DNA of 64,000 bases from Helicobacter pylori (GTDB lineage Bacteria; Campylobacterota; Campylobacteria; Campylobacterales; Helicobacteraceae), in the NCBI RefSeq assembly GCF_030062585.1, contig NZ_CP071935.1, positions 505,798 through 569,797 on the forward strand, given 5' to 3'. The notes under the pieces were generated by a model. The model was not told the origin of the DNA. It did not search any database and was given only the letters and a program-made list of their open reading frames with translations. How positions within the stretch are numbered: the first letter of the stretch is position 1; every line of letters starts with the position of its first letter. Below are positions 1 to 64,000 of this stretch, piece by piece. A program made the position numbers and the translations under genes.

Positions 1-2
1 GA

Positions 3-110
3 GATTGTGAAATCCTAGCGTTTAGCCAAATTTTTAAAATTCTTGGCACTTATAGAGTGAAAAGCAACGCTTTTTTAGTAAGACTAGGCAGTCATAGCGA
101 GTTGTTTTGA
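3..110 (+). CDS. 3' end of a RelE/YafQ-family toxin gene (partial)
   Basis: The frame is open from the window edge to a TGA at 108-110 and ends in the residues LVRLGSHSELF, the typical C-terminus of the H. pylori YafQ/RelE-like mRNA interferases (HP0892 and HP0894 type). These toxins are ribosome-dependent or free ribonucleases paired with a small antitoxin encoded just upstream, which would lie outside the window. The residues before the tail (from about FSQIFKILGTYRV) do not look like the usual family sequence, so the copy may be frameshifted or diverged. Its position next to the thioesterase gene matches the HP0892-HP0891 order. Family assignment rests on about a dozen residues only. Confidence 0.5.
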   Translation, partial: DCEILAFSQIFKILGTYRVKSNAFLVRLGSHSELF

Positions 111-154
111 ACCGCCCACACCACTCATAACGCTTAAACTAATCGCTCACCAAC

Positions 155-173
155 TACCCCTTTTTTAGGGGTA
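155..173. terminator. small hairpin between convergent genes
   Basis: TACCCC and GGGGTA pair around a T-rich loop, between the toxin gene tail on the plus strand and the thioesterase gene on the minus strand. No clear run of T follows on either strand, so termination is a guess from position. Confidence 0.3.
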
Positions 174-211
174 AATTTAGGGTTAAAACACCGCTTACGC
201 TTTTTTGCTTT

Positions 212-736
212 TTAAACACCCTCGTGTTTGCCGCTTTTCAAATACCCTCGTGTGCGCATTTCCTTGCGCTTCAAAGCCCCTTCATAACGGCGGATTTCAA
301 CCTCTGTTTTAGGCTCGTATTTGGGCATGGGGGTGGGTTTGCCATTTTCCACAGCCACCATCGTGAAATAGCAAGAATTAGTGTGCGTGATTTCACGAGT
401 TTTAATATCTTCGCTCAAAACCTTAATCCCCACTTCGCACGAGGTGTTGCCCACATAATTGATACTGGCTAAAAAAGTGAGCAAATTCCCTACAGGAATG
501 GGGTATTTAAAAGTAACCCCATCCACGCTTAAAGTGACCGTTCCTTTAGCGCAATAACGAGTCGAACACACATAAGCCACTTTATCCAACAAATTCAATA
601 ATTCCCCCCCATGCATGACATTGTTGAAATTAGCGGTTGTAGGCACGACTAAATAGCTCATCAATAATTTAGTGCGATCCGCTGTGTCTATAGTAAAATC
701 AAAATGGCTAGAATGCGATGATTGTATTTGAGGCAT
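212..736 (-). CDS. acyl-CoA thioesterase, hotdog fold (HP0891 type)
   Basis: This 174-residue cytoplasmic protein is of the YciA/BACH-like hotdog thioesterases, which hydrolyse acyl-CoA to free fatty acid and CoA. The catalytic signature is visible as N39-V-M-H-G-G followed by D51, the Asn/Asp pair that opens the long hotdog helix. Length fits a single-domain subunit, which normally works as a hexamer or dimer of hotdogs. The C-terminal 35 residues are rich in Lys, Arg and Glu and are probably disordered. An AAGGAGAAGC ribosome binding site precedes the ATG. It is divergent from the dehydrogenase gene at 876. Substrate chain length cannot be read from the sequence. Confidence 0.85.
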   Translation of the reverse strand: MPQIQSSHSSHFDFTIDTADRTKLLMSYLVVPTTANFNNVMHGGELLNLLDKVAYVCSTRYCAKGTVTLSVDGVTFKYPIPVGNLLTFLASINYVGNTSCEVGIKVLSEDIKTREITHTNSCYFTMVAVENGKPTPMPKYEPKTEVEIRRYEGALKRKEMRTRGYLKSGKHEGV

Positions 737-875
737 TGCTTCTCCTTAATTAAAATTGGTGTTAAAAATGTTTTTTGTAAAAAACATTCCAAGAACTATA
801 TGTTAGTAAAAATTAAGTAATATTGAGTGAATATTAGAGGAATTATAAAAATAATAAGAGGGTTAGCGTTAGATA

Positions 876-1730
876 ATGGGCGTTGGAGAGAAAAAAGAAA
901 GCCAAAAGGTGGCAATTATCACTGGGGCGAGTTCTGGGATTGGGTTAGAGTGTGCATTAATGCTGTTAGATCAAGGGTATAAGGTCTATGCGCTCTCTAG
1001 GCATGCGACTTTGTGCGTAGCCTTAAACCATGCGTTATGCGAGAGCATTGATATTGATGTGAGCGATTCTAACGCTTTAAAAGAAGTGTTTTCAAACATC
1101 AGCGCTAAAGAAGATCATTGCGATGTTTTGATCAATTCCGCCGGTTATGGAGTGTTTGGGAGCGTAGAAGACACGCCTATTGAAGAGGTTAAAAAGCAAT
1201 TTAGCGTGAATTTTTTCGCCCTTTGTGAAGTGGTGCAACTCTGTTTGCCCTTACTAAAAAACAAGCCCTACTCTAAGATTTTCAATCTTTCTTCCATAGC
1301 AGGGCGTGTGAGCATGCTCTTTTTAGGCCATTACAGCGCGAGTAAGCATGCCTTAGAGGCTTATAGCGATGCCTTGCGTTTAGAGCTTAAACCCTTTAAC
1401 GTTCAAGTGTGTTTGATTGAGCCAGGCCCGGTGAAAAGCAATTGGGAAAAAACCGCTTTTTCAGTTGAGAATTTTGAGAGCGAAAACAGCCTTTATGCGT
1501 TAGAAGTGAATGCGGCTAAAAGCTTTTATGCGAGCGTGTATCAAAACGCTCTAAGTGCTAAAGCCGTGGCGCAAAAAATCGTTTTTCTTAGCATGAGTCA
1601 AAAGATCAAGGCTCGTTATTTGATCGGCTTAAAAACCCAATTATTGTTAGCGTTGTATAGAATCCTCCCGAGTAGCTGGTATGATTCTTTGTTCAGATTA
1701 ATCGTTCTTAAAAGGAAGCGTGATGCTTAA
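876..1730 (+). CDS. short-chain dehydrogenase/reductase (HP0890 type)
   Basis: The 284-residue protein is a classical SDR. It has the Rossmann nucleotide motif TGASSGIG at residues 16-23, NSAGYG near 87-92, and the catalytic Ser (139/140), Tyr153 and Lys157 in YSASK. Length and motifs suit an NADP-dependent oxidoreductase acting on a small alcohol, sugar or lipid carbonyl; the substrate is unknown. The C-terminus has a hydrophobic stretch and a basic end (VLKRKRDA) that could touch the membrane. The gene overlaps fecD by 8 bases, so the two are probably co-transcribed, although no functional link to iron uptake is known. Confidence 0.85.
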
Positions 1731-2703
1731 AACCTATCATATTGCATTAGCTTGCGTGATTTTAGCGGTGGTGGTGCTGTTGTTTGGAGGGGAGTCCTTG
1801 AGTTTGGAAGAATGGCAAGAAGTGTGCCTGAATGTGAAAAACCACTTTTTGCACAATGAAGAACTGAGCTCTTTAAGTGTTATTATTTTAGAAATACGAC
1901 TACCACGAGTGATCTTAGCGCTTTTAGTGGGGGCGAGTTTGTCCGGGAGTGGGGTGGTGATGCAAACGATTTTTAGAAACCCCTTAGTCGATCCCTTTTT
2001 ACTAGGGATTTCTAGCGGGGCGATGCTAGGCGTGGCGATGGCGATAGCGGTAGTGGAGTCTAACATTGCGATTTTAGCGTTTTTTGGGGCGATTTTAGCC
2101 AGCCTTGCTGTCTTAGCGATGAATAGGGTTTTGGGTAATTCCGTCCTTTCGTTGGTGCTTTCAGGGGTGGTGTTGAGCGCGTTTTTGAGCGCACTAGCTG
2201 GGGCGATAAAATTCTTTGTGATCCCCCAAAAAGCGCAAGCGATTGTCGTGTGGCTTTTAGGGAGCTTGTCTTTAAGCAGTTATAAGGATTGCTTGATCGC
2301 TTTCATAGGGCTATCTTTAGGCTTTATCCCGCTTTTTTTGTTAAGGTGGCGTATTAATTTATTGAGCTTGAGCGATGCGCAAAGTTTGAGCTTGGGGATT
2401 AACCCGGTGTTATTGCGATCGCTTTGTTTGGTGTGCGTGAGCGTTGCGAGCGCTTTAGCGGTGAGCGTGTCCGGCACGATTGGCTGGATTGGGTTAGTCA
2501 TTCCGCATGTGGCGAGGTTGTTTTTTGGGGCGAATTTACAAAAATTGCTTTTAAGCTCTTTGTTAATGGGGGCGTTTTTCTTGCTTTTGGCGGATGTGGT
2601 GGCTAAAACCATTACCCCCTATGATTTACCGGTAGGCATTGCGACAAGCGTTTTAGGAGCGCCTTTCTTCTTGTGGCTTTTATTCAGGACTAGGGGGGTG
2701 TGA
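1723..2703 (+). CDS. fecD: iron(III) dicitrate ABC transporter permease FecD
   Basis: This 326-residue inner membrane permease of the FecCD/BtuC family has about nine or ten hydrophobic segments. It carries the family sequence around [17 protein letters not shown] and, near the C-terminus, GLVIPHVAR, the loop that contacts the ATPase. It imports ferric siderophore or dicitrate from the periplasm. I use the ATG at 1723, preceded by AAGGAAGCG, rather than the GTG one codon earlier. It overlaps the upstream dehydrogenase by 8 bases and fecE by one base. The periplasmic binding protein is not here; in H. pylori CeuE homologues are encoded elsewhere. Confidence 0.93.
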
Positions 2704-3470
2704 TGGTATTAGAAGTTAAAAACCTGTCCTTTAAATATTCTCAAAAACTCATTTTGGATAAGTTGAGTTTTAGCGTGCCAAAAAACAGCATCACCAGCAT
2801 TTTAGCGCCTAATGGCTCGGGTAAAACCACGCTTTTAAAATGCCTTTTAGGGCTTTTAAAGCCTTTAGAAGAAACCGAAATTAAAGCGTGTAACAAAGAC
2901 ATTTTACCCTTAAAGCCTTATGAAAAAGCCAAACTAATCGCTTATATCCCCCAAGTGGAATATTATGCGTTTAATTTCAGCGTGCTAGATTTTGTTTTAA
3001 TGGGGAAGGCGACGCATTTGAATCTGTTCGCTATGCCTAAAGCTAAGCACATTAAAGAAGCCACTAGCGTTTTAGAGCGCTTGGATTTAGAATCCTTAAA
3101 AGATCAAGGCATTAACGATTTGTCCGGCGGTCAAAGGCAAATGGTGCTTTTAGCCAGAAGTTTGTTGCAAAGAACGCCCTTATTGTTACTAGATGAGCCT
3201 ACGAGCGCTTTAGATTTAAAAAACCAAGCCCTTTTTTTTGATGCGATTAAAGATGAGATGAAAAAACGAGAATTGAGCGTTTTAGTCAATATCCATGATC
3301 CGAATTTGGTTGCCAGGCACTCCACGCATGTGGTCATGCTCAAAGATAAAAAACTTTTTTTGCAAGCTTCCACGCCAATCGCTATGACTTCACACAATTT
3401 AAGCGCGCTTTATGACACGCCCCTAGAAGCGATCTGGCATGATAACAAGCTTGTCGTGTATGCGTTGTAG
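2703..3470 (+). CDS. fecE: iron(III) dicitrate ABC transporter ATP-binding protein FecE
   Basis: The 255-residue cytoplasmic ATPase drives FecD. Walker A is APNGSGKT at about residues 35-42, the signature LSGGQ is at 140-144, and Walker B LLLLDEP follows with Asp164 and Glu165; the H-loop His lies in NIHDPN. The ATG at 2703 overlaps the fecD stop codon (TGATG), implying translational coupling. I prefer it to the GTG just before. Length is normal for the family. Two subunits would pair with a FecD dimer to take iron across the inner membrane. Confidence 0.93.
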   Translation: MVLEVKNLSFKYSQKLILDKLSFSVPKNSITSILAPNGSGKTTLLKCLLGLLKPLEETEIKACNKDILPLKPYEKAKLIAYIPQVEYYAFNFSVLDFVLMGKATHLNLFAMPKAKHIKEATSVLERLDLESLKDQGINDLSGGQRQMVLLARSLLQRTPLLLLDEPTSALDLKNQALFFDAIKDEMKKRELSVLVNIHDPNLVARHSTHVVMLKDKKLFLQASTPIAMTSHNLSALYDTPLEAIWHDNKLVVYAL

Positions 3471-3770
3471 GGGTTGAATTGCCCAATCGCTAAAAATGAT
3501 TAGGACTTTTAGGCTGATGTTGAGAAGAGGGTTTGGTTCTCGCTCTGTGTCCCTATCATAGGGATTTTACAGAGTTTAGTCATCTAGGGCATTCGGTCTT
3601 TGCATATCATCTCCAAAGGCGTAACTCCCCAACACTTCTTGCCGTAGATACGAATGTTTGGGGATATTATACGATATTACGCTATGAATTGGTGGCGTTC
3701 ATTCTAAACGCTAAAGGCGTTTGGGATTTCTGCTTGAGTGGGTTAAACTTTTTCTTTTGTAAGATTTCTT
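3471..3770. other. gene-free stretch between fecE and vacA with an ORF remnant
   Basis: No intact gene is visible in these 300 bases. Read on the minus strand, 3530-3655 gives broken peptide in all three frames, for example YAFGDDMQRPNALDD and, in another frame, SVGELRLWR, that looks like the decayed 3' end of a real gene, possibly an IS200/IS605-type tnpB. A short palindrome CCCTA-TCA-TAGGG lies at 3551-3563. The family guess is weak. A plus-strand frame at 3533-3772 also exists but has no recognisable protein character. Confidence 0.35.
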
Positions 3771-3798
3771 AACCCCCATGCCAAAGCATGGGTTTTAG
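3771..3798 (-). terminator. hairpin downstream of vacA
   Basis: Arms CCCATG and CATGGG (with flanking AACC/GGTT) form a short strong stem just past the vacA stop codon. The T run is better on the plus strand (GGGTTTTAG) than on the minus strand, so it may serve either direction. Confidence 0.45.
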
Positions 3799-3817
3799 AG
3801 CGATACTTAGATCGGTG

Positions 3818-6800
3818 TTAGAAACTATACCTCATTCCTAAATTGGAAGCGAAATGGCTTGCGTTGGAAATCAAATTGTGCAAATAAACCACGCCCAAAT
3901 TCAAAAACACTTCTTTAGCCAATCGCAATTCCCCACCCATCATCGCTCTTGCATAGGTGCTTAAAGGACTGCGAGCGGCATTGATTTTAAAGGTGTTTAA
4001 AGACGCCACATCATTCGATCCAAAGTGAGCGAACTCTTGTAAAACTCCAGCGTTCATATAGAAGTATGAAGTGTCCCCATAATAATAGCGCGCTTCCACA
4101 TTAGCACTAGCGTTGAATAAATGCTGACTGCTAGAGCCATTACTCAAAGCCACTTGATTGGTGCTGTTGCTTTTAAAGTTGGTTGAACCTAAATGGTTAT
4201 AGCTCACGCCCACGCTTGGTTTTAACACTAAAGCGTTCCTAAAAAACGCGAAGTCATAACCATAGCTCGCTCTTGCTGCAGCACTATAGGCTAAGTAATT
4301 ATAGCTTTGATTCAAATCTCGCAGTAGAGCGCTTTTGAAATTCAAGCTTGATTGATCGCTCCCTAGCGCCCCTTGAGCTTCAAAGTCAAATTCATGCTGG
4401 TTGGCAAAAATACGGCTATACACGCCAAAATTAGCGTTATTGGCCCCAGAGTTAAGAGAGTTCGCTTGATTGCTAAAAGAGCTATAACCATAGCTTCCAA
4501 ACCCGCCCACAATGGCTTCCACTTCCCCATTAAGATAAGCGTCTACCCCTGCGCTTGTGCCATACAATGAAGCGTTGCCACCGCTATTCAAGCTCGCTCC
4601 CCCAATAGCGTTAGCCCAAACATTGGTGGGTTTTTCATATTTGGGGGCAAATTGATACAACACTTCCGCCGCGCTTTCTAAAGAAGCGAATTTTTGACCT
4701 TTTAAAGCTTGTAAGCGTTGAGCGAACGAGTTAATATGGTTGGTGTGTCTCCTGGAGAGATTGACTAAACGAGAATTTAAAATCATCGCATTGCTCAAGC
4801 TCAAAGTTTGTAAGCCGCTTTGTTTATGCTCTAAACTGGCTACGTTGTTTAAAGTGGTAGTGGCCGCATTCAATTGCTTGGTGATTTCACCGGTGCTTGT
4901 GTTATCAATCATTTGTCTGGCATAACCCGCATCATGGCTATCAATCAATAAGGTTTGTAAGAGATCCCTGCCTTGCGCGCCTGAATGAGTATAAAGCGTG
5001 TCAATATCTTTAGAGCGGTTAGCCAATTCAAACACGCTTTCAATAGTGCCAAAATCATGCTGATTGATAGCGACTAAATTAGGAGTGGCGCTGTGAGCGA
5101 AAGGAGCGTTCTTTACGAGGGCGTAGTTAGCAGAACGCGCATTATTAGTGGTGTTTGTAGGTAAGTTGGTGGTATTATCACCATTCTCAGTAGGCGTAGA
5201 ATTGCCTAAATAATACACCGAAATTTTAGAGCCGTTAGCCGTTTTACTGATGCCTATATTTTTCCATGCCTTACCGATAAGATACTTGTAATTGTCAGGG
5301 TTGTTCACCATGCTTTGATTGCCGATAGCCATACCGCATGCTTTAATGTCATCAGTATTTCGCACCACACAAGTATCCATGCGGTTATTGTTGTTATAAA
5401 GGGCTAGGCGCTCTTTGAATTGCTCTTCTAGATTAACATTACTAATGCCATTGGTACCTGTAGAAACATTACCATAACCAATGATTTTCGCTTTCAATAA
5501 AACATGCTCTGTATTTTTAATGAGATCTTGAGCGCTGTTAATCTTGATGAGCGGTTTGTAAAATCCGGTCGCGCTGTCTATATCATTATTAAACATCATA
5601 GCTGCTGCATTGCCTACGCTTAAGGTTGCCACTTGCCCACCTCGGACCAGATAGTTGATAGTGCCTTGATTGTTGATAAAATCCCCCTGAATGGTTAAAT
5701 TTGAAAATTGACTATAGTCCATGACCGCATTTTGACCCAGGGTTAGATTATTAAACATAAGCTTTGATGTGCCCCAAGGGTTTTCTGGGGTTGAAGAAGC
5801 GAATTTTCTGGTGATTTCAACATTTTTAATATTCCTAGCGTCAAAATAATTCCAAGGGCTATAATAAAACTCATTGATAACCAATTTTTCGCCGCTTTTA
5901 AATTTAACACCCCCAGAAAAGATTGACCTAGTGCCAGTTTCCAAACGCACGGTATTGATGTGCGATTGACTGCCTATATCTTCGCTAAAATGAGTGTATT
6001 CCCCCACACTCACCCCATTGGTTTTAACAATCAATTCATTAATGTTGAAGTTTTTAACGGCCACATTAGTGGAAGCCGTAATGAGCTTGTTGATATTGAC
6101 CTTACCTGTAACACCACTAAAATCTAAGGTGTTGAAACCACCATTACCCGTATCAATACCTTTAAAATTAGCTGTATGAGCATCCACCTTTAAATTCACA
6201 AATCTTCCCAAACTAATATCGTTATTAAAAGTGGCTGTGCCGTTTTTAGTATCCGTACCAGCCTTAAATTCAAAATTCGCGCTTGATCCTGCCAAAGCAT
6301 AGCCACCCACTTGATTATTCACTCTTAAAGGCCCATCAACGGTGATATTCCCAGTTAGATTTTCCACTAAAAGAGAGCGCCCACTCGCTTGATTGGACAG
6401 ATTGACACCGCCTTTGCCGATATGCAAATGAGCCGCATTGGTGGTAAGAGAAGCTTTATACCCTCCCACTCTAATCGTGCCATCAGCGTTAGTGTTGATG
6501 CGATCAATATTGACAACCGTGTCTTTGCCACCAGCAAAAGGCCCATCAATGACTTGCGTGGGTTGAATTTCTGTTTTTTGCGCACTATTGGGTGGGTTAA
6601 TGACCTGAGTGTTACTATTGTTTTGAGCGCTGTTTTGTTGGTTGTTGTTAGCATTATTTTGCGTGGTGTTACTAGGTTTATCCTTATAACCGCCTTCTGG
6701 AGGGGCGATAATGTTTAGCCCCGCACTTTGCCACAAATCCAATGTGCCAATATGAGTCTTGTTACTAGCGATAATGCCCGCTTGAGCAGCGTTTTTATCG

Positions 6801-7678
6801 CCCACAGTGAGATGGTTAAAATCCACTTCCCCTGTTACTTTTGAAGTGTTGATCGTGCTGTATGAAGGGGCTAAATACGCTCCCACATATTGCAAACGGC
6901 CCATCCACACATTACCATTTAATTTAACGCTGCTTGAAGCCAAATTGAGCGTGGCGCCATCATAAAGAGAAATTTCAGCGTTTTTACTGCTAGTGATCCC
7001 TTCTGAAGCTTGCAAAGTCAAAACCGTAGAGCTGGCTTTCCTCCCGGCTCCAGAACCCACACGATTATTGATTTCTACAAAATTATCAATTGAAATATTT
7101 TTAGCGTTGAAATTCACTCTCGTGGTGCGATCGGCGCTATCCTTATAGCTTGTGAAAGAATTGCCATTGAATTGGCCCAAGCGTAAAGTGGCTTTTTGCA
7201 TATTCACGTCTAAATCCCCACCAGTAAAGTTTCTAAGACCTGATAGTTTATAAGTCCCTACAGCGTCTTTCATATCCACTTCAAGCTTGTTCTGCTGCCC
7301 GCCTTTGACCCAATAATGCGTAGCGGCATTCCCCCAATCCCAACCTCCATCAATCTTACTGGATAAAAGGGATCTGTATAAGTCGTATTCCTTGTTGGGG
7401 AATTCATTAAAGCCTTTTCCTGCTTGAATGCGCCAAACTTTATCGGGTTTATCTGGGGTTTTATTGGCTTCTTCGGCTTGTTTGAGCCCCCAGCTAAGAA
7501 GCCCTGAGACCGTTCCTACAGCAGTGCCTGTAGCGATACCTCCAACAATGGCTGGAATGATCACGGTTGTGAAAAAGGCGGCATGACTTTGTTGCGGTAT
7601 GGCGCTAATCAACGCTCCTGCTAAAACGAGAGAAACCAAAGGGCGATTCATTTTGCGGTGTGTTTGTTGTATTTCCAT
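3818..7678 (-). CDS. vacA: vacuolating cytotoxin A, s1/m1 allele
   Basis: VacA is a secreted pore-forming toxin delivered as a type V autotransporter. From the ATG at 7678 (SD AAAGGAAAG) it has 1286 residues; a longer in-frame start at 7714 adds 12 residues but lacks a proper SD. A signal peptide ends at about residue 33 (QQSHA), giving mature AFFTTVIIP, the s1 form with no hydrophilic extension. GxxxG repeats follow ([13 protein letters not shown]). The mid-region has [15 protein letters not shown] and [13 protein letters not shown], the m1 type. The NTNN-rich linker before about residue 850, the p55 end, and the C-terminal beta-barrel finishing NLGMRYSF are all intact. The intermediate region looks i1-like but I am less sure. 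cysS lies directly upstream. Confidence 0.97.
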
Positions 7679-7724
7679 TTTCTTTCCTTTCTTTTTGTAA
7701 AACGATTTTTGCACAAAGGGTGCG

Positions 7725-7830
7725 ACTTTAGACTAGAAAATTTCTGTTGCATTTACGATTAAGGCTATAAATATATAGTATCTACAACCGATATTCAATT
7801 TTTATCAAATTAAAGTAAATGAACATAAAA
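7725..7830 (-). promoter_or_regulatory. vacA promoter and leader region
   Basis: The 224 bases between cysS and vacA are very AT-rich. On the minus strand TACTATATATTTATAG (about 7770-7785) offers a sigma-70 -10 box roughly 100 bases before the start codon, which fits the long vacA leader known from other strains. The exact start of transcription cannot be set from sequence. Confidence 0.4.
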
Positions 7831-7902
7831 CTTAACAGGATTAAAAAGTAATATGGCTGAAATTTTGGGCTAGAATGTGTAAAAAAGTAAAATTTGAAAA
7901 GC

Positions 7903-9300
7903 TTAAAAAAGCTTCTCCCAAATCGTGCCTTGTGGGGTGTCCATCAAAGCGATTTTGTGGTTTAAAAGCTCTTCTCTGATGCTATCGGCTTTTAAAAAAT
8001 CTTTTTGCTCTTTGGCGCGTTTTCTTTCTTCTATCTTATTTTCAATTTCTTGTTTTTCGCTCTCGCTCACGCCTAATTGGAAATACGCGCTAGGGTCTTT
8101 AAACCCGATGCCAAGCAGTTCTTCTATGAATTTCAAATTCGCTAAAATTTCGCCTTTTAAAGCCTTGTTTTTGGGGTTTTGATCCAGTTTTTCATTCGTA
8201 GAAGAAAGCATGCTTTCTAAAACGCTCAACGCTTTAGAAACGTTTAAATCATCTTGCATGCACTCTAAAATTTCTTTTTTAAAATTTGGATTTATTCCTC
8301 CTAAAGTCCCTAAAACGCGCTGTTTCAAGCGATAGATTTTATCCAAGCGTTTTTTACTCACTAACAAGTCTTCTTCATTGAAATTCAAAACAGAGCGATA
8401 ATGCACCCCTAGTAAGTAATTGCGCAAAATCTCGCCATCATAGTTTTTGAGAGCGTCTTTAATAAAAAAGCTATTCCCTAAACTTTTAGACATTTTTTCA
8501 TTATTGATATTCACAAAGCCATTGTGCATCCAGTATTTAGCGATCTCCACGCCAAAGGCGCAACGGGTTTGGCACGCTTCATTTTCATGGTGGGGGAATA
8601 ACAAATCCGCTCCGCCTGCATGAATATCAATTTGATAAGGGGCGTTAGCGAGCGCTAAAGTTTCAAAAACCATGCTAGAGCATTCTATATGCCAGCCAGG
8701 GCGCCCTTTGCCTAAAGGGCTATCAAAGCCCACATCATTATCCCCCTTATAGCTTTTCCACAACACAAAATCCTGCTCAAGCCGTTTTTCTTGCACCAAA
8801 CCGATACGGCTAAATTCCACACTGCTATTATGCACGCTCAAAGAGCCGTAATCTTTATCCTTGCTCGTGTCTAAATAAATATCCCCATTAGAGACTCTAT
8901 AAGCGAAATTTTTTTCTAAAAGCGTTTCAATCATGCCCACCATAGCGTCTAAATACTCGCTCGCTTTAGGCTCTAGGCTGGGTTTTTTCACGTTCAAAGC
9001 GTTTAAATCCCTCGTGTAAGATTCAATATAGATACTGCTTAATTCTTGAATGCTTTTGTTTTCTTTTAGGGCTTTGTTGATGATTTTATCGTCAATATCC
9101 GTGAAATTCCTTACTAGCACCACTTCATAGCCGCTCAATTCAAGCGTGCGCCTTAACAAATCAAAAGCAATCGCGCTCCTAGCATGCCCTAAATGAGCGT
9201 CATCATACACCGTAGGCCCGCACACATAAATATTCGCCTTTTTTTCAACTAAAGGCTCAAAAGGGACTTTTTGTTTTAATTTGGTATCATAAATAAACAT
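7903..9300 (-). CDS. cysS: cysteinyl-tRNA synthetase
   Basis: Cytoplasmic class I synthetase that charges tRNA-Cys with cysteine using ATP. The 465-residue length is normal. HIGH-type motif HLGHAR is at about 36-41, KMSKS at 269-273, and zinc ligands are Cys27, Cys207 and the His/Glu cluster in FPHHENE around 236-241. Anticodon-binding helices fill the C-terminal third. The stop codon of murJ sits immediately before the ATG, so the two form an operon. vacA follows with its own promoter. Confidence 0.96.
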   Translation of the reverse strand: MFIYDTKLKQKVPFEPLVEKKANIYVCGPTVYDDAHLGHARSAIAFDLLRRTLELSGYEVVLVRNFTDIDDKIINKALKENKSIQELSSIYIESYTRDLNALNVKKPSLEPKASEYLDAMVGMIETLLEKNFAYRVSNGDIYLDTSKDKDYGSLSVHNSSVEFSRIGLVQEKRLEQDFVLWKSYKGDNDVGFDSPLGKGRPGWHIECSSMVFETLALANAPYQIDIHAGGADLLFPHHENEACQTRCAFGVEIAKYWMHNGFVNINNEKMSKSLGNSFFIKDALKNYDGEILRNYLLGVHYRSVLNFNEEDLLVSKKRLDKIYRLKQRVLGTLGGINPNFKKEILECMQDDLNVSKALSVLESMLSSTNEKLDQNPKNKALKGEILANLKFIEELLGIGFKDPSAYFQLGVSESEKQEIENKIEERKRAKEQKDFLKADSIREELLNHKIALMDTPQGTIWEKLF

Positions 9301-10761
9301 TTAAAAACCTTGAAAATAATAAAATAAATATAAATGTGTAACCCACGATTTGAACGCTAAGAGTAATAAGATTTCCACGCAAGCGAGGAAAAGAATTACA
9401 AGCCATGATTTTAAATTCTTGATTATACCCAAGAATAATTGAAAGCCAAACGCTTTTATCGTTAAAACGAATAAAAATAACCCGCTCAAACTATTCGCTA
9501 AAGCCAAACCTAAAACCCCTAACAAAGGCATCAAACTCAAAGAAGCCGCTAAACCTAAAAAAAGCGAAATTAAAGAGATTTTAGCCGCTTTTTTTTGCTC
9601 TAATTTCGCATAAAGCCACAAAGAAAAGAGTTTGGTTAGCCCAAAAGGGAGCAAGCCTAAAAGATAGAGCGAAAAGACTTGCGAAGTGATTAGGGTGTCT
9701 TTAGGGCTAAATTGCCCCCTTTCAAATAAAAGCTCTGTGATTTCTTTGCTTAACATGATCCCCCCAATGCTGCAAAGAAGCAAAACCCCCACCAAAAAAA
9801 ACCATGCTTTTTGCAAGCGCTGTAAGATCAAATCCTGCTGATTGTTTTTAATAGCGATCGCAATGCTAGGGAAAAGGGCTGTGGATATGGCTATGGCAAA
9901 TAAAGCTAAAGGGAGCTGGAAGACTCTATTAGCGTAATACAAATAAGACACGCTCCCGCTCGCCAGAAAAGAGGCTATCGTGGTGTCTAAAAAAGAAGCG
10001 ATCTGAGCGCTAGAATTGCCTAAAACGCTGGGGAAAAATTGCTTGAAAAACGCTTTTAGGTCTTTTTTAACTCTTTGAGAGCGGTATTTTTTTTTGGCGG
10101 CACTTTTGGTCTTAAAGCTCAAAAATCCTTTCCATAATAAATTCAATAAGCCCAATTTCACTAAAGGATAAAAGTGCAATAAAATTTGAGCCACGCCCCC
10201 TAAAAGCACGCCATAGCTCAAATAATACAACGCTTCTAAGTGCGTTTTTTCTTTAGAAATGAAAAGGGCTAAAATCATGCATACATTGAGCAAGCTTGTG
10301 CTATAAGCGCTGGCAAAAAAGCTGTGTTTGTATTGTAAAAGCGCGCCTAAAAAAGTGGTGATAAACACCAATAAAAGATACCAAAAATTGATCGCTACAA
10401 TAGGGGCGCATAGCTTGATTGTTTCTTCATCAAAGCCGTAAGCTAGGAGTTTGGTGAGCCATAAGGGATTGAGCGCTACTAATAAGCACCACATGAATAA
10501 AACGCCACAAAAAATAAGCCCCACCAAACTAGCAAAGCTCCCTTTAATGGAACTCCGTATGAAGCTCGGTAAAAAGCTTTGAGAAAAAGAACCCTCTGCA
10601 AAAATACGCCTGAATAAATTAGGCAATTTGAAAGCCACAAAGAAAATATCGCTATACACCCCAGCCCCTAGAATATTGGCCATCATCAAATCCCGCAAAA
10701 AGCCAAAAATCCTAGAGCATAAAATCCCTAAGCTATTGGTTAAAAATATTTTTTTTAGCAT
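9301..10761 (-). CDS. murJ: lipid II flippase MurJ (MviN)
   Basis: The 486-residue polytopic inner membrane protein of the MOP/MviN family has about 13 hydrophobic segments. It flips the peptidoglycan precursor lipid II to the periplasm. The N-terminal sequence SLGILCSRIFGFLRDLMMANILGAG holds the conserved Arg residues of the central cavity, and FRRIFAEGSFSQSFLP is the family hallmark. A basic loop (KTKSAAKKKYRSQRVKK) lies on the cytoplasmic side. It is directly followed by cysS and is divergent from the FapA-like gene at 10852. Confidence 0.92.
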   Translation of the reverse strand: MLKKIFLTNSLGILCSRIFGFLRDLMMANILGAGVYSDIFFVAFKLPNLFRRIFAEGSFSQSFLPSFIRSSIKGSFASLVGLIFCGVLFMWCLLVALNPLWLTKLLAYGFDEETIKLCAPIVAINFWYLLLVFITTFLGALLQYKHSFFASAYSTSLLNVCMILALFISKEKTHLEALYYLSYGVLLGGVAQILLHFYPLVKLGLLNLLWKGFLSFKTKSAAKKKYRSQRVKKDLKAFFKQFFPSVLGNSSAQIASFLDTTIASFLASGSVSYLYYANRVFQLPLALFAIAISTALFPSIAIAIKNNQQDLILQRLQKAWFFLVGVLLLCSIGGIMLSKEITELLFERGQFSPKDTLITSQVFSLYLLGLLPFGLTKLFSLWLYAKLEQKKAAKISLISLFLGLAASLSLMPLLGVLGLALANSLSGLFLFVLTIKAFGFQLFLGIIKNLKSWLVILFLACVEILLLLAFKSWVTHLYLFYYFQGF

Positions 10762-10826
10762 ACTAGTTGTATTTATTACCTAATTTTCAGTGTTTTTTTG
10801 TTAGCATATTCCTTTTTCTAAATCTT

Positions 10827-10832
10827 TATAAT
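10827..10832 (+). promoter_or_regulatory. TATAAT -10 box for the FapA-like gene
   Basis: A perfect TATAAT lies 20 bases before the ATG at 10852, in the 90-base divergent gap with murJ. A T-rich stretch upstream matches the H. pylori sigma-80 pattern, which lacks a strict -35 box. Confidence 0.5.
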
Positions 10833-10851
10833 ACCATTTAAGGATTAAAAA

Positions 10852-12696
10852 ATGAGCTTGGAGCGTTTTGCCCCTATAAAAGTTGAGCGGTGCAAAGACA
10901 TTCAAAAAGAATTAAAAAAAGCGGCCGCTGAAAATAAATTACAAACAGAAGATCTGTGGTTTGAGATTTTAAAAACTTCTATTTTTATCAAAAACAGCGC
11001 TAAAGACGATTTTAGCGAGGCTTTTGGTGGGGAATTGCAGCAATTAGAAGAAGAGGAATACTATGAAAAAAAAGAGCTAACCCTTTATCAAACCCACGAC
11101 ATTAAGATCAAATCAAACGCTTACAAACGCTTTTTTGAAGTGCAAGTGGATGAAGATTTAAGCAAAATAGAAATTATTTTAGACGAGTGCTTTATTGTCT
11201 TAGACACTGAAGAGCATTACCAAGAAATGTTTGCGTATATTAAAGAGCGTTTGGCTTTTGAGGGCGTGGTGTTTAGGCATTTTTCACAAATGTATGAAAA
11301 TTTAAAAACAGAATTAAGAAAATATCAAAAAGAAGCCCAAAATAAGCACTTTATTTTATACGCTTCTTTAACCTTTATCCCTAATACAGAAGAAAAATCC
11401 CATTTTTTATTAGAAGAAGAATACCTTCCAACGCATACCATTCCCTTAAGCGATCAAGAAGAATCTTTTGTTAAAGAAAATTACTATATCGCTAAAGAAA
11501 ATCAAAAAGTCGCTTGCGTGAATTACCCCAAGCAAGGCAGAGACGGCCGTAACCTTAAAGGCCTTTATATTGAATTGCCTAAAGTTGCCCATTCGCCCAC
11601 CCCCATAGGGCATGACAAAAACGCTTTTGAAGAAAGAGAAGAAAATAACGCTTTAGTGTATTACTCCAAAGCCTTACAAGGGGTTAAAATGGAAAAAGGG
11701 CGTTTGGTTTCTAAGCAAAATTTTATCTTTAAAAACGGGATCAAATCCATTGAAGTGCCTAATCTTTTAGGGGGAGTGGAGAGCGGGTTAGTTTTAGAGA
11801 TTCAAGCTAAAGATGAATTGAGCGATGCGATTGATTCTAACCTCATTTTAGAAGCGAGTGCGATTAACATTAGGGGCAATGTGGGCAAGAATGCGATCTT
11901 AGTGGCTAAAGAAATCACTATAGAGGGGCAAATCCACCCTGAAAGCTATGTCTATGCCAATCAAGCGCGTATCACTAACCATAAGGGCGTGTGCTACGCT
12001 AAAGAGTTTGAGTGCAAGTATTTAGAGCGCGCTAAAGTGTATGCCAATAGCGTTAAAGTGGAAGCGAGCGCGGGGAGCGTGGTCTATGCGAAAGAAATCG
12101 CTTTAGAAAAGCTTAAAAGCGATAACAAGCTGTATTTTTCCAAGCAATGTTGGATTGATGAGGTGGATGGCAATGGCAACCGCTTTATTTTTTACGCTTT
12201 TGGGGGGCGAGAAAACCAAGAAGAATTGAAGATCGCTAAACAAAAACTCAATGCGTTAGGGTTAAAATCCAAAAAAATCATCGCTCAGCACCAGTCCTTA
12301 AACCATTTGGTTAAAAATAATCAAGCCATCATGGAAAAGCTTAAAAACGCCACTGAAGAAATCAAACGCTCTTTAATGCAACAAGAAAGCGTGAAAGACG
12401 CTTATAGCGAGTTTATGTTTGCTTTAAAGCGTTTGAAAATCTTAAAAGCCCAAATGCTAGAATTGCAAAAAATCAATAACGAATGTTACGCTAAACTCAT
12501 CAGCATAGAAAACAGCTTCCAGCATGCAAGCATTACAACTAAAAACCCTTTCAAGCAAGAAAATATCGTGATTTATCATCGCAATTACCCCAAAGTGAGT
12601 AACTTGAGCGCTATGTTAAGCCATAATGAAAGCGTGGATGTGATCTATGAAGATCATAAAATCAAAAAAATCCCTAAAAGCGCTATAAAAGGCTAG
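10852..12696 (+). CDS. FapA-like (DUF342) protein, HP0884 type
   Basis: This is a 614-residue cytoplasmic protein. The middle (about 200-430) shows repeated beta-strand turns, such as [34 protein letters not shown], that match the right-handed beta-helix of FapA/DUF342 proteins, followed by a long coiled coil (about 460-560) rich in Lys, Glu and Gln. DUF342 proteins in other bacteria act at membranes or in polar and flagellar organisation. The function here is not known. It is followed after 26 bases by ruvA and may be co-transcribed. Family assignment is moderate; function is open. Confidence 0.65.
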
Positions 12697-12722
12697 AACA
12701 AGAAATAAAAAAAGGGATAAAA

Positions 12723-13274
12723 ATGATAGTGGGTTTGATAGGGATTGTGGAAAAAATCTCTGCTTTAGAAGTGCATATAGAAGTGCAAGGGGTTGTTTAT
12801 GGGGTGCAAGTTTCTATGCGAACGGCTGCTTTGCTTCAAACGGGCCAAAAAGCGCGTTTGAAAATCTTACAAGTGATTAAAGAAGACGCGTATCTTTTAT
12901 ACGGATTTTTAGAAGAGAGTGAAAAAATCCTCTTTGAAAGGCTTTTAAAAATCAATGGGGTAGGGGGGCGTATCGCTTTAGCCATTCTCTCAAGCTTTTC
13001 ACCGAACGAATTTGAAAACATTATCGCCACTAAAGAAGTCAAAAGACTCCAGCAAGTCCCAGGCATTGGCAAAAAGCTCGCTGATAAGATCATGGTGGAT
13101 TTGATTGGCTTTTTCATTCAAGATGAAAATAAACCCGCACGCAATGAAGTCTTTTTAGCCCTAGAGAGTTTGGGCTTTAAAAGTGCTGAAATCAATCCAG
13201 TTTTAAAAACCCTAAAACCCCATCTCAGCATAGAAGCAGCGATTAAAGAAGCCTTACAGCAACTGCGCTCTTAA
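12723..13274 (+). CDS. ruvA: Holliday junction DNA helicase subunit RuvA
   Basis: The 183-residue protein binds four-way junctions as a tetramer and recruits RuvB. Domain I is an OB fold (residues 1-65), domain II has two helix-hairpin-helix motifs with [13 protein letters not shown] (about 75-87) and [12 protein letters not shown] (about 110-121), and the C-terminal domain III that contacts RuvB ends [14 protein letters not shown]. Length is slightly below the E. coli protein and normal for epsilonproteobacteria. ruvC lies 2.4 kb downstream, separated by a decayed accessory patch. Confidence 0.96.
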
Positions 13275-13328
13275 AAAAAGGTTTTTGGTTTAGCGTGCAT
13301 AATAGAATAGCCTAATAAGATAAAGTAG

Positions 13329-13721
13329 GGAGCGAATGAAACAGAAGCCAAAGATTACGCCATAAATGTAATTAAAACGATACCAGAAGTGATTGACAAA
13401 GGCGTTAAGGTTGAACAAAACGGCAGAGTAGCTATTGAATACGAAAATATAAGAGTAGGTTTAAAGGATAATTGGAAAGGAGAAAAATTACCTAATCATT
13501 GGGTGATAACAGGTTATGAAAAAAGGTTAGAGAATAGTGAAAGTTTATATACATCCCCACTAATTACAAAGAGCGAGATTCTGCCCTTAAACTCCATTGA
13601 AAATAACAATACACAAAAACCGCTAACAAGTCAAGAGGATTTATTAAAACGACAAGAAAATTTAAACGAAATCACACAAGAGCCTATAAATTTAAGCCCA
13701 TTAGCACAAATGCGAGCATAA
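13329..13721 (+). pseudogene. C-terminal fragment of a phage-type nuclease-domain protein
   Basis: The frame is open from 13329 with no start codon at a sensible place, so this is the 3' part of a longer gene. The readable peptide runs from AKDYAINVIKTIPEVIDKG through a short beta-rich stretch to HWVITGYEKRLENS, then a polar tail. The pattern of beta strands ending in W-V-I-T-G-[FY]-E resembles the PBECR (barnase/EndoU/colicin/RelE-like) nuclease domains found at the end of large phage and mobile-element proteins. In H. pylori such domains occur in the big helicase-like proteins of plasticity zones. The assignment is from memory of the fold pattern. A second, more decayed copy lies at about 14512. 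Confidence 0.5.
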
Positions 13722-14511
13722 AAGCACGAGCTAATGCTAAAAACAATGCAAAAAAATGTATAAAACGAAATGATAAGGATAAATCTATAAAAAACATTAG
13801 CAAAATCTCAAAAATAGCAATTGACCATCAGTTATGAGCTGAGCGCTAGACATATTTGATAAAGCTAATGTATTTTGAAACTTCACCATAAAAAATTAAA
13901 CACAAGGAGTAAGAAATAAAAAGGATTAAAAAACCTCACCTTGACCATACACAAGCCCTTTCGTCTTATGTGTCAGGGTCTCTTGGCACACTTAAAGTGT
14001 TTTTAGTGTGGGTTAGAAAATTATTCTCCAACCCATGCCTTGATAATATTAGCGCAAAAACATTAAACAATAGAAACAGTGGATTAGTTTTAAAAACAAT
14101 GTATAAATTAAAGTCTTAAGAATAATACGAAAAGCGTTACAAGACACCAAACCCTCTAAGGGGCAACCATAGGTTGAGTTCCTATAGCGATGTCTGTAAG
14201 AATGCTACCATAAAAACCCCAACAAAGTCAAATAACGACCTAAATCTTTTCAAGGAGAACGCAAAGAGAATAAATGAAAAACAAAAAACAATACTAAAGC
14301 AGAGATTGACAAGGCGGACATTATCCACTCTTTCATTCCGCAGGATAGCTAAAAATGCTAAAAAGCAATGAGTGGGCTACCATTGAAACTATAAAAAAAC
14401 TTGAAAAAGTCAAGGAAGTCAGGAAATGAAAACTAACGAAGAGTATAGCTACAATCAAATCATAGGAGAAGCGAGAAGGATAATGGATAAGGCGAATCAT
14501 TAAAGAGTGAG
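13722..14511 (+). other. decayed accessory DNA between ruvA and the NYN gene
   Basis: No intact gene is visible. Fragments of protein-like sequence shift between frames: around 14300-14430 peptides IHSFIPQDS and, one frame on, IETIKKLEKVKEVRK look like one ancestral coding segment broken by small deletions. Short repeats and an inverted repeat CACACTT/AGTGTG near 13988-14016 occur. The stretch is best read as eroded remains of the same mobile-element gene family as the fragments on either side. Confidence 0.4.
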
Positions 14512-14691
14512 TGGGTTATTATAGGGTTTGAAAAGAAAGCAGGAAATCTTAGAGAACAAGCTAAGTTTATAGACCCTAGCTTAATTACAAAAGATGGGGA
14601 GCGTTTAGCTTCTTCTTTAAACTCTAATAACCCTAATCCTACCACAAAAGAATAAGCAAGGCAATAAACTACCCAACCCAGTCAGTATGAG
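14512..14691 (+). pseudogene. second remnant of the same nuclease-like C-terminus
   Basis: The frame from 14512 reads WVIIGFEKKAGN, then a polar stretch with PSLITKDGERL and NSNNPNP, and stops at 14689-14691. It parallels the upstream copy, which has WVITGYEKR, PLITKSE and NSIENN in the same order. Upstream of 14512 the frame is broken by stops (ESNH-stop-RVS). The two copies suggest a tandem pair of related genes that both decayed. Confidence 0.45.
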
Positions 14692-14811
14692 AAAAATAAG
14701 CCTAAAAACCCCTTTAAAAATTCTGGCTTTGTTCTGATCAAATGCCAATAATTGAGTTTTTAAAAAATGATTTTTTAAACTCTATAAAAATGAAATAACC
14801 CTTTTTATGGT

Positions 14812-15542
14812 TTAGTTTAAAGCCCAGTTGGTTTTAGTGAGATTTTCTCTGATGGAAAAAAGCTTGTCTTTGACTTCGTTACTGCTCAATTTCCTCACTT
14901 TATCAGAATTGTATTTCAAATCCTGGCTAAGAAGAGACAATCTGTTAGACAAATCGGCAATATCCACCCGTAACCCCTCATCTCTGGCTAATTTGAGCGC
15001 GGGGATTAGATCCGTATCTTTTGAAAATATCAAAATCCTATCAGCTATTTTTTTAAAGGCTATTCTTTGAATGTCAAGACCCATGAGCATATCCACCTGC
15101 TTTTGTTCCAATAACGCTCTATAACTCCCATCAAACTCCACCCTTATTGCGTTTAACTTAGTCCTCCCTAACCTTAATTCCACTTGATCCAATGAAGCCA
15201 GATCGTGTTGGAAATTTTCCACATCGCTATAAATCTTCTCCCATTTAGTCGCTTCACTGCTTTGTAAGATTTCTTCAATGTCGCTACTGGTGAAGATTTT
15301 CATTTCTGTTCCCGGATTTTTTTCATTTTGGAGGGTGTCGTTCCTCTTATCCCATAACGCATGTTCAAAATCAAAGGGTGGGGTGGTATAAAAGTAAATA
15401 CGACTGATCCATTCATCATCCAGTAAAAAGCCCTGATAGTAACGATCACATCTAAAGCGATATTATAATTAACGCATTTTGTTTGTTTAATATCGCGCCT
15501 GAAATTCTCCCAATCCACTAGTATGATTGTGTTTGCTTTCAT
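14812..15542 (-). pseudogene. NYN-domain (LabA-like) ribonuclease gene, frameshifted
   Basis: The N-terminal frame (from ATG 15542) reads TIILVDWENFRRDI, the first acidic NYN motif. The C-terminal frame carries RILIFSKDTDLIPALKLARDEG, the second catalytic Asp motif (SKDTDLIPAL). Both are needed for a PIN-like RNase. The frames meet at an AAAAA run (15425-15429 on the plus strand): one more base there would give AFLLDDEWISRIYFYTTPPFDFEHALWD-type sequence joining the two without a stop, a 243-residue protein. As written, translation goes out of frame after IRAF and ends at 15300. The second part may still start at ATG 15303. A natural frameshift or a sequencing error are both possible. Role unknown; NYN proteins cleave RNA. 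Confidence 0.65.
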
Positions 15543-15559
15543 TTATTGCTCCCTTATTT

Positions 15560-15565
15560 ATTATA
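15560..15565 (-). promoter_or_regulatory. TATAAT -10 box for the NYN gene
   Basis: A perfect minus-strand TATAAT lies 18 bases before the NYN ATG at 15542, and a GGGAGC ribosome site follows. A promoter in this state suggests that the frameshift is recent. Confidence 0.5.
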
Positions 15566-15625
15566 CGCTAAATTTTTTAAAATTCTTAATGCAATCTTGT
15601 ATTTTGCACTAACAAGAAACATGGA

Positions 15626-15631
15626 TATAAT
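15626..15631 (+). promoter_or_regulatory. TATAAT -10 box for ruvC
   Basis: GGATATAATAATAGC contains a perfect TATAAT about 44 bases before the ruvC ATG, divergent from the NYN promoter 60 bases away. Confidence 0.5.
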
Positions 15632-15674
15632 AATAGCATTTTTAAACCTTGCAATTAAATAATAGGAATGATTG

Positions 15675-16148
15675 ATGCGTATTTTAGGAATAGACCCAGG
15701 CAGCAGGAAATGCGGGTATGCTATCATTTCTCACGCTTCCAACAAGCTTTCTTTAATCACGGCCGGGTTCATCAATATCACCACGACATGCTTGCAAGAA
15801 CAAATTTTAGATTTGATAGAAGCCTTAGATTGCTTATTGGATCGTTACGAAGTTAATGAAGTGGCGATTGAAGATATTTTCTTTGGGTATAACCCAAAAA
15901 GCGTGATCAAGCTCGCGCAATTCAGGGGGGCGTTGTCTTTAAAGATTTTAGAAAGGATCGGTAATTTTAGCGAATACACGCCCCTACAAGTCAAAAAAGC
16001 CCTAACCGGTAACGGGAAAGCCGCTAAAGAGCAAGTGGCCTTTATGGTCAAACGCTTGCTTAACATCACAAGCGAAATCAAGCCTTTGGATATTAGCGAT
16101 GCGATAGCCGTTGCTATCACGCATGCGCAACGCTTAAAGCCCCGCTAA
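15675..16148 (+). CDS. ruvC: Holliday junction resolvase RuvC
   Basis: The 157-residue dimeric endonuclease cuts four-way junctions after RuvAB branch migration. The acidic tetrad is visible: D7 in GIDPGSR, E66 in VAIEDIFF, and D139 and D142 in [12 protein letters not shown] use the ATG at 15675, giving MRILGIDPG, and not the TTG one codon earlier. Length is typical. It converges on frpB1, whose stop codon follows after one base, so the two genes have essentially no spacer. Confidence 0.96.
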
Positions 16149-18524
16149 CTACCATTTGTAAGCCACTTCAAAACGCGCGTTAAAACCAGGCTCTGCGATC
16201 GCTCTTTTAATAGCGTCAGTGCCTGGCATATCCGGGCTCATGACATAGGGGCTTGTTTGATCCACATAGAATTTGTTGAAAACGTTATTAAACACGGCTG
16301 AAAGCAACAAACCCTTCCAGCGGCTTTTGGTTTTAGGGCTCCAATTGATATAAAAATTACTCACGCCATAACCCGGTTTATGCATATGCACTAACCCCAA
16401 TTGGGATCCGCATTTGGCTAAATCGGTAGGGGTTTTGGGTTTTTCAGCTGTCCCGTAATCAGGCAAGTAAATATCAAACCCGCAATAATCTAAACCGGTA
16501 ACAAAGCGGCTAAGCCATGCAAGATTGATCCCTGTTTTTGGAATGGTGTAATCCAATTTAATGATAAAAACATTACCGGTGCTTGCGGCAAGCTCATAGC
16601 TATCCGCCATTAAATACCCCCTAGTGGTGGGCCAAGTGCGCGAGATCCCTATGTTCAAACTCACGCCCTTGTATCTAAAAGTCCCACCCACTTCATAGCC
16701 ATAAATCCTAATCGCTTGATTTAAATTGGTTACAATCAAATTTTGCGCGTATTGGGAGATGAAATTATCTAAAGCTTGATAGAACGCCGCAGCCCTCCCG
16801 CTAAAATACTGGCTTGAATAGTCAATATTAAATTCAGCGTTAGAGCCCACTTCAGGCTTGATATTTTTAGCGTATCGTAAATCGTTTTGGCGCATATACA
16901 CGCCATCTCCTGGCATAACCCCCCTTGTAACTTGAGAATAAGTGATTTTTAAAGATAAAGGCTCAATGGGGCTTAGCACAAGAGCCGCGCTAGGGCTAAA
17001 GCCTTGAGTGTAGCGGTGGTTCCAATCCTTATCATAAAGCGTGTATGCATCCCACCTTACCCCGGCTCCAAAAGTGATGATTTTATGAGGCGAGTAATTC
17101 GCTTGCACATAGCCTCCATAAATATTCCCGTTCGCTTTCCCTCTTTGGCATAGCGTAGGGTCATTGGGGTTATTATCCACAAGAGAGCAAGCGATTTGTT
17201 TTTGCCCTTTATCATCAGTATAGACTTGATTAGGCCTGTATAATTCTGATTTGGGGATACGAGCGTCAAAAACGCTTAAATTTTGGTAGTTGAATCCGTA
17301 TTCAAAAAGGCTGTCTGTGGCTTCATCAATCACATGCGCGACTTTAAGGTTTAAGCCGGTGTTGTTTAAAAACAGATTTCTAGGTTGTGAGCTTGGTTTA
17401 TCCACATCAGAAAAGCTTGGGGTGCAATAAGCGCCTTCAACGCATGGGTAATTTTCTTTTTCCCATTCGCTCGCTAAAGAAGTGGGGAATTTGGCATAAA
17501 CGCCATTAGGATCAAATAGGGGATCAAACTGAGCGTTCCTGATGCTTGTATAAAGGGTAAAATCTAATCGTGGGTCGCCAAAAGAATTTCCCGCTTCCCT
17601 TTTGTATTGTAAGGAAAGATTGTTAGCGCTATTAACAGAGTGATACAAATACCTAGTGAAACTATCTAGCACATTAGGACACCCTTGAGCGCCATCAGGA
17701 CTAAAAGGGGCTTCACAAGGATAGGCTAACCCTATAGCGTTACTCCTTAAAGGGCGTGTAGCGTTATCTCGTGTCATGTTCCAGCTGAAAGTGAGCGTAT
17801 CCCTATCGCTCAAATAACCATTCATTTTAATCAAAGCGTTGTTTTGTTCGCTAGGGGTTCCTGGCTCTTTATCGGCTTGTGTGGGATTGAAAAGGTTTTT
17901 CATCGCTGTAGCACCGCTCCTATAATAGAAAATATTTTGGTGCGTGTAGTAAGCGATAATGTCAAAATGTGCATTTTGATAAGCCGATCTAAAAGTCTCC
18001 CTGTCCCCAAAATTAGTATAAAAACTCACCGCCCCACTCGCTGCATAATTTTTCCCCCTAGGGATAAAATCAGCCGCTCCTTTAGTCTCCATTTTAATCA
18101 CTCCCGCAATCGCTCCTGGTCCTGCACTCGCATTCGCCGCGCCTTTGGTAACTTCCACGCTTTTGAGCATGCCAGGGTCAATCACGGTGTTGCCTTGGTG
18201 GTGGTAGATATTGCCATTTTGCGCAGCCCCATCCACCGTAACCCTTAAAAGCCTGTCTTCAACGCCCCGCACATAGATTTTCTGCCCCATCACGCTCCCT
18301 CCGCCCACATTCACATCAGGGTTAGTCCTAAACAAGTCTTTGACTTCATTGCTTTGGCGTTGATCCAATTCTTTAGAAGTTACCTTAAACTCATTGTTAT
18401 AAGTGAAAATCCTTTTGGCTTGGGTGGTAACCTTATTTAAAGTGCGCTCCTCACTATAGCAAGTCTCAGTGAGTAGGGGTAAACATAAAGCGTATCTAAG
18501 CTTTGGGTATGATCTTAAAAACAT
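16149..18524 (-). CDS. frpB1: TonB-dependent outer membrane iron/haem receptor FrpB1
   Basis: A 791-residue outer membrane receptor. A weak signal region (RYALCLPLL) precedes a TonB-box-like segment and a plug domain (about 60-190: VNVGGGSVMGQKIYVRGVEDRLLRV, GAIAGVIKM). A 22-strand barrel follows and ends FNARFEVAYKW with the terminal aromatic residue. H. pylori FrpB proteins bind haem or haemoglobin and take up iron with TonB-ExbBD. Several Cys pairs in extracellular loops (YPCEAPFSPDGAQGC, YPCVEGAYC) are probably disulfides. The gene sits next to katA as in HP0876-HP0875. A Fur-like box and a 16-A tract lie upstream. Confidence 0.9.
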   Translation of the reverse strand: MFLRSYPKLRYALCLPLLTETCYSEERTLNKVTTQAKRIFTYNNEFKVTSKELDQRQSNEVKDLFRTNPDVNVGGGSVMGQKIYVRGVEDRLLRVTVDGAAQNGNIYHHQGNTVIDPGMLKSVEVTKGAANASAGPGAIAGVIKMETKGAADFIPRGKNYAASGAVSFYTNFGDRETFRSAYQNAHFDIIAYYTHQNIFYYRSGATAMKNLFNPTQADKEPGTPSEQNNALIKMNGYLSDRDTLTFSWNMTRDNATRPLRSNAIGLAYPCEAPFSPDGAQGCPNVLDSFTRYLYHSVNSANNLSLQYKREAGNSFGDPRLDFTLYTSIRNAQFDPLFDPNGVYAKFPTSLASEWEKENYPCVEGAYCTPSFSDVDKPSSQPRNLFLNNTGLNLKVAHVIDEATDSLFEYGFNYQNLSVFDARIPKSELYRPNQVYTDDKGQKQIACSLVDNNPNDPTLCQRGKANGNIYGGYVQANYSPHKIITFGAGVRWDAYTLYDKDWNHRYTQGFSPSAALVLSPIEPLSLKITYSQVTRGVMPGDGVYMRQNDLRYAKNIKPEVGSNAEFNIDYSSQYFSGRAAAFYQALDNFISQYAQNLIVTNLNQAIRIYGYEVGGTFRYKGVSLNIGISRTWPTTRGYLMADSYELAASTGNVFIIKLDYTIPKTGINLAWLSRFVTGLDYCGFDIYLPDYGTAEKPKTPTDLAKCGSQLGLVHMHKPGYGVSNFYINWSPKTKSRWKGLLLSAVFNNVFNKFYVDQTSPYVMSPDMPGTDAIKRAIAEPGFNARFEVAYKW

Positions 18525-18565
18525 CCAACAATTCTCCTTAATCTAAAAATTCAAAAATAAAAATC

Positions 18566-18581
18566 AAAAAAAAAAAAAAAA
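18566..18581 (-). repeat. A16/T16 homopolymer in the frpB1 leader
   Basis: A run of sixteen A on the plus strand lies 42-57 bases before the frpB1 ATG. Tracts of this length slip readily in H. pylori and would alter leader length or promoter spacing, and so expression. Confidence 0.8.
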
Positions 18582-18613
18582 CAAAATCCGTCAATGCATT
18601 GAGATAGAATAGT

Positions 18614-18632
18614 ATGATAATTATTATTAAAA
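18614..18632 (-). promoter_or_regulatory. Fur-box-like element upstream of frpB1
   Basis: GATAATTATTATTAAAA matches the AT-rich Fur pattern of repeated NATWAT units (GATAAT-TATTAT). It overlaps a possible minus-strand -10 (TACTAT/TATTCT), the right place for iron-dependent repression of an iron receptor gene. Confidence 0.55.
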
Positions 18633-18749
18633 CCAGATTAAAAATAAAATTTTGTTTTTAATCTTTCTTATTTTCATTAATTGTTACGAATAGAAATACT
18701 TAAGGGGGTTTTTTATTCTTAAAAAAAAGATTTTTTAAGGAAATTGAAT

Positions 18750-18772
18750 CTTGTTAGTCTTTGTATAACAAG
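18750..18772 (+). promoter_or_regulatory. inverted repeat upstream of katA
   Basis: CTTGTTA and TAACAAG are perfect 7-base arms with a 9-base spacer, directly before a -10 candidate for katA. It has the form of a dimeric regulator operator. Which protein binds is unknown. Confidence 0.45.
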
Positions 18773-18846
18773 TTATGTAATAATCACCACAAGTAATTGG
18801 CTTAGTGCTAGATTACGAAGATTTAAGATCAAATAAAGGAAAAAAG

Positions 18847-20364
18847 ATGGTTAATAAAGATGTGAAACAAACCACTGCTTTTGGTGCTCCTATTTGGGAT
18901 GACAACAATGTGATTACGGCTGGCCCTAGAGGTCCTGTTTTATTACAAAGCACTTGGTTTTTGGAAAAGTTAGCGGCGTTTGACAGAGAAAGAATCCCTG
19001 AAAGGGTAGTGCATGCTAAAGGAAGCGGGGCTTATGGCACTTTCACCGTGACTAAAGACATCACTAAATACACTAAAGCGAAAATTTTCTCTAAAGTGGG
19101 CAAAAAAACAGAATGCTTTTTCAGATTTTCTACTGTGGCTGGTGAAAGAGGCAGTGCGGATGCGGTAAGAGACCCTAGAGGTTTTGCGATGAAGTATTAC
19201 ACTGAAGAAGGTAACTGGGATTTAGTAGGGAACAACACGCCTGTTTTCTTTATCCGTGATGCGATCAAATTCCCTGATTTCATCCACACTCAAAAACGAG
19301 ATCCTCAAACCAATTTACCTAACCACGACATGGTATGGGATTTTTGGAGTAATGTTCCTGAAAGTTTGTATCAAGTAACATGGGTTATGAGCGATAGAGG
19401 TATCCCTAAATCTTTCCGCCATATGGATGGTTTTGGCAGCCACACTTTCAGCCTTATCAACGCAAAAGGCGAACGCTTTTGGGTGAAATTCCACTTTCAC
19501 ACCATGCAAGGCGTTAAGCACTTGACTAATGAAGAAGCTGCAGAAATCAGAAAATACGATCCAGATTCCAATCAAAGGGATTTATTCAATGCGATCGCTA
19601 GAGGGGATTTCCCAAAATGGAAATTAAGCATTCAAGTGATGCCAGAAGAAGATGCTAAGAAGTATCGATTCCATCCGTTTGATGTTACTAAAATTTGGTA
19701 TCTCCAAGATTATCCATTGATGGAAGTGGGCATCGTAGAGTTGAATAAAAATCCTGAAAACTATTTCGCAGAAGTGGAGCAAGCGGCATTCAGTCCGGCT
19801 AATGTCGTTCCTGGAATTGGCTATAGCCCTGATAGGATGTTACAAGGGCGCTTGTTCTCTTATGGAGACACACACCGCTACCGCTTAGGGGTTAATTATC
19901 CTCAAATACCGGTTAATAAACCAAGATGCCCGTTCCACTCTTCTAGCAGAGATGGTTACATGCAAAACGGGTATTACGGCTCTTTACAAAACTATACGCC
20001 TAGCTCATTGCCTGGCTATAAAGAAGATAAGAGTGCAAGGGATCCTAAGTTCAACTTAGCTCATATTGAGAAAGAGTTTGAAGTGTGGAATTGGGATTAC
20101 AGGGCTGAGGATAGCGATTACTACACCCAACCAGGTGATTACTACCGCTCATTGCCAGCTGATGAAAAAGAAAGGTTGCATGACACTATTGGAGAGTCTT
20201 TAGCTCATGTTACCCATAAGGAAATTGTGGATAAGCAATTGGAGCATTTCAAGAAAGCTGACCCCAAATACGCTGAGGGAGTTAAAAAAGCTCTTGAAAA
20301 ACACCAAAAAATGATGAAAGACATGCATGGAAAAGACATGCATCACACAAAAAAGAAAAAGTAA
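18847..20364 (+). CDS. katA: catalase KatA
   Basis: A 505-residue haem catalase that turns hydrogen peroxide into water and oxygen, abundant in the cytoplasm and periplasm of H. pylori. Active-site His56 is in [11 protein letters not shown], the distal Asn lies in GNNTPVFF, and the proximal Tyr is in the segment [12 protein letters not shown] near residue 339. The C-terminus ends in a Lys-rich tail ([10 protein letters not shown]) typical of this species. I choose ATG 18847 with AAAGGAAAAA before it; an upstream in-frame start at 18805 adds 14 residues with no ribosome site. kapA follows with a terminator between. Confidence 0.97.
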
Positions 20365-20375
20365 CCCTTTTCTTT

Positions 20376-20408
20376 AAGCGTTCTTATTTTTTAGGAACGC
20401 TTTGTCTT
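20376..20408 (+). terminator. katA rho-independent terminator
   Basis: Perfect 8-base arms AAGCGTTC and GAACGCTT with an 11-base T-rich loop, followed by TTGTCTTT, begin 12 bases after the katA stop codon. Confidence 0.8.
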
Positions 20409-20508
20409 TCAAAATTTAGGTTTTTGGATACTCATCAATCCTTTGGTGGTGTGTCCTACTTTTTCATTCATTCAACGAGTTTAAAAATTACAATAAAGAG
20501 TTATAGTT

Positions 20509-21384
20509 ATGAAACGAAGGGATTTTATTAAAACGACTGCTTTAGGCGCTACAGGTGCTGTTTTAGGAGCACAGATTTTGCAGGCAGAAGAAAGCAAAGG
20601 GAGTGCTGCAAAATATAAAATAGAAGCTCAATACAGCATTGATTTTGATTCTGCAGAACACACTTCACTTTTCATTCCCATGCCGAGTGTTGTAGCGAGC
20701 AATGTGCATTTACAAGGCAATCATGCTAGCTATGAAAGCATGCTCAATTTTGGAGTGCCTTATTTGCAAGTGGATTTTTTAAAAAGCACTCAAAAAAAGC
20801 AAGTCCATTTGTCTTATGAGATCGCTAGCTATCAATTGAATGAGCGTTTGTTTGAAACGAGCGATTTTGTAGCAATGGGGCGTTATGAAAGAGACGATGC
20901 GAGCGTGGCTAACATTGCCAACCAGCTCAAGGGAACAACCCCTAAAGAAAGCGTCCGTAACTTTTATGCGTTCATCAAGCATGACATGCCTAAGAGACAG
21001 AAGGCTTTAGAGGGTAAAGAAAATTTACCTAAACGAGAGAGTTTGCCTTGGTTTGCAACCATTTCACAAGAGAGCATGTTTGTGTCCTTATGCCATGCGT
21101 GCGGGATTAAAAGCGCTGAAGTGCAAGGCTTGAAACTGGCTCAAAACAGCGTGGTGAAAAACGCTCCTAGAGTGGAAGTGTATTTGAAAGATTCATTTCT
21201 AGCGTTTGATTTTCAAAATAATCACAAGGAAGTCTTTATCCCGTTGAATCGTCATAAAGACATGCAGTTAGATTCTGCCTTATTGGCGACTTTTGGCGAT
21301 GCCTTTGCCCTTGTGGATGGTAGGGATTTAGGCAATTACGAGAGCAAACTTTTTGAAAAAAGAGTGTCCTATACGATTGTCTAA
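20509..21384 (+). CDS. kapA: KatA-associated protein KapA
   Basis: A 291-residue exported protein with a twin-arginine signal: MKRRDFIKTTALGATGAVLG followed by a QILQAEE cleavage region, so it crosses the inner membrane folded. KapA interacts with catalase and is needed for resistance to high peroxide in H. pylori. The central region (about 150-240) resembles a transglutaminase-like core, with MFVSLCHACGIKSAEVQGL around the Cys and His positions. This is my reading of the pattern and not established. It lies 145 bases after katA, behind a terminator, so it probably has its own promoter. Confidence 0.88.
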   Translation: MKRRDFIKTTALGATGAVLGAQILQAEESKGSAAKYKIEAQYSIDFDSAEHTSLFIPMPSVVASNVHLQGNHASYESMLNFGVPYLQVDFLKSTQKKQVHLSYEIASYQLNERLFETSDFVAMGRYERDDASVANIANQLKGTTPKESVRNFYAFIKHDMPKRQKALEGKENLPKRESLPWFATISQESMFVSLCHACGIKSAEVQGLKLAQNSVVKNAPRVEVYLKDSFLAFDFQNNHKEVFIPLNRHKDMQLDSALLATFGDAFALVDGRDLGNYESKLFEKRVSYTIV

Positions 21385-21468
21385 AGGCATGAAATTTAGG
21401 AATATTCCTTGATAGCGGGCTTTCCTTTTTAGGGAGAGTTTGCAAAAAGGGTTTAAAGGGTTGTCTTT

Positions 21469-21684
21469 ATGCGAGAATTTTTTAAGAAACTTGGCACAGA
21501 ATACGCTTCCAAGCTGTTTTTAATTTATTGGCTTAGATGGATGTTGAGTGCGTTGGTGATGCTGCCTTTTATGGAGATTTTTTATTATTTTAATTTTCCG
21601 TTGTGGCTCAATCTTTTCTTGGGGCAAACCATTGGAGCGGTGATTTTTTTCAAGCTGGATAAGTTGATTTTTTCTAAAAAATGA
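21469..21684 (+). CDS. small membrane protein (HP0873 type)
   Basis: A 71-residue protein with two hydrophobic segments (about 20-42 and 44-60) and a Lys-rich end (KLDKLIFSKK). It is conserved next to kapA in H. pylori. No known domain or catalytic residue is visible. It is probably an inner membrane protein of unknown role. It converges with the PhnA-like gene. Confidence 0.65.
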   Translation: MREFFKKLGTEYASKLFLIYWLRWMLSALVMLPFMEIFYYFNFPLWLNLFLGQTIGAVIFFKLDKLIFSKK

Positions 21685-21695
21685 CTTTATAAGCT

Positions 21696-21749
21696 CAAAA
21701 AGCCACTAAGCTTTTCTTAAGCTTTTGTATTTTCCTAAGCTTTTTTGAG
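21696..21749. terminator. inverted repeat between convergent genes
   Basis: CTCAAAAAGC and GCTTTTTTGAG form long-range arms around several AAGCTT-containing repeats, between HP0873-type (+) and PhnA-like (-) genes. It could end transcription in both directions. The right arm overlaps the end of the PhnA-like gene. Confidence 0.4.
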
Positions 21750-22064
21750 GAATTCAGATTTTAAAGACAGGTTCTGCCCTTCTATTTTACAATCCACATT
21801 GTGATCGCTATTGACAAGCTTGATATTTTTGATTTTGGTGCCTTTTTTAAGCACTAAAGATGAACCTTTAACCTTTAAATCCTTAATGAGAATGACCGAG
21901 TCCCCATTTTGTAAAAGATTATTGTGGCAATCTTTAACGATCAATTCTTCATCATTAGCTTCATTTTTATTCCATTCATACAAACAGCTAGGGCAAATTA
22001 GTTGCACGCCATCATGGTAGGTGTAGGCGTCGTTGCATTTAGGGCATGGGGGTAAATCTTGCAT
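21735..22064 (-). CDS. PhnA-like zinc-ribbon protein (HP0872 type)
   Basis: The 109-residue cytoplasmic protein has an N-terminal zinc ribbon, CPKC near residue 7 and CPSC near 35, followed by a small beta domain with [16 protein letters not shown] and [12 protein letters not shown], the PhnA/YjdM family pattern. Despite the name, these proteins are not shown to hydrolyse phosphonates in most species and the role here is unknown. The length is full for the family. It is divergent from cdh across a 350-base gap. Confidence 0.85.
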
Positions 22065-22415
22065 GATAATCGTCCTTATTGTGGTATCAGGTTGATGATA
22101 TTACCTAAATCAAGGTTATAAAACGCTTTATTTTGACAAGTATCAACCCCCTAAGATCGCATGACGAAAAATTACCACCTGCTTAGTGCAAGCTATTTAA
22201 TATTTTAAAAAATTCTTTTAGCTTTTTTAATGTTATCAATTTAAATTTTTTCTAGTTAGTATTCAAAAAGCTCTTTTTAAAAATAGGTTACTAAATGTTA
22301 CCAATAAGTTAAAATTTGTTAAAATAATCATAATAATTAAAGATTTTAACCACTGTTGTAGAAAAATAACAAGAGGGTTTGTAAAAACTCCCATTAAAAA
22401 CAAGGAGCAAAAAAG
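22065..22415. promoter_or_regulatory. gene-free divergent region between phnA-like and cdh genes
   Basis: The 351 bases are very AT-rich and hold no open frame of protein character. A Fur-like AT pattern AATAATCATAATAATTA is at about 22323-22339. The ribosome site AAGGAGC precedes the cdh ATG. I see no hairpin or RNA gene that I can support. Confidence 0.4.
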
Positions 22416-23150
22416 ATGAAAAAAGCGGGCTTTCTTTTTTTAGCGGTGGTAGCTATCGCTGTTATGAGTTTAAACGCTAAAGATCCGAATGTGTTGCGTA
22501 AGATTGTTTTTGAGAAATGTTTGCCCAATTATGAGAAAAATCAAAATCCTTCGCCATGCATAGAAGTCAAACCCGATGCCGGCTATGTGGTTTTAAAAGA
22601 TATTAACGGCCCGTTGCAATATTTGTTGATGCCAACAACTCACATTAGCGGTATTGAAAGCCCTTTGCTGCTTGATCCCTCTACGCCTAACTTTTTTTAT
22701 TTATCCTGGCAAGCGCGCGATTTTATGAGTAAAAAATACGGCAAACCTATTCCTGATTATGCGATTTCTTTGACGATCAACTCTAAAAAAGGGCGATCGC
22801 AAAACCATTTTCACATCCATATCTCTTGCATTAGCCTTGATGCGCGCAAACAGCTGGATAATAATTTAAAAAAAATCAACAGCCGTTGGTCGCCATTATC
22901 AGGGGGCTTGAATGGGCATAAATATTTGGCGCGTCGGGTAACAGAGAGCGAACTAGCGCAAAAAAGCCCGTTTGTCATGCTTAATAAAGAAGTGCCTAAT
23001 GCGCACAAACGCATGGGAGACTATGGCTTGGCGGTGGTGCAACAAAGCGATAACTCCTTTGTTTTGCTAGCGACACAATTTAACCCATTGACTTTAAATC
23101 GCGCTTCAGCCGAAGAGATTCAAGATCATGAATGCGCGATTTTGCGTTAA
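22416..23150 (+). CDS. cdh: CDP-diacylglycerol pyrophosphatase
   Basis: The 244-residue Cdh-family protein hydrolyses CDP-diacylglycerol to phosphatidate and CMP. The N-terminus [19 protein letters not shown] is an uncleaved anchor or signal peptide that places the domain in the periplasm. The catalytic His cluster is NHFHIHISC around residue 130, and [13 protein letters not shown] near 70 is a second family block. Length agrees with the E. coli enzyme. It stands alone, with flgE downstream under its own sigma-54 promoter. Confidence 0.88.
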
Positions 23151-23292
23151 GGTGGGTTAGATTTTGAGCGATGACCTTTAAAAAGCGTTGTGGGGGTAGT
23201 GTTACAAAACTCCCTATCCCCTTATGAATTTGACCGATCTTTTTGATTAACAAAACTTTAAAATCCGCAACCAATCATTCTAAAAAGCTATT

Positions 23293-23310
23293 TAGGAACA
23301 ACTTTTGCTT
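23293..23310 (+). promoter_or_regulatory. sigma-54 promoter of flgE
   Basis: AGGAAC-N5-TTGCTT carries GG at 23295-23296 and GC at 23307-23308, exactly ten bases apart, the -24/-12 pattern recognised by RpoN. It is 43 bases before the flgE ATG. The class of hook genes in H. pylori is RpoN- and FlgR-dependent. Confidence 0.8.
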
Positions 23311-23351
23311 TATTTTGCATAGATTGAATTTCTTTAAATTAAAGGATAACC

Positions 23352-25508
23352 ATGCTTAGGTCTTTATGGTCTGGTGTCAATGGGATGCAAGCCCACCAAA
23401 TCGCTTTGGATATTGAGAGTAACAATATTGCGAACGTGAATACCACTGGGTTTAAATATTCTAGGGCTTCTTTTGTGGATATGCTCTCTCAAGTCAAACT
23501 CATCGCTACTGCGCCCTATAAAAACGGGTTAGCAGGGCAGAATGACTTTTCTGTGGGGCTTGGGGTAGGCGTGGATGCGACGACTAAAATCTTTTCACAA
23601 GGCAATATCCAAAACACAGATGTTAAAACCGATCTAGCGATTCAAGGCGATGGCTTTTTTATTATTAGCCCTGATAGGGGGATCACGCGCAATTTCACTA
23701 GAGATGGGGAGTTTCTTTTTGACTCGCAAGGGAGTTTGGTTACCACCGGCGGGCTTGTGGTGCAAGGGTGGGTGAGAAACGGGAGCGATACCGGCAATAA
23801 AGGGAGCGATACAGACGCTTTAAAAGTGGATAACACAGGCCCTTTAGAAAACATTAGAATTGATCCAGGAATGGTGATGCCAGCCAGAGCGAGTAACCGC
23901 ATTTCTATGAGGGCGAATTTAAACGCTGGAAGGCATGCCGATCAAACAGCGGCGATATTCGCTTTGGATTCTTCAGCCAAAACCCCTTCAGATGGCATTA
24001 ATCCGGTGTATGATTCAGGCACGAATCTTGCTCAAGTCGCCGAAGACATGGGATCTTTATACAATGAAGATGGCGACGCTCTTTTATTGAATGAAAACCA
24101 AGGGATTTGGGTGAGCTATAAGAGCGCGAAAATGGTCAAAGACATCCTCCCTTCTGCAGAAAACAGCACGCTTGAATTGAATGGGGTTAAGATTTCTTTC
24201 ACGAACGATTCAGCGGTGAGCCGGACTTCAAGCTTAGTAGCGGCTAAAAATGCGATCAATGCGGTCAAAAGCCAAACAGGCATTGAAGCTTATTTGGACG
24301 GCAAGCAATTGCGTTTGGAAAACACCAATGAATTGGACGGCGATGAAAAGCTTAAAAACATTGTGGTTACTCAAGCCGGGACCGGGGCGTTCGCTAACTT
24401 TTTAGACGGCGATAAAGATGTAACGGCTTTCAAATACAGCTACACGCATTCTATCAGCCCTAATGCGGATATTGGGCAGTTTAGGACCACTGAAGACTTG
24501 CGCGCCTTAATCCAGCATGACGCTAATATCGTTAAAGATCCTAGTTTAGCGGACAATTACCAAGACTCAGCCGCTTCTATAGGGGTTACAATCAACCAAT
24601 ACGGCATGTTTGAAATCAATAATAAAGACAATAAAAATGTCATTAAAGAAAATCTTAATATCTTTGTGAGCGGGTATTCTTCAGACAGCGTAACGAACAA
24701 TGTTTTGTTTAAAAACGCCATGAAAGGGCTTAATACCGCTTCTTTAATTGAAGGGGGAGCGTCAGCGAGCAGTTCTAAATTCACCCACGCTACCCATGCG
24801 ACAAGCATTGATGTGATAGACAGCTTAGGCACTAAACACGCCATGCGCATTGAGTTTTATAGGAGTGGGGGAGCGGAATGGAATTTTAGAGTGATCGTGC
24901 CTGAGCCTGGGGAATTAGTAGGGGGGTCAGCGGCTAGGCCTAATGTGTTTGAAGGAGGCCGTTTGCATTTTAATAACGATGGATCGCTTGCAGGCATGAA
25001 CCCGCCTCTTTTGCAATTTGACCCTAAAAATGGCGCTGATGCCCCCCAACGCATCAATTTAGCCTTTGGTTCTTCAGGGAGCTTTGATGGGCTAACGAGC
25101 GTGGATAAGATTTCTGAAACTTATGCGATTGAACAAAACGGCTATCAAGCAGGCGATTTGATGGATGTCCGCTTTGATTCAGACGGGGTGCTTTTAGGAG
25201 CGTTCAGTAATGGCAGGACTTTAGCGCTCGCTCAAGTGGCTTTAGCGAATTTCGCTAACGATGCGGGCTTACAGGCTTTAGGCGGGAATGTCTTTTCTCA
25301 AACCGGAAACTCAGGGCAAGCCTTAATCGGTGCGGCTAATACGGGGCGTAGGGGTTCAATTTCAGGATCTAAACTAGAGTCTAGTAATGTGGATTTGAGC
25401 CGGAGTTTAACGAATTTGATTGTGGTTCAAAGGGGGTTTCAAGCGAACTCTAAAGCGGTAACCACATCCGATCAAATCCTTAATACCCTATTGAATCTTA
25501 AGCAATAA
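23352..25508 (+). CDS. flgE: flagellar hook protein FlgE
   Basis: The 718-residue hook subunit is secreted through the flagellar export apparatus and polymerises into the hook. The N-terminal conserved block MLRSLWSGVNGMQAHQIAL followed by NNIANVNTTGFKYSRA, and a C-terminal heptad block (SNVDLSRSLTNLIVVQRGFQANSKAV), form the D0 coiled core. The middle, at about 150-600, is the large variable surface domain typical of Campylobacterota, which makes the protein nearly twice the length of the Salmonella one. A sigma-54 promoter precedes it. Confidence 0.96.
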   Translation: MLRSLWSGVNGMQAHQIALDIESNNIANVNTTGFKYSRASFVDMLSQVKLIATAPYKNGLAGQNDFSVGLGVGVDATTKIFSQGNIQNTDVKTDLAIQGDGFFIISPDRGITRNFTRDGEFLFDSQGSLVTTGGLVVQGWVRNGSDTGNKGSDTDALKVDNTGPLENIRIDPGMVMPARASNRISMRANLNAGRHADQTAAIFALDSSAKTPSDGINPVYDSGTNLAQVAEDMGSLYNEDGDALLLNENQGIWVSYKSAKMVKDILPSAENSTLELNGVKISFTNDSAVSRTSSLVAAKNAINAVKSQTGIEAYLDGKQLRLENTNELDGDEKLKNIVVTQAGTGAFANFLDGDKDVTAFKYSYTHSISPNADIGQFRTTEDLRALIQHDANIVKDPSLADNYQDSAASIGVTINQYGMFEINNKDNKNVIKENLNIFVSGYSSDSVTNNVLFKNAMKGLNTASLIEGGASASSSKFTHATHATSIDVIDSLGTKHAMRIEFYRSGGAEWNFRVIVPEPGELVGGSAARPNVFEGGRLHFNNDGSLAGMNPPLLQFDPKNGADAPQRINLAFGSSGSFDGLTSVDKISETYAIEQNGYQAGDLMDVRFDSDGVLLGAFSNGRTLALAQVALANFANDAGLQALGGNVFSQTGNSGQALIGAANTGRRGSISGSKLESSNVDLSRSLTNLIVVQRGFQANSKAVTTSDQILNTLLNLKQ

Positions 25509-25531
25509 ACCAAAGGATTACTCTAATACAA

Positions 25532-25537
25532 TATAAT
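25532..25537 (+). promoter_or_regulatory. TATAAT -10 box for hypA
   Basis: ACAATATAATAGGG contains a perfect TATAAT 30 bases before the hypA ATG, in the short gap after flgE. Confidence 0.55.
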
Positions 25538-25566
25538 AGGGTCTAATTTAAAGATTAAGGTTTAGT

Positions 25567-25920
25567 ATGCATGAATACTCGGTCGTTTCTTCTTTAATCG
25601 CTCTTTGCGAAGAGCATGCGAAGAAAAATCAAGCCCATAAGATTGAAAGAGTCGTGGTCGGTATTGGCGAAAGAAGCGCTATGGATAAGAGCTTGTTTGT
25701 GAGCGCGTTTGAGACTTTTAGAGAAGAATCTTTGGTGTGTAAAGACGCTATTTTAGACATTGTAGATGAAAAGGTTGAATTAGAGTGTAGGGATTGTTCG
25801 CATGTTTTTAAGCCTAACGCCCTAGATTATGGGGTGTGTGAGAAATGCCACAGCAAGAATGTCGTTATCACTCAAGGCAATGAAATGCGTTTGTTGTCTT
25901 TAGAAATGTTAGCGGAATAA
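25567..25920 (+). CDS. hypA: nickel chaperone HypA
   Basis: The 117-residue cytoplasmic metallochaperone inserts nickel into hydrogenase and, in H. pylori, also supports urease maturation. The nickel site is the N-terminal Met-His2-Glu3 (MHEYSVV); the zinc site is two CxxC pairs, CRDC and CEKC, separated by about 14 residues. Length is standard. It heads a run of tightly spaced genes (coiled-coil gene, lpxB, greA, dut) with its own -10 box. Confidence 0.96.
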   Translation: MHEYSVVSSLIALCEEHAKKNQAHKIERVVVGIGERSAMDKSLFVSAFETFREESLVCKDAILDIVDEKVELECRDCSHVFKPNALDYGVCEKCHSKNVVITQGNEMRLLSLEMLAE

Positions 25921-25926
25921 AAACCG

Positions 25927-26388
25927 ATGCAAGAAGAATTGAGTGCTTACCAGCAAGAAATTGAAGACACTAGAGGAGTTTTAAAAAAAATCCGTTTGGA
26001 ATTGAAGCAAGTCCAAGAAATCTTGCGTAAGAAAAAGAACACTTTAAAAGGTTTGAAGCAAGAAATCTATCAAAAAAAATTAGAAAAAGAAAACTCCCAC
26101 TTAAACAAAGAAGCGCAAAATACAGGAGAGGATGTAATTTTCCCTAAAGCCCTTGAAGAAGTGGAGGTTTTCACTAGTGATAATCAGGTTATCATGGCAA
26201 AACCAAGCAAGCGCGTGTTTGATGAAGGGATTTACTTGCAATACCGCAGCGTTTTGCGCGAAAACAGGCTTTTAAAAAACCATCTCTCTAAGAAAGATTT
26301 TGAAAATTCGTTGCTCAAAATTGAATTGAGGGATTTGCACAAAGAAATCAAGCTCTATCAAGTCCAAAACCTTTTGAAGGACAAATAA
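25927..26388 (+). CDS. coiled-coil protein (HP0868 type)
   Basis: A 153-residue protein that is nearly all heptad coiled coil, with dense Lys, Glu and Leu at residues 1-70 and again 110-150. No known domain is visible. It starts 6 bases after hypA and its stop overlaps the lpxB start (TAATG), so it is translated as part of that operon. There is no signal peptide. The function is unknown; a scaffold or adaptor role would fit the sequence but is not shown. Confidence 0.7.
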   Translation: MQEELSAYQQEIEDTRGVLKKIRLELKQVQEILRKKKNTLKGLKQEIYQKKLEKENSHLNKEAQNTGEDVIFPKALEEVEVFTSDNQVIMAKPSKRVFDEGIYLQYRSVLRENRLLKNHLSKKDFENSLLKIELRDLHKEIKLYQVQNLLKDK

Positions 26389-27470
26389 TGCCCACGATTT
26401 TAGTGAGCGCTTTAGAAGCGAGCTCTAATATGCATTTAGAGGAGTTACGGCGCAATTTGCCTAAAGATTATCGTTTCATTGGCGTGTTTGAAAGCAAAGA
26501 CGCGCTCTATAGCCCTAGAGAATTTTCTGTCATGGGTTTTAGAGACGTGATAGGCCGTTTGGGGTTTTTACTCAAAGCCCATAAAGAAATGGTCCAATTA
26601 GCTAAACAAGCGGACATGGTGCTTTTAATGGATTCTTCTTCTTTCAATATCCCCTTAGCCAAAAAAATCAAAAAACAAGATCCGCATAAAAAAATCATGT
26701 ATTATATTTTACCGCAAGTTTGGGCATGGAAAAAATGGCGCGCTAAAAGCCTTGAAAAATACTGCGATTTTTTGGGAGCGATTTTGCCTTTTGAAGTGAG
26801 CTATTACCAAAAAAAAGCCCAATATGTAGGACACCCTTTATTAGATGAAATTAAATATTATAAAAAAGATATTAAGGGCGAAACTCTAGTGTTTATGCCA
26901 GGAAGTCGAAAAAGCGAAATCGCTAAAATGTTCCCTTTGTTTGTCAAAGTGGCTCAAATTTTAGAACAAAACGAAGGGTTTAAAAGGCGTGTGTTAGTGG
27001 TGCCGAGTTTCTTTAAGGGGTTGGATTTGAAAGCCCTTTATGGAGAAGACATTCAATTATTTGAAATTTCTTATGATGCGCATAAGAGTTTGTTTGAAGC
27101 GGAGTTTGCGTTCATTTGCAGCGGCACAGCGACTTTAGAGGCCGCTTTGATTGGCACGCCTTTTGTGTTAGCGTATAGGGCTAAAACGATGGATTTTTTG
27201 ATCGCTAGAATGCTTGTCAATTTGCATTACATAGGTTTAGCGAACATCTTTTATAACGCCTTAAATAATGAAACTCCAGGGCTTGGGGAGAGCCAATTGC
27301 ACCCAGAATTGATCCAGCATTTTTTGAGCGTAGAGGGTTTGTTAAAAGCGTATAAAGAAATGGACAGAGAGCGCTATTTTAAAGAAAGTTTGAGATTAAG
27401 GGAATATTTAGCCAGTGGGAGCGCGAGAAAAATCGCTAATGAAATGGCTTTTTTGCTGAATTTAACTTAA
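26388..27470 (+). CDS. lpxB: lipid-A-disaccharide synthase
   Basis: A 360-residue peripheral membrane glycosyltransferase (GT19) that joins UDP-diacylglucosamine and lipid X to the lipid A disaccharide. Family blocks are visible: SALEASSNMHLEEL at the N-terminus, YYILPQVWAWKKWRAK near 105-120, YVGHPLLDE, MPGSRKSEI near 168, and CSGTATLEAALIGTPFVLAYR near 245. Length is normal. The start codon overlaps the preceding stop. It precedes greA, whose promoter lies at the lpxB end. Confidence 0.95.
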   Translation: MPTILVSALEASSNMHLEELRRNLPKDYRFIGVFESKDALYSPREFSVMGFRDVIGRLGFLLKAHKEMVQLAKQADMVLLMDSSSFNIPLAKKIKKQDPHKKIMYYILPQVWAWKKWRAKSLEKYCDFLGAILPFEVSYYQKKAQYVGHPLLDEIKYYKKDIKGETLVFMPGSRKSEIAKMFPLFVKVAQILEQNEGFKRRVLVVPSFFKGLDLKALYGEDIQLFEISYDAHKSLFEAEFAFICSGTATLEAALIGTPFVLAYRAKTMDFLIARMLVNLHYIGLANIFYNALNNETPGLGESQLHPELIQHFLSVEGLLKAYKEMDRERYFKESLRLREYLASGSARKIANEMAFLLNLT

Positions 27471-27477
27471 TTTTTAC

Positions 27478-27483
27478 TATAAT
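27478..27483 (+). promoter_or_regulatory. TATAAT -10 box for greA
   Basis: TTTTTACTATAATCTC contains a perfect TATAAT 28 bases before the greA ATG, eight bases after lpxB ends. Confidence 0.55.
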
Positions 27484-27510
27484 CTCTACTGAATAAGCTT
27501 AGGAGATTAA

Positions 27511-28005
27511 ATGAATAAAGAACCTATGAGTATGCATGGATACAATAAGATTTGCGCGGAATTAAAGCAATTAAAAGAGGTGGAACGGCCTAATATTGTG
27601 AAAGAAATTGATATTGCTAGAGGGCATGGGGATTTGAAAGAAAACGCTGAATACCATGCCGCTAAAGAAAAACAACGCTTCATTGAAGCGAGGATCGTGG
27701 ATTTAAGCGAAATTATCGCTAACGCTCAAGTGATTGATCCGAGCGCTTTAGCCCATAATAAAGTGAGTTTTGGGAGCACGATTAAAATCCTTAATTTGGA
27801 TAACGATAAAGAGTTTTCTTACACGATAGTAGGAAGCGTGGAGAGTGATCCGGATAAAGGGTTAATTTCTTTTGGTTCGCCGATCGCTAAGAGTTTGATA
27901 GGCAAGAGCAAGGGCGATGCGGTGAGCATTCAATTGCCTAATGGCGAAAGCGATTTTGAAATTTTAGACATTTATTATAAAGAGATTTGTTTTGATGAAA
28001 ATTAA
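27511..28005 (+). CDS. greA: transcription elongation factor GreA
   Basis: The 164-residue factor enters the RNA polymerase secondary channel and stimulates cleavage of backtracked RNA. The N-terminal coiled coil has the catalytic acidic tip ([16 protein letters not shown], residues about 43-58), and the C-terminal FKBP-like domain ends with FEILDIYYK. There is an extra short tail (EICFDEN). It overlaps dut by 11 bases and so is probably translated together with it. Confidence 0.95.
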
Positions 28006-28432
28006 AATCCAAAAAATCCACCCAAACGCCCTTATCCCTAAATACCAAACCGATGGTTCTTCAGGCTTTGATTTGCATGCTGTAGAAGAAGTAATGATCA
28101 AACCTCATAGCGTGGGGTTGGTGAAAATAGGGATTTGTTTGTCTTTAGAAGTGGGGTATGAATTGCAAGTGCGCACCCGTAGCGGTTTGGCTTTGAACCA
28201 TCAGGTGATGGTATTAAATTCTCCTGGCACGGTGGATAATGATTATAGGGGCGAAATTAAGGTCATTTTAGCGAATTTGAGCGATAAAGATTTTAAAGTC
28301 CAAGTAGGGGATAGGATCGCTCAAGGGGTGGTTCAAAAAACTTATAAAGCCGAATTTATAGAATGCGAACAATTAGATGAAACTTCAAGGGGTAGTGGGG
28401 GGTTTGGCAGCACAGGAGTGAGCAAGGCATGA
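27995..28432 (+). CDS. dut: deoxyuridine 5'-triphosphate nucleotidohydrolase
   Basis: The 145-residue trimeric enzyme converts dUTP to dUMP and pyrophosphate. The motifs are in order: SSGFDLHA (I), RTRSGLAL (II), [11 protein letters not shown] with the uracil-pocket Asp (III), GDRIAQGVV (IV) and [10 protein letters not shown] (V) at the C-terminus. I take ATG 27995 rather than the TTG before it. It overlaps greA upstream, and its stop overlaps the next start (ATGA). Confidence 0.96.
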
Positions 28433-29085
28433 ATATTAAGGAAAATTTAGAGCAAGTTAGAAACGAATTTAAAAGCGATGAAAAGCTTTTAGAGGGGGCG
28501 TTTAGATTAGAAAAGTTTTTCAAACGCTACAAGTGGGTGTTGTTGTTTATCGTGGTGGCTTTTATCGCTTATTTAGGGGATACAAAATTACAAGATTATA
28601 AGCATGAGCAAACGAGGGAGCGGATCACTCAAATTTATAATGAAGTGCTAGAGAGTCCTAATAATATAGCTTTGCAAAAAAGATTGAAAGAAGTCGCCCC
28701 AGAGCTGTATGATTTGTATCAATTCGCCAGAGCGAGTGAAAGAAACGATGCAAACGAGTTTAAAAAACTTTCGCAATCTTCTAATGAAGTTGTTAAAGCG
28801 TTCGCCCAATATTCTTACGCATCGCTTTCTAGAGATAAAAACCTACTTGAAAAAAGCCCCGTTCTTAAAGAAATGAGCGCTTTACAAGAAGTGAACTTGT
28901 TGTATGAAGAAAATTCTAAAGACGCAATCAAAAAAGCACATCAAAGTTTATCCACTATCCCTATAAGTTCTTCACTCTATGCTATAATCTCTGTTTTAAA
29001 ACACTATGGAATGTTAGAAGATATTCAGCAAAACCCTTCCAAACCAACTAATCTAAAAAAAGAAACTATTCAAGGAACGCATTGA
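28429..29085 (+). CDS. single-pass membrane protein with TPR-like domain (HP0864 type)
   Basis: The 218-residue protein has one transmembrane helix near residues 37-54 ([15 protein letters not shown]) after a charged cytoplasmic start, and a helical C-terminal region with TPR-like spacing. This layout resembles the YfgM family of inner membrane, periplasm-facing proteins that assist secretion, but similarity is by architecture only. It overlaps dut by four bases and is followed after one base by the pgbB region. Confidence 0.6.
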
Positions 29086-29089
29086 TTTG

Positions 29090-30757
29090 ATGAATAAACC
29101 ATTTTTAATCTTACTCATAGCCCTAATTGTCTTTAGCGGCTGTAACATGAGAAAATATTTCAAACCCGCTAAACACCAGGTTAAAGGCGAAGCGTATTTC
29201 CCTAACCATTTGCAAGAAAGTATCGTTTCGTCTAATCGTTATGGAGCCATTTTGAAAAATGGAGCGGTTATAGGCGATAAAGGTTTAACGCAGCTAAGAA
29301 TCGGTAAGAATTTCAATTACGAAAGCAGTTTTTTAAATGAGAGTCAAGGGTTTTTCATCCTTGCGCAAGATTGTTTGAACAAGATTGATAAAAAAACAAG
29401 CAAAAGCAAGGTGGCTAAGACTGAAGAAACGGAATTGAAATTAAAGGGTGTTGAAGCGGAAGTCCAAGATAAAGTCTGTCATCAAGTGGAATTGATTAGT
29501 AATAACCCTAACGCCAGCCAACAATCTATCGTTATCCCTTTGGAAACTTTTGCCTTGAGCGCGAGCGTTAAAGGGAATCTTTTAGCGGTGGTGTTAGCGG
29601 ACAATTCAGCGAATTTATACGACATCACTTCTCAAAAATTGCTTTTTAGCGAGAAAGGTTCCCCAAGCACCACGATCAATTCTTTAATGGCGATGCCTAT
29701 TTTTATGGATACGGTCGTGGTGTTTCCCATGCTAGATGGGCGTTTGTTGGTCGTGGATTATGTGCATGGAAACCCTACGCCTATTAGAAACATTGTTATC
29801 AGCAGCGATAAGTTTTTTAACAATATCACTTACCTTATCGTAGATGGCAATAACATGATCGCTTCTACAGGGAAAAGGATACTCTCAGTCGTGAGCGGTC
29901 AAGAGTTCAACTATGATGGGGATATTGTGGATTTGCTTTATGATAAGGGGACTTTATATGTGCTCACGCTAGACGGGCAGATTTTGCAAATGGATAAGAG
30001 TTTGAGGGAATTAAACAGCGTGAAACTACCCTTTGCTTCGCTCAACACGATTGTATTAAACCACAATAAATTGTATTCTTTAGAAAAGCGTGGGTATGTG
30101 ATAGAGGTGGATTTGAATGATTTTGATTCGTATAATGTCTATAAAACGCCGTCTATAGGCAGTTTTAAGTTTTTTTCATCTAATCGTTTGGATAAAGGGG
30201 TGTTTTATGATAAAAATCGGGTGTATTATGATCGCTACTATTTAGATTATAATGATTTTAAACCAAAACTTTATCCCGTTGTGGAAAAATCTGCATCTAA
30301 AAAATCTCAAAAAGGCGAAAAAGGGAACGCTCCTATTTATTTGCAAGAAAGGCATAAAGCTAAAGAAAAGCCTTTAGAAGAAAACAAAGTTAAGCCAAGA
30401 AATAGCGGGTTTGAAGAAGAAGAAGTTAAAACCAGAAGGCCTGAGCCTATTAACAATCAAAATAACGCTATCCAAAAAGGCATAAAAGAAAATCAAGAAA
30501 ACAAAAACGCTCCTGTTTCAAAAGAGGATAACGAAAAAGGCGCAGAAAACGCTCCTGTTTCAAAAGAGAATAACGCTATTAAAGAAGCGCCAAAACTCAG
30601 CCCTAAAGAAGAAAAACGCCGCTTGAAAGAAGAAAAGAAAAAAGCCAAAGCCGAACAAAGGGCTAGAGAATTTGAACAAAGAGCGAGAGAGCATCAAGAA
30701 AGAGATGAAAAAGAGCTTGAAGAAAGAAGAAAAGCTTTAGAAATGAATAAGAAGTGA
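29090..30757 (+). CDS. pgbB: plasminogen-binding protein PgbB, lipoprotein
   Basis: This 555-residue protein has a lipoprotein signal: MNKPFLILLIALIVFSGC, lipobox Phe-Ser-Gly-Cys. Residues 30-390 have beta-rich repeats that look like a propeller (GNLLAVVLADNSANLYD, GTLYVLTLDGQILQMD). The rest is a charged region with repeats of NAPVSKE and a Lys/Arg/Glu-rich tail of about 55 residues ending ALEMNKK. PgbA and PgbB bind host plasminogen through the lysine-rich C-terminus. The tail is nearly the same as that of pgbA at 62554. I use ATG 29090 after a preceding TTG codon. Confidence 0.88.
   Translation: MNKPFLILLIALIVFSGCNMRKYFKPAKHQVKGEAYFPNHLQESIVSSNRYGAILKNGAVIGDKGLTQLRIGKNFNYESSFLNESQGFFILAQDCLNKIDKKTSKSKVAKTEETELKLKGVEAEVQDKVCHQVELISNNPNASQQSIVIPLETFALSASVKGNLLAVVLADNSANLYDITSQKLLFSEKGSPSTTINSLMAMPIFMDTVVVFPMLDGRLLVVDYVHGNPTPIRNIVISSDKFFNNITYLIVDGNNMIASTGKRILSVVSGQEFNYDGDIVDLLYDKGTLYVLTLDGQILQMDKSLRELNSVKLPFASLNTIVLNHNKLYSLEKRGYVIEVDLNDFDSYNVYKTPSIGSFKFFSSNRLDKGVFYDKNRVYYDRYYLDYNDFKPKLYPVVEKSASKKSQKGEKGNAPIYLQERHKAKEKPLEENKVKPRNSGFEEEEVKTRRPEPINNQNNAIQKGIKENQENKNAPVSKEDNEKGAENAPVSKENNAIKEAPKLSPKEEKRRLKEEKKKAKAEQRAREFEQRAREHQERDEKELEERRKALEMNKK
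30586..30757 (+). repeat. pgbB copy of a 170-base near-identical 3' repeat
   Basis: The region coding KEEKRRLKEEKKKAKAEQRA and the rest of the tail is nearly base-for-base identical to 63735-63906 in pgbA. Differences are at a few codons, for example GGGCTAGAG against AGCGAGGG. Confidence 0.85.
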
Positions 30758-30761
30758 GTCT

Positions 30762-31433
30762 ATGTCAGCTGGGCGATCTTTTACAGATTTGAAAAACCTG
30801 GTTTTATGCGATATAGGCAATACGCGCATCCATTTCGCGCAAAATTATCAGCTCTTTTCAAGCGCTAAAGAAGATTTAAAGCGTTTGGGTATTCAAAAGG
30901 AAATTTTTTACATTAGCGTGAATGAAGAAAATGAAAAAGCCCTTTTAAATTGTTACCCTAACGCTAAAAATATTGCAGGATTTTTTCATTTAGAAACCGA
31001 CTATGTAGGGCTTGGGATAGACCGGCAAATGGCGTGTTTAGCGCTAAATAATGGCGTGGTGGTGGATGCGGGGAGCGCGATTACGATTGATTTAGTCAAA
31101 GAGGGCAAGCATTTAGGAGGGTGTATTTTGCCCGGTTTAGCCCAATATATTCATGCGTATAAAAAAAGCGCTAAAATTTTAGAGCAACCTTTCAAGGCCT
31201 TAGATTCTTTAGAAGTTTTACCTAAAAACACCAGAGACGCTGTGAATTACGGCATGATTTTGAGCGTCATTTCTTGCATCCAGCATTTAGCCAAAAATCA
31301 AAAAATCTATCTTTGTGGGGGCGATGCGAAGTATTTGAGCGCGTTTTTACCCCATTCTGTTTGCAAGGAGCGTTTGGTTTTTGATGGGATGGAAATCGCT
31401 CTTAAAAAAGCAGGGATACTAGAATGCAAATGA
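30762..31433 (+). CDS. coaX: type III pantothenate kinase
   Basis: The 223-residue enzyme makes phosphopantothenate, the first step of coenzyme A synthesis; type III enzymes are not feedback-inhibited by CoA. ASKHA-fold motifs are visible: CDIGNTRIHF (about 19-28), GLGIDRQMACLA (about 82-93), VVDAGSAITIDLV (about 99-111) with the catalytic Asp, and CGGDAKYLS near the C-terminus. It follows pgbB after four bases and overlaps the next gene by ten. Confidence 0.93.
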   Translation: MSAGRSFTDLKNLVLCDIGNTRIHFAQNYQLFSSAKEDLKRLGIQKEIFYISVNEENEKALLNCYPNAKNIAGFFHLETDYVGLGIDRQMACLALNNGVVVDAGSAITIDLVKEGKHLGGCILPGLAQYIHAYKKSAKILEQPFKALDSLEVLPKNTRDAVNYGMILSVISCIQHLAKNQKIYLCGGDAKYLSAFLPHSVCKERLVFDGMEIALKKAGILECK

Positions 31434-32164
31434 TGCAGAATTTGAGTTTTTTGGGCATGTTTTTAGCCGCTTTGAGCATGTCTTTAGGGCATTGTGTGGG
31501 CATGTGTGGGGGGATTGTGAGCGCGTTTAGTCAAATAAGATTTTCTAAAGTTACAAGCTTTTCTTACCAGCTCACTTGCCATGCCCTTTATAATGTGGGG
31601 AGGATCAGCACCTACATGCTTTTAGGGGCTATAACGGCAGGTTTAGGGCATAGTCTTAGCGTGAGCATGGGTTTTAGAGGTGTTTTATTGATGAGCATGG
31701 GAGTTGTTTTAATCCTTTTAGCGCTCTTGGGAGCTAAAGTGGAAAAATTAAGCTTTCAAGTCCCTTTCATCTCTTTTTTGATGAAAAAAACCTTGCAATC
31801 TCAAAACATTCTAGGGCTGTATTTCTTAGGCGTGTTGAACGGATTTTTACCCTGCATGATGGTGTATTCGTTTTTAGCGAGCGTGATTCTCAGTCATAGC
31901 GCGCTTATGGGAGCGATGCTAGGCCTTTCTTTTGGGCTTGGCACTAGCGTGCCGTTGTTTTTAATGGGGATTTTTTTAAGCAAAATTTCCATTTCTTACA
32001 GGAAATTTTTCAATCTTTTGTCTAAAGGTTTAATGGGGGTTTTTGGGCTTTATGTCCTTTATATGGGGATCATGCTCATTAATCATAAAATGCCTCATGC
32101 TATGCATCATCAAAACAACACCACTCAGCATGATCATAAAGGAGTGCATTCGCATGAACACTAA
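31424..32164 (+). CDS. SafE/TauE-type membrane protein (HP0861 type)
   Basis: The 246-residue polytopic membrane protein has about six helices. The N-terminal segment SLGHCVGMCGGIVSAF holds two Cys in a helix, and the second half has NGFLPCMMVYSFLASV, the paired pattern of the COG2836 family often found near cbb3 oxidase and copper-handling genes. The C-terminus is His-rich (PHAMHHQNNTTQHDHKGVHSHEH-type), suggesting metal binding. The substrate is unknown; copper or heavy-metal handling is inferred. It overlaps gmhB. Confidence 0.75.
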   Translation: MQMMQNLSFLGMFLAALSMSLGHCVGMCGGIVSAFSQIRFSKVTSFSYQLTCHALYNVGRISTYMLLGAITAGLGHSLSVSMGFRGVLLMSMGVVLILLALLGAKVEKLSFQVPFISFLMKKTLQSQNILGLYFLGVLNGFLPCMMVYSFLASVILSHSALMGAMLGLSFGLGTSVPLFLMGIFLSKISISYRKFFNLLSKGLMGVFGLYVLYMGIMLINHKMPHAMHHQNNTTQHDHKGVHSHEH

Positions 32165-32675
32165 CAAAGCCCTTTTTTTGGACAGAGACGGCATTATCAA
32201 TATTGATAAAGGCTATGTGAGTCAAAAAGAAGATTTTGAGTTTCAAAAAGGGATTTTTGAATTGCTAAAGCATGCGAAATCTTTAGGCTACAAACTGCTT
32301 TTAATCACCAACCAATCCGGGATCAACCGAGGCTATTACACCCTTAAAGATTTTGAACAACTCACCCAATACCTCCAAGAAAGCTTGCTCAAAGAATTGG
32401 GTTTTAATTTGGATGGCATCTATTTTTGCAGGCACGTCCCAGAAGAAAATTGCGCTTGCAGGAAGCCAAAACCCTCTTTGATTTTACAAGCCGCTAAAGA
32501 GCATCAAATTTGTTTGGAGCGATCTTTTATGATAGGCGATAAAGAGAGCGACATGCTAGCCGGCTTGAACGCTAAAGTTAAAAATAACCTTTTGCTCACT
32601 CAAAACCATTTAAAAACTCCTCATTCTTGGATACAATGCAAAAATCTTAAAGAGATGATTGATTGGATTAAATAA
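32154..32675 (+). CDS. gmhB: D-glycero-beta-D-manno-heptose-1,7-bisphosphate 7-phosphatase
   Basis: A 173-residue HAD phosphatase of the ADP-heptose pathway that removes the 7-phosphate. The catalytic motif LFLDRDGII begins at about residue 7, motif II is ITNQSG near 47, and the zinc loop CRHVPEENCACRKPKP sits near 90-105, a hallmark of GmhB. IGDKESDMLAG is motif IV. I choose ATG 32154 (SD AAAGGAG) since a longer frame from 32043 runs inside the preceding gene. It overlaps the His-rich tail of that gene. Confidence 0.93.
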   Translation: MNTNKALFLDRDGIINIDKGYVSQKEDFEFQKGIFELLKHAKSLGYKLLLITNQSGINRGYYTLKDFEQLTQYLQESLLKELGFNLDGIYFCRHVPEENCACRKPKPSLILQAAKEHQICLERSFMIGDKESDMLAGLNAKVKNNLLLTQNHLKTPHSWIQCKNLKEMIDWIK

Positions 32676-32683
32676 GGACAAGA

Positions 32684-33673
32684 ATGCGTTATATTGATGA
32701 TGGATTAGAAAATCAAACGATTTTAATCACCGGTGGGGCTGGCTTTGTAGGCAGTAATCTGGCCTTTTATTTTCAAGAGAACCACCCTAAAGCTAAAGTA
32801 ATCATTTTGGATAAGTTTCGCAGTAACACGCTTTTCAGTAATAACCGCCCGAGTTCTTTAGGGCATTTTAAGAATTTAATCGGTTTTAAGGGTGAAGTGA
32901 TCACGGCTGACATTAATAACCCCTTAGATTTAAGGCATTTAGAAAAATTGCATTTTGATTATTTGTTCCACCAAGCGGCTGTTTCTGATACGACCATGCT
33001 GGATCAAGAATTAGTGATGAAAACCAATTATCAGGCTTTTTTAAACCTTTTAGAAATCGCTCGCTCAAAAAAAGCTAAAGTGATTTACGCTTCTTCAGCG
33101 GGCGTTTATGGCAACACCAAAGCCCCCAATGTGGTAGGCAAAAACGAAAGCCCTGAAAATGTCTATGGCTTTTCCAAGCTTTGCATGGACGAATTTGTCC
33201 TTTCTCATTCAAGCGATAACATTGTGGGCTTAAGGTATTTCAATGTCTATGGGCCTAGGGAATTTTATAAAGAAAAAACCGCCTCCATGGTTTTGCAACT
33301 CGCTTTAAGCGCGATGGCGTTTAAGGAAGTCAAGCTTTTTGAATTTGGCGAGCAATTAAGGGATTTTGTCTATATTGAAGATGTGATCCAAGCGAATGTG
33401 AAAGCGATGAAGGCTCAAAAAAGCGGGGTTTATAATGTGGGTTATTCGCAAGCCAGAAGTTATAATGAAATCGTTAGCATTTTAAAAGAGCATTTAGGGG
33501 ATTTTAAAGTGAGCTATATTAAAAACCCTTACGCTTTTTTCCAAAAGCACACCCAAGCGCATATTGAACCTGCTATTTTGGATTTGGATTACACCCCTTT
33601 ATACGATTTAGAAAGCGGTATTAAAGATTATTTGCCCCATATCCATGCGATTTTTAAAGAACAATGCGCATGA
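32684..33673 (+). CDS. hldD: ADP-L-glycero-D-manno-heptose 6-epimerase
   Basis: The 329-residue extended SDR epimerises ADP-D-glycero-D-manno-heptose to the L-glycero form, the donor for LPS inner core. The nucleotide motif GGAGFVGSN lies at about 17-25, the catalytic Tyr and Lys in VYGFSKL near 160, and RYFNVYGPRE follows near 185. The length is normal. Its end overlaps hldE by ten bases. Confidence 0.95.
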   Translation: MRYIDDGLENQTILITGGAGFVGSNLAFYFQENHPKAKVIILDKFRSNTLFSNNRPSSLGHFKNLIGFKGEVITADINNPLDLRHLEKLHFDYLFHQAAVSDTTMLDQELVMKTNYQAFLNLLEIARSKKAKVIYASSAGVYGNTKAPNVVGKNESPENVYGFSKLCMDEFVLSHSSDNIVGLRYFNVYGPREFYKEKTASMVLQLALSAMAFKEVKLFEFGEQLRDFVYIEDVIQANVKAMKAQKSGVYNVGYSQARSYNEIVSILKEHLGDFKVSYIKNPYAFFQKHTQAHIEPAILDLDYTPLYDLESGIKDYLPHIHAIFKEQCA

Positions 33674-35061
33674 AAAAAATCTTAGTCATAGGCGATCTGA
33701 TCGCTGATTATTATTTGTGGGGGAAGAGCGAACGCCTTTCTCCTGAAGCCCCTGTGCCTGTTTTAGAAGTCAAAAAAGAGAGCAAGAATTTAGGCGGAGC
33801 GGCCAATGTGGCTAATAACCTTATCTCTTTAAAAGCTAAAGTCTTTTTATGTGGGGTAGTGGGCGATGATTTAGAGGGCAAGCATTTTATTAGCGCTTTA
33901 AAAGCAAGAGGGATTGACACTTCAGGCGTCTTAATAGATAAAACCCGTTGCACCACGCTTAAGACGCGCATCATCGCACAAAACCAGCAAATCGCGCGCG
34001 TGGATAAGGAAATCAAAGATCCCTTAAGCGCTGATTTAAGAAAAAAACTTTTAGATTTTTTCATAGAAAAAATCCAAGAAATAGACGGCGTGATCCTTTC
34101 AGATTACAATAAGGGCGTGTTGGATTTTGAACTCACTCAAACCATCATCACGCTAGCTAACCAACACCACAAGCTCATTTTATGCGACCCTAAAGGGAAA
34201 GATTATAGCAAATATTCTCATGCGAGTTTGATCACGCCTAATCGTTTTGAATTAGAGCAAGCCCTCCATTTAAAATTAGACAGTCATGCGAATTTATCAA
34301 AAGCGCTCCAAATCTTAAAAGAAACTTATCAAATCGCTATGCCTTTAGTAACTTTGAGCGAACAAGGCATCGCTTTTTTAGAAAAAGGCGAGCTAGTCAA
34401 TTGCCCCACTATCGCTAAAGAGGTTTATGATGTAACTGGGGCAGGCGATACGGTGATCGCGTCTTTAATGCTCTCTTTATTAGAATCAAAGAGCCTAAAA
34501 GATGCTTGCGAGTTTGCCAATGCGGCTGCGGCGGTGGTGGTGGGTAAAATGGGGAGCGCATTAGCGAGTTTAGAAGAAATCGCTTTGATTTTAAACCAAA
34601 CGCACCCCAAAATCCTCCCTTTAGAAAAGCTGTTAGAAACTTTAGAACACCATCAGCAAAAAATCGTTTTCACCAATGGCTGTTTTGATCTCCTCCATAA
34701 AGGGCATGCGAGTTATTTGCAAAAGGCTAAAGCTTTAGGGGATATTCTCATTGTAGGGTTAAATAGCGACGCTTCCGTTAAAAGGCTTAAGGGGGATAAA
34801 CGCCCCATAGTGAGCGAAAAAGACAGAGCGTTTCTTTTAGCGAGTTTGTCTTGCGTGGATTATGTCGTGGTGTTTGAAGAAGATGCGCCCATCAAATTAA
34901 TTCAAGCCCTAAAGCCTGATATTTTAGTCAAGGGAGCGGACTATCTCAATAAAGAAATCATAGGGAGCGAGTTTGCTAAAGAAACCCGTTTGATGGAGTT
35001 TGAAGAAGGTTATTCCACAAGCGCTATCATAGAAAAAATTAAAAGGACATGCAATGATTGA
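33664..35061 (+). CDS. hldE: bifunctional heptose 7-phosphate kinase / adenylyltransferase
   Basis: A 465-residue two-domain enzyme. Residues 1-310 are a PfkB-type kinase ([10 protein letters not shown], and [13 protein letters not shown] near 256 with the catalytic Asp) that phosphorylates heptose-7-P at O1. Residues 330-465 are a nucleotidyltransferase ([16 protein letters not shown] near 338) that adds AMP. The start may be ATG 33664 or the second ATG at 33670. It overlaps both hldD and gmhA. Confidence 0.95.
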
Positions 35062-35632
35062 TGGTTTAATTAAAAAAGAATTTTTAGCCCATAAGGAAGC
35101 GTTAGAAAAAAGTTTAGAAAGTTTGCAAGAAGCGTTAAAACAAAGCGTTTATCTTTTGATAGAAACTTTAGAAAATCAAGGGAAAATCCTTATTTGCGGT
35201 AACGGGGGGAGCGCGAGCGATGCGCAGCATTTTGCCGCTGAATTGACCGGGCGCTATAAATTGGAAAGGAAAGGCTTGAGCGCGATAAGTCTTAATACCG
35301 ATACCTCAGCCCTTACCGCCATTGCGAACGATTATGGTTATGAAGAAGTGTTTGCCAGACAAGTAGAAGCGTTAGGGGTAAAAAACGATGTTTTGATAGG
35401 GATTTCTACAAGCGGTAATTCCAAAAATGTCCTAAAAGCTTATGAAAAAGCCAAAGATTTAGGGATGAAAACGCTTAGTTTAGCGGGGCGTGATGGGGGG
35501 AAAATGAAGCCTTTAAGCGATATGGCTTTGATTGTCCCTAGTGATGATACCCCACGAATCCAAGAAATGCACATTCTTATGATCCACATCTTATGCGATT
35601 GCATTGAAAGGCATTTCGCTCATAAAAATTAG
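35054..35632 (+). CDS. gmhA: phosphoheptose isomerase
   Basis: The 192-residue SIS-domain enzyme turns sedoheptulose 7-phosphate into D-glycero-D-manno-heptose 7-phosphate, the first step of the heptose pathway. Family blocks are [22 protein letters not shown] (about 47-68, here cited in part), [11 protein letters not shown] near 116, and the metal His/Glu region [14 protein letters not shown] near 170. It is the last gene of the heptose run and converges on the patA pair, with only 2 bases between. Confidence 0.95.
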
Positions 35633-35634
35633 CC

Positions 35635-36729
35635 CTAATTTTGAATTTCTTTAGGGATTTGATAGTCTTCTATCGTTTGGATGAGTTTTTGCTTGAAGGA
35701 ATCAATGTTATTGGGATTGAGTAGGTATTTCTTGCTCGCTATGGCTTGCAAGACTTCTTTGGAACCTATGGGATCATAATGCCCTATATCCTTATAGCGT
35801 TTTATCTCTTTAGCTAATGGCATGGTGCGCAAGTCATGGATTTCTACATTAGGGTATTTTAAAAGCGCCTTTAAGGCATTGTGGATGGTGTTTAAATTGC
35901 GCGTTAAAATGGCATGATTACAAACCTTATATTTTAAAAGCGAGTCCGTTCTTGTCCATAAAATAAAATGTTTATCGCTGTGTTTTTGAATAAAATCCCC
36001 TAGCTGTTTGGTGATTTTATAAGCATTTTCTTCATCTATGGCTAATTGATTAGGATTTTTTAACGCTGATAAATAGGATCTTTTCACATTATCCAGCGTA
36101 TAGTCATAGGGGTTATTATGACCAAACATGAAATTATAATCATAACGATTTAAAACGCTATTGCAAAAATCATATAATTGGAACCAAGAATTGAGTTTGC
36201 AAAAAGATTTTTCTTTAATTTTGAGGTAATCTTTAGAAAAGTAGAAAAACGCGTTTTTAAAGACTCTAAAGTTATATAAATACACAAAACCTCCAGTAAA
36301 ATAGGGGTATTCAAAAAAGTATTTGGATTCCTTGTTCAAAATAAATTCAAAAAAAGCCAAATCCATGGCAACGGTATTGACTGGTTGGTGCTTGAAAGCA
36401 AAAGGAAGCAATGATAATATTTCTCCAATATTCATACCAGAGACGGTTAGTTTGATAGGATCTTTCAACCCCAGCAAGTCATGGATGTCTTTTAAGCTAA
36501 AATTCAAACTGATGCTTGTTCCTATCAAGATATTGTTATAAGGGTAATGCTTGATCACCCCCTCAAAAGACAATAAAGTTCCCCCAACTCTTTCATGCCA
36601 ATCAATGGGGTATTTTGCTTTCCTGAAATACTCAAAAGGATCGATTAGGTAATTAAACAATCCAACGCTTATAAGAAGAGAGAGGCAAAAAGAAACAACG
36701 ATTAAAGTCTGTTTTTTATAAAACTCCAT
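35635..36729 (-). CDS. SGNH-like acyl-transfer partner of PatA (HP0856 type)
   Basis: A 364-residue protein with one N-terminal transmembrane helix (LIVVSFCLSLLISVGLFNYLI) and a periplasmic domain. ILIGTSISLNF near residue 68 supplies a Gly-Thr-Ser that could hold the nucleophile, and DIGHYDPIGSKEV near 325 supplies the Asp and His of an SGNH triad. Such proteins pair with MBOAT transferases (AlgJ/AlgX, PatB, DltD-like), taking the acyl group onto the glycan. The gene directly follows patA by 9 bases, so a role in peptidoglycan O-acetylation or another surface acylation is inferred, not shown. Confidence 0.65.
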   Translation of the reverse strand: MEFYKKQTLIVVSFCLSLLISVGLFNYLIDPFEYFRKAKYPIDWHERVGGTLLSFEGVIKHYPYNNILIGTSISLNFSLKDIHDLLGLKDPIKLTVSGMNIGEILSLLPFAFKHQPVNTVAMDLAFFEFILNKESKYFFEYPYFTGGFVYLYNFRVFKNAFFYFSKDYLKIKEKSFCKLNSWFQLYDFCNSVLNRYDYNFMFGHNNPYDYTLDNVKRSYLSALKNPNQLAIDEENAYKITKQLGDFIQKHSDKHFILWTRTDSLLKYKVCNHAILTRNLNTIHNALKALLKYPNVEIHDLRTMPLAKEIKRYKDIGHYDPIGSKEVLQAIASKKYLLNPNNIDSFKQKLIQTIEDYQIPKEIQN

Positions 36730-36738
36730 GCTAGTGTC

Positions 36739-38316
36739 CTAAAAATTAAAATACAAAAAGACGGATTGAGAACTGGCAAAAATAAATAAAAAACCTACAG
36801 AGAGCAACAAACAAGCGCTTGTTGTTTTAATCCAATCCATTTGATTGGATTGGTATAAATGGGAACTATTTTTTAAACAAAAAGAGATGATTACCATCAA
36901 AACACACATTTTAAATGTGGGGGATGCATACATCATGGTGTGCATGATCATGTTATCATTGACACGATTTAAAAACTCTGATGCCTCTTTTGAAAGATGA
37001 CAAAGCGAAACGCCATTCAAACCAACCATCCCCTTTAAAACCTTCAAAGCGCTTTCTAAATTTTTGGCTCTAAAAAACACCCATGCAAGATTGATGAAAT
37101 TAAAAGTGATGAGCCATGCTAGAATCTTTGGCATAGTGAAATGAAATTTTCTAGCGGTATGAGAATACGCTCTATGAACGCTCAAAGCAATCCCATGCAA
37201 TAGCCCCCAAATGATAAAAGTCCAACCAGCCCCATGCCAAAACCCCCCAATCAAAAACACTAAAATTAAATTCCTATACACGATTAATTCTTTCACCCTA
37301 TTACCCCCTAAAGGGATATACAAATACTCTTTTAAGAATCGGCTCAAAGTGATATGCCATCTCCTCCAAAAATCTTGGATATTCAAAGCCTTATAGGGGC
37401 TATTAAAATTGATAGGGAGTTTGATATTAAAAAAGAGGGCAATGCCTATAGCCATATCGCAATAACCGCTAAAATCAAAATACAGCTGGAACGAATAAGA
37501 TAAAGACGCCATCCATGCTTGAATAAAACTTAAGCTAGCCGCCTTATCAAATCCAAAATCGGCAAAATGAGCGATATTATCCGCAATCACGACCTTTTTA
37601 AACAAACCGATAGAAAAGATAAATAAGCCTAAAGCGATATTTCTGTAATTCAAAAATTGATTATTTTTATCTTTAAATTGAGGCATCATCTCGATATGAT
37701 GCACAATGGGTCCTGCAATGAGTTGAGGGAAGAAACTCACAAATAAAGCGTAATCTAAAAAATGCGAAAATGAAAAAAATGAAGGAGGGGGGTTTAATAA
37801 AAAATAGGAGCGTTTTCTCTCTCTCTCTCTCGTTTTGGGCTGCATGATTTGATTTTGCTTATAAGTGTCCATCAAGTAAGCGATTTGTTGCAAAGTGAAA
37901 AAGCTGATCGCTAAAGGCAAGATTAAATGCAAGGTTTCAAAATGGCTCTTCCATATTAGATTGAAGTTGGTTAAGAAAAAATCAGTGTATTTGAAAAATC
38001 CTAAAAGTGAAACATTAGCGATCAGACCCAAAATAAGCCATAATCTTTTATAGGCATTGGGCTTGGTGATTTTCAAAGCCACAAAATAATTAAAAATAAT
38101 AGAGCCAACCAATAAGGGCAAATACTTCACATTCCAAAAAGCATAAAAAAACAAACTAGCCAATACGAGCCATAGTTTAGGGAACAGGGGATTTTTAGCA
38201 TAAGCTTGCAAGATAAAATACCCTAAAAAGACAACAGGCAAAAAAGCAAAGATGAATAACGGCGTGTTGAATAACAAAACAAATACCCTTAAGATTGAGA
38301 TGATGGAGGCTAACAT
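36739..38316 (-). CDS. patA: peptidoglycan O-acetyltransferase PatA, MBOAT family
   Basis: The 525-residue polytopic inner membrane protein of the AlgI/DltB/PatA family moves acetyl groups across the membrane; HP0855 PatA is linked to lysozyme resistance of H. pylori. MBOAT blocks are visible: FFPQLIAGPIVHH near 215, YSFQLYFDFSGYCDMAIG near 285, NIQDFWRRWHITLSRFLKEYLYIPLGGNR (cited in part, near 330) and the catalytic His in GGFWHGAGWTF near 375. Two slippage-prone repeats mark it: T14 directly before the ATG and a (CT)7 run inside the gene (coding RERERKR). It is followed by an SGNH-like partner. Confidence 0.88.
   Translation of the reverse strand: MLASIISILRVFVLLFNTPLFIFAFLPVVFLGYFILQAYAKNPLFPKLWLVLASLFFYAFWNVKYLPLLVGSIIFNYFVALKITKPNAYKRLWLILGLIANVSLLGFFKYTDFFLTNFNLIWKSHFETLHLILPLAISFFTLQQIAYLMDTYKQNQIMQPKTRERERKRSYFLLNPPPSFFSFSHFLDYALFVSFFPQLIAGPIVHHIEMMPQFKDKNNQFLNYRNIALGLFIFSIGLFKKVVIADNIAHFADFGFDKAASLSFIQAWMASLSYSFQLYFDFSGYCDMAIGIALFFNIKLPINFNSPYKALNIQDFWRRWHITLSRFLKEYLYIPLGGNRVKELIVYRNLILVFLIGGFWHGAGWTFIIWGLLHGIALSVHRAYSHTARKFHFTMPKILAWLITFNFINLAWVFFRAKNLESALKVLKGMVGLNGVSLCHLSKEASEFLNRVNDNMIMHTMMYASPTFKMCVLMVIISFCLKNSSHLYQSNQMDWIKTTSACLLLSVGFLFIFASSQSVFLYFNF
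37816..37831 (-). repeat. (CT)7 dinucleotide repeat inside patA
   Basis: Seven CT units (AG on the coding strand) encode the TRERERKR stretch, about residue 162-169. A change of one unit shifts the frame. In the present state the gene is open. Confidence 0.85.
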
Positions 38317-38321
38317 TATAT

Positions 38322-38335
38322 AAAAAAAAAAAAAA
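38322..38335 (-). repeat. T14 homopolymer at the patA start
   Basis: Fourteen T on the coding strand end six bases before the ATG, where the ribosome site should be. Read through the tract, an upstream frame starting near 38380 (hydrophobic, LFLILSLFSFLVGSFF) would join the patA frame if the tract were T13 or T16. Confidence 0.85.
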
Positions 38336-38456
38336 TGATCCTACAAGAAATGAGAATAAAGAAAGGATTAAAAACAACAAAAACCCAAGTCAAAGCAAAT
38401 GGCTTGAAAAAGAGATTGAATACCCTTTTTTCTGTCTTCACTTTCATTGATCTTTT

Positions 38457-39440
38457 TTAGATCGTATCCCCATTGAAAATTGAATTTTTCACAATCACAT
38501 AATCCACTTTTCGAATCGCTTCAAGGTCTCTCCCGCCTGCATAGGAGATTGACGATTGCAAATCTTGATGCATTTCAACCAGCGTGTCCTTTAACGAGCC
38601 TTTATGTTGGATCCAAATTTTCTTGCCTTCAATATTTTTCCTTTCACCTTTTTGGAACTCTGATGCCGAACCGAAATATTCTTTATATGCGACACCATTT
38701 TCTATTTTTGTTTCTCCAGATGACTCTTCATGCCCTGCAAAAAGCGAGCCAATCATTACCATTGTCGCACCAAAGCGTATTGATTTTGCAATATCCCCAT
38801 GCGTGCGAATACCGCCATCTGCAATAATGGGCTTTCTTGCTGCTTTAGCGCACCACCTAAGAGCCGCCAGTTGCCAACCACCCGTGCCAAAGCCTGTTTT
38901 GATTTTAGTGATACACACTTTCCCAGGCCCGATGCCAACTTTTGTAGCGTCAGCACCGGCGTTCTCTAATTCACGGACTGCTTCTGGCGTGCCAACATTC
39001 CCGGCAATCACAAAAGTTTCGGGAAAACGCGTTTTGATGCGTTGGATCATTTCAATGACAGAATTTGAATGGCCATGCGCAATATCGATTGTGATATAGT
39101 CTGGCGTTAATCCTTGTTTGGCTAACTCTTCTATCAAAAGATATTCTTCCTTTTTCACCCCAACGCTGATCGAGCTAATTAATTGGCGTTCTTTCATCTT
39201 TTTGACAAACGGGATTCTTGTCGATCCATTAAAGCGGTGCATGATATAGAAATAGCCATTTTCTGCTAGAAATTCTGCGATCGGTTCGTTGATGATTGTT
39301 TGCATGTTGGCTGGGACTATGGGCATTTTAAATGCGTGTTTGCCCAGAATAACGGTCGTATCGCACTCTGAACGGCTATTCACGATGCATTTATTAGGAA
39401 TGAGTTGGACATCTTCGTAATCAAATACTTTCAATGACAT
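38457..39440 (-). CDS. guaC: GMP reductase
   Basis: The 327-residue TIM-barrel enzyme reduces GMP to IMP with NADPH and returns guanine nucleotides to the pool. The active-site loop [17 protein letters not shown], with the catalytic Cys, is near residue 178, and [31 protein letters not shown] follows (cited in part). It lacks the CBS domains of IMP dehydrogenase, and its length and the IKTGFGTGG loop fit the GuaC type found in Gram-positive bacteria and H. pylori. Monocistronic by spacing. Confidence 0.92.
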
Positions 39441-39591
39441 GATCCTTTTTTGCTTTAAAACATTATTTTTACCTTAATTTGAATAAAAAATCAAGAGGAA
39501 ATGATAGATATAGGCTCGATCAAATTTTGGGCGTCAAAGGCCTTATGAATAACCATAATAAGCAAGGGTTACAATATTGCAAAGAAAACGC

Positions 39592-39597
39592 TACAAT
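39592..39597 (+). promoter_or_regulatory. TACAAT -10 box for the ABC-F gene
   Basis: CGCTACAATAAAC lies about 39 bases before the ATG at 39636, in the 195-base divergent gap with guaC. An AAGGAAATC ribosome site follows. Confidence 0.45.
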
Positions 39598-39635
39598 AAA
39601 CTTTCTCTAATCACAAAAAATAAGGAAATCATAAG

Positions 39636-41237
39636 ATGCTACAAACCATCAACTTAACGCAACGCTATGCGACTAAAAAATTGTTTGAAAACGTGAATAT
39701 CAAGCTGGATAAAAACAAGCGCTACGGGCTTATTGGGGCTAATGGTGCAGGAAAGTCCACTTTTTTAAAGATTTTAAGCAAGAGCATTGATTGTAGCAGT
39801 GGGGAAGTCATCATCACAAGCGGGATGAGAATGGGGGTTTTAGGGCAGGATCAATACGCTTTTGAAGATTTGAGCCTTAAAGATGCGGTTTTGATAGGCA
39901 ATAAGCGTTTGTATGACGCTATCAAAGAAAAAGAGCGCTTATACACCGAAGGCGATTTGAGCGATGATAAAGTGAATGCGAGATTAGGGGAGTTAGAAAC
40001 CATTTGCGTGGAAGAAGATCCCATGTATGAATGCGAAGTGGTGATTGAAAAAATCCTAGAAGATTTAGGCATTCCTAGCTCTAGGCACAATGATTTGATG
40101 AAAACCTTGCCAAGCAGCGATAAATTTAAAATCCTTCTCGCTCAAGTCTTATTCCCTAAACCGGATATTTTGCTTTTAGATGAGCCGACTAACAACCTGG
40201 ATTTAAACGCCATTGAATGGTTAGAAAACAACCTCAAACGCCATGAAGGCACGATGGTAGTCATCAGCCATGACAGGCATTTTTTAAATGCGGTATGCAC
40301 GCATATTTTGGATTTGGATTTTCACAGCGTGCGCGAATTTAGCGGGAATTATGACGATTGGTATATCGCTTCTACCTTGATCGCTAAACAGCAAGAGGCC
40401 GAACGCAATAAAAAACTCAAAGAAAAAGAAGAGCTGGAAAAATTCATCGCTCGTTTTAGCGCTAACGCTTCTAAAGCCAAGCAAGCCACCAGCCGCCAAA
40501 AACAACTGGATAAATTAGACATTCAAAGTTTAGCGGTATCTAGTAGGAGGGATCCTAGCATTATTTTCAAACCCAAACGCACCATTGGTAATGAAGCTTT
40601 AGAGTGCGAAAACATCTCTAAAAGTTATGATGGGCAAATTGTTTTAAATCAAGTGAGCTTGAAAGTGATGCCTAAAGACAAGATCGCCCTCATAGGGCCA
40701 AACGGCGTGGGTAAATCCACGCTTTGTAAGATTTTAGTAGAAGAGTTAAAGCCGGATACGGGCGTGGTGAAATGGGGAGCGACGGTTTCAAGAGGGTATT
40801 TCCCTCAAAACGTGAGCGAAGAAATTAGCGGGGAAGAGACCTTGTATCAATGGCTCTTTAATTTCAATAAAAAGATTGAAAGCGCTGAGGTGAGAAACGC
40901 TTTAGGGAGGATGCTGTTTAATGGTGAAGAGCAAGAAAAGTGCGTGAACGCTTTAAGCGGGGGCGAAAAGCATAGAATGGTTTTATCCAAGCTCATGTTA
41001 GAGGGGGGGAATTTCTTAGTCTTAGATGAGCCAACTAACCATTTGGATTTAGAAGCCATTATCGCACTAGGTGAAGCGCTCTTTAAATTTGATGGGGCAG
41101 TGATTTGCATAAGCCACGACAGAGAGCTCATTGATGCGTATGCTAACCGGATCATTGAATTAGTCCCAAGCCCTAAAGGCGCTTCAATCATTGATTTTAA
41201 AGGCAGTTATGAAGAGTATTTAGCGAGCAAAAAATGA
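39636..41237 (+). CDS. ABC-F family ATP-binding protein (Uup/YbiT type, HP0853)
   Basis: A 533-residue soluble protein with two ATPase domains and no membrane segments. Walker A motifs are GANGAGKST (about 34-42) and GPNGVGKST (about 350-358); the signatures LPSSDKFKILLAQ (degenerate) and LSGGEKHRMVLSK differ, and Walker B reads LLLDEPTNNLD and LVLDEPTNHLD. The linker (about 245-300) is charged and helical, as in ABC-F proteins that bind the ribosomal E site. It overlaps the next gene by four bases. Confidence 0.92.
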   Translation: MLQTINLTQRYATKKLFENVNIKLDKNKRYGLIGANGAGKSTFLKILSKSIDCSSGEVIITSGMRMGVLGQDQYAFEDLSLKDAVLIGNKRLYDAIKEKERLYTEGDLSDDKVNARLGELETICVEEDPMYECEVVIEKILEDLGIPSSRHNDLMKTLPSSDKFKILLAQVLFPKPDILLLDEPTNNLDLNAIEWLENNLKRHEGTMVVISHDRHFLNAVCTHILDLDFHSVREFSGNYDDWYIASTLIAKQQEAERNKKLKEKEELEKFIARFSANASKAKQATSRQKQLDKLDIQSLAVSSRRDPSIIFKPKRTIGNEALECENISKSYDGQIVLNQVSLKVMPKDKIALIGPNGVGKSTLCKILVEELKPDTGVVKWGATVSRGYFPQNVSEEISGEETLYQWLFNFNKKIESAEVRNALGRMLFNGEEQEKCVNALSGGEKHRMVLSKLMLEGGNFLVLDEPTNHLDLEAIIALGEALFKFDGAVICISHDRELIDAYANRIIELVPSPKGASIIDFKGSYEEYLASKK

Positions 41238-42190
41238 AACCGCAAGACATTGAAATCGTTCAAAGCGTTTTAGAGATTACAGGACCGATTAAGGTTACTG
41301 AAGTTTATGATAAAGCCAAAGAGCTTTTTGAAAAAGGTGAGATTACAAACATGTTTGATTGTGGGGGCAAAACCCCACACCAAAGCGTTAGCGCCTTTAT
41401 TTATACAGCCTTAAAAAAGGGCGAAGAAGTGCCTTTTTTGAAAGCGCAAGAAAAGCCGGTCTTAATCGCTTTAAAAGATGTGGCTAAAGAGCCGGTTTTA
41501 AATACTGAAAAAATAAGCGTTTCAAGCGCTAAAATCGCGCATAATAAAATCATGCATGAAATCATGCATGAAAGGGATTTACACCCTTTTTTAACTTACA
41601 TGGCTATTCATAATGAAAATTTGAAATGCTACACGAAAACCATTTTTCATGAAGAGAGTTTGAAATCGCCAAAAGGCATGGACAGGTGGCTTTATCCGGA
41701 CATGGTGGGGGTTAGGTTTTTGCATGCTGAATTGTCTAATGAAAATTTAATCGCTTTTTCTAAGAAATTTGACACTTTGCCCGTTAAATTGGTGAGCTTT
41801 GAATTGAAAAAAGAAATCAGCGTGAATAATTGCAGGGAGTGTTATTTTCAAGCGATTTCTAACAGCTCGTGGGCTAATGAGGGGTATTTGGTGGGCCGTC
41901 ATATTGATACGCATAATCCCCAACTCATGGATTTGTTGAAGCGTTTGCATGCGAGTTTTGGGATTGGCGTGATTGATTTAAGAATGGATGAGGATAAAAG
42001 CGCTATTTTATTGAACGCTAAATACAAAGAAAAAATTGATTACACTATGGCTCAAGAACTTAGCGACAAAAATAAAAAATTCAGCGGTTTTTTAAAGAGC
42101 GTTGTGGATTATGACCCGGCTCACTCATACCGCTATAAAGATGAATTTGATGAGGTTAAAAAGAAAGAGGAGCTATACCCTAACTCATAA
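41234..42190 (+). CDS. HARE-HTH domain protein (HP0852 type)
   Basis: A 318-residue protein. Residues 5-75 match the HARE-HTH winged-helix domain (VLEITGPIKVTEVYDKAKELF, then TPHQSVSAFIYTALKK), known from bacterial restriction systems and eukaryotic ASXL proteins. The rest (about 105-300) has an alpha/beta pattern with charged residues, for example FELKKEISVNNCRECYFQAISNSSWANEGYLVG (cited in part) and HASFGIGVIDL, reminiscent of a nuclease-like or nucleic acid-binding domain that I cannot name. It is coupled by overlap to the ABC-F gene. Function unknown. Confidence 0.65.
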   Translation: MKPQDIEIVQSVLEITGPIKVTEVYDKAKELFEKGEITNMFDCGGKTPHQSVSAFIYTALKKGEEVPFLKAQEKPVLIALKDVAKEPVLNTEKISVSSAKIAHNKIMHEIMHERDLHPFLTYMAIHNENLKCYTKTIFHEESLKSPKGMDRWLYPDMVGVRFLHAELSNENLIAFSKKFDTLPVKLVSFELKKEISVNNCRECYFQAISNSSWANEGYLVGRHIDTHNPQLMDLLKRLHASFGIGVIDLRMDEDKSAILLNAKYKEKIDYTMAQELSDKNKKFSGFLKSVVDYDPAHSYRYKDEFDEVKKKEELYPNS

Positions 42191-42216
42191 ACTTTCTTTT
42201 TAAAAAACGAGGTTTT

Positions 42217-42243
42217 AAAAAACGCTTTAAGCGTTTTTGTAAA
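42217..42243 (+). terminator. terminator after the HARE-HTH gene
   Basis: AAAAACGCTT and AAGCGTTTTT form a palindrome around one base, followed by GTAAAAAA, 27 bases after the stop codon. Confidence 0.55.
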
Positions 42244-42298
42244 AAATAGCAAAGAGCTTGATTTTAATCAAGCGATAGCTTATTGAAAAAGCGGTCTT

Positions 42299-42365
42299 GG
42301 GGGTTAGGGGGTTTCTTAAGGGGGTTAAGGGGGTATTATCGCAAAATACCCCCTATCCCCTTAAG
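42299..42365. repeat. four G5 runs and a long GC hairpin between convergent genes
   Basis: Runs of exactly five G start at 42299, 42307, 42320 and 42329, with linkers of 3, 8 and 4 bases. The last two also pair with the C-rich 42345-42365: arms GGGGGTATT and AATACCCCC are perfect with a 7-base loop. The region can form either a G-quadruplex or a hairpin. Confidence 0.8.
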
Positions 42366-42433
42366 AGAATGAGTTTTATCAAAAAATAGAATTCTAAAAA
42401 TTTTAGTTGTCAGTGTTTGGTTAAATAAAGCCT

Positions 42434-43117
42434 TTATTGATTATAAGGGCGTTTCAAAAACCCCAAATAAAGCGCTAAAGAGCAACACGACCAAGCAATC
42501 CCCAATAAAAACCCTCCTAAAACATCGCTAGGGTAATGCACCCCCAAATAAACCCTATCATACGACATTAAAAAAATCCAAAAAAGCAAAACCACAGCAA
42601 TAATCGTTTTAATGCGATTGTTTGCGTTAGAGTAGCATAACAACAACGCCAAAGAGCCATAAAAAAGCGCTGAAGCCAAAGCATGCCCACTGGGGAAACT
42701 AAAGCCATGCGCGAAAACCAATTCGCCATTGGTTACAGGCCGTGGGCGCGCCACTAAAAGCTTAAGGGATTTTAAGGTGAATTCACCTAATAAAATGCTA
42801 AAGAAAAACCACACCCCCAAAGCGATGCGTTTTTGAAACCCAAACCACAAGCCAATGAGTAAGGCTATAGGAGTGGTGAGCTTGCTTTGCGCAAACCATG
42901 TGCTAAAAAACACGAAAGAAAGCCATGCGCTCCCTTGAATGGGTGCAGGGTTGCGGATCAAGTCTATAAAAAATAAATCCAATTGTTGCACCCACTCTTT
43001 TTGAAAAGCCACCCCGCTTATTACGATGCCAAACAAAATAAAAAAGACGATCCCCACAATCCCAAGCGTTTTAGCCACTTTTTTTTCTCTTACGCTGATT
43101 GTTCTGTCAAATACCAT
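42434..43117 (-). CDS. PAP2-family membrane phosphatase (HP0851 type)
   Basis: The 227-residue protein has about six transmembrane segments. It carries the three lipid phosphatase motifs: KLLVARPRP near 119-127, FPSGHA near 145-150 and YDRVYLGVHYPSDVLGG near 187-203 with the catalytic His. Such enzymes dephosphorylate undecaprenyl diphosphate, lipid A or phosphatidyl-glycerophosphate in the outer leaflet. The well-studied lipid A phosphatases LpxE and LpxF of H. pylori lie elsewhere, so the substrate here is open. It converges on the HARE-HTH gene. Confidence 0.85.
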   Translation of the reverse strand: MVFDRTISVREKKVAKTLGIVGIVFFILFGIVISGVAFQKEWVQQLDLFFIDLIRNPAPIQGSAWLSFVFFSTWFAQSKLTTPIALLIGLWFGFQKRIALGVWFFFSILLGEFTLKSLKLLVARPRPVTNGELVFAHGFSFPSGHALASALFYGSLALLLCYSNANNRIKTIIAVVLLFWIFLMSYDRVYLGVHYPSDVLGGFLLGIAWSCCSLALYLGFLKRPYNQ

Positions 43118-43295
43118 TCAAACCCCTTTTAAAAATGAATTTTAAAAGGGCGATTATAGCTTATTTACCCCAAAAACGCACAGAAAACGCAAGGAATAAA
43201 AAAATAATATTCTTTGCTATAGTAAAACCTTTAAAGGGTGCGCGCCCAACGCCAAACAAAACCGCCAATCAAAACGCAAAAAAGGGGCTTATATC

Positions 43296-44475
43296 ATGGA
43301 AAACACAAACAAAGCGAGCGCGAAATTTAATAACCATGCTTCATTAGAGCGCAACGAATTGCACAACACCATTTGGAAAGTGGCGAACGAATTGAGAGGC
43401 TCAGTGGATGGTTGGGATTTCAAGCAATACGTTTTAGGCATTCTTTTTTACCGCTACATTTCAGAAAACATGGCTAATCACCACAATGAATACGAGCGAA
43501 AGCTTGATCCTAGCTTTGATTACGCTTCATTAAGCGATGAAGAGGCTGAAATCGTAAGAAAATCAACCATTGAAGAAAAAGGCTTTTTCATCCCGCCAAG
43601 CGCTTTATTTTGTAATGCGCTAAAAAACGCGCCCAATAATGAAGATCTCAATGTAACCTTACAAAATATTTTTAACGAAATAGAAAAATCCAGCCTTAAC
43701 ACTCCATCAGAAGAAAACGTCAAAGGCTTGTTTGCGGATTTAGACGTCAATAGCAACAAATTATGAATATTTAATGGCCATGTATGCGAGCAATGCCGGC
43801 AAAAGCGGAGGGGAATTTTTCACCCCCCAAGAAGTGAGCGAACTGCTCGCTAAAATCACCCTGCACAATCAAGAGAGCGTCAATAAAGTTTATGACCCAT
43901 GCTGTGGGAGCGGGAGCTTACTCTTACAATTTTCTAAAGTGCTAGGCGATAAAAACGTCTCAAAAGGGTATTTTGGGCAAGAAATCAATTTGACCACTTA
44001 CAACCTTTGCCGCATCAACATGTTTTTGCATGACATCAATTACTCTAAATTCCACATCGCACATGGGGACACGCTTTTAGACCCAAAGCATGAAGACGAC
44101 GAGCCTTTTGATGCGATCGTTTCCAACCCTCCTTATTCCACTAAATGGGTGGGCGATAGTAGCCCCCTTTTAATGAATGATGAGTGCTTTAATAAAGCCG
44201 GTGTGTTAGCGCCCAAAAATGCCGCCGATCTCGCCTTCACCATGCACATGCTTTCTTATTTATCCAATAGCGGCACTGCTGCGATCGTGGAATTTCCCGG
44301 GGTGCTTTATAGAGGGAACGCTGAAGCAAAAATCAGAGAGTATTTAGTGAAAGAAAATTTCATTGACTGCGTGATCGCTTTACCTGAAAACCTCTTTTTT
44401 GGAACGAATATCGCTACTTGCATTTTAGTGCTTAAGAAAAACAAAAAAGACGACACCACGCTTTTTATAGCTTAG
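43296..44475 (+). pseudogene. hsdM: type I restriction DNA methyltransferase subunit HsdM, broken
   Basis: HsdM would pair with HsdS to methylate adenine. The first part (43296-43766) has the N-terminal helical domain (ELHNTIWKVANELRGSVDGWD). It goes out of frame after LDVNSNKL by loss of roughly 35-40 codons, judging from the usual family sequence. The second part resumes at [24 protein letters not shown], with motif [14 protein letters not shown] and the SNPPY catalytic motif. It ends at [14 protein letters not shown], where normal proteins continue for over 200 residues. The 3' part and hsdS/hsdR are gone and the mobile element begins. Confidence 0.9.
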
Positions 44476-44541
44476 TTTTAACTTAATTCTATAATATTAT
44501 TTTAGTTCAACATTATAGCAATGTTACCACTTCGGCGGGCG

Positions 44542-44618
44542 GTGTTATAATTTTGTTACTTTGTAATAAAGTAAGAATTTTGATTATTTAGTAGGGCGTG
44601 TTATAATTTTGTTACTTT
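44542..44618. repeat. 21-base direct repeat and a palindrome at the element's left end
   Basis: GTGTTATAATTTTGTTACTTT occurs in the same direction at 44542-44562 and 44598-44618, 56 bases apart. The first copy runs into a palindrome, TTACTTT-GTAAT-AAAGTAA (44556-44574), with the two-arm shape of Xer/dif-like sites. It lies 70-100 bases inside the hsdM break. An attachment-site role is inference. Confidence 0.5.
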
Positions 44619-44976
44619 TCAGATCGTATCTTTTAGTGATGTGCCTTTCAAACCCTTCCTTATTCGCTTCATAAACACGAGAACTTTCTTTTATCCCACC
44701 ATTGGCAAAGAAAGCGACATCTTCTTTGCTGTTATCCTTATATATTCGTTTTTCAAAGCTTAAATACTTTGCCCATTCAATAGGATTTCTAGAAATCATG
44801 CTTGCTGTATTGATCTGAGTTTTCACGACATAAGGGAGTGGATCTTGTATTTCATTGGCCTTGTCTGATTCTTCAGCAGGATTGTTTATTGCAATATCGC
44901 CATTATCTAAGATATTGAATAAGTTGGGTTGCTCTCTTAATTCTTTTAACTTCTTTTTGTTAGGTTTGTAAGCCAT
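44584..44976 (-). CDS. element-encoded hypothetical protein, 130 aa
   Basis: The protein is hydrophilic with no signal or membrane segment. It starts at ATG 44976 with AAAGGAGCAAC before it, right after the virD4 remnant, and its 3' end reaches into the direct repeat at the element edge, so the last residues (IITRPTK) may not be native. A middle segment (NPIEWAKYLSFEKRIYKDN) looks folded. I do not recognise the family. It is probably the last gene of the tfs operon kept in this copy. Confidence 0.6.
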   Translation of the reverse strand: MAYKPNKKKLKELREQPNLFNILDNGDIAINNPAEESDKANEIQDPLPYVVKTQINTASMISRNPIEWAKYLSFEKRIYKDNSKEDVAFFANGGIKESSRVYEANKEGFERHITKRYDLKSNKIITRPTK

Positions 44977-44995
44977 TTGTTGCTCCTTTTAAAAT

Positions 44996-46800
44996 TTAAC
45001 TTTGGGTGCTTTGTGTAACTTCTTGTTCGCTTTCTTCATCGCCTTGTTGCATTTTCTTAAACAAGGCTCTTTTCTCTTCCATACTGATTTCACTCAGTGG
45101 CTTTTTTAAAATCTCATCAATTTCATTGTGATTTCCTTGCTCTATATTTTCATTAGCATTTTCTAAGGTAATGGGACTTTCATTGTCTTTCTCGCTTTCT
45201 TTTAAGTTTGAATTTTCAAGCTCTTGTGGTGTAATGGGATTATTCTCGTTAGGTTATAATGCACCACGCCTTTTAAGATTTTCAAATCATCATCGCTATA
45301 ATATTTTCTAATCATCGCATAATCTTGCGTGATGAATAAGGGAACGACATTATAAGAGCGACAAAGTGCAGGCATTTCTAACAAGAAAGGCAATTTACCA
45401 AATCTAACAAATTCATCAGCAATGATAAAAATACGCTCTTCAGGTTTAGAGCTTTCTTTGACCATAAGGTTTTTAGCAATACTCTCTAAAAAGGCTCTTA
45501 CTAAAGAAGAAAGTGTGCCTATATCAATTTGAGCGACTACAATATAAATACTGATATTGCCCGTTCTTAATTCTTCATAATCAAAGCTCATTTTAGAAGT
45601 AGCTTCACGCACTTTTGGGTCTTTATAGACATACATAAAACGCTTAAAAGAAGACATAATGCTCCCAAATTCATCATCAGGGGTGTTTGCCCAACTCCTA
45701 GCATCTGTCCTTATAATCTCATCTAACGCCCCTTTTGTTCCATAAGGGGGTTCAGGTTCTCTTGGGTCATAGTTTTTTTCATCATTCATATCTATGTATT
45801 TTTGGTCAGCCACTTGATTTAAAAAGAGTTTTAAAACATTAGCTTGGGGATTTTTCATGGGGGCGTTAGTTTGTGGGTCTAAGATAACTTCGCCTGTCTT
45901 TTTATCGTGTTGGTAAAGTTGCTTGTAATAAGGGCTTTTAGGGTGTATTAAGGGGGCATAATCATTAGCTGGTGCGATAGAGACATCATAAAAAGAGCTA
46001 TGCCCTTTGGTTACTACTTGTAAAAGAGCAAAAAAGACAAAAAGCTCTTTAGCTTTAGATACCCAATGGTCTTCTTCATCTACAAAAATACCATCGCCTA
46101 CTGCTTTAACATGCCTTAATTGCTCCGCAAAGGTCATCTTTTCAACAATCCTTTTATCAAAAGGATTGAAATAGCAAGTGTTATCATAAGGATTAAAAAT
46201 TAAAATTCTATTGTTTAAGAATTTTTGTCTATAACCTGCGGTCTTATCTCTTAGTTCGCCTTTAATATCAGTGATAATACAGCTATTAGGCAAAGTCAAT
46301 AAATTTGGCAAAGCCACACATGCAGTTTTTCCAGCACCAGGGGGTGCAACAATCATCGCTCCTAAGGGCTTGTCATAGCACACATTTCTAAGCTTTGGAA
46401 AACCAAATTTACCTAGAATAAAGCCATTATCAAATTGCACCCCTAATCTATGCACTACCTTACAAAAGCCCTCTTTGCTAAAAATTTTAAAGCATTCTAT
46501 ATCTTTAACATTAGCCCATCTCGCATAGCCATGCGAAGTTTCTGTGGTTTTTGGGAAATTGATATAAATCGTAGCCACAAAGGGCATTAAAGAGATTAGC
46601 ATAGTAAGATAGACTTCAAATTTTAAATCTAAGATACTCGCCCCCTTATAAAGCCCTATAAACACGCTTTGAGAAAAGAAATAAGCCTGTCTCAACGACT
46701 TTAAGGCATCAAAAGTGTAATAATTTGCCAAGATAAAAAATAAGGGGATAAGTAAAATGCTAAAAAGCACGCAAAAAGCCTTCACAAATTGCATTTTCAT
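44996..46800 (-). pseudogene. virD4: VirD4 coupling ATPase with an internal deletion
   Basis: VirD4 brings substrates to the secretion channel. The N-terminus has two or three membrane segments (residues 5-28, 66-82), Walker A is APPGAGKT at 152-159 and Walker B is IFIIADEFVRFG near 468. After LKGVVHYN the reading goes out of frame and stops at 45202. The proper C-terminus is present in another frame from about 45255 to the stop at 44996 (NPITPQELENSNLKESE through EISMEEKRALFKKMQQG). A stretch around 45250 that should hold the last part of the ATPase fold is missing. The start overlaps the mobC-like stop (ATGA). Confidence 0.85.
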
Positions 46801-47315
46801 GCGTTGTCCTTTTTTGGCTCAGTAGTAGATTGTTTTTCATTAAGAGCGTTGAGAATTTTTGAAATGGCGTTAAATTCTGTTTGGCTTTTTTGTTCTTTGT
46901 AAATTTGAAGTAATAATTCCAAAGAGACTTTTTTGCAATCTTCTATGTTTTTATTGAGCGTATCCATAGTCTTAAAAATCTCTTCTAAGAATGCTAAATT
47001 CTGCAAATAAAAGGGTTTGTTATACTTAATGGCAATGTTAGTGTTTTTAGTTAATTGATTGAGATTATTACTATTAGCAATGAGTTCTCTATAGACATGC
47101 TGATTGATACTAATGACTTTAAACAAGCTTTCATAAAATTCTTTTGTTTTTAGTGTTTCTTTGCTAGGGTCTAGGGCTAATAAAAGGCTTTCTATACACT
47201 CAGTAACGCTAATTTTTTTGACTTTTAAATAATTTTCTAAAATGTCCTTACATTCATTTGAAATAAAGCAATTGATACGCTTACCCAATTTTCGCTTGTT
47301 TTGATACTTTTTCAT
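46797..47315 (-). CDS. MobC-like mobilisation accessory protein
   Basis: The 172-residue protein has a basic N-terminus (KKYQNKRKLGKRIN) followed by a ribbon-helix-helix-like stretch (FISNECKDILENYLKVKKISVTECI, cited in part) and YRELIANSNNLNQLTKNTNIA near residue 77, which matches the MobC core (NLNQ). MobC proteins help the relaxase open the transfer origin. No relaxase remains here. Overlaps of four bases join it to virB11 upstream and virD4 downstream. Confidence 0.65.
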   Translation of the reverse strand: MKKYQNKRKLGKRINCFISNECKDILENYLKVKKISVTECIESLLLALDPSKETLKTKEFYESLFKVISINQHVYRELIANSNNLNQLTKNTNIAIKYNKPFYLQNLAFLEEIFKTMDTLNKNIEDCKKVSLELLLQIYKEQKSQTEFNAISKILNALNEKQSTTEPKKDNA

Positions 47316-48256
47316 AAGCTACTTTCTAATTCTTTGGTGGGTAAGATTTCTTGAATATATCTAGTGTTAGTGGCTTTATCAAGCACAATTTGAACGACAA
47401 TATCTACACTGCTTTCAAAGAATTTTCTTGCTACACTGACATCTAAACCACTTTTATTCATCTGTAGATTTAAAGCAATCGCCTCTATAACCCCATGCAC
47501 ACTATCTGCATGTAAAGTAGAAACCATTCCTTTATGTCCTGTGTTGCCAAACCTTAAAAAAAGCAAGGCATTTCGTGTGTCAATCTCGCCTACCATAAGT
47601 CTATCAGGACTCATTCTCATTGCCATATTCAAGGCGTTTTCATAGGTAAATTTAGAGCTTTCTGTCTTATCCACTAACAAGGATTTATGATTTTCAAACG
47701 CTCTTAAATCTAATTCTTCGCTATCTTCAACGCTTACTATTCGTGTGTGTTTGGGGATAAACTCAATTAGAGCGTTTAAAAAACTCGTTTTTCCACTGCC
47801 TGTGCCTCCACTAATGAGTAAGTTTTTGCCCTCAATCATTAAGTTTTGTAAATACTCATAATCGTATTGACAGATACTAGAAAGCTTGAAAGCTTTTAAA
47901 TCAAACTTTTTATCACTTGGCACTCTAATATTCAAACTCAATTCATTATCCGCACTAATAGCAAAGTGGTTCATGCTCACTCTGTATCTAGAAGTAGGAA
48001 TGGAAGTATTAAGGGTGGGGTAATTAGCATTAAAAAACAAATCTCTAAAACTTGCTAATTGTTCCCCAAACCCCAGAATAAAGGCTTTGTCTAAATTTTC
48101 ATCAAAGACTTTTTCTCTTACTCCATTAAGCTTATAGAGCCAAATTTCTTTTTCTTTATTCATAATTAGCTCTGTAATACCGCTATCTAAATAAGGCAAT
48201 AGCCTTAAAATAGCGTTTCTTAAAGCCCTATAATCTTTGAGTTTGTCTAAGTCCAT
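47312..48256 (-). CDS. virB11: VirB11 secretion ATPase
   Basis: A 314-residue hexameric traffic ATPase of the inner membrane face that powers pilus assembly and substrate export. The N-terminal domain (1-130) precedes Walker A SGGTGSGKT at 149-157; the Asp box VSVEDSEELDL is near 173, Walker B MRMSPDRLMVGEID near 215, and the His box STLHADS near 250. All catalytic parts are present. It follows the coiled-coil gene after 4 bases and overlaps the MobC-like gene. Confidence 0.93.
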   Translation of the reverse strand: MDLDKLKDYRALRNAILRLLPYLDSGITELIMNKEKEIWLYKLNGVREKVFDENLDKAFILGFGEQLASFRDLFFNANYPTLNTSIPTSRYRVSMNHFAISADNELSLNIRVPSDKKFDLKAFKLSSICQYDYEYLQNLMIEGKNLLISGGTGSGKTSFLNALIEFIPKHTRIVSVEDSEELDLRAFENHKSLLVDKTESSKFTYENALNMAMRMSPDRLMVGEIDTRNALLFLRFGNTGHKGMVSTLHADSVHGVIEAIALNLQMNKSGLDVSVARKFFESSVDIVVQIVLDKATNTRYIQEILPTKELESSL

Positions 48257-48260
48257 AGAA

Positions 48261-48539
48261 TTACTTTCTTTTTAATTCTTCAATATTGTTACTAAGCGTT
48301 TCAATCTTGTTATCCAAGTGCTTAATGCGTCTTTCAAACTCTCTTTGCAAGCTTTCACGCTTATTGATAGCCTTATCTAACTCATCAGTGCGTCGAACAA
48401 TTAAATTGGCGTTGTTTTTTAATTCCTTAGCTTTTTGAATATTATTCAATGGCATTTTTTCTACTTCCTTTGGCTCTTGGTTTTGATTATTGGAGTTAAT
48501 TTCTAACTCGTTTTCTTGCGTGATTTCATCTGACATCAT
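48261..48539 (-). CDS. short coiled-coil protein of the tfs cluster, 92 aa
   Basis: A polar 92-residue protein with a disordered Asn/Gln/Glu-rich start and a coiled coil from about residue 35 (heptads through KAKELKNNANLIVRRTDELDK and HLDNKIETLSNNIEELK). No signal peptide. It sits between the outer membrane protein gene and virB11 and is translated in the same run. Role unknown. Confidence 0.65.
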   Translation of the reverse strand: MMSDEITQENELEINSNNQNQEPKEVEKMPLNNIQKAKELKNNANLIVRRTDELDKAINKRESLQREFERRIKHLDNKIETLSNNIEELKRK

Positions 48540-48552
48540 TGGCTCCTTAAAA

Positions 48553-49515
48553 TTAAAATAAATAAGCGTAGTTGAACGCTATGTAGCTAGAATTAGTCGC
48601 TTTGGTAAGAAAATTAGAAAACAAGACCTCGCCCTTAAAATTCCCGTTTTGAACGACAATTTTGCTAGGCACAACTGACTGATAGTTAATTGCTCCTCCA
48701 AAGCGATAATTCACTTCAAATTGATGATGGTTTAAGTAATAATGTAGTCCAATAGTGGGATAAAAACCATGATTAAAAATATCTTTAGGTTTATTAGTGA
48801 TAAACTCACTATGGCTGGTTTTTATGGGGTCTATTTTTGCAAAATAATATTGCATATGCCAGCCAAAGCCCACACTTAATCCTAGTGTATGGCGGTTCTT
48901 TTTAATGACATTTAAAAAATCAAACAAATACTTCACATCTATGCCAAAATTTAAAGGCGTGTAATTAGCGCTAACTTTAGATTGGTAAATTTTTATGTCT
49001 GTGCTTACATCACTAGGTGTGCCTCCATACAAATGGCTTGAGATTTTAATCCCATGCCTTTTACTAGCTCCAAAATAATGCTGATAACCTATTAATAGTC
49101 CCATATTAAAATTAGCGTTTTTAAAAGTCTTGCTATAAGTGAGTAAATCATCTGTAGCATTAGAAATAAGGCTTAAACTTTGTTTTAAACTTGTGCCTGT
49201 AATAGCAATTTCTGAGCCTAAGAAAAAGCCATTTTTAGTTTGCATAGCTACTAGGTGTTTTTGAGACTTTTTTTGCTCTTTAACTTCTCTTTTAACTTGA
49301 CTTTGTAACAACTCAGCACTTTGTAAAGGAGCTGATTGTTGCTTTTTAAGGGTATTTTGTGGAGCAATTTTTTGCTCCATTTTGTGTTCTAATTTCTGTT
49401 CTTGAGAAATGTCTTCTTGTTTATTTTCATCAGGCATAATGGCTAAAAAGCCCTCATTAGCTTGCAAATAACCAAGAGTAGTTAAAAACAAGGCTTTCTT
49501 TAAATTAGTGTTCAT
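48553..49515 (-). CDS. Hop-like outer membrane protein encoded in the tfs cluster
   Basis: A 320-residue protein with a signal peptide (MNTNLKKALFLTTLGYLQANEG). A Gln/Lys-rich disordered linker spans about 25-88. From about 92 the sequence (TKNGFFLGSEIAITGTSL) turns into alternating beta strands and ends NYAYLF with the terminal Phe, as in the H. pylori Hop/Hor outer membrane proteins. GLSVGFGWHMQYYFAK and GGAINYQ are like Hop barrel strands. It would be a small, eight-strand barrel in the outer membrane, close to the VirB9/VirB10 pore genes. A Hop-like barrel inside this locus is unusual. Confidence 0.7.
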   Translation of the reverse strand: MNTNLKKALFLTTLGYLQANEGFLAIMPDENKQEDISQEQKLEHKMEQKIAPQNTLKKQQSAPLQSAELLQSQVKREVKEQKKSQKHLVAMQTKNGFFLGSEIAITGTSLKQSLSLISNATDDLLTYSKTFKNANFNMGLLIGYQHYFGASKRHGIKISSHLYGGTPSDVSTDIKIYQSKVSANYTPLNFGIDVKYLFDFLNVIKKNRHTLGLSVGFGWHMQYYFAKIDPIKTSHSEFITNKPKDIFNHGFYPTIGLHYYLNHHQFEVNYRFGGAINYQSVVPSKIVVQNGNFKGEVLFSNFLTKATNSSYIAFNYAYLF

Positions 49516-49527
49516 TTTTTTCCTTTC

Positions 49528-51768
49528 TTAATTGTTTGGGACAACCCAATTGTTGTGCGAAGCGCATGAGTAATTAGCATTAGGCGTCTGCGCCCATGAG
49601 CAATATTTACCCTTAGTGCTAGGTTTCCAAGCATTTCCAGAGCTAAAGTTATAACTCATACAAAGATTGCCATTCCCATTAGGGCGATAATAAGTCGCTT
49701 GCCAATTGGTAAATTCTTGTGTGTTAATGAGTTGTTTAACACCATTATTGAGATTAAGATTTTGGCTTAATACAGTGAGTTCAAAATTTTTGCGATACTC
49801 ATCGCTTAAATTAGGGGTATTCACATAGATAGTGGATGGAAAGCGTTTGAGTGTTTTTTGAGCTTGTGAGACATAGTAATACTTATAGGTGTCATACACA
49901 GCATCACTATCGCCCTCATTTCTAGGGCGGATATATCCAATCGTAGTGCCTTGATTGATAGTCTGATATCGTGTAACCCACTTAGCTAGGGTGCGTAAAT
50001 TACCTTGAGAATAGCCTGTATAGCTGTGTGTTTTAGTCCAAGACCCCCATCCATCATCACAATAAGAAGTGGTTATCCATTGACTGCTATTTAAAGACAT
50101 TTCTTGAATTTCAAAAGTGGTATATTGTGGCAAATCATAATTTGAGCCACTAATAGTGTCTAAATCGCCTACATCTTCGCCTTTAACGCTACTTTCTACA
50201 TTGATTTTGGTATAAGGTTGGATAATTTTAGGCACTTTACCCATATCAGAAGTGTAATCACAGCCTGTTACATTGTAGTATTGGTTAGACACCGTATCAA
50301 AGATACGAATTTGAGTGGGGCGATAAGCCTCTAATTTAGCGTTATCAAACTGCCATTTACCGCACGCATAAGTTTGGTAGCTAAATTTTAAAGGACTAAC
50401 CACATCATGACTGATAAAGACTTTTTCTTTAGTAATGGGGTTAATATAGTATTGATCAATCACTCTTTGAACAGTGCGAGTGCTTGGGTCATTATCGTAT
50501 TTAACTAATTGTTCTTGCACATTTGCAAAATCAGTGCAAGGTTTAGCTACATGGATTAAGTTATCAAGCCCACGAAATAAAATTTCTGTTTGAAAAAAAC
50601 TTGCCATGCCACTTCCATAGCCTTTATTAGTGGTGGTATCTAGCTTGCATTTATTGGCATCTTCATACATAGGAAATTCAAATTGCTCCCCATATAAATC
50701 CACACAACCCCCAATGTTAATACTTTTGTTTTCTCTGTTGATAAAATAAAATTGTGTTTGCTTAATGGCTTTCATATTTTCAAAGTCGTAGTTGTATTGA
50801 CAGACATTGTCATTTCTAAAAGCTTGCATTTTAAAGCAAGAGCCATTTCTATCCACAATGTCTATATTCATCGTATTGCCATTTCTAATAGGAGCGGTGC
50901 AAAATTCATTGGTATAATGGCTATCTGTACTAGCAGTGCCTCCATTAGCACTATTACTCCCATTAGCTCCGCTTGTGCCATCAATTCCATTAGTGCCATT
51001 AATTCCATTAGCACCACTACCATTTTGAAGTCCGGGAGAATAAGGGAAAGGAATAAAGCCCCCTCCCATGCCTCCTATACCTCCGTCTCCACTCATAAAG
51101 GGGGTATAGCCACTATTAGAACTCCCACTAGAGCCATTTCCACTCCCAGCAATTGGGGGGAATGGGTTAGAGCCTACGCCTTGATAACCACTTGTGCCAT
51201 TAGCTCCATTTGCTCCACTACTTCCATTTTCCCCTTTAGCCCCATTATCACCAGAAGTGCCATTTACTCCATTTGCACTTGTACCATTAGAGCCAGCGTT
51301 ATTGCTTGTGTCTCCATAACCACTTGCATATCCCATGCCACTTGCCCCACTCCCACTAAAACCTTTGCCATTTTTACTAGAGACATAAGCACTTTTACTC
51401 ACCCCTATGGCATTAGACATCTCACTATCGTTTTCACCGCCTAAGACAATCCTTGTGCCTTTTTTAAGAACCAGTTTGCTTTTAATTTCTTTAATGGCGT
51501 TTGGGGGGCTTTGTAAGGTCTTATAATCATTGCCCTTTTTAATATGCGTTACACTAATAGAAAGATTAGCTCTGTTTTTAGAAACCTTGTAATTACCCAT
51601 AGCAATGGTATTTTCTTGCACCTTATTACCCACAACAACTAAAGCCTTAAATTCGCTATTTTTTCTTAAATTCCAATCTTGCATAGTCTGAATGACAAGA
51701 GCATGGCTATTTGAAAGTGCTACACATAAACTCATTAAAATTTTAAACACATTAGATTTCTTCTTCAT
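49528..51768 (-). CDS. secreted tfs-cluster protein with collagen-like repeats
   Basis: A 746-residue protein with a signal peptide (KILMSLCVALSNSHA). Residues 25-125 form a small folded domain with a basic stretch. Residues about 155-200 and 250-275 are Gly-X-Y triplets, mostly with Asn or Ser in the Y place (units GVN, GTS, GDN, GAK, GEN, GSS, GAN, then GIN, GTN, GID, GTS, GAN), split by a Gly/Pro/Phe-rich segment. Residues 280-746 are beta-rich with many Cys, Tyr and Trp (CKLDTTT, YACGKWQF, CDDGWGSW), like a surface or pilus-tip domain. The start overlaps the virB10 end by 17 bases. The family has no function I know; surface exposure is inferred. Confidence 0.7.
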   Translation of the reverse strand: MKKKSNVFKILMSLCVALSNSHALVIQTMQDWNLRKNSEFKALVVVGNKVQENTIAMGNYKVSKNRANLSISVTHIKKGNDYKTLQSPPNAIKEIKSKLVLKKGTRIVLGGENDSEMSNAIGVSKSAYVSSKNGKGFSGSGASGMGYASGYGDTSNNAGSNGTSANGVNGTSGDNGAKGENGSSGANGANGTSGYQGVGSNPFPPIAGSGNGSSGSSNSGYTPFMSGDGGIGGMGGGFIPFPYSPGLQNGSGANGINGTNGIDGTSGANGSNSANGGTASTDSHYTNEFCTAPIRNGNTMNIDIVDRNGSCFKMQAFRNDNVCQYNYDFENMKAIKQTQFYFINRENKSINIGGCVDLYGEQFEFPMYEDANKCKLDTTTNKGYGSGMASFFQTEILFRGLDNLIHVAKPCTDFANVQEQLVKYDNDPSTRTVQRVIDQYYINPITKEKVFISHDVVSPLKFSYQTYACGKWQFDNAKLEAYRPTQIRIFDTVSNQYYNVTGCDYTSDMGKVPKIIQPYTKINVESSVKGEDVGDLDTISGSNYDLPQYTTFEIQEMSLNSSQWITTSYCDDGWGSWTKTHSYTGYSQGNLRTLAKWVTRYQTINQGTTIGYIRPRNEGDSDAVYDTYKYYYVSQAQKTLKRFPSTIYVNTPNLSDEYRKNFELTVLSQNLNLNNGVKQLINTQEFTNWQATYYRPNGNGNLCMSYNFSSGNAWKPSTKGKYCSWAQTPNANYSCASHNNWVVPNN
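50926..51300 (-). repeat. coding DNA for two collagen-like Gly-X-Asn blocks
   Basis: Tandem 9- and 18-base units of the type GGT-GCT-AAT / GGC-ACT-AAT recur at 50957-51027 and 51178-51300 (minus strand), encoding the triplet blocks. Near-repeat DNA of this kind can change in number by recombination. Confidence 0.7.
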
Positions 51769-52960
51769 TGTTAATTTCCTCTTTTGTTTTGATTGGGGGT
51801 TTTTTCTCTTTAAAGAACTCCGCTAAAACCTCCCCATCTTTTGGTTTAGGGATAAAGATGTCTAAATTAGGGCTAATAAACACTCTGCTCCCCTCTCTAA
51901 TGATGATAATGGGGTTTTGCGCTCCATATTGCCTTAGCATTTGATTGATAACTTGATTGATGCCCATGCCTGTATTTCTAGTGAGTTGCATAAGCAAGTA
52001 ATCCCCAAAAAAAGGGTTGCCATCACCATTTCTATTTTGCCTATTAGCTAAGGCTGAAGTAATTCCTATTAAAAGACCATTAGAGAGCGTGTTAGTGAGT
52101 AAGGGGATACCATAGCGTTGAAAGTTTCGGCTAATGTATTTGCCTACTAAGCCATTATAACCCTTCACATCAGCCCCCCTTGCGTTAGTGAGCATGATGT
52201 TTATGCCTTGAGGCGTGATAATTCTAGTCCAAGCAATGTTAAGGCGGTATTGTCCAATTTGATTGTTATTATTGTAATAGCCTATAACCTTAGAGCCTTT
52301 AGGGATTAGCACCGCTCTACCCATAGAAGCAAATATATCGCTCTCTACTTGGGCGGTTACTTTTCCAGCAATTTGAGAGCTAATAGGCGTGATTAAAAAG
52401 GCTGGTATCATTCTATCAGCGGTTATAGTTCTTAAAAGCTTATGCTCATTAGTGCCGATGTCTTTATATTTTAAATTAGTAAAACTATCCACGCCGTATT
52501 CCGTCTCAGGCTTAGCGGCTGGTTTAGTTGGTTCTAAAGGTTTAAGGCGTGTGTTTAAAAATTCTAATTGCTCTTTAGTATGCTTTGGTTTAGGCTTTAT
52601 TTTAGAGGGGCTTTGTAAAACTTGTTGTAAATGCGTGATAGTATTATTTTGCTGATTAAGATTGTTGTTAAGATGACTATAATCTTTAATGTTAGGATTA
52701 GCTGAAACACTAGGATTGGGGCTAGTTTGTGTTGTAGGCTCTTGGGTAGTTACTTCTGGTATTTCTTTGGCTTTTTCTTTTGGCTCTTCTTTGACTTCTT
52801 CAAAGAAATAATCACTTAAAGGGAATTTACTCTCACTTACCTGGAAGATTTCTTCTTTATTGTTATTGTTTGAGCCTTTATTAGCAAGCAATCCTAATGC
52901 CATTAAAACAACAAAGCCCCCAACACCTAAGCCTATCTTTTTAAGCAAGGATTGTTTCAT
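51752..52960 (-). CDS. virB10: VirB10 secretion channel protein
   Basis: The 402-residue protein spans both membranes and forms the core channel with VirB7 and VirB9. After a short cytoplasmic start a transmembrane helix lies at about 9-26 (IGLGVGGFVVLMALGLLA). A Pro/Lys/Glu-rich periplasmic linker runs to about 150. The C-terminal TrbI domain (about 170-375) shows GKVTAQVESDIF, VLIPKGSKVIGYY and IAWTRIITPQG. I place the start at ATG 52960, which overlaps the virB9 stop (ATGA) and follows AGAGGGC; an in-frame start at 52990 is less likely. Confidence 0.9.
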   Translation of the reverse strand: MKQSLLKKIGLGVGGFVVLMALGLLANKGSNNNNKEEIFQVSESKFPLSDYFFEEVKEEPKEKAKEIPEVTTQEPTTQTSPNPSVSANPNIKDYSHLNNNLNQQNNTITHLQQVLQSPSKIKPKPKHTKEQLEFLNTRLKPLEPTKPAAKPETEYGVDSFTNLKYKDIGTNEHKLLRTITADRMIPAFLITPISSQIAGKVTAQVESDIFASMGRAVLIPKGSKVIGYYNNNNQIGQYRLNIAWTRIITPQGINIMLTNARGADVKGYNGLVGKYISRNFQRYGIPLLTNTLSNGLLIGITSALANRQNRNGDGNPFFGDYLLMQLTRNTGMGINQVINQMLRQYGAQNPIIIIREGSRVFISPNLDIFIPKPKDGEVLAEFFKEKKPPIKTKEEINNEEEI

Positions 52961-54423
52961 CTTGCCCTCTTTGCTATCTTTTCTATACAAAGATAGGCTT
53001 TACCAAGCTTTAAATTCCATTGATTTGAGACATCTTCAGCGATTAAGTAATCGCCTACTACTCTGCTATTAACAGGATTATCATAGCCATCTATAACTTT
53101 ATAAACTACAGGGAATTTACTTCTAGCATTAGAGCGGTTAAATTTAAAATAGGTAAATTGCTCATCATTAAAGATTTGAGTGGGTAAATCATCTTTGTAT
53201 TTGGATTTGACAACCTTTTTACACATCCATAAGCAATACCATTTGCGTTTTTTCTTGTCTATAATGACATAGCCATATTCCATTTTTTTCTTGTTGATAT
53301 AGATGTGATTGACATTGTCCCCAATTTTAATGAATTTGCCATCATCTTTGATTTTGGCGGAGTAATCCACATATTTCATTTCATCTTGGCTGTGTCTATG
53401 CTCTTTGAAAGTTTTAGTTTGATTGCTAATCACTTTAAAATTTTCTGAAGCCTTTCTAGAATTAGCTAAAGCGTTACTAGGTGGATAGCTAGGGGATTTG
53501 AAACGATTTAAAGAAATGGGAGCATTTGCTAACGCTATTTTAGTGGTAGTAGGGTTTTTAGATTTTGTAAGTGGGTTTTGCTCTTTAATATTTGGTGATT
53601 TTTTAGTTATCTTTTTAGGGACATTATGGCTTGTTTTAATGTCTTTGTTTTGGGTGCTATGAGTGGGTTTATTTTCTTTGTTGATTTCTTTCTTAGTGGT
53701 AGTGAAATTTTTAAAATACTCTTTAGAAGAAATATACACCATTAAGGCTGGGTTTTTAGAGCTAGTATATGTGGTTGAAAACATATAAAAGCTATAGACC
53801 TTACCGCTTTTTCCAATGATAGTTAAATTGCTATCTACGCCAATTTGCAAGGGCTTAACGAGTAAGATATTAGAAATTAAATGCTCTTTATCTTCGCCAA
53901 GCATTTTAGTAGAAAAGCCTATATCATCGCCTAGAACCACTTGTGCGATTGGCTCATCAAAAATAAAAGTGGTTGTCATAGCATATCTTAGGCGAATATT
54001 GAAAGTATCGCCTATGGTGTAGTGGATAAAGTGGGTGTTATCTTTGATAGAGCGATTTTTAGCAAAAAAATTGGCTTGGATGGCATTGAAGTTTGTCATA
54101 GGTTTTAAAGAATTATCTTCATCGCTATTATCATCGCTTAAAACTTCATCGCTCTTTTGAGTTTGTTTGGAGTTTTCTTTATTTGCATAAGGGCTATTAG
54201 CACTAAACGCACTAATAGGCGCATCATTAGGTTTTGGGGTGAGTTTATCATTAACATAATTAGTGGCGTTAGTGATAGTTTGCTTGGTTTTATTAAGAGC
54301 GTTATTAGTGAATTGCTTGGCGTTATTTAGCATTGTTTGAGTTTGTGTGTTATTTGGTTGGTTATTTTGTATAGGTGTAGTGGGTTGTGAATAAGGGTTT
54401 TGATTTGGCATAGGTGTTTGCAT
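52957..54423 (-). CDS. virB9: VirB9-type secretion protein, N-terminus atypical
   Basis: A 488-residue protein. Residues 120-240 form the N-terminal VirB9 domain (HFIHYTIGDTFNIRLRYAMTTTFIFDEPI, cited in part), and residues 345-485 the C-terminal domain (VDYSAKIKDDGKFIKIGDN, then WNLKLGKAYLCIEK). The first 110 residues are Gln/Asn/Pro/Thr-rich without a signal peptide, which a periplasmic protein should have, and no ribosome site precedes the ATG. The frame stays open upstream to a stop inside the hairpin at 54482. The 5' end may be lost or rearranged together with virB8. Confidence 0.75.
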   Translation of the reverse strand: MQTPMPNQNPYSQPTTPIQNNQPNNTQTQTMLNNAKQFTNNALNKTKQTITNATNYVNDKLTPKPNDAPISAFSANSPYANKENSKQTQKSDEVLSDDNSDEDNSLKPMTNFNAIQANFFAKNRSIKDNTHFIHYTIGDTFNIRLRYAMTTTFIFDEPIAQVVLGDDIGFSTKMLGEDKEHLISNILLVKPLQIGVDSNLTIIGKSGKVYSFYMFSTTYTSSKNPALMVYISSKEYFKNFTTTKKEINKENKPTHSTQNKDIKTSHNVPKKITKKSPNIKEQNPLTKSKNPTTTKIALANAPISLNRFKSPSYPPSNALANSRKASENFKVISNQTKTFKEHRHSQDEMKYVDYSAKIKDDGKFIKIGDNVNHIYINKKKMEYGYVIIDKKKRKWYCLWMCKKVVKSKYKDDLPTQIFNDEQFTYFKFNRSNARSKFPVVYKVIDGYDNPVNSRVVGDYLIAEDVSNQWNLKLGKAYLCIEKIAKRAR

Positions 54424-54481
54424 AGAATTGGGCTGTGTGTTGTAGTTAGTGCTAGGTTGTGTTTCTTGGTTAGTCTGGTTA

Positions 54482-54519
54482 GTGAATTACCCAATCGCTT
54501 TAGCGGTTGGGTAATTCAC
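54482..54519. repeat. 17-base inverted repeat between virB9 and the 128-aa gene
   Basis: GTGAATTACCCAATCGC and GCGGTTGGGTAATTCAC are complementary except for one base, with a 4-base loop (TTTA). The hairpin includes the stop codon of the gene at 54886 and the in-frame stop upstream of virB9, where virB8 would be expected. It could act as a terminator, as an insertion scar, or as the junction of a deletion. Confidence 0.7.
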
Positions 54520-54886
54520 AACTCTCTAATTGCGTGTTTATGCTAGATGTGATACTTTCTTGCAACTTATGCGTAACAATGCGTTTTAACTTAGGCAAAA
54601 CCCTTTCTTGAATTTTATTCTCCCATTTTTCAAAAGAGATTTTTTCTAACTCTTGGTTTTTAGCAATGCTTGTTTGAATGCTTTTAATTAGCTCTTCTTG
54701 ATTTTCTTTGGTATCTTGTTCTAAAAACTCTTCTTGTTGGTTTTTTTCTTGTTCTTCTAAAAACATGCTTAAACTCATAAAAAAGCATTTAGCGTATTCT
54801 TTAATATTTTCTTTAGTAAAAGAGCCTATTTCAAAGGAATTTTCTAATTCTTTTAAATGCTCTCTAAGTTCTTGCAAATTAGACAT
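54500..54886 (-). CDS. charged helical protein of the tfs cluster, 128 aa (possibly truncated)
   Basis: A very charged, mostly helical protein (LQELREHLKELENS; FLEEQEKNQQEEFLEQD) with no membrane segment, so it is not VirB8 although it lies in the VirB8 position. AAGGGGG before ATG 54886 is a strong ribosome site. Its last five residues (ELPNR) are encoded by the arm of the inverted repeat, so the original end may have been replaced. It overlaps the VirB7-like gene by 8 bases. Function unknown. Confidence 0.6.
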   Translation of the reverse strand: MSNLQELREHLKELENSFEIGSFTKENIKEYAKCFFMSLSMFLEEQEKNQQEEFLEQDTKENQEELIKSIQTSIAKNQELEKISFEKWENKIQERVLPKLKRIVTHKLQESITSSINTQLESCELPNR

Positions 54887-55019
54887 GTGTCCCCCTTAAA
54901 AAAGAGTTGTTTAAGTCCTTTAACGCACAAGGGGATTTTTTCATTTCTATGAATTTCTCTGAGCATGCACATAGAAACATAGCCACTATCACAAAAACTA
55001 AACGCATGATGTTTTTCAT
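54879..55019 (-). CDS. virB7: VirB7-like lipoprotein, 46 aa
   Basis: The peptide MKNIMRLVFVIVAMFLCACSE continues to a short polar tail of about 25 residues ending GTHV. Leu-Cys-Ala-Cys is a lipobox, with Cys19 as the lipidated residue, so the mature part is about 28 residues. This fits VirB7, the small lipoprotein that anchors VirB9 in the outer membrane. The gene starts on ATGA, overlapping the virB4 stop, and its end overlaps the next start by 8 bases. Place and form make the call; there is no long conserved sequence. Confidence 0.75.
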   Translation of the reverse strand: MKNIMRLVFVIVAMFLCACSEKFIEMKKSPCALKDLNNSFLRGTHV

Positions 55020-57593
55020 TTAAGCACCTTTTCTAAGTGTTTTTTGTCATCAAAATTTTCGTGTTTGTTACTCACAAAGACTTCTCGCCAAGTTTTAGGG
55101 TAATGCTTAATGAGATTATCAATGTGTTCTACCATGCTAGAATTAGAGCTAAAGATTTGTAGGTAATTACCCAAAGAACTTAGGCTCACATCTATAATGT
55201 TAGATGAGCCATCATTCATGTTTTTGAGTAAGACTTTGTATTCATTAACGGCGGTGTTTTCTAAAAAATGTTTTTCTGTATCGCTTAGTCTAATGCCAAA
55301 TTTATCGTTTAAATCTTTGGTATCAATATTTCTTTGGGGATACAAAATCAATTGCCCCATATTTTTTATAAAGCTTTGAGCGTTTCTCACTTCGCTTAGT
55401 TGGTTAATGTCTTGTAAGGCTAGAACAATCACCCCATTAGCCTTTCTAGCTTGAGTAATGATTTCATTGATTTTTTTATTCATCATTTCATTTTGAGCGT
55501 AAGACTTAAACTCATCAATAAAGCATAAAAACCCACGATTGATTTTTAAGGCTCTGTCAATCATCTTATGAAAGACATAGTAGGCTAAAAGCCCAGCGTC
55601 ATCATCATTATGTAAAATGCTATCGGTATTTATGGTGCTAATACGAGTTTTAAAATCTAGACTATCCATTCGGCTAGAAAATAAGGAAGATTTTAAATAG
55701 TCTTCAAAACTACTATCTAAAATGTCTGTATTGGTTTTAACAATGGCATTGACAAACTCTTTTAAATCAAAAGGAAGAGGTAATTCTTGGTTGCTAAATT
55801 TGGCTTGTTTGACTTCATCGTTATAATTTCTATACATCGTATCAATAGCATTTAAAATGGCTGTTCTATCTTCTACTTTATCCTTATGGTCATCATAACT
55901 ATCCACTTTTGCCATTTGGGCATAAAAATGCAATAAAAAGGCTCTATTAGTTGCACTATCTTCTAATGAAAAAGGGTTAATATGAAAGTTTTCGCCTTGA
56001 TTATAAATCCCATCAAAATACTTGGTAAAGGAATACAAACCATTTAGTCTATCAAGAGCTAAAATATCAATGTTAGAATATTTTAAGGCACTCATCATCA
56101 AATAGCTAATGAGTGTGGTTTTACCAGCACCTGTTGCTCCTATAATCATGGTATGTCCCACTACTCGTGCGACATTGTGGGCTAACACGCCCTTATGTTT
56201 GACTTCTTGATTATGAAAATTAAACAAATAAGGGCTATGGTCTAGGTTCTTAAACACAGATAAGGGCATATCCCCCCAAGAATTTGCTCTAAAACCTGTA
56301 TTATTTTTCTCAAACAAAATCAAAGATGCTATGACTTGGGAAGTTTGATGTCTCATTCTAGGGTTGATATTGGCGTTATTTGGGAAGAATGAAAAATAAG
56401 ATGGTTTTAGCCCTATAGTTTCTGTAACACTGCCTAGTCCAGCATTATTAAGCAAGGATAAAATCTCTTTTAAAGACTTGTCTAATTTAGCTTTACTTTT
56501 AGCCCTTATAACTAAGTTTAAAGCACACTCTTGCATGCTCAAACGATTGGCTTGCACTAATTCTATATAATTATCAATATCAGCTTTTACTATTTTAGAA
56601 AGCGTGAGCTTTTTCTTAGTTTTTAAAAAATTCAGGCTTTCAAATTGCCCTAAAGAGCGGATATGAAAGATTAAATCTAGTTCAATTTGGGTGTGTAAAA
56701 GAGTAGATATAGGGAGCGAAGAAATTTCTTCGCTCTCATAAGCCTTAATCCCCACACACGCACAAAAGGTGTTTTGATTTTGAAATTCAATGACAAAGTA
56801 ATCTTTCTTAAAATGCACATTAGATGCAATATAGCTATCGCTTAATCGCTTTAATTTAGGATTAAAGGCGATGTATTTGCCATTGATGTATTCTGCGTAG
56901 AAATTTAATACTTCTTTAGAATTTAAGAGAGTGGGTTTAAACTCTCTTAATGCGTTTTTCACTCTTTCTATGGTTTGAATGAGTAAGGCTCTTTTACTTG
57001 TGGTGCTAAAGGTTATCTTTTTTTTTGAACTTGTTTTTCTTGTCTTTTTTAGAGCTTGTGTTTGAATGAGTTTCATTGGAGCTATTTTCATTCTCTTGTT
57101 TATCTTCTTTAGAGCTTTCTTCTAACTCTTCATTAATTGAAGTAGTCATTTCCAATTTCTTTTTTTCAAAGAAAGACTTGACATTAGAAGTGATAGTTTC
57201 AAACACTAAAAAATACTCTGTTTTATAGATTTCCTTGCTTTCAAATTGTGTGATAATAGCTTTGGCATAAATATTGTCAATATTTGGACTTTGATTGATA
57301 AATTCCTTACGCCTTTTAGCCACAATTCTTAATTGAATGTCTTTACTAATGGTGTTGAGAACATTTTGTCTAGTATCAAAATAGCCCTCTAAGTCTTTTT
57401 GCATTAAATTAGAATAGCTTAGTCCTTGTAAGGATATAATGCCTACTAGATTTTCTTGTTTGGTAATAATGAAAGTATCATCATACAAGCCTAAAATATT
57501 GCACTCCTGTGCCATAGAATAGGTTTTTGGCACAAACCCTGCTAAAAGGTCTATGGCTTTTTCCTTGCAATATTTAAGGGCGCTTTCTAACAT
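55016..57593 (-). pseudogene. virB4: VirB4 ATPase gene split at an A9 tract
   Basis: VirB4 is the large ATPase of the type IV system. The N-terminal domain (from ATG 57593) reads GLYDDTFIITKQENLVGII, typical for VirB4/CagE; this frame ends after 195 residues at 57006. The rest, with Walker A GATGAGKTT, Walker B LCFIDEFKSYAQ and QDINQLSEVRNAQ, is in another frame. The frames meet in a run of nine A (57018-57026, T on the plus strand). Eight or eleven A would give one open frame of about 858 codons. Transcript slippage on A9 might restore some full protein. The end overlaps virB7 (ATGA). A second start at 57091 gives a 691-residue C-terminal part. Confidence 0.85.
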
Positions 57594-57829
57594 TAAGAAG
57601 ACTTTCTTTTTCTTTTAGGGGTGTTTTTATTGCTTTGATTAGCTAAAACAACTTCTTTATGCAACTCATCTACAATATTTCTAATATTAGTAACAAGAAT
57701 ATAGGCATCTAAATGAGCTTCTTTTTTCATTAACGCATTCACACTTGATTTTAAGCTAGAGATAGCTTGTTCTAAGTTGTAAGAAATGGTTAATGGATTA
57801 GGTTTTTCTACTAAGACTTCTTTTTGCAT
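57593..57829 (-). CDS. tfs-cluster hypothetical protein, 78 aa
   Basis: A helical 78-residue protein without membrane segments, with a basic tail (NKNTPKRKRKSS). NLEQAISSLKSSVNALMKKEAHLD looks like a coiled coil. It is located between virB3 and virB4; its stop codon overlaps the virB4 start (TAATG), so translation is coupled. I do not recognise a family. Confidence 0.6.
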   Translation of the reverse strand: MQKEVLVEKPNPLTISYNLEQAISSLKSSVNALMKKEAHLDAYILVTNIRNIVDELHKEVVLANQSNKNTPKRKRKSS

Positions 57830-57840
57830 ATTTTTTCCTT

Positions 57841-58104
57841 TTAAGCGTAAAATGAATTAGCTTTGGTTTTAATTTTGGAATGAGCGATTAAAATGTCACT
57901 TATATCTTCATCAAAGAACTCCGCTATGCTAAAAATTAAGAGAAAGCACACATAAAGCACAAAAGAGTTCAATATATCTAGCCAAGGCATCATAATAAAA
58001 GGCACAAATCCTGAGAGTAAAAAACTCTTAGCATTGAGCCAAAGAAATTTTTCTTTGGAGCTGATTTCTTTGAGATTAGAAACTGAAATACCAACTAATT
58101 GCAT
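57841..58104 (-). CDS. virB3: VirB3-like inner membrane protein
   Basis: An 87-residue protein with two close hydrophobic segments (about 25-45 SFLLSGFVPFIMMPWLDIL and 47-65 FVLYVCFLLIFSIAEF), the pattern of VirB3/TrbD, and the expected position between virB2 and virB4. VirB3 works with VirB4 in pilus assembly. Sequence conservation in this family is low, so synteny and topology carry the call. Confidence 0.75.
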   Translation of the reverse strand: MQLVGISVSNLKEISSKEKFLWLNAKSFLLSGFVPFIMMPWLDILNSFVLYVCFLLIFSIAEFFDEDISDILIAHSKIKTKANSFYA

Positions 58105-58115
58105 GGGGACTTCTT

Positions 58116-58400
58116 TTAAAAAATACTCATAAACCAGTTAGCTAAGGCTGGGGCTTTAAAAAAGATTGCAGCACCAATTGCAATAGCAAGCACGGTCATT
58201 AAAATTTCTTTCCATCTATCTAAGTTTTTCCATATGAAAATAGCAAGTCCTAAAAAAATAACCATTAAAATGCCTTTAGCCGTAGGGCTAGTGAGCTGTT
58301 GTTCAATGGAATTAAAAAAGGTAGTCATATCCGCTTGTAATAAAAGAGGTGAAAAACCTAAAAAGGCGATAAGCTTTCTAAAATGCCTTAATTTTTTCAT
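58116..58400 (-). CDS. virB2: VirB2-like pilin
   Basis: A 94-residue protein with an N-terminal signal (LIAFLGFSPLLLQADM) and two hydrophobic helices: about 42-60 (AKGILMVIFLGLAIFIW) and 66-88 (EILMTVLAIAIGAAIFFKAPAL). A short charged turn (KNLDRWK) separates them, as in TrbC/VirB2 pilins. The start overlaps the previous stop (ATGA) and virB3 follows after 11 bases. Confidence 0.85.
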   Translation of the reverse strand: MKKLRHFRKLIAFLGFSPLLLQADMTTFFNSIEQQLTSPTAKGILMVIFLGLAIFIWKNLDRWKEILMTVLAIAIGAAIFFKAPALANWFMSIF

Positions 58401-58876
58401 GCAATGTTCCTTTCTTTTTTAATCACGCAAAATTTCGCTAACACTTTGTAAGTATTTTGATTGAGCTTAAAATCTAAGTGATAAATAACAAGTTCTTCAT
58501 CAAACTCTAAATTTTCTTCATTGACAACTTGCGTTAAATGAATGATTTGATTTTTTAAGGCTTGTGTCATTTCATAGGTAATAACCTTTAAAACACCGAT
58601 TTGTTTGATTTGAGCTAAATTCAAAGGCTCTTTGTCTTTTAGTAGGGCAAACTCACTCTCAAAAGTAAAATGCCCTAAGCTATTTTCTAAATGCTTTTCT
58701 AGCAATGAAAAATCTTTATCCCATAAATAACTGCAAGTAAGCTCTGTTTGGCTCTCTAAGGTTTTTGCGATTGTCTCTTGTTTTTTGTTTGAATAAAACT
58801 TTTCTAAATACTCTTTTACATTCAGCAATGTTTCATCAATTTGTATGGACTTCTTGTGTAAGATTAGTTCAATCAT
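58397..58876 (-). CDS. tfs-cluster hypothetical protein, 159 aa
   Basis: A mixed alpha/beta soluble protein of 159 residues with no signal peptide (LILHKKSIQIDETLLNVKEYLEKFY near the start; VIYHLDFKLNQNTYKVLAKFCVIKKE at the end, cited in part). It overlaps both neighbours by a few bases and is the gene before the pilin. I know no function for it. Confidence 0.6.
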   Translation of the reverse strand: MIELILHKKSIQIDETLLNVKEYLEKFYSNKKQETIAKTLESQTELTCSYLWDKDFSLLEKHLENSLGHFTFESEFALLKDKEPLNLAQIKQIGVLKVITYEMTQALKNQIIHLTQVVNEENLEFDEELVIYHLDFKLNQNTYKVLAKFCVIKKERNIA

Positions 58877-59099
58877 TGTTTTCCTTTAGTAAATTTGAAA
58901 ACTCTTCTCTTGTTAATTCATTCTTAGTTTCAGTTGTTGTTATCCAATAAGCTTGTAGATTTTTTTGTAAAGCTTTTTCAAACAAATCCGCTAAAAACTT
59001 TTCTTGTGTTTCGGTATACATTTGCGAAAAATCAATTTGTAAAATCAGTTTGCTGTTTTTCTTATTGAAACAAATATTTAAAGTTGTGCTTGGTGTCAT
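58869..59099 (-). CDS. tfs-cluster hypothetical protein, 76 aa
   Basis: A short protein with a beta-beta-alpha start (TTLNICFNKKNSKLILQIDF) and a charged helical end. It follows the Rep-like gene after two bases and overlaps the 159-residue gene by 8. It has no membrane segment or motif that I recognise. Confidence 0.55.
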   Translation of the reverse strand: MTPSTTLNICFNKKNSKLILQIDFSQMYTETQEKFLADLFEKALQKNLQAYWITTTETKNELTREEFSNLLKENND

Positions 59100-59101
59100 T
59101 C

Positions 59102-59890
59102 TTAAGCACTCTCTTGAAAGTAGTTTGAAACTTTGGGTGAGTTGTTAATAGGTTCGCCTACACATTCTTTGTCTTTTAAAGCCTTTAAGAGATTTTTCTT
59201 CACAATGGCTGTTTGATAGAAACAAAGATTAGAAGGAATGTCTTTGTTTGTTAAATCCTTGTATGATAAAGTGTAAGTGGTATTAGGATTAGAAATAGGC
59301 GTGAATTTTAAAACAACATTATTAACTCTTTGCATAAGCTCTTGGCTAGGAATATGCATAACACATTCTTTGTTGTTAATTTTTACTCTCTCAATTTCTT
59401 TGGCAAACTTTTCTAAGAAACGCATAATCTGTAAGAAAAAAGGCGATGGGATATTGTTCTTTTGATTAGTTCCTACGTAGTTATAGCCCTCTAATTCTCT
59501 GTAATCTTTAAGATACACATACAAGTATCTTTGTTTTCCTTTAATGACTTCAATAAAACCTTGCTCTTCTAATATATTGACATTCTTTCTTAGAGTTCTT
59601 GCTACAACTTGCAAAAACATTTTGGCGTAATGTCTATCTAGGGCAATCTTATTAGACTTAGCATTAAATGCGAGCTTGTAGAGTATGTCTAATAATCTTT
59701 TAGCTCCTTGTCCGCCTACAAAGCTTATAGAACCTTGCTCATGCATAATGCTAGGATTAAAGAGTTTGTAGTCTAAATCTTTTTTAAATTTGAAATAATG
59801 CTCATGCGTGTTTTTAGCATAAGCAAGATTTGCCTTATAAAGTGTGTTTAACTCATCTTTATCTAAATTAGGTTTTAATGTCTTTGCCAT
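59102..59890 (-). CDS. Rep-like winged-helix protein at the head of the tfs operon
   Basis: A 262-residue basic protein. Residues 70-130 look like a winged helix (KIALDRHYAKMFLQVVARTLRKN, then ILEEQGFIEVIKGKQRYLYVYLKDY, cited in part), the form of plasmid replication initiators and of element regulators. I use ATG 59890 with AAGGGAC about ten bases before; a TTG at 59899 is too close to that site. As the first gene of the leftward operon it may control transcription or replication of the element. No catalytic motif is visible. Confidence 0.55.
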   Translation of the reverse strand: MAKTLKPNLDKDELNTLYKANLAYAKNTHEHYFKFKKDLDYKLFNPSIMHEQGSISFVGGQGAKRLLDILYKLAFNAKSNKIALDRHYAKMFLQVVARTLRKNVNILEEQGFIEVIKGKQRYLYVYLKDYRELEGYNYVGTNQKNNIPSPFFLQIMRFLEKFAKEIERVKINNKECVMHIPSQELMQRVNNVVLKFTPISNPNTTYTLSYKDLTNKDIPSNLCFYQTAIVKKNLLKALKDKECVGEPINNSPKVSNYFQESA

Positions 59891-60187
59891 AGTTTTCAAG
59901 TCCCTTTCTATGAGACTTAGAGACAGAAACTAACATTCTAGTAAGAATGTAATTTATAAAAAATCAATAATAAGGAGCCTATTTATAAAAAAAGAATAAA
60001 AAAGATATATATAATATAGTAATTGCAATTATATAAACATCTCTCCCCTATTAATAATAAAATTGTAAAGAAAAATTTTTCCGATTTTTATTCTATAAAC
60101 AAAATTTCAAAATTTATGGTAGAATACAGAAATAGTTTTTAAAAAGTTAGCATTAGAAAATTAAGAAGCTTAGAGCTAGCTAAATAA
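59891..60187. promoter_or_regulatory. upstream region of the tfs operon
   Basis: About 300 very AT-rich bases without a gene. A palindrome ACATTCT-AGTA-AGAATGT is at 59933-59950, 43 bases before the first ATG, and TATATTATATATAT (minus strand, about 60007-60020) is a strong -10 candidate. The palindrome could be the operator of the Rep-like protein. Confidence 0.45.
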
Positions 60188-60469
60188 TTACATTCTTTTA
60201 ATGATAATGAGTTGAGCGAAATCGTTATTAGAGAACAACAATACGGCTCTAAAACCCAAGCCATGCTGTATTTTTGCTTTTCTATTTTGGAGTTAAAAAC
60301 CGCTACCCCCTTATTAAACAGAACGGCTGCACTCAAAGAGCATGCTCTTTTGATTATCCATAAAACCAACACTCTTGTGTTTTTAGAAATGCTTAAAATT
60401 TTTGGACTTTTAAGCCAAGCGCACCATAACGATGTGTTAAAGATTTTAGAAAAAATACTTCAAAATTAA
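60188..60469 (+). pseudogene. 3' fragment of a chromosomal gene cut by the element
   Basis: The frame is open from 60188, directly at CATTCTTT, to a stop at 60467-60469 and gives about 93 residues without a good start (TTG at 60212 at best). The peptide is helical (LIIHKTNTLVFLEMLKIFGLL and HHNDVLKILEKILQN). It precedes csd3 and would correspond to the gene before HP0506 in other strains. The family is unknown to me. The N-terminal part was lost with the insertion or rearrangement. Confidence 0.5.
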
Positions 60470-60639
60470 CTGATAATACGGATTGATTAGAAAGGGAATA
60501 AATATCCAACGCTATAAAGGTCTAGGTGGGATAAAACCATTTATGGGGAATAACCATGTATCAATAAAACGCGCTTCATAAAGCTATAAAAACAAGGCTG
60601 GGCTTTAAACTTGTATCGTTTTTCTTTAATGGCTTATGT

Positions 60640-60645
60640 TATACT
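60640..60645 (+). promoter_or_regulatory. TATACT -10 candidate for csd3
   Basis: TTATGTTATACTAATAAAATAC lies 40 bases before the chosen csd3 ATG. Confidence 0.4.
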
Positions 60646-60684
60646 AATAAAATACAGATTCAATTGAAGGCATTAAACGACTGC

Positions 60685-61905
60685 ATGGTATTTTTTCATA
60701 AGAAAATTATTTTAAATTTTATCTATTCTTTAATAGTTGCTTTTTTATTCCCTTTATCCTATGGGGTTCTTTTAAAAGCCGATGGAATGGCTAAAAAGCA
60801 AACTTTATTGGTGGGCGAAAGGCTTGTGTGGGATAAGCTCACGCTGTTAGGGTTTTTAGAAAAAAACCATATTCCCCAAAAACTCTACTACAACCTAAGC
60901 TCTCAAGATAAAGAATTGAGCGCTGAAATCCAAAGCAATGTTACCTACTACACTTTAAGAGATGCAAATAACACGCTCATTCAAGCCCTTATCCCTATAA
61001 GCCAGGATTTGCAAATCCATATTTACAAAAAAGGGGAGGATTATTTTTTAGACTTTATCCCCATTGTTTTCACTCGTAAAGAAAGAACCCTCCTTCTTTC
61101 CTTACAAACTTCGCCCTATCAAGATATTGTCAAAGCCACCAATGACCCCCTTTTAGCCAACCAATTGATGAACGCGTATAAAAAAAGCGTGCCTTTTAAA
61201 CGCCTAGTGAAAAACGATAAAATCGCTATCGTTTATACAAGGGATTATCGTGTGGGGCAAGCGTTTGGCCAGCCGACCATTAAAATGGCAATGGTTAGCT
61301 CTCGTTTGCACCAATACTATCTTTTTTCCCATTCAAACGGGCGTTATTATGACTCAAAAGCACAAGAAGTAGCAGGGTTTTTACTAGAAACCCCGGTGAA
61401 ATACACCCGCATTTCTTCGCCTTTTTCTTATGGGAGGTTCCATCCTGTTTTAAAAGTCAGACGGCCTCATTACGGCGTGGATTATGCGGCTAAACATGGC
61501 AGCTTGATCCATTCAGCATCAGACGGCCGTGTGGGTTTTATAGGGGTTAAGGTAGGGTATGGGAAGGTGGTTGAAATCCATTTGAATGAATTGCGCTTGG
61601 TGTATGCTCACATGAGTTCTTTTGCTAAGGGGTTGAAAAAAGGCTCGTTCGTTAGAAAAGGACAAATCATAGGCAGAGTGGGAAGCACGGGTTTAAGCAC
61701 CGGGCCGCATTTGCATTTTGGCGTGTATAAAAACTCCCGCCCTATCAATCCTTTAGGCTATATCCGCACCGCTAAAAGCAAATTATACGGCAAGCAAAGA
61801 GAGGTTTTTTTAGAAAAAGCTCAGCATTCTAAGCAAAAATTAGAAGAACTTTTTAAAACCCATTCTTTTGAAAAAAATTCATTTTATCTTTTAGAGGGTT
61901 TTTAA
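60685..61905 (+). CDS. csd3: cell-shape peptidase Csd3 (HdpA), M23 family
   Basis: A 406-residue periplasmic zinc peptidase that trims peptidoglycan cross-links and monomers and is needed for helical cell shape. An N-terminal membrane anchor (NFIYSLIVAFLFPLSYGVLL) precedes two inhibitory or substrate domains and the M23 domain from about 250: RPHYGVDYAAK supplies His and Asp, and GPHLHFGVYKN the HxH pair. A start at 60664 adds seven residues, but ATG 60685 (MVFFHKK) matches the family start as I recall it. The Nudix gene follows on overlapping TAATG. Confidence 0.93.
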   Translation: MVFFHKKIILNFIYSLIVAFLFPLSYGVLLKADGMAKKQTLLVGERLVWDKLTLLGFLEKNHIPQKLYYNLSSQDKELSAEIQSNVTYYTLRDANNTLIQALIPISQDLQIHIYKKGEDYFLDFIPIVFTRKERTLLLSLQTSPYQDIVKATNDPLLANQLMNAYKKSVPFKRLVKNDKIAIVYTRDYRVGQAFGQPTIKMAMVSSRLHQYYLFSHSNGRYYDSKAQEVAGFLLETPVKYTRISSPFSYGRFHPVLKVRRPHYGVDYAAKHGSLIHSASDGRVGFIGVKVGYGKVVEIHLNELRLVYAHMSSFAKGLKKGSFVRKGQIIGRVGSTGLSTGPHLHFGVYKNSRPINPLGYIRTAKSKLYGKQREVFLEKAQHSKQKLEELFKTHSFEKNSFYLLEGF

Positions 61906-62543
61906 TGTCTTATTTTAAGAATATTTTCAATCAAAAATCTTTAGTGGATGATTCCAGTGTGTATTTAGAGCCTTGTTCTGGCTCTAATTTTATAGAATTA
62001 AAGCGCATGCATTATAATGAAGAGAATACTAAGAAAACATGGGATATTATTAAGTCTTTAGACAGCGTGGCTATTTTGCTTTATGAAAAAGAATCCGATT
62101 GCTTTGTGATTGTGAAACAATTCCGCCCAGCCATTTATGCTCGTAATTTTTATTTTAAGCGCGATCAAGATCAAAATATTGACGGATACACTTATGAATT
62201 GTGCGCGGGGCTTGTGGATAAGGCTAATAAGAGTTTAGAAGAAATCGCTTGCGAAGAAGCGCTAGAAGAATGCGGTTATCAAATTAGCCCTAAAAATTTA
62301 GAAACCATAGGCCAATTTTATAGCGCGACCGGCTTGAGCGGGAGTTTGCAAACGCTCTATTACGCTGAAGTGCATAAGAATTTGAAGGTTTCAAAGGGTG
62401 GGGGGATTGATGCAGAAAAGATTGAAGTGCTGTTTTTAGAGCGATCAAAAGCTCTTGATTTTATAATGGATTTTCAATACGCTAAAACCACCGGATTGTC
62501 TTTAGCCATTTTATGGCATTTAAAAAAGTTTAAAAATGTTTAA
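61905..62543 (+). CDS. Nudix hydrolase (HP0507 type)
   Basis: A 212-residue protein. The Nudix box runs GLVDKANKSLEEIACEEALEECGY near residue 106 (cited in part; GX5EX7-EEx2EE form), with the usual Arg-Glu replaced by Cys-Glu before ALEECG. The N-terminal beta domain and length resemble ADP-ribose or UDP-sugar diphosphatases (ELCAGLVDK). The enzyme would hydrolyse a nucleoside diphosphate-sugar; the specific substrate is not evident. Overlaps with csd3 and pgbA suggest one operon. Confidence 0.85.
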   Translation: MSYFKNIFNQKSLVDDSSVYLEPCSGSNFIELKRMHYNEENTKKTWDIIKSLDSVAILLYEKESDCFVIVKQFRPAIYARNFYFKRDQDQNIDGYTYELCAGLVDKANKSLEEIACEEALEECGYQISPKNLETIGQFYSATGLSGSLQTLYYAEVHKNLKVSKGGGIDAEKIEVLFLERSKALDFIMDFQYAKTTGLSLAILWHLKKFKNV

Positions 62544-62553
62544 AAGGAATTGT

Positions 62554-63906
62554 ATGTTAAGGCTTTTGATAGGACTTCTTCTAATGAGTTTTATAAGCTT
62601 GCAATCAGCCTCTTGGCAAGAACCCTTAAGAGTGAGTATAGAATTTGTGGATTTGCCTAAAAAAATCATTCGTTTTCCGGCTCATGATTTGAAAGTGGGG
62701 GAGTTTGGTTTTGTCGTTACTAAACTTTCAGATTATGAAATCGTTAATTCTGAAGTGGTCATTATTGCCGTTGAAAATGGCGTCGCAACGGCTAAATTCA
62801 GAGCGTTTGAGTCTATGAAACAAATCCATTTACCCACTCCAAGAATGGTCGCTAGAAAGGGGGATTTAGTCTATTTTAGGCAATTCAACAACCAAGCGTT
62901 TTTAATCGCTCCTAATGATGAACTCTATGAGCAAATCAGAGCGACTAACACCGATATTAATTTTATTAGCTCTGATTTGTTGGTTACCTTTTTGAATGGG
63001 TTTGACCCAAAAACCGCTAATTTAAGGAAAGCGTGCAATGTTTATAGCGTGGGGGTGATTTATATTGTAACCACGAACACGCTCAATATTTTAAGCTGTG
63101 AGAGTTTTGAAATTTTAGAAAAAAGAGAGCTAGATACAAGCGGTGTTACTAAAACTTCCACGCCGTTTTTTTCTAGGGTTGAGGGCATTGATGCAGGCAC
63201 GCTAGGGAAACTTTTTTCAGGCAGTCAGTCTAAAAATTACTTCGCTTACTATGACGCTTTAGTAAAAAAAGAAAAACGCAAAGAAGTGAGGATTAAAAAG
63301 CAAGAAGAAAGGATTGATTCTAGAGAAATTAAACGAGAAATCAAGCAAGAAGCCATTAAAGAGCCTAAAAAAGCCAATCAAGGCGCAGAAAACGCTCCCA
63401 CTTTAGAAGAGAAAAACTACCAAAAAGCAGAGCGAAAACTTGACACTAAAGAAGAAAGGCGTCGTTCAAGAGATGAAAGGAAGAAAACTAAAGCCACCAA
63501 AAAGGCTATGGAATTTGAAGAAAGAGAAAAAGAGCATGATGAAAGAGACGAAAAAGAGACTGAAGGAAGAAGAAAAGCTTTAGGAATGGATAAAGGCAAT
63601 GAAAAAGTCAATGCCAAAGAAAACGAGCAAGAAATCAAGCAAGAATCCGCTAATGAGCCAAGTAGTGAAAACAACGCCACTCCAAAAGACACAGAAAACA
63701 CTCCTGTCTTAAAAGAAAACGCCTCTAAAAAAGAAGCGCCAAAACCAAGCTCTAAAGAGGAAAAACGCCGCTTGAAAGAAGAAAAGAAAAAAGCCAAAGC
63801 CGAACAAAGAGCGAGGGAATTTGAACAAAGAGCGAGGGAACATCAAGAAAGAGATGAAAAAGAGCTTGAAGAAAGAAGAAAAGCTTTAGAAATGAATAAG
63901 AAGTAA
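62554..63906 (+). CDS. pgbA: plasminogen-binding protein PgbA
   Basis: A 450-residue surface protein with a signal peptide (MLRLLIGLLLMSFISLQSA). Residues 20-235 are a folded beta-rich domain (VSIEFVDLPKKIIRFPAHDLKVGEF, cited in part). From about 240 it is a charged Lys/Glu/Arg region with two imperfect copies of the KEERRRSRDE/KEEKRRLKEE repeat and ends ALEMNKK. PgbA binds host plasminogen through lysines. I choose ATG 62554 with AAAGGAATTGT before; an in-frame ATG at 62536 is inside the Nudix gene. The last 50 residues match pgbB almost completely. Confidence 0.88.
   Translation: MLRLLIGLLLMSFISLQSASWQEPLRVSIEFVDLPKKIIRFPAHDLKVGEFGFVVTKLSDYEIVNSEVVIIAVENGVATAKFRAFESMKQIHLPTPRMVARKGDLVYFRQFNNQAFLIAPNDELYEQIRATNTDINFISSDLLVTFLNGFDPKTANLRKACNVYSVGVIYIVTTNTLNILSCESFEILEKRELDTSGVTKTSTPFFSRVEGIDAGTLGKLFSGSQSKNYFAYYDALVKKEKRKEVRIKKQEERIDSREIKREIKQEAIKEPKKANQGAENAPTLEEKNYQKAERKLDTKEERRRSRDERKKTKATKKAMEFEEREKEHDERDEKETEGRRKALGMDKGNEKVNAKENEQEIKQESANEPSSENNATPKDTENTPVLKENASKKEAPKPSSKEEKRRLKEEKKKAKAEQRAREFEQRAREHQERDEKELEERRKALEMNKK
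63735..63906 (+). repeat. pgbA copy of the 170-base near-identical 3' repeat
   Basis: Same orientation as the pgbB copy at 30586-30757 and about 33 kb away. Inside pgbA a second, more diverged copy of the module lies at about 63430-63590. Confidence 0.85.
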
Positions 63907-63910
63907 GCCC

Positions 63911-64000
63911 ATGTTAGAGAAGCAACACATCCAATACTTTAAAAACCTGGTAGGGGGAGAGGATTTTTTCACCGATTTAGCGCATTTGAACGCTTATTGC
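63911..64000 (+). CDS. glcD: glycolate/lactate oxidase subunit GlcD, 5' part only
   Basis: The first 30 codons (MLEKQHIQYFKNLVGGEDFFT, then DLAHLNAYC) run off the window. The sequence and place after pgbA fit GlcD (HP0509), an FAD-binding oxidase of 2-hydroxy acids. Only the N-terminus is visible, so the call is mainly by position. Confidence 0.6.
   Translation, partial: MLEKQHIQYFKNLVGGEDFFTDLAHLNAYC

What the first reader, a model, noticed from the sequence alone, without database searches (positions are those of the whole stretch)
49528..51768. Collagen-like, Cys/Trp-rich secreted protein encoded between VirB10 and VirB11
The protein carries a signal peptide, two blocks of Gly-X-Y triplets with Asn or Ser preferred at Y, and a 460-residue beta-rich C-terminal domain with many Cys and aromatic residues. 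Collagen-like stalks with a globular head are known from bacterial and phage surface fibres, but not as a standard part of VirB systems. The place in the operon suggests a fibre or adhesin exported with, or attached to, this secretion machine. Variable triplet number would be a way to vary stalk length.
Basis: partly seen in the sequence, partly recalled or inferred. Interest (0 to 1): 0.72.

Follow-up and report, generated by a model that had tools for sequence, protein, structure and literature searches.

The report
Conjugation relative of ComH DNA receptor
A collagen-looking gene in a mobile element of the stomach bacterium Helicobacter pylori encodes a relative of ComH, the protein with which this bacterium holds incoming DNA during transformation; it likely does a similar DNA-handling job for the element's own transfer machine, which would mean that the bacterium's DNA-uptake receptor descends from a DNA-transfer machine.

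Summary
Confirmed: a 746-aa ORF (minus strand) with a signal peptide (by eye), 22 Gly-X-Y triplets beyond chance and a beta-rich Cys-containing C-terminus lies between virB10 and virB11 of an H. pylori ICEHptfs3 remnant (pz15 type). Collagen is secondary. A profile of 11 relatives, none of them ComH, hits ComH, the periplasmic dsDNA receptor of H. pylori transformation, at E=2.6e-54 over both N- and C-terminal domains. The triplets fill the disordered linker between them, hold no proline and recur only patchily in the family. The gene lies between virB10 and virB11 in 20 of 23 loci where both were recognised, in Helicobacteraceae, Arcobacteraceae, Sulfurospirillum and, by weaker evidence, an alphaproteobacterial plasmid; no Pfam or NCBIfam family covers it. 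A two-Cys module varies in number. ComH and chromosomal relatives form one clade (99/98) inside the T4SS-linked genes (98/98; the alternative is just not rejected, p=0.0545). The ComH N-terminal domain is predicted to fold like VirB10; sequence does not confirm it. Likely role: envelope DNA-handling arm of the conjugation machine; DNA binding by this copy is untested. No link between ComH and conjugation operons was found in the papers searched.

The parts
49528..51768 (-). ComH-family protein of the T4SS (pz15 / hpb8_543 type), 746 aa, intact ORF
   Evidence: HMM link to ComH; taken as pz15 from its place next to virB10 (pz14) in Table 4 of PMC4234485
51700..51768 (-). signal peptide, residues 1-23 (by eye, SHA|L site)
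   Evidence: sequence; A23 and L24 nearly invariant among 24 relatives
51373..51699 (-). N-terminal domain, residues 24-132, homologous to the ComH NTD; that of ComH is predicted to have a VirB10-CTD-like fold
   Evidence: hhalign NTD vs ComH NTD prob 97.7, E 1.6e-12; fold match of the ComH model
50914..51369 (-). low-complexity linker, residues 134-285, carrying the Gly-X-Y blocks
   Evidence: pLDDT under 50; ComH has one too (105-238)
51172..51270 (-). Gly-X-Y block, 11 triplets (residues 167-199)
51055..51090 (-). Gly-rich run in register, 4 triplets (residues 227-238)
50953..51015 (-). Gly-X-Y block, 7 triplets (residues 252-272)
50383..50913 (-). Cys-containing middle region (residues 286-462), absent from ComH
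50698..50802 (-). two-Cys module 1 (residues 323-357)
   Evidence: module HMM iE 2e-16
50260..50364 (-). two-Cys module 2 (residues 469-503), the first part of the ComH-like CTD
   Evidence: module HMM iE 4e-3; aligned to the CGKW segment of ComH
49531..50382 (-). C-terminal domain (residues 463-746), homologous to the dsDNA-binding CTD of ComH
   Evidence: BLASTP 1e-14 for this pair; HMM domain iE 9.5e-45 on ComH
51752..52990 (-). virB10 (ComB10 type), overlaps the gene by 17 nt
   Evidence: PF03743 2.4e-42, NF038092 5.9e-117
48553..49515 (-). OMP-like 320-aa protein, neighbour in tfs3-like elements
   Evidence: no family match near its cut-off
48261..48539 (-). 92-aa ORF
47312..48256 (-). 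virB11
   Evidence: PF00437 3.4e-29; TIGR02788 8.4e-52 but below its cut-off

Best explanation
The gene encodes a relative of ComH, the periplasmic double-stranded-DNA receptor of H. pylori transformation, carried within a conjugative type IV secretion operon, and the protein likely serves as that machine's own DNA-handling arm in the cell envelope. Shown: homology to ComH over N-terminal and C-terminal domains with a linker between them, a place between virB10 and virB11 that recurs in other genera, repeated two-Cys modules, and a tree that puts ComH among the conjugation genes. Predicted: export by the signal peptide; a VirB10-like fold of the ComH NTD. Inferred: the NTD would dock at the machine (as a VirB10-like piece at the outer-membrane core) or at the inner-membrane channel (ComH's NTD binds ComEC), the linker, in H. 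pylori filled with Gly-X-Y triplets, gives reach, and the Cys modules with the CTD hold DNA as it crosses the periplasm or enters a recipient. ComH would be a domesticated, shortened copy that lost the middle Cys region.
Confidence: 0.52

Rival explanations
1. A surface stalk for mating-pair contact: the NTD anchors it at the outer-membrane core, the linker and a variable number of two-Cys modules make a rod, and the CTD touches the recipient cell; ComH later turned the same protein to DNA. It would do the job that TraN does in F-type systems (comparison recalled, no call matched TraN).
For: Module number varies along one architecture, from 2 in the window protein to 16 (21 with weak matches) in P0088; P0087 shows a near-identical tandem duplication; an OMP-like gene is its neighbour in tfs3-like elements; linker length varies.
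Against: The only characterised relative, ComH, is periplasmic and binds dsDNA (PMC6877725, passages). No TraN-type Pfam match was listed. Surface exposure is unknown.
Confidence: 0.29
2. One reading: a collagen-like trimeric fibre or adhesin whose stalk length is set by triplet number.
For: 22 triplets in register, beyond shuffled expectation; they recur in tfs4-type copies and in one Arcobacteraceae copy; triplet number and linker length vary among close relatives; NCBI names it 'collagen-like protein'. Odds raised from 0.08 to 0.10 because.
Against: Collagen Pfam score below cut-off; no proline in the triplets; 17 of 23 more distant relatives and 28 of 28 of P0064-P0091 have no run of 4; the conserved parts are the flanking domains. 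Trimerisation was not testable.
Confidence: 0.1
3. A cargo or decaying gene of the ICE without a role in transfer.
For: The element in this window is a remnant with broken virB8, virB4 and virD4; two published deletion studies saw little or no effect of tfs genes on transfer (PMC6586827, PMC3447787, passages).
Against: The ORF is intact here, and clusters of close copies are large (1069, 451 and 225 member sequences for P0002-P0004); its place in the operon recurs in other genera.
Confidence: 0.07

Closest known systems
ComH (HP1527), H. pylori periplasmic DNA receptor
   Same: Signal peptide, homologous NTD, low-complexity linker, homologous CTD
   Different: ComH lacks the middle Cys region and the Gly-X-Y blocks, lies at dnaA-exoA outside any T4SS operon, and carries an Arg-rich Cys loop that the window protein lacks
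hpp12_442/443 of ICEHptfs4 (737 aa), listed as orthologue of pz15 in Table 4 of PMC4234485
   Same: Same family, 32/50 % identity/similarity in that table; copies taken as tfs4-type here also have Gly-X-Y runs
   Different: In that table it lies by virB6, not between virB10 and virB11 (L026 and L030); no function given there
VirB10/TrbI C-terminal domain (ComB10, TraF, TrwE, CagY)
   Same: Predicted fold of the ComH NTD: the 13 best VIA-align rows come from T4SS core complexes
   Different: No significant sequence similarity, no PF03743 match
Bacterial collagen-like proteins (Scl type)
   Same: Gly-X-Y blocks after a signal peptide
   Different: Below the Pfam and NCBIfam cut-offs, no Pro, blocks patchy in the family

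Membership tests
ComH family | Homologous N-terminal domain | tested here: met
   hhalign prob 97.7, E 1.6e-12, 88 columns; HMM domain iE 8.4e-11 on ComH
ComH family | Homologous C-terminal domain | tested here: met
   HMM domain iE 9.5e-45; BLASTP 1e-14
ComH family | Export signal | tested here: inconclusive
   Signal peptide seen by eye and A-L junction conserved; no predictor run
ComH family | Binds double-stranded DNA | not testable with these tools
   Known for ComH (PMC6877725, passages); Arg-rich loop absent here
ComH family | NTD binds ComEC | not testable with these tools
   Known for ComH (PMC6877725, passages)
comH orthologue proper | dnaA-comH-exoA locus and place in the ComH clade | tested here: not met
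   Gene lies in a T4SS operon and in another clade; ComH + tfs3 as one clade rejected, p=2.4e-5
Bacterial collagen-like proteins | Collagen model PF01391 above cut-off | tested here: not met
   11.8 bits against 27.2
Bacterial collagen-like proteins | Homotrimer | not testable with these tools
   Only monomer prediction was available
VirB10/TrbI | TrbI sequence model | tested here: not met
   No PF03743 match in P0001, 8 relatives and ComH; hhalign non-significant
VirB10/TrbI | VirB10 C-terminal fold | tested here: inconclusive
F-type TraN | TraN sequence model | tested here: inconclusive
   No Pfam match listed; fold searches do not exclude it
T4SS-linked gene of the virB10-virB11 gap | Position between virB10 and virB11 on the same strand | tested here: met
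   Window; 20 of 23 loci with both markers, exceptions L025, L027, L029

The most novel reading that the evidence does not exclude
The DNA receptor of H. pylori transformation is a domesticated conjugation part: conjugative machines from Alphaproteobacteria to Campylobacterota carry, next to virB10, an envelope arm made of a VirB10-like docking domain, a flexible linker and a string of two-Cys modules that grips DNA, so conjugation machines handle DNA in the periplasm with a dedicated, still unnamed protein, and ICE-borne copies pass incoming DNA to the recipient's ComEC.
Probability: 0.3. Interest if true: 0.88.

Novelty: new variant of a known kind. Interest (0 to 1): 0.72.

Why it matters
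ComH has been described as unique to H. pylori and without homology to known motifs (PMC6877725, passages), and the ComB system as chimeric because it works with heterogeneous ComH and ComEC partners (PMC12857230, passages). The sequences here say that ComH is not an orphan: its family is a recurrent gene of conjugation operons. That gives ComH a likely origin, gives a 'collagen-like' or hypothetical gene (1745 member sequences in the three best named clusters) a testable role, and adds an unrecognised candidate component to type IV secretion systems of several Campylobacterota genera and, by weaker evidence, of alphaproteobacterial plasmids. It also disagrees with the statement that only three Helicobacter species have a ComH with an N-terminal domain (PMC13395361, passages).

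Tried and rejected
Collagen fibre as the main reading: not central, because the blocks are patchy in the family. Weak MraZ, SNase-type and kelch hits: chance level, TM-scores near 0.05. NTD as a duplication of virB10 seen by sequence: three tests negative; kept only as a fold prediction for the ComH NTD. Joint inheritance of ComB and ComH from one tfs3-like element: not supported, the trees disagree. DNA binding from charge: not informative. AAGAATG ends of the element: 21 matches, reached by 16 of 100 shuffles, so ends were not called. TraN was not listed by Pfam, which does not exclude a TraN-like role. The first genome-contig scan, with P0001 alone, found nothing. The ComH protein search returned 21 ComH sequences and none of the T4SS-linked proteins; the link needs a profile or the whole-genome search. 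Papers: searches listed no paper linking ComH to ICE/tfs genes; the library holds open-access papers only, of the papers named I saw passages (of PMC4234485 also section 7), and the original comH paper (Smeets 2000) was not seen.

Limits of the counts. In one search the family members of L099, L101 and L102 were entered by hand: L099 was found (7e-12), while L101 (Roseibium) and L102 (Thalassospira) were missed by the A3 profile at 1e-3 and rest on tblastn with the Aliarcobacter protein (5e-5), the two-Cys modules and their place. 49 further loci with a family member were set aside there because virB10 or virB11 was not recognised on the fetched stretch (ComH loci, short stretches, tfs4-type loci, Thalassospira, H. 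cinaedi). The 20 are not all independent (L032 is 98-99% identical in DNA to the window). The module HMM was iterated on family proteins only, without an outside control, and its counts include matches up to iE 1. In the NTD profiles I left out P0015-P0019 and P0022 (fragments, a fusion, an odd row) and the partial ComH entries P0057, P0059, P0061, P0062. Of the 11 profile rows the gene neighbourhood was not read for each. 'tfs4-type' is my label from kinship and a virB6-like neighbour.

Full report
1. The observation. The ORF at 49528-51768 lies on the minus strand, starts with ATG and runs 746 codons. It begins with what looks like a Sec signal peptide. Three Gly-X-Y runs sum to 22 triplets; shuffling the linker reaches the longest run in 2 and the total in 1 of 20000 cases. 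The triplets hold no proline, and Pfam's Collagen model scores 11.8 bits against a cut-off of 27.2. virB10 overlaps its start by 17 nt; virB11 follows after an OMP-like 320-aa ORF and a 92-aa ORF. NCBI names close copies 'collagen-like protein [Helicobacter pylori]'. The gene is taken as pz15 / hpb8_543 of ICEHptfs3, next to virB10 (pz14), in Table 4 of PMC4234485 (section 7 read). In this strain the T4SS is a remnant: virB8 keeps residues 1-122 of 380, virB4 is in two frames, virD4 is internally deleted.

2. What it is. Searching the whole genome with the protein gave two places: itself and a segment of a 479-aa ORF between dnaA and exoA, which is ComH; its close copies are named 'competence protein'. 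BLASTP of the two proteins gives 1e-14 over 230 C-terminal columns. An HMM of 11 relatives hits this ComH with E=2.6e-54 in two domains, residues 1-222 and 234-476. NTD profiles alone give probability 97.7 and E=1.6e-12. So the protein is NTD - linker - middle Cys region - CTD, and ComH is NTD - linker - CTD (alignments).

3. The linker. AlphaFold2 leaves residues 134-285 of the protein and 105-238 of ComH unstructured. In the 18 close relatives (P0001-P0017, P0019) triplets in runs of 4 or more total 4 to 23; in the 23 more distant ones (P0020-P0042) 6 have such a run, the longest being 5. A wider count found runs of 4-7 in all five tfs4-type copies looked at, 10 and 7 in the H. cetorum tfs3 copy, 6 and 5 in one Arcobacteraceae copy (L099), and none in 28 of 28 of P0064-P0091 or 21 of 21 ComH sequences. 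The collagen-like sequence is thus a recurrent but dispensable filling of a linker whose length and composition drift. DNA repeats of 61-71% identity within the region could help its length change.

4. The family. Of 34 genomes of the genus 33 have a match, ComH included; of 398 genomes of the order 23 match, in 6 of 87 genera. Aliarcobacter butzleri plasmids typed MOBP carry the gene in virB2-3-4-6-8-9-10-[gene]-orf-virB11-mobC-virD4 (virB3, virB4 and virB6). Counting loci with both markers, 20 of 23 have it between them on the same strand; the 20 are not all independent; the exceptions are an H. suis plasmid, H. baculiformis and one H. cetorum-like genome. Neither Pfam nor NCBIfam gave a match above cut-off in any member scanned.

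5. The module. An HMM iterated on family proteins finds a two-Cys module of 35-40 residues: 2 copies in the window protein (323-357, iE 2e-16; 469-503, 4e-3), 5 in Aliarcobacter, 6 in Sulfurospirillum (one weak), 7 in Roseibium, 9 in two Arcobacteraceae proteins (some weak) and 21 in a 1486-aa metagenome protein, 16 of them at iE 0.01 or better. ComH has only a weak trace (3e-2) at the place that aligns with the second module; three other ComH-type proteins have none. P0087 shows a near-identical tandem duplication. This, more than the triplets, looks like a stalk of variable length.

6. Descent of ComH. A tree of NTD+CTD (31 rows, 391 columns), rooted on Arcobacteraceae and Sulfurospirillum copies, puts ComH and eight chromosomal relatives in one clade (99/98), inside the T4SS genes, with tfs4-type, H. 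suis plasmid and H. baculiformis copies (98/98). Holding all Helicobacter T4SS rows together apart from ComH is not quite rejected (p=0.0545); holding ComH with the tfs3 genes is rejected (p=2.4e-5). The neighbours of these eight chromosomal relatives were read; all eight lie near ppc/ilvC-like genes (named by recall). Among L039-L055, 11 loci have NTD and CTD matches in one ORF with the NTD at iE 4e-3 or better (L039-L041, L043-L047, L049, L050, L053); the other six are cut by contig ends, split, weak in the NTD, or of another kind. This disagrees with the statement in PMC13395361 (passages) that ComH with its N-terminal domain was found only in H. pylori, H. cetorum and H. acinonychis. ComB10-type genes occur in 34 of 34 genomes of the genus, 33 above the cut-off, element copies included; the control set rang once in 14, below the cut-off. 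The ComB10 trees join ComB10 to tfs3 VirB10 (100/99), while tfs4-type VirB10 joins the H. suis plasmid (93/92). So ComB10 and ComH do not point to the same donor element.

8. How it may work. ComH is periplasmic; its CTD binds dsDNA and its NTD binds ComEC (PMC6877725, abstract and passages). ICEHptfs4 transfer under DNase strictly needs ComEC in the recipient and is helped by ComB, yet a donor lacking hpp12_438-469 still transfers (PMC6586827, passages); whole tfs3 or tfs4 deletions did not change plasmid transfer (PMC3447787, passages). The reading I judge most likely is a DNA-handling arm of the conjugation machine. A mating-contact stalk is the main rival. The Arg-rich Cys loop of ComH is missing here, and DNA binding of T4SS-linked members is unknown.

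9. Known and new. The gene and its tfs4 counterpart are in print as hypothetical genes (PMC4234485). The passages found in PMC5785829 and PMC2731543 do not mention ComH, collagen or pz15. The link to ComH, the recurrence of the family in the virB10-virB11 gap and the descent of ComH from it were not found in searches. PMC12857230 (passages) describes ComH and ComEC as heterogeneous partners of ComB.

Noticed in passing
45002-46800, 54521-54886, 55016-57593: The ICEHptfs3 T4SS of this strain is a remnant: virD4 internally deleted, most of virB8 missing, virB4 in two frames, while the ComH-like gene is intact.
   Followed up: partly
48553-49515: OMP-like 320-aa protein ending in YAYLF, next to the ComH-like gene in tfs3-like elements of several Helicobacter species; a possible outer-membrane partner.
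   Followed up: no
L039-L053: Chromosomal ComH relatives of other helicobacters lie beside ppc/ilvC-like genes (8 of 8 neighbourhoods read), with Ser/Arg-rich linkers, and have the N-terminal domain reported missing in the literature.
   Followed up: partly
L099:7649-10252: An Arcobacteraceae member has Gly-X-Asn-type runs of 6 and 5 triplets in its linker although its neighbours in the family have none: a possible second origin of the collagen-like filling.
   Followed up: partly
P0088 (1486 aa): A metagenome family member with 16-21 two-Cys modules in tandem; its gene context was not read.
   Followed up: no
L113-L146: ComB10-type genes occur in 34 of 34 genomes of the genus, and ComB10 groups with tfs3 VirB10 rather than with tfs4-type ones.
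   Followed up: partly
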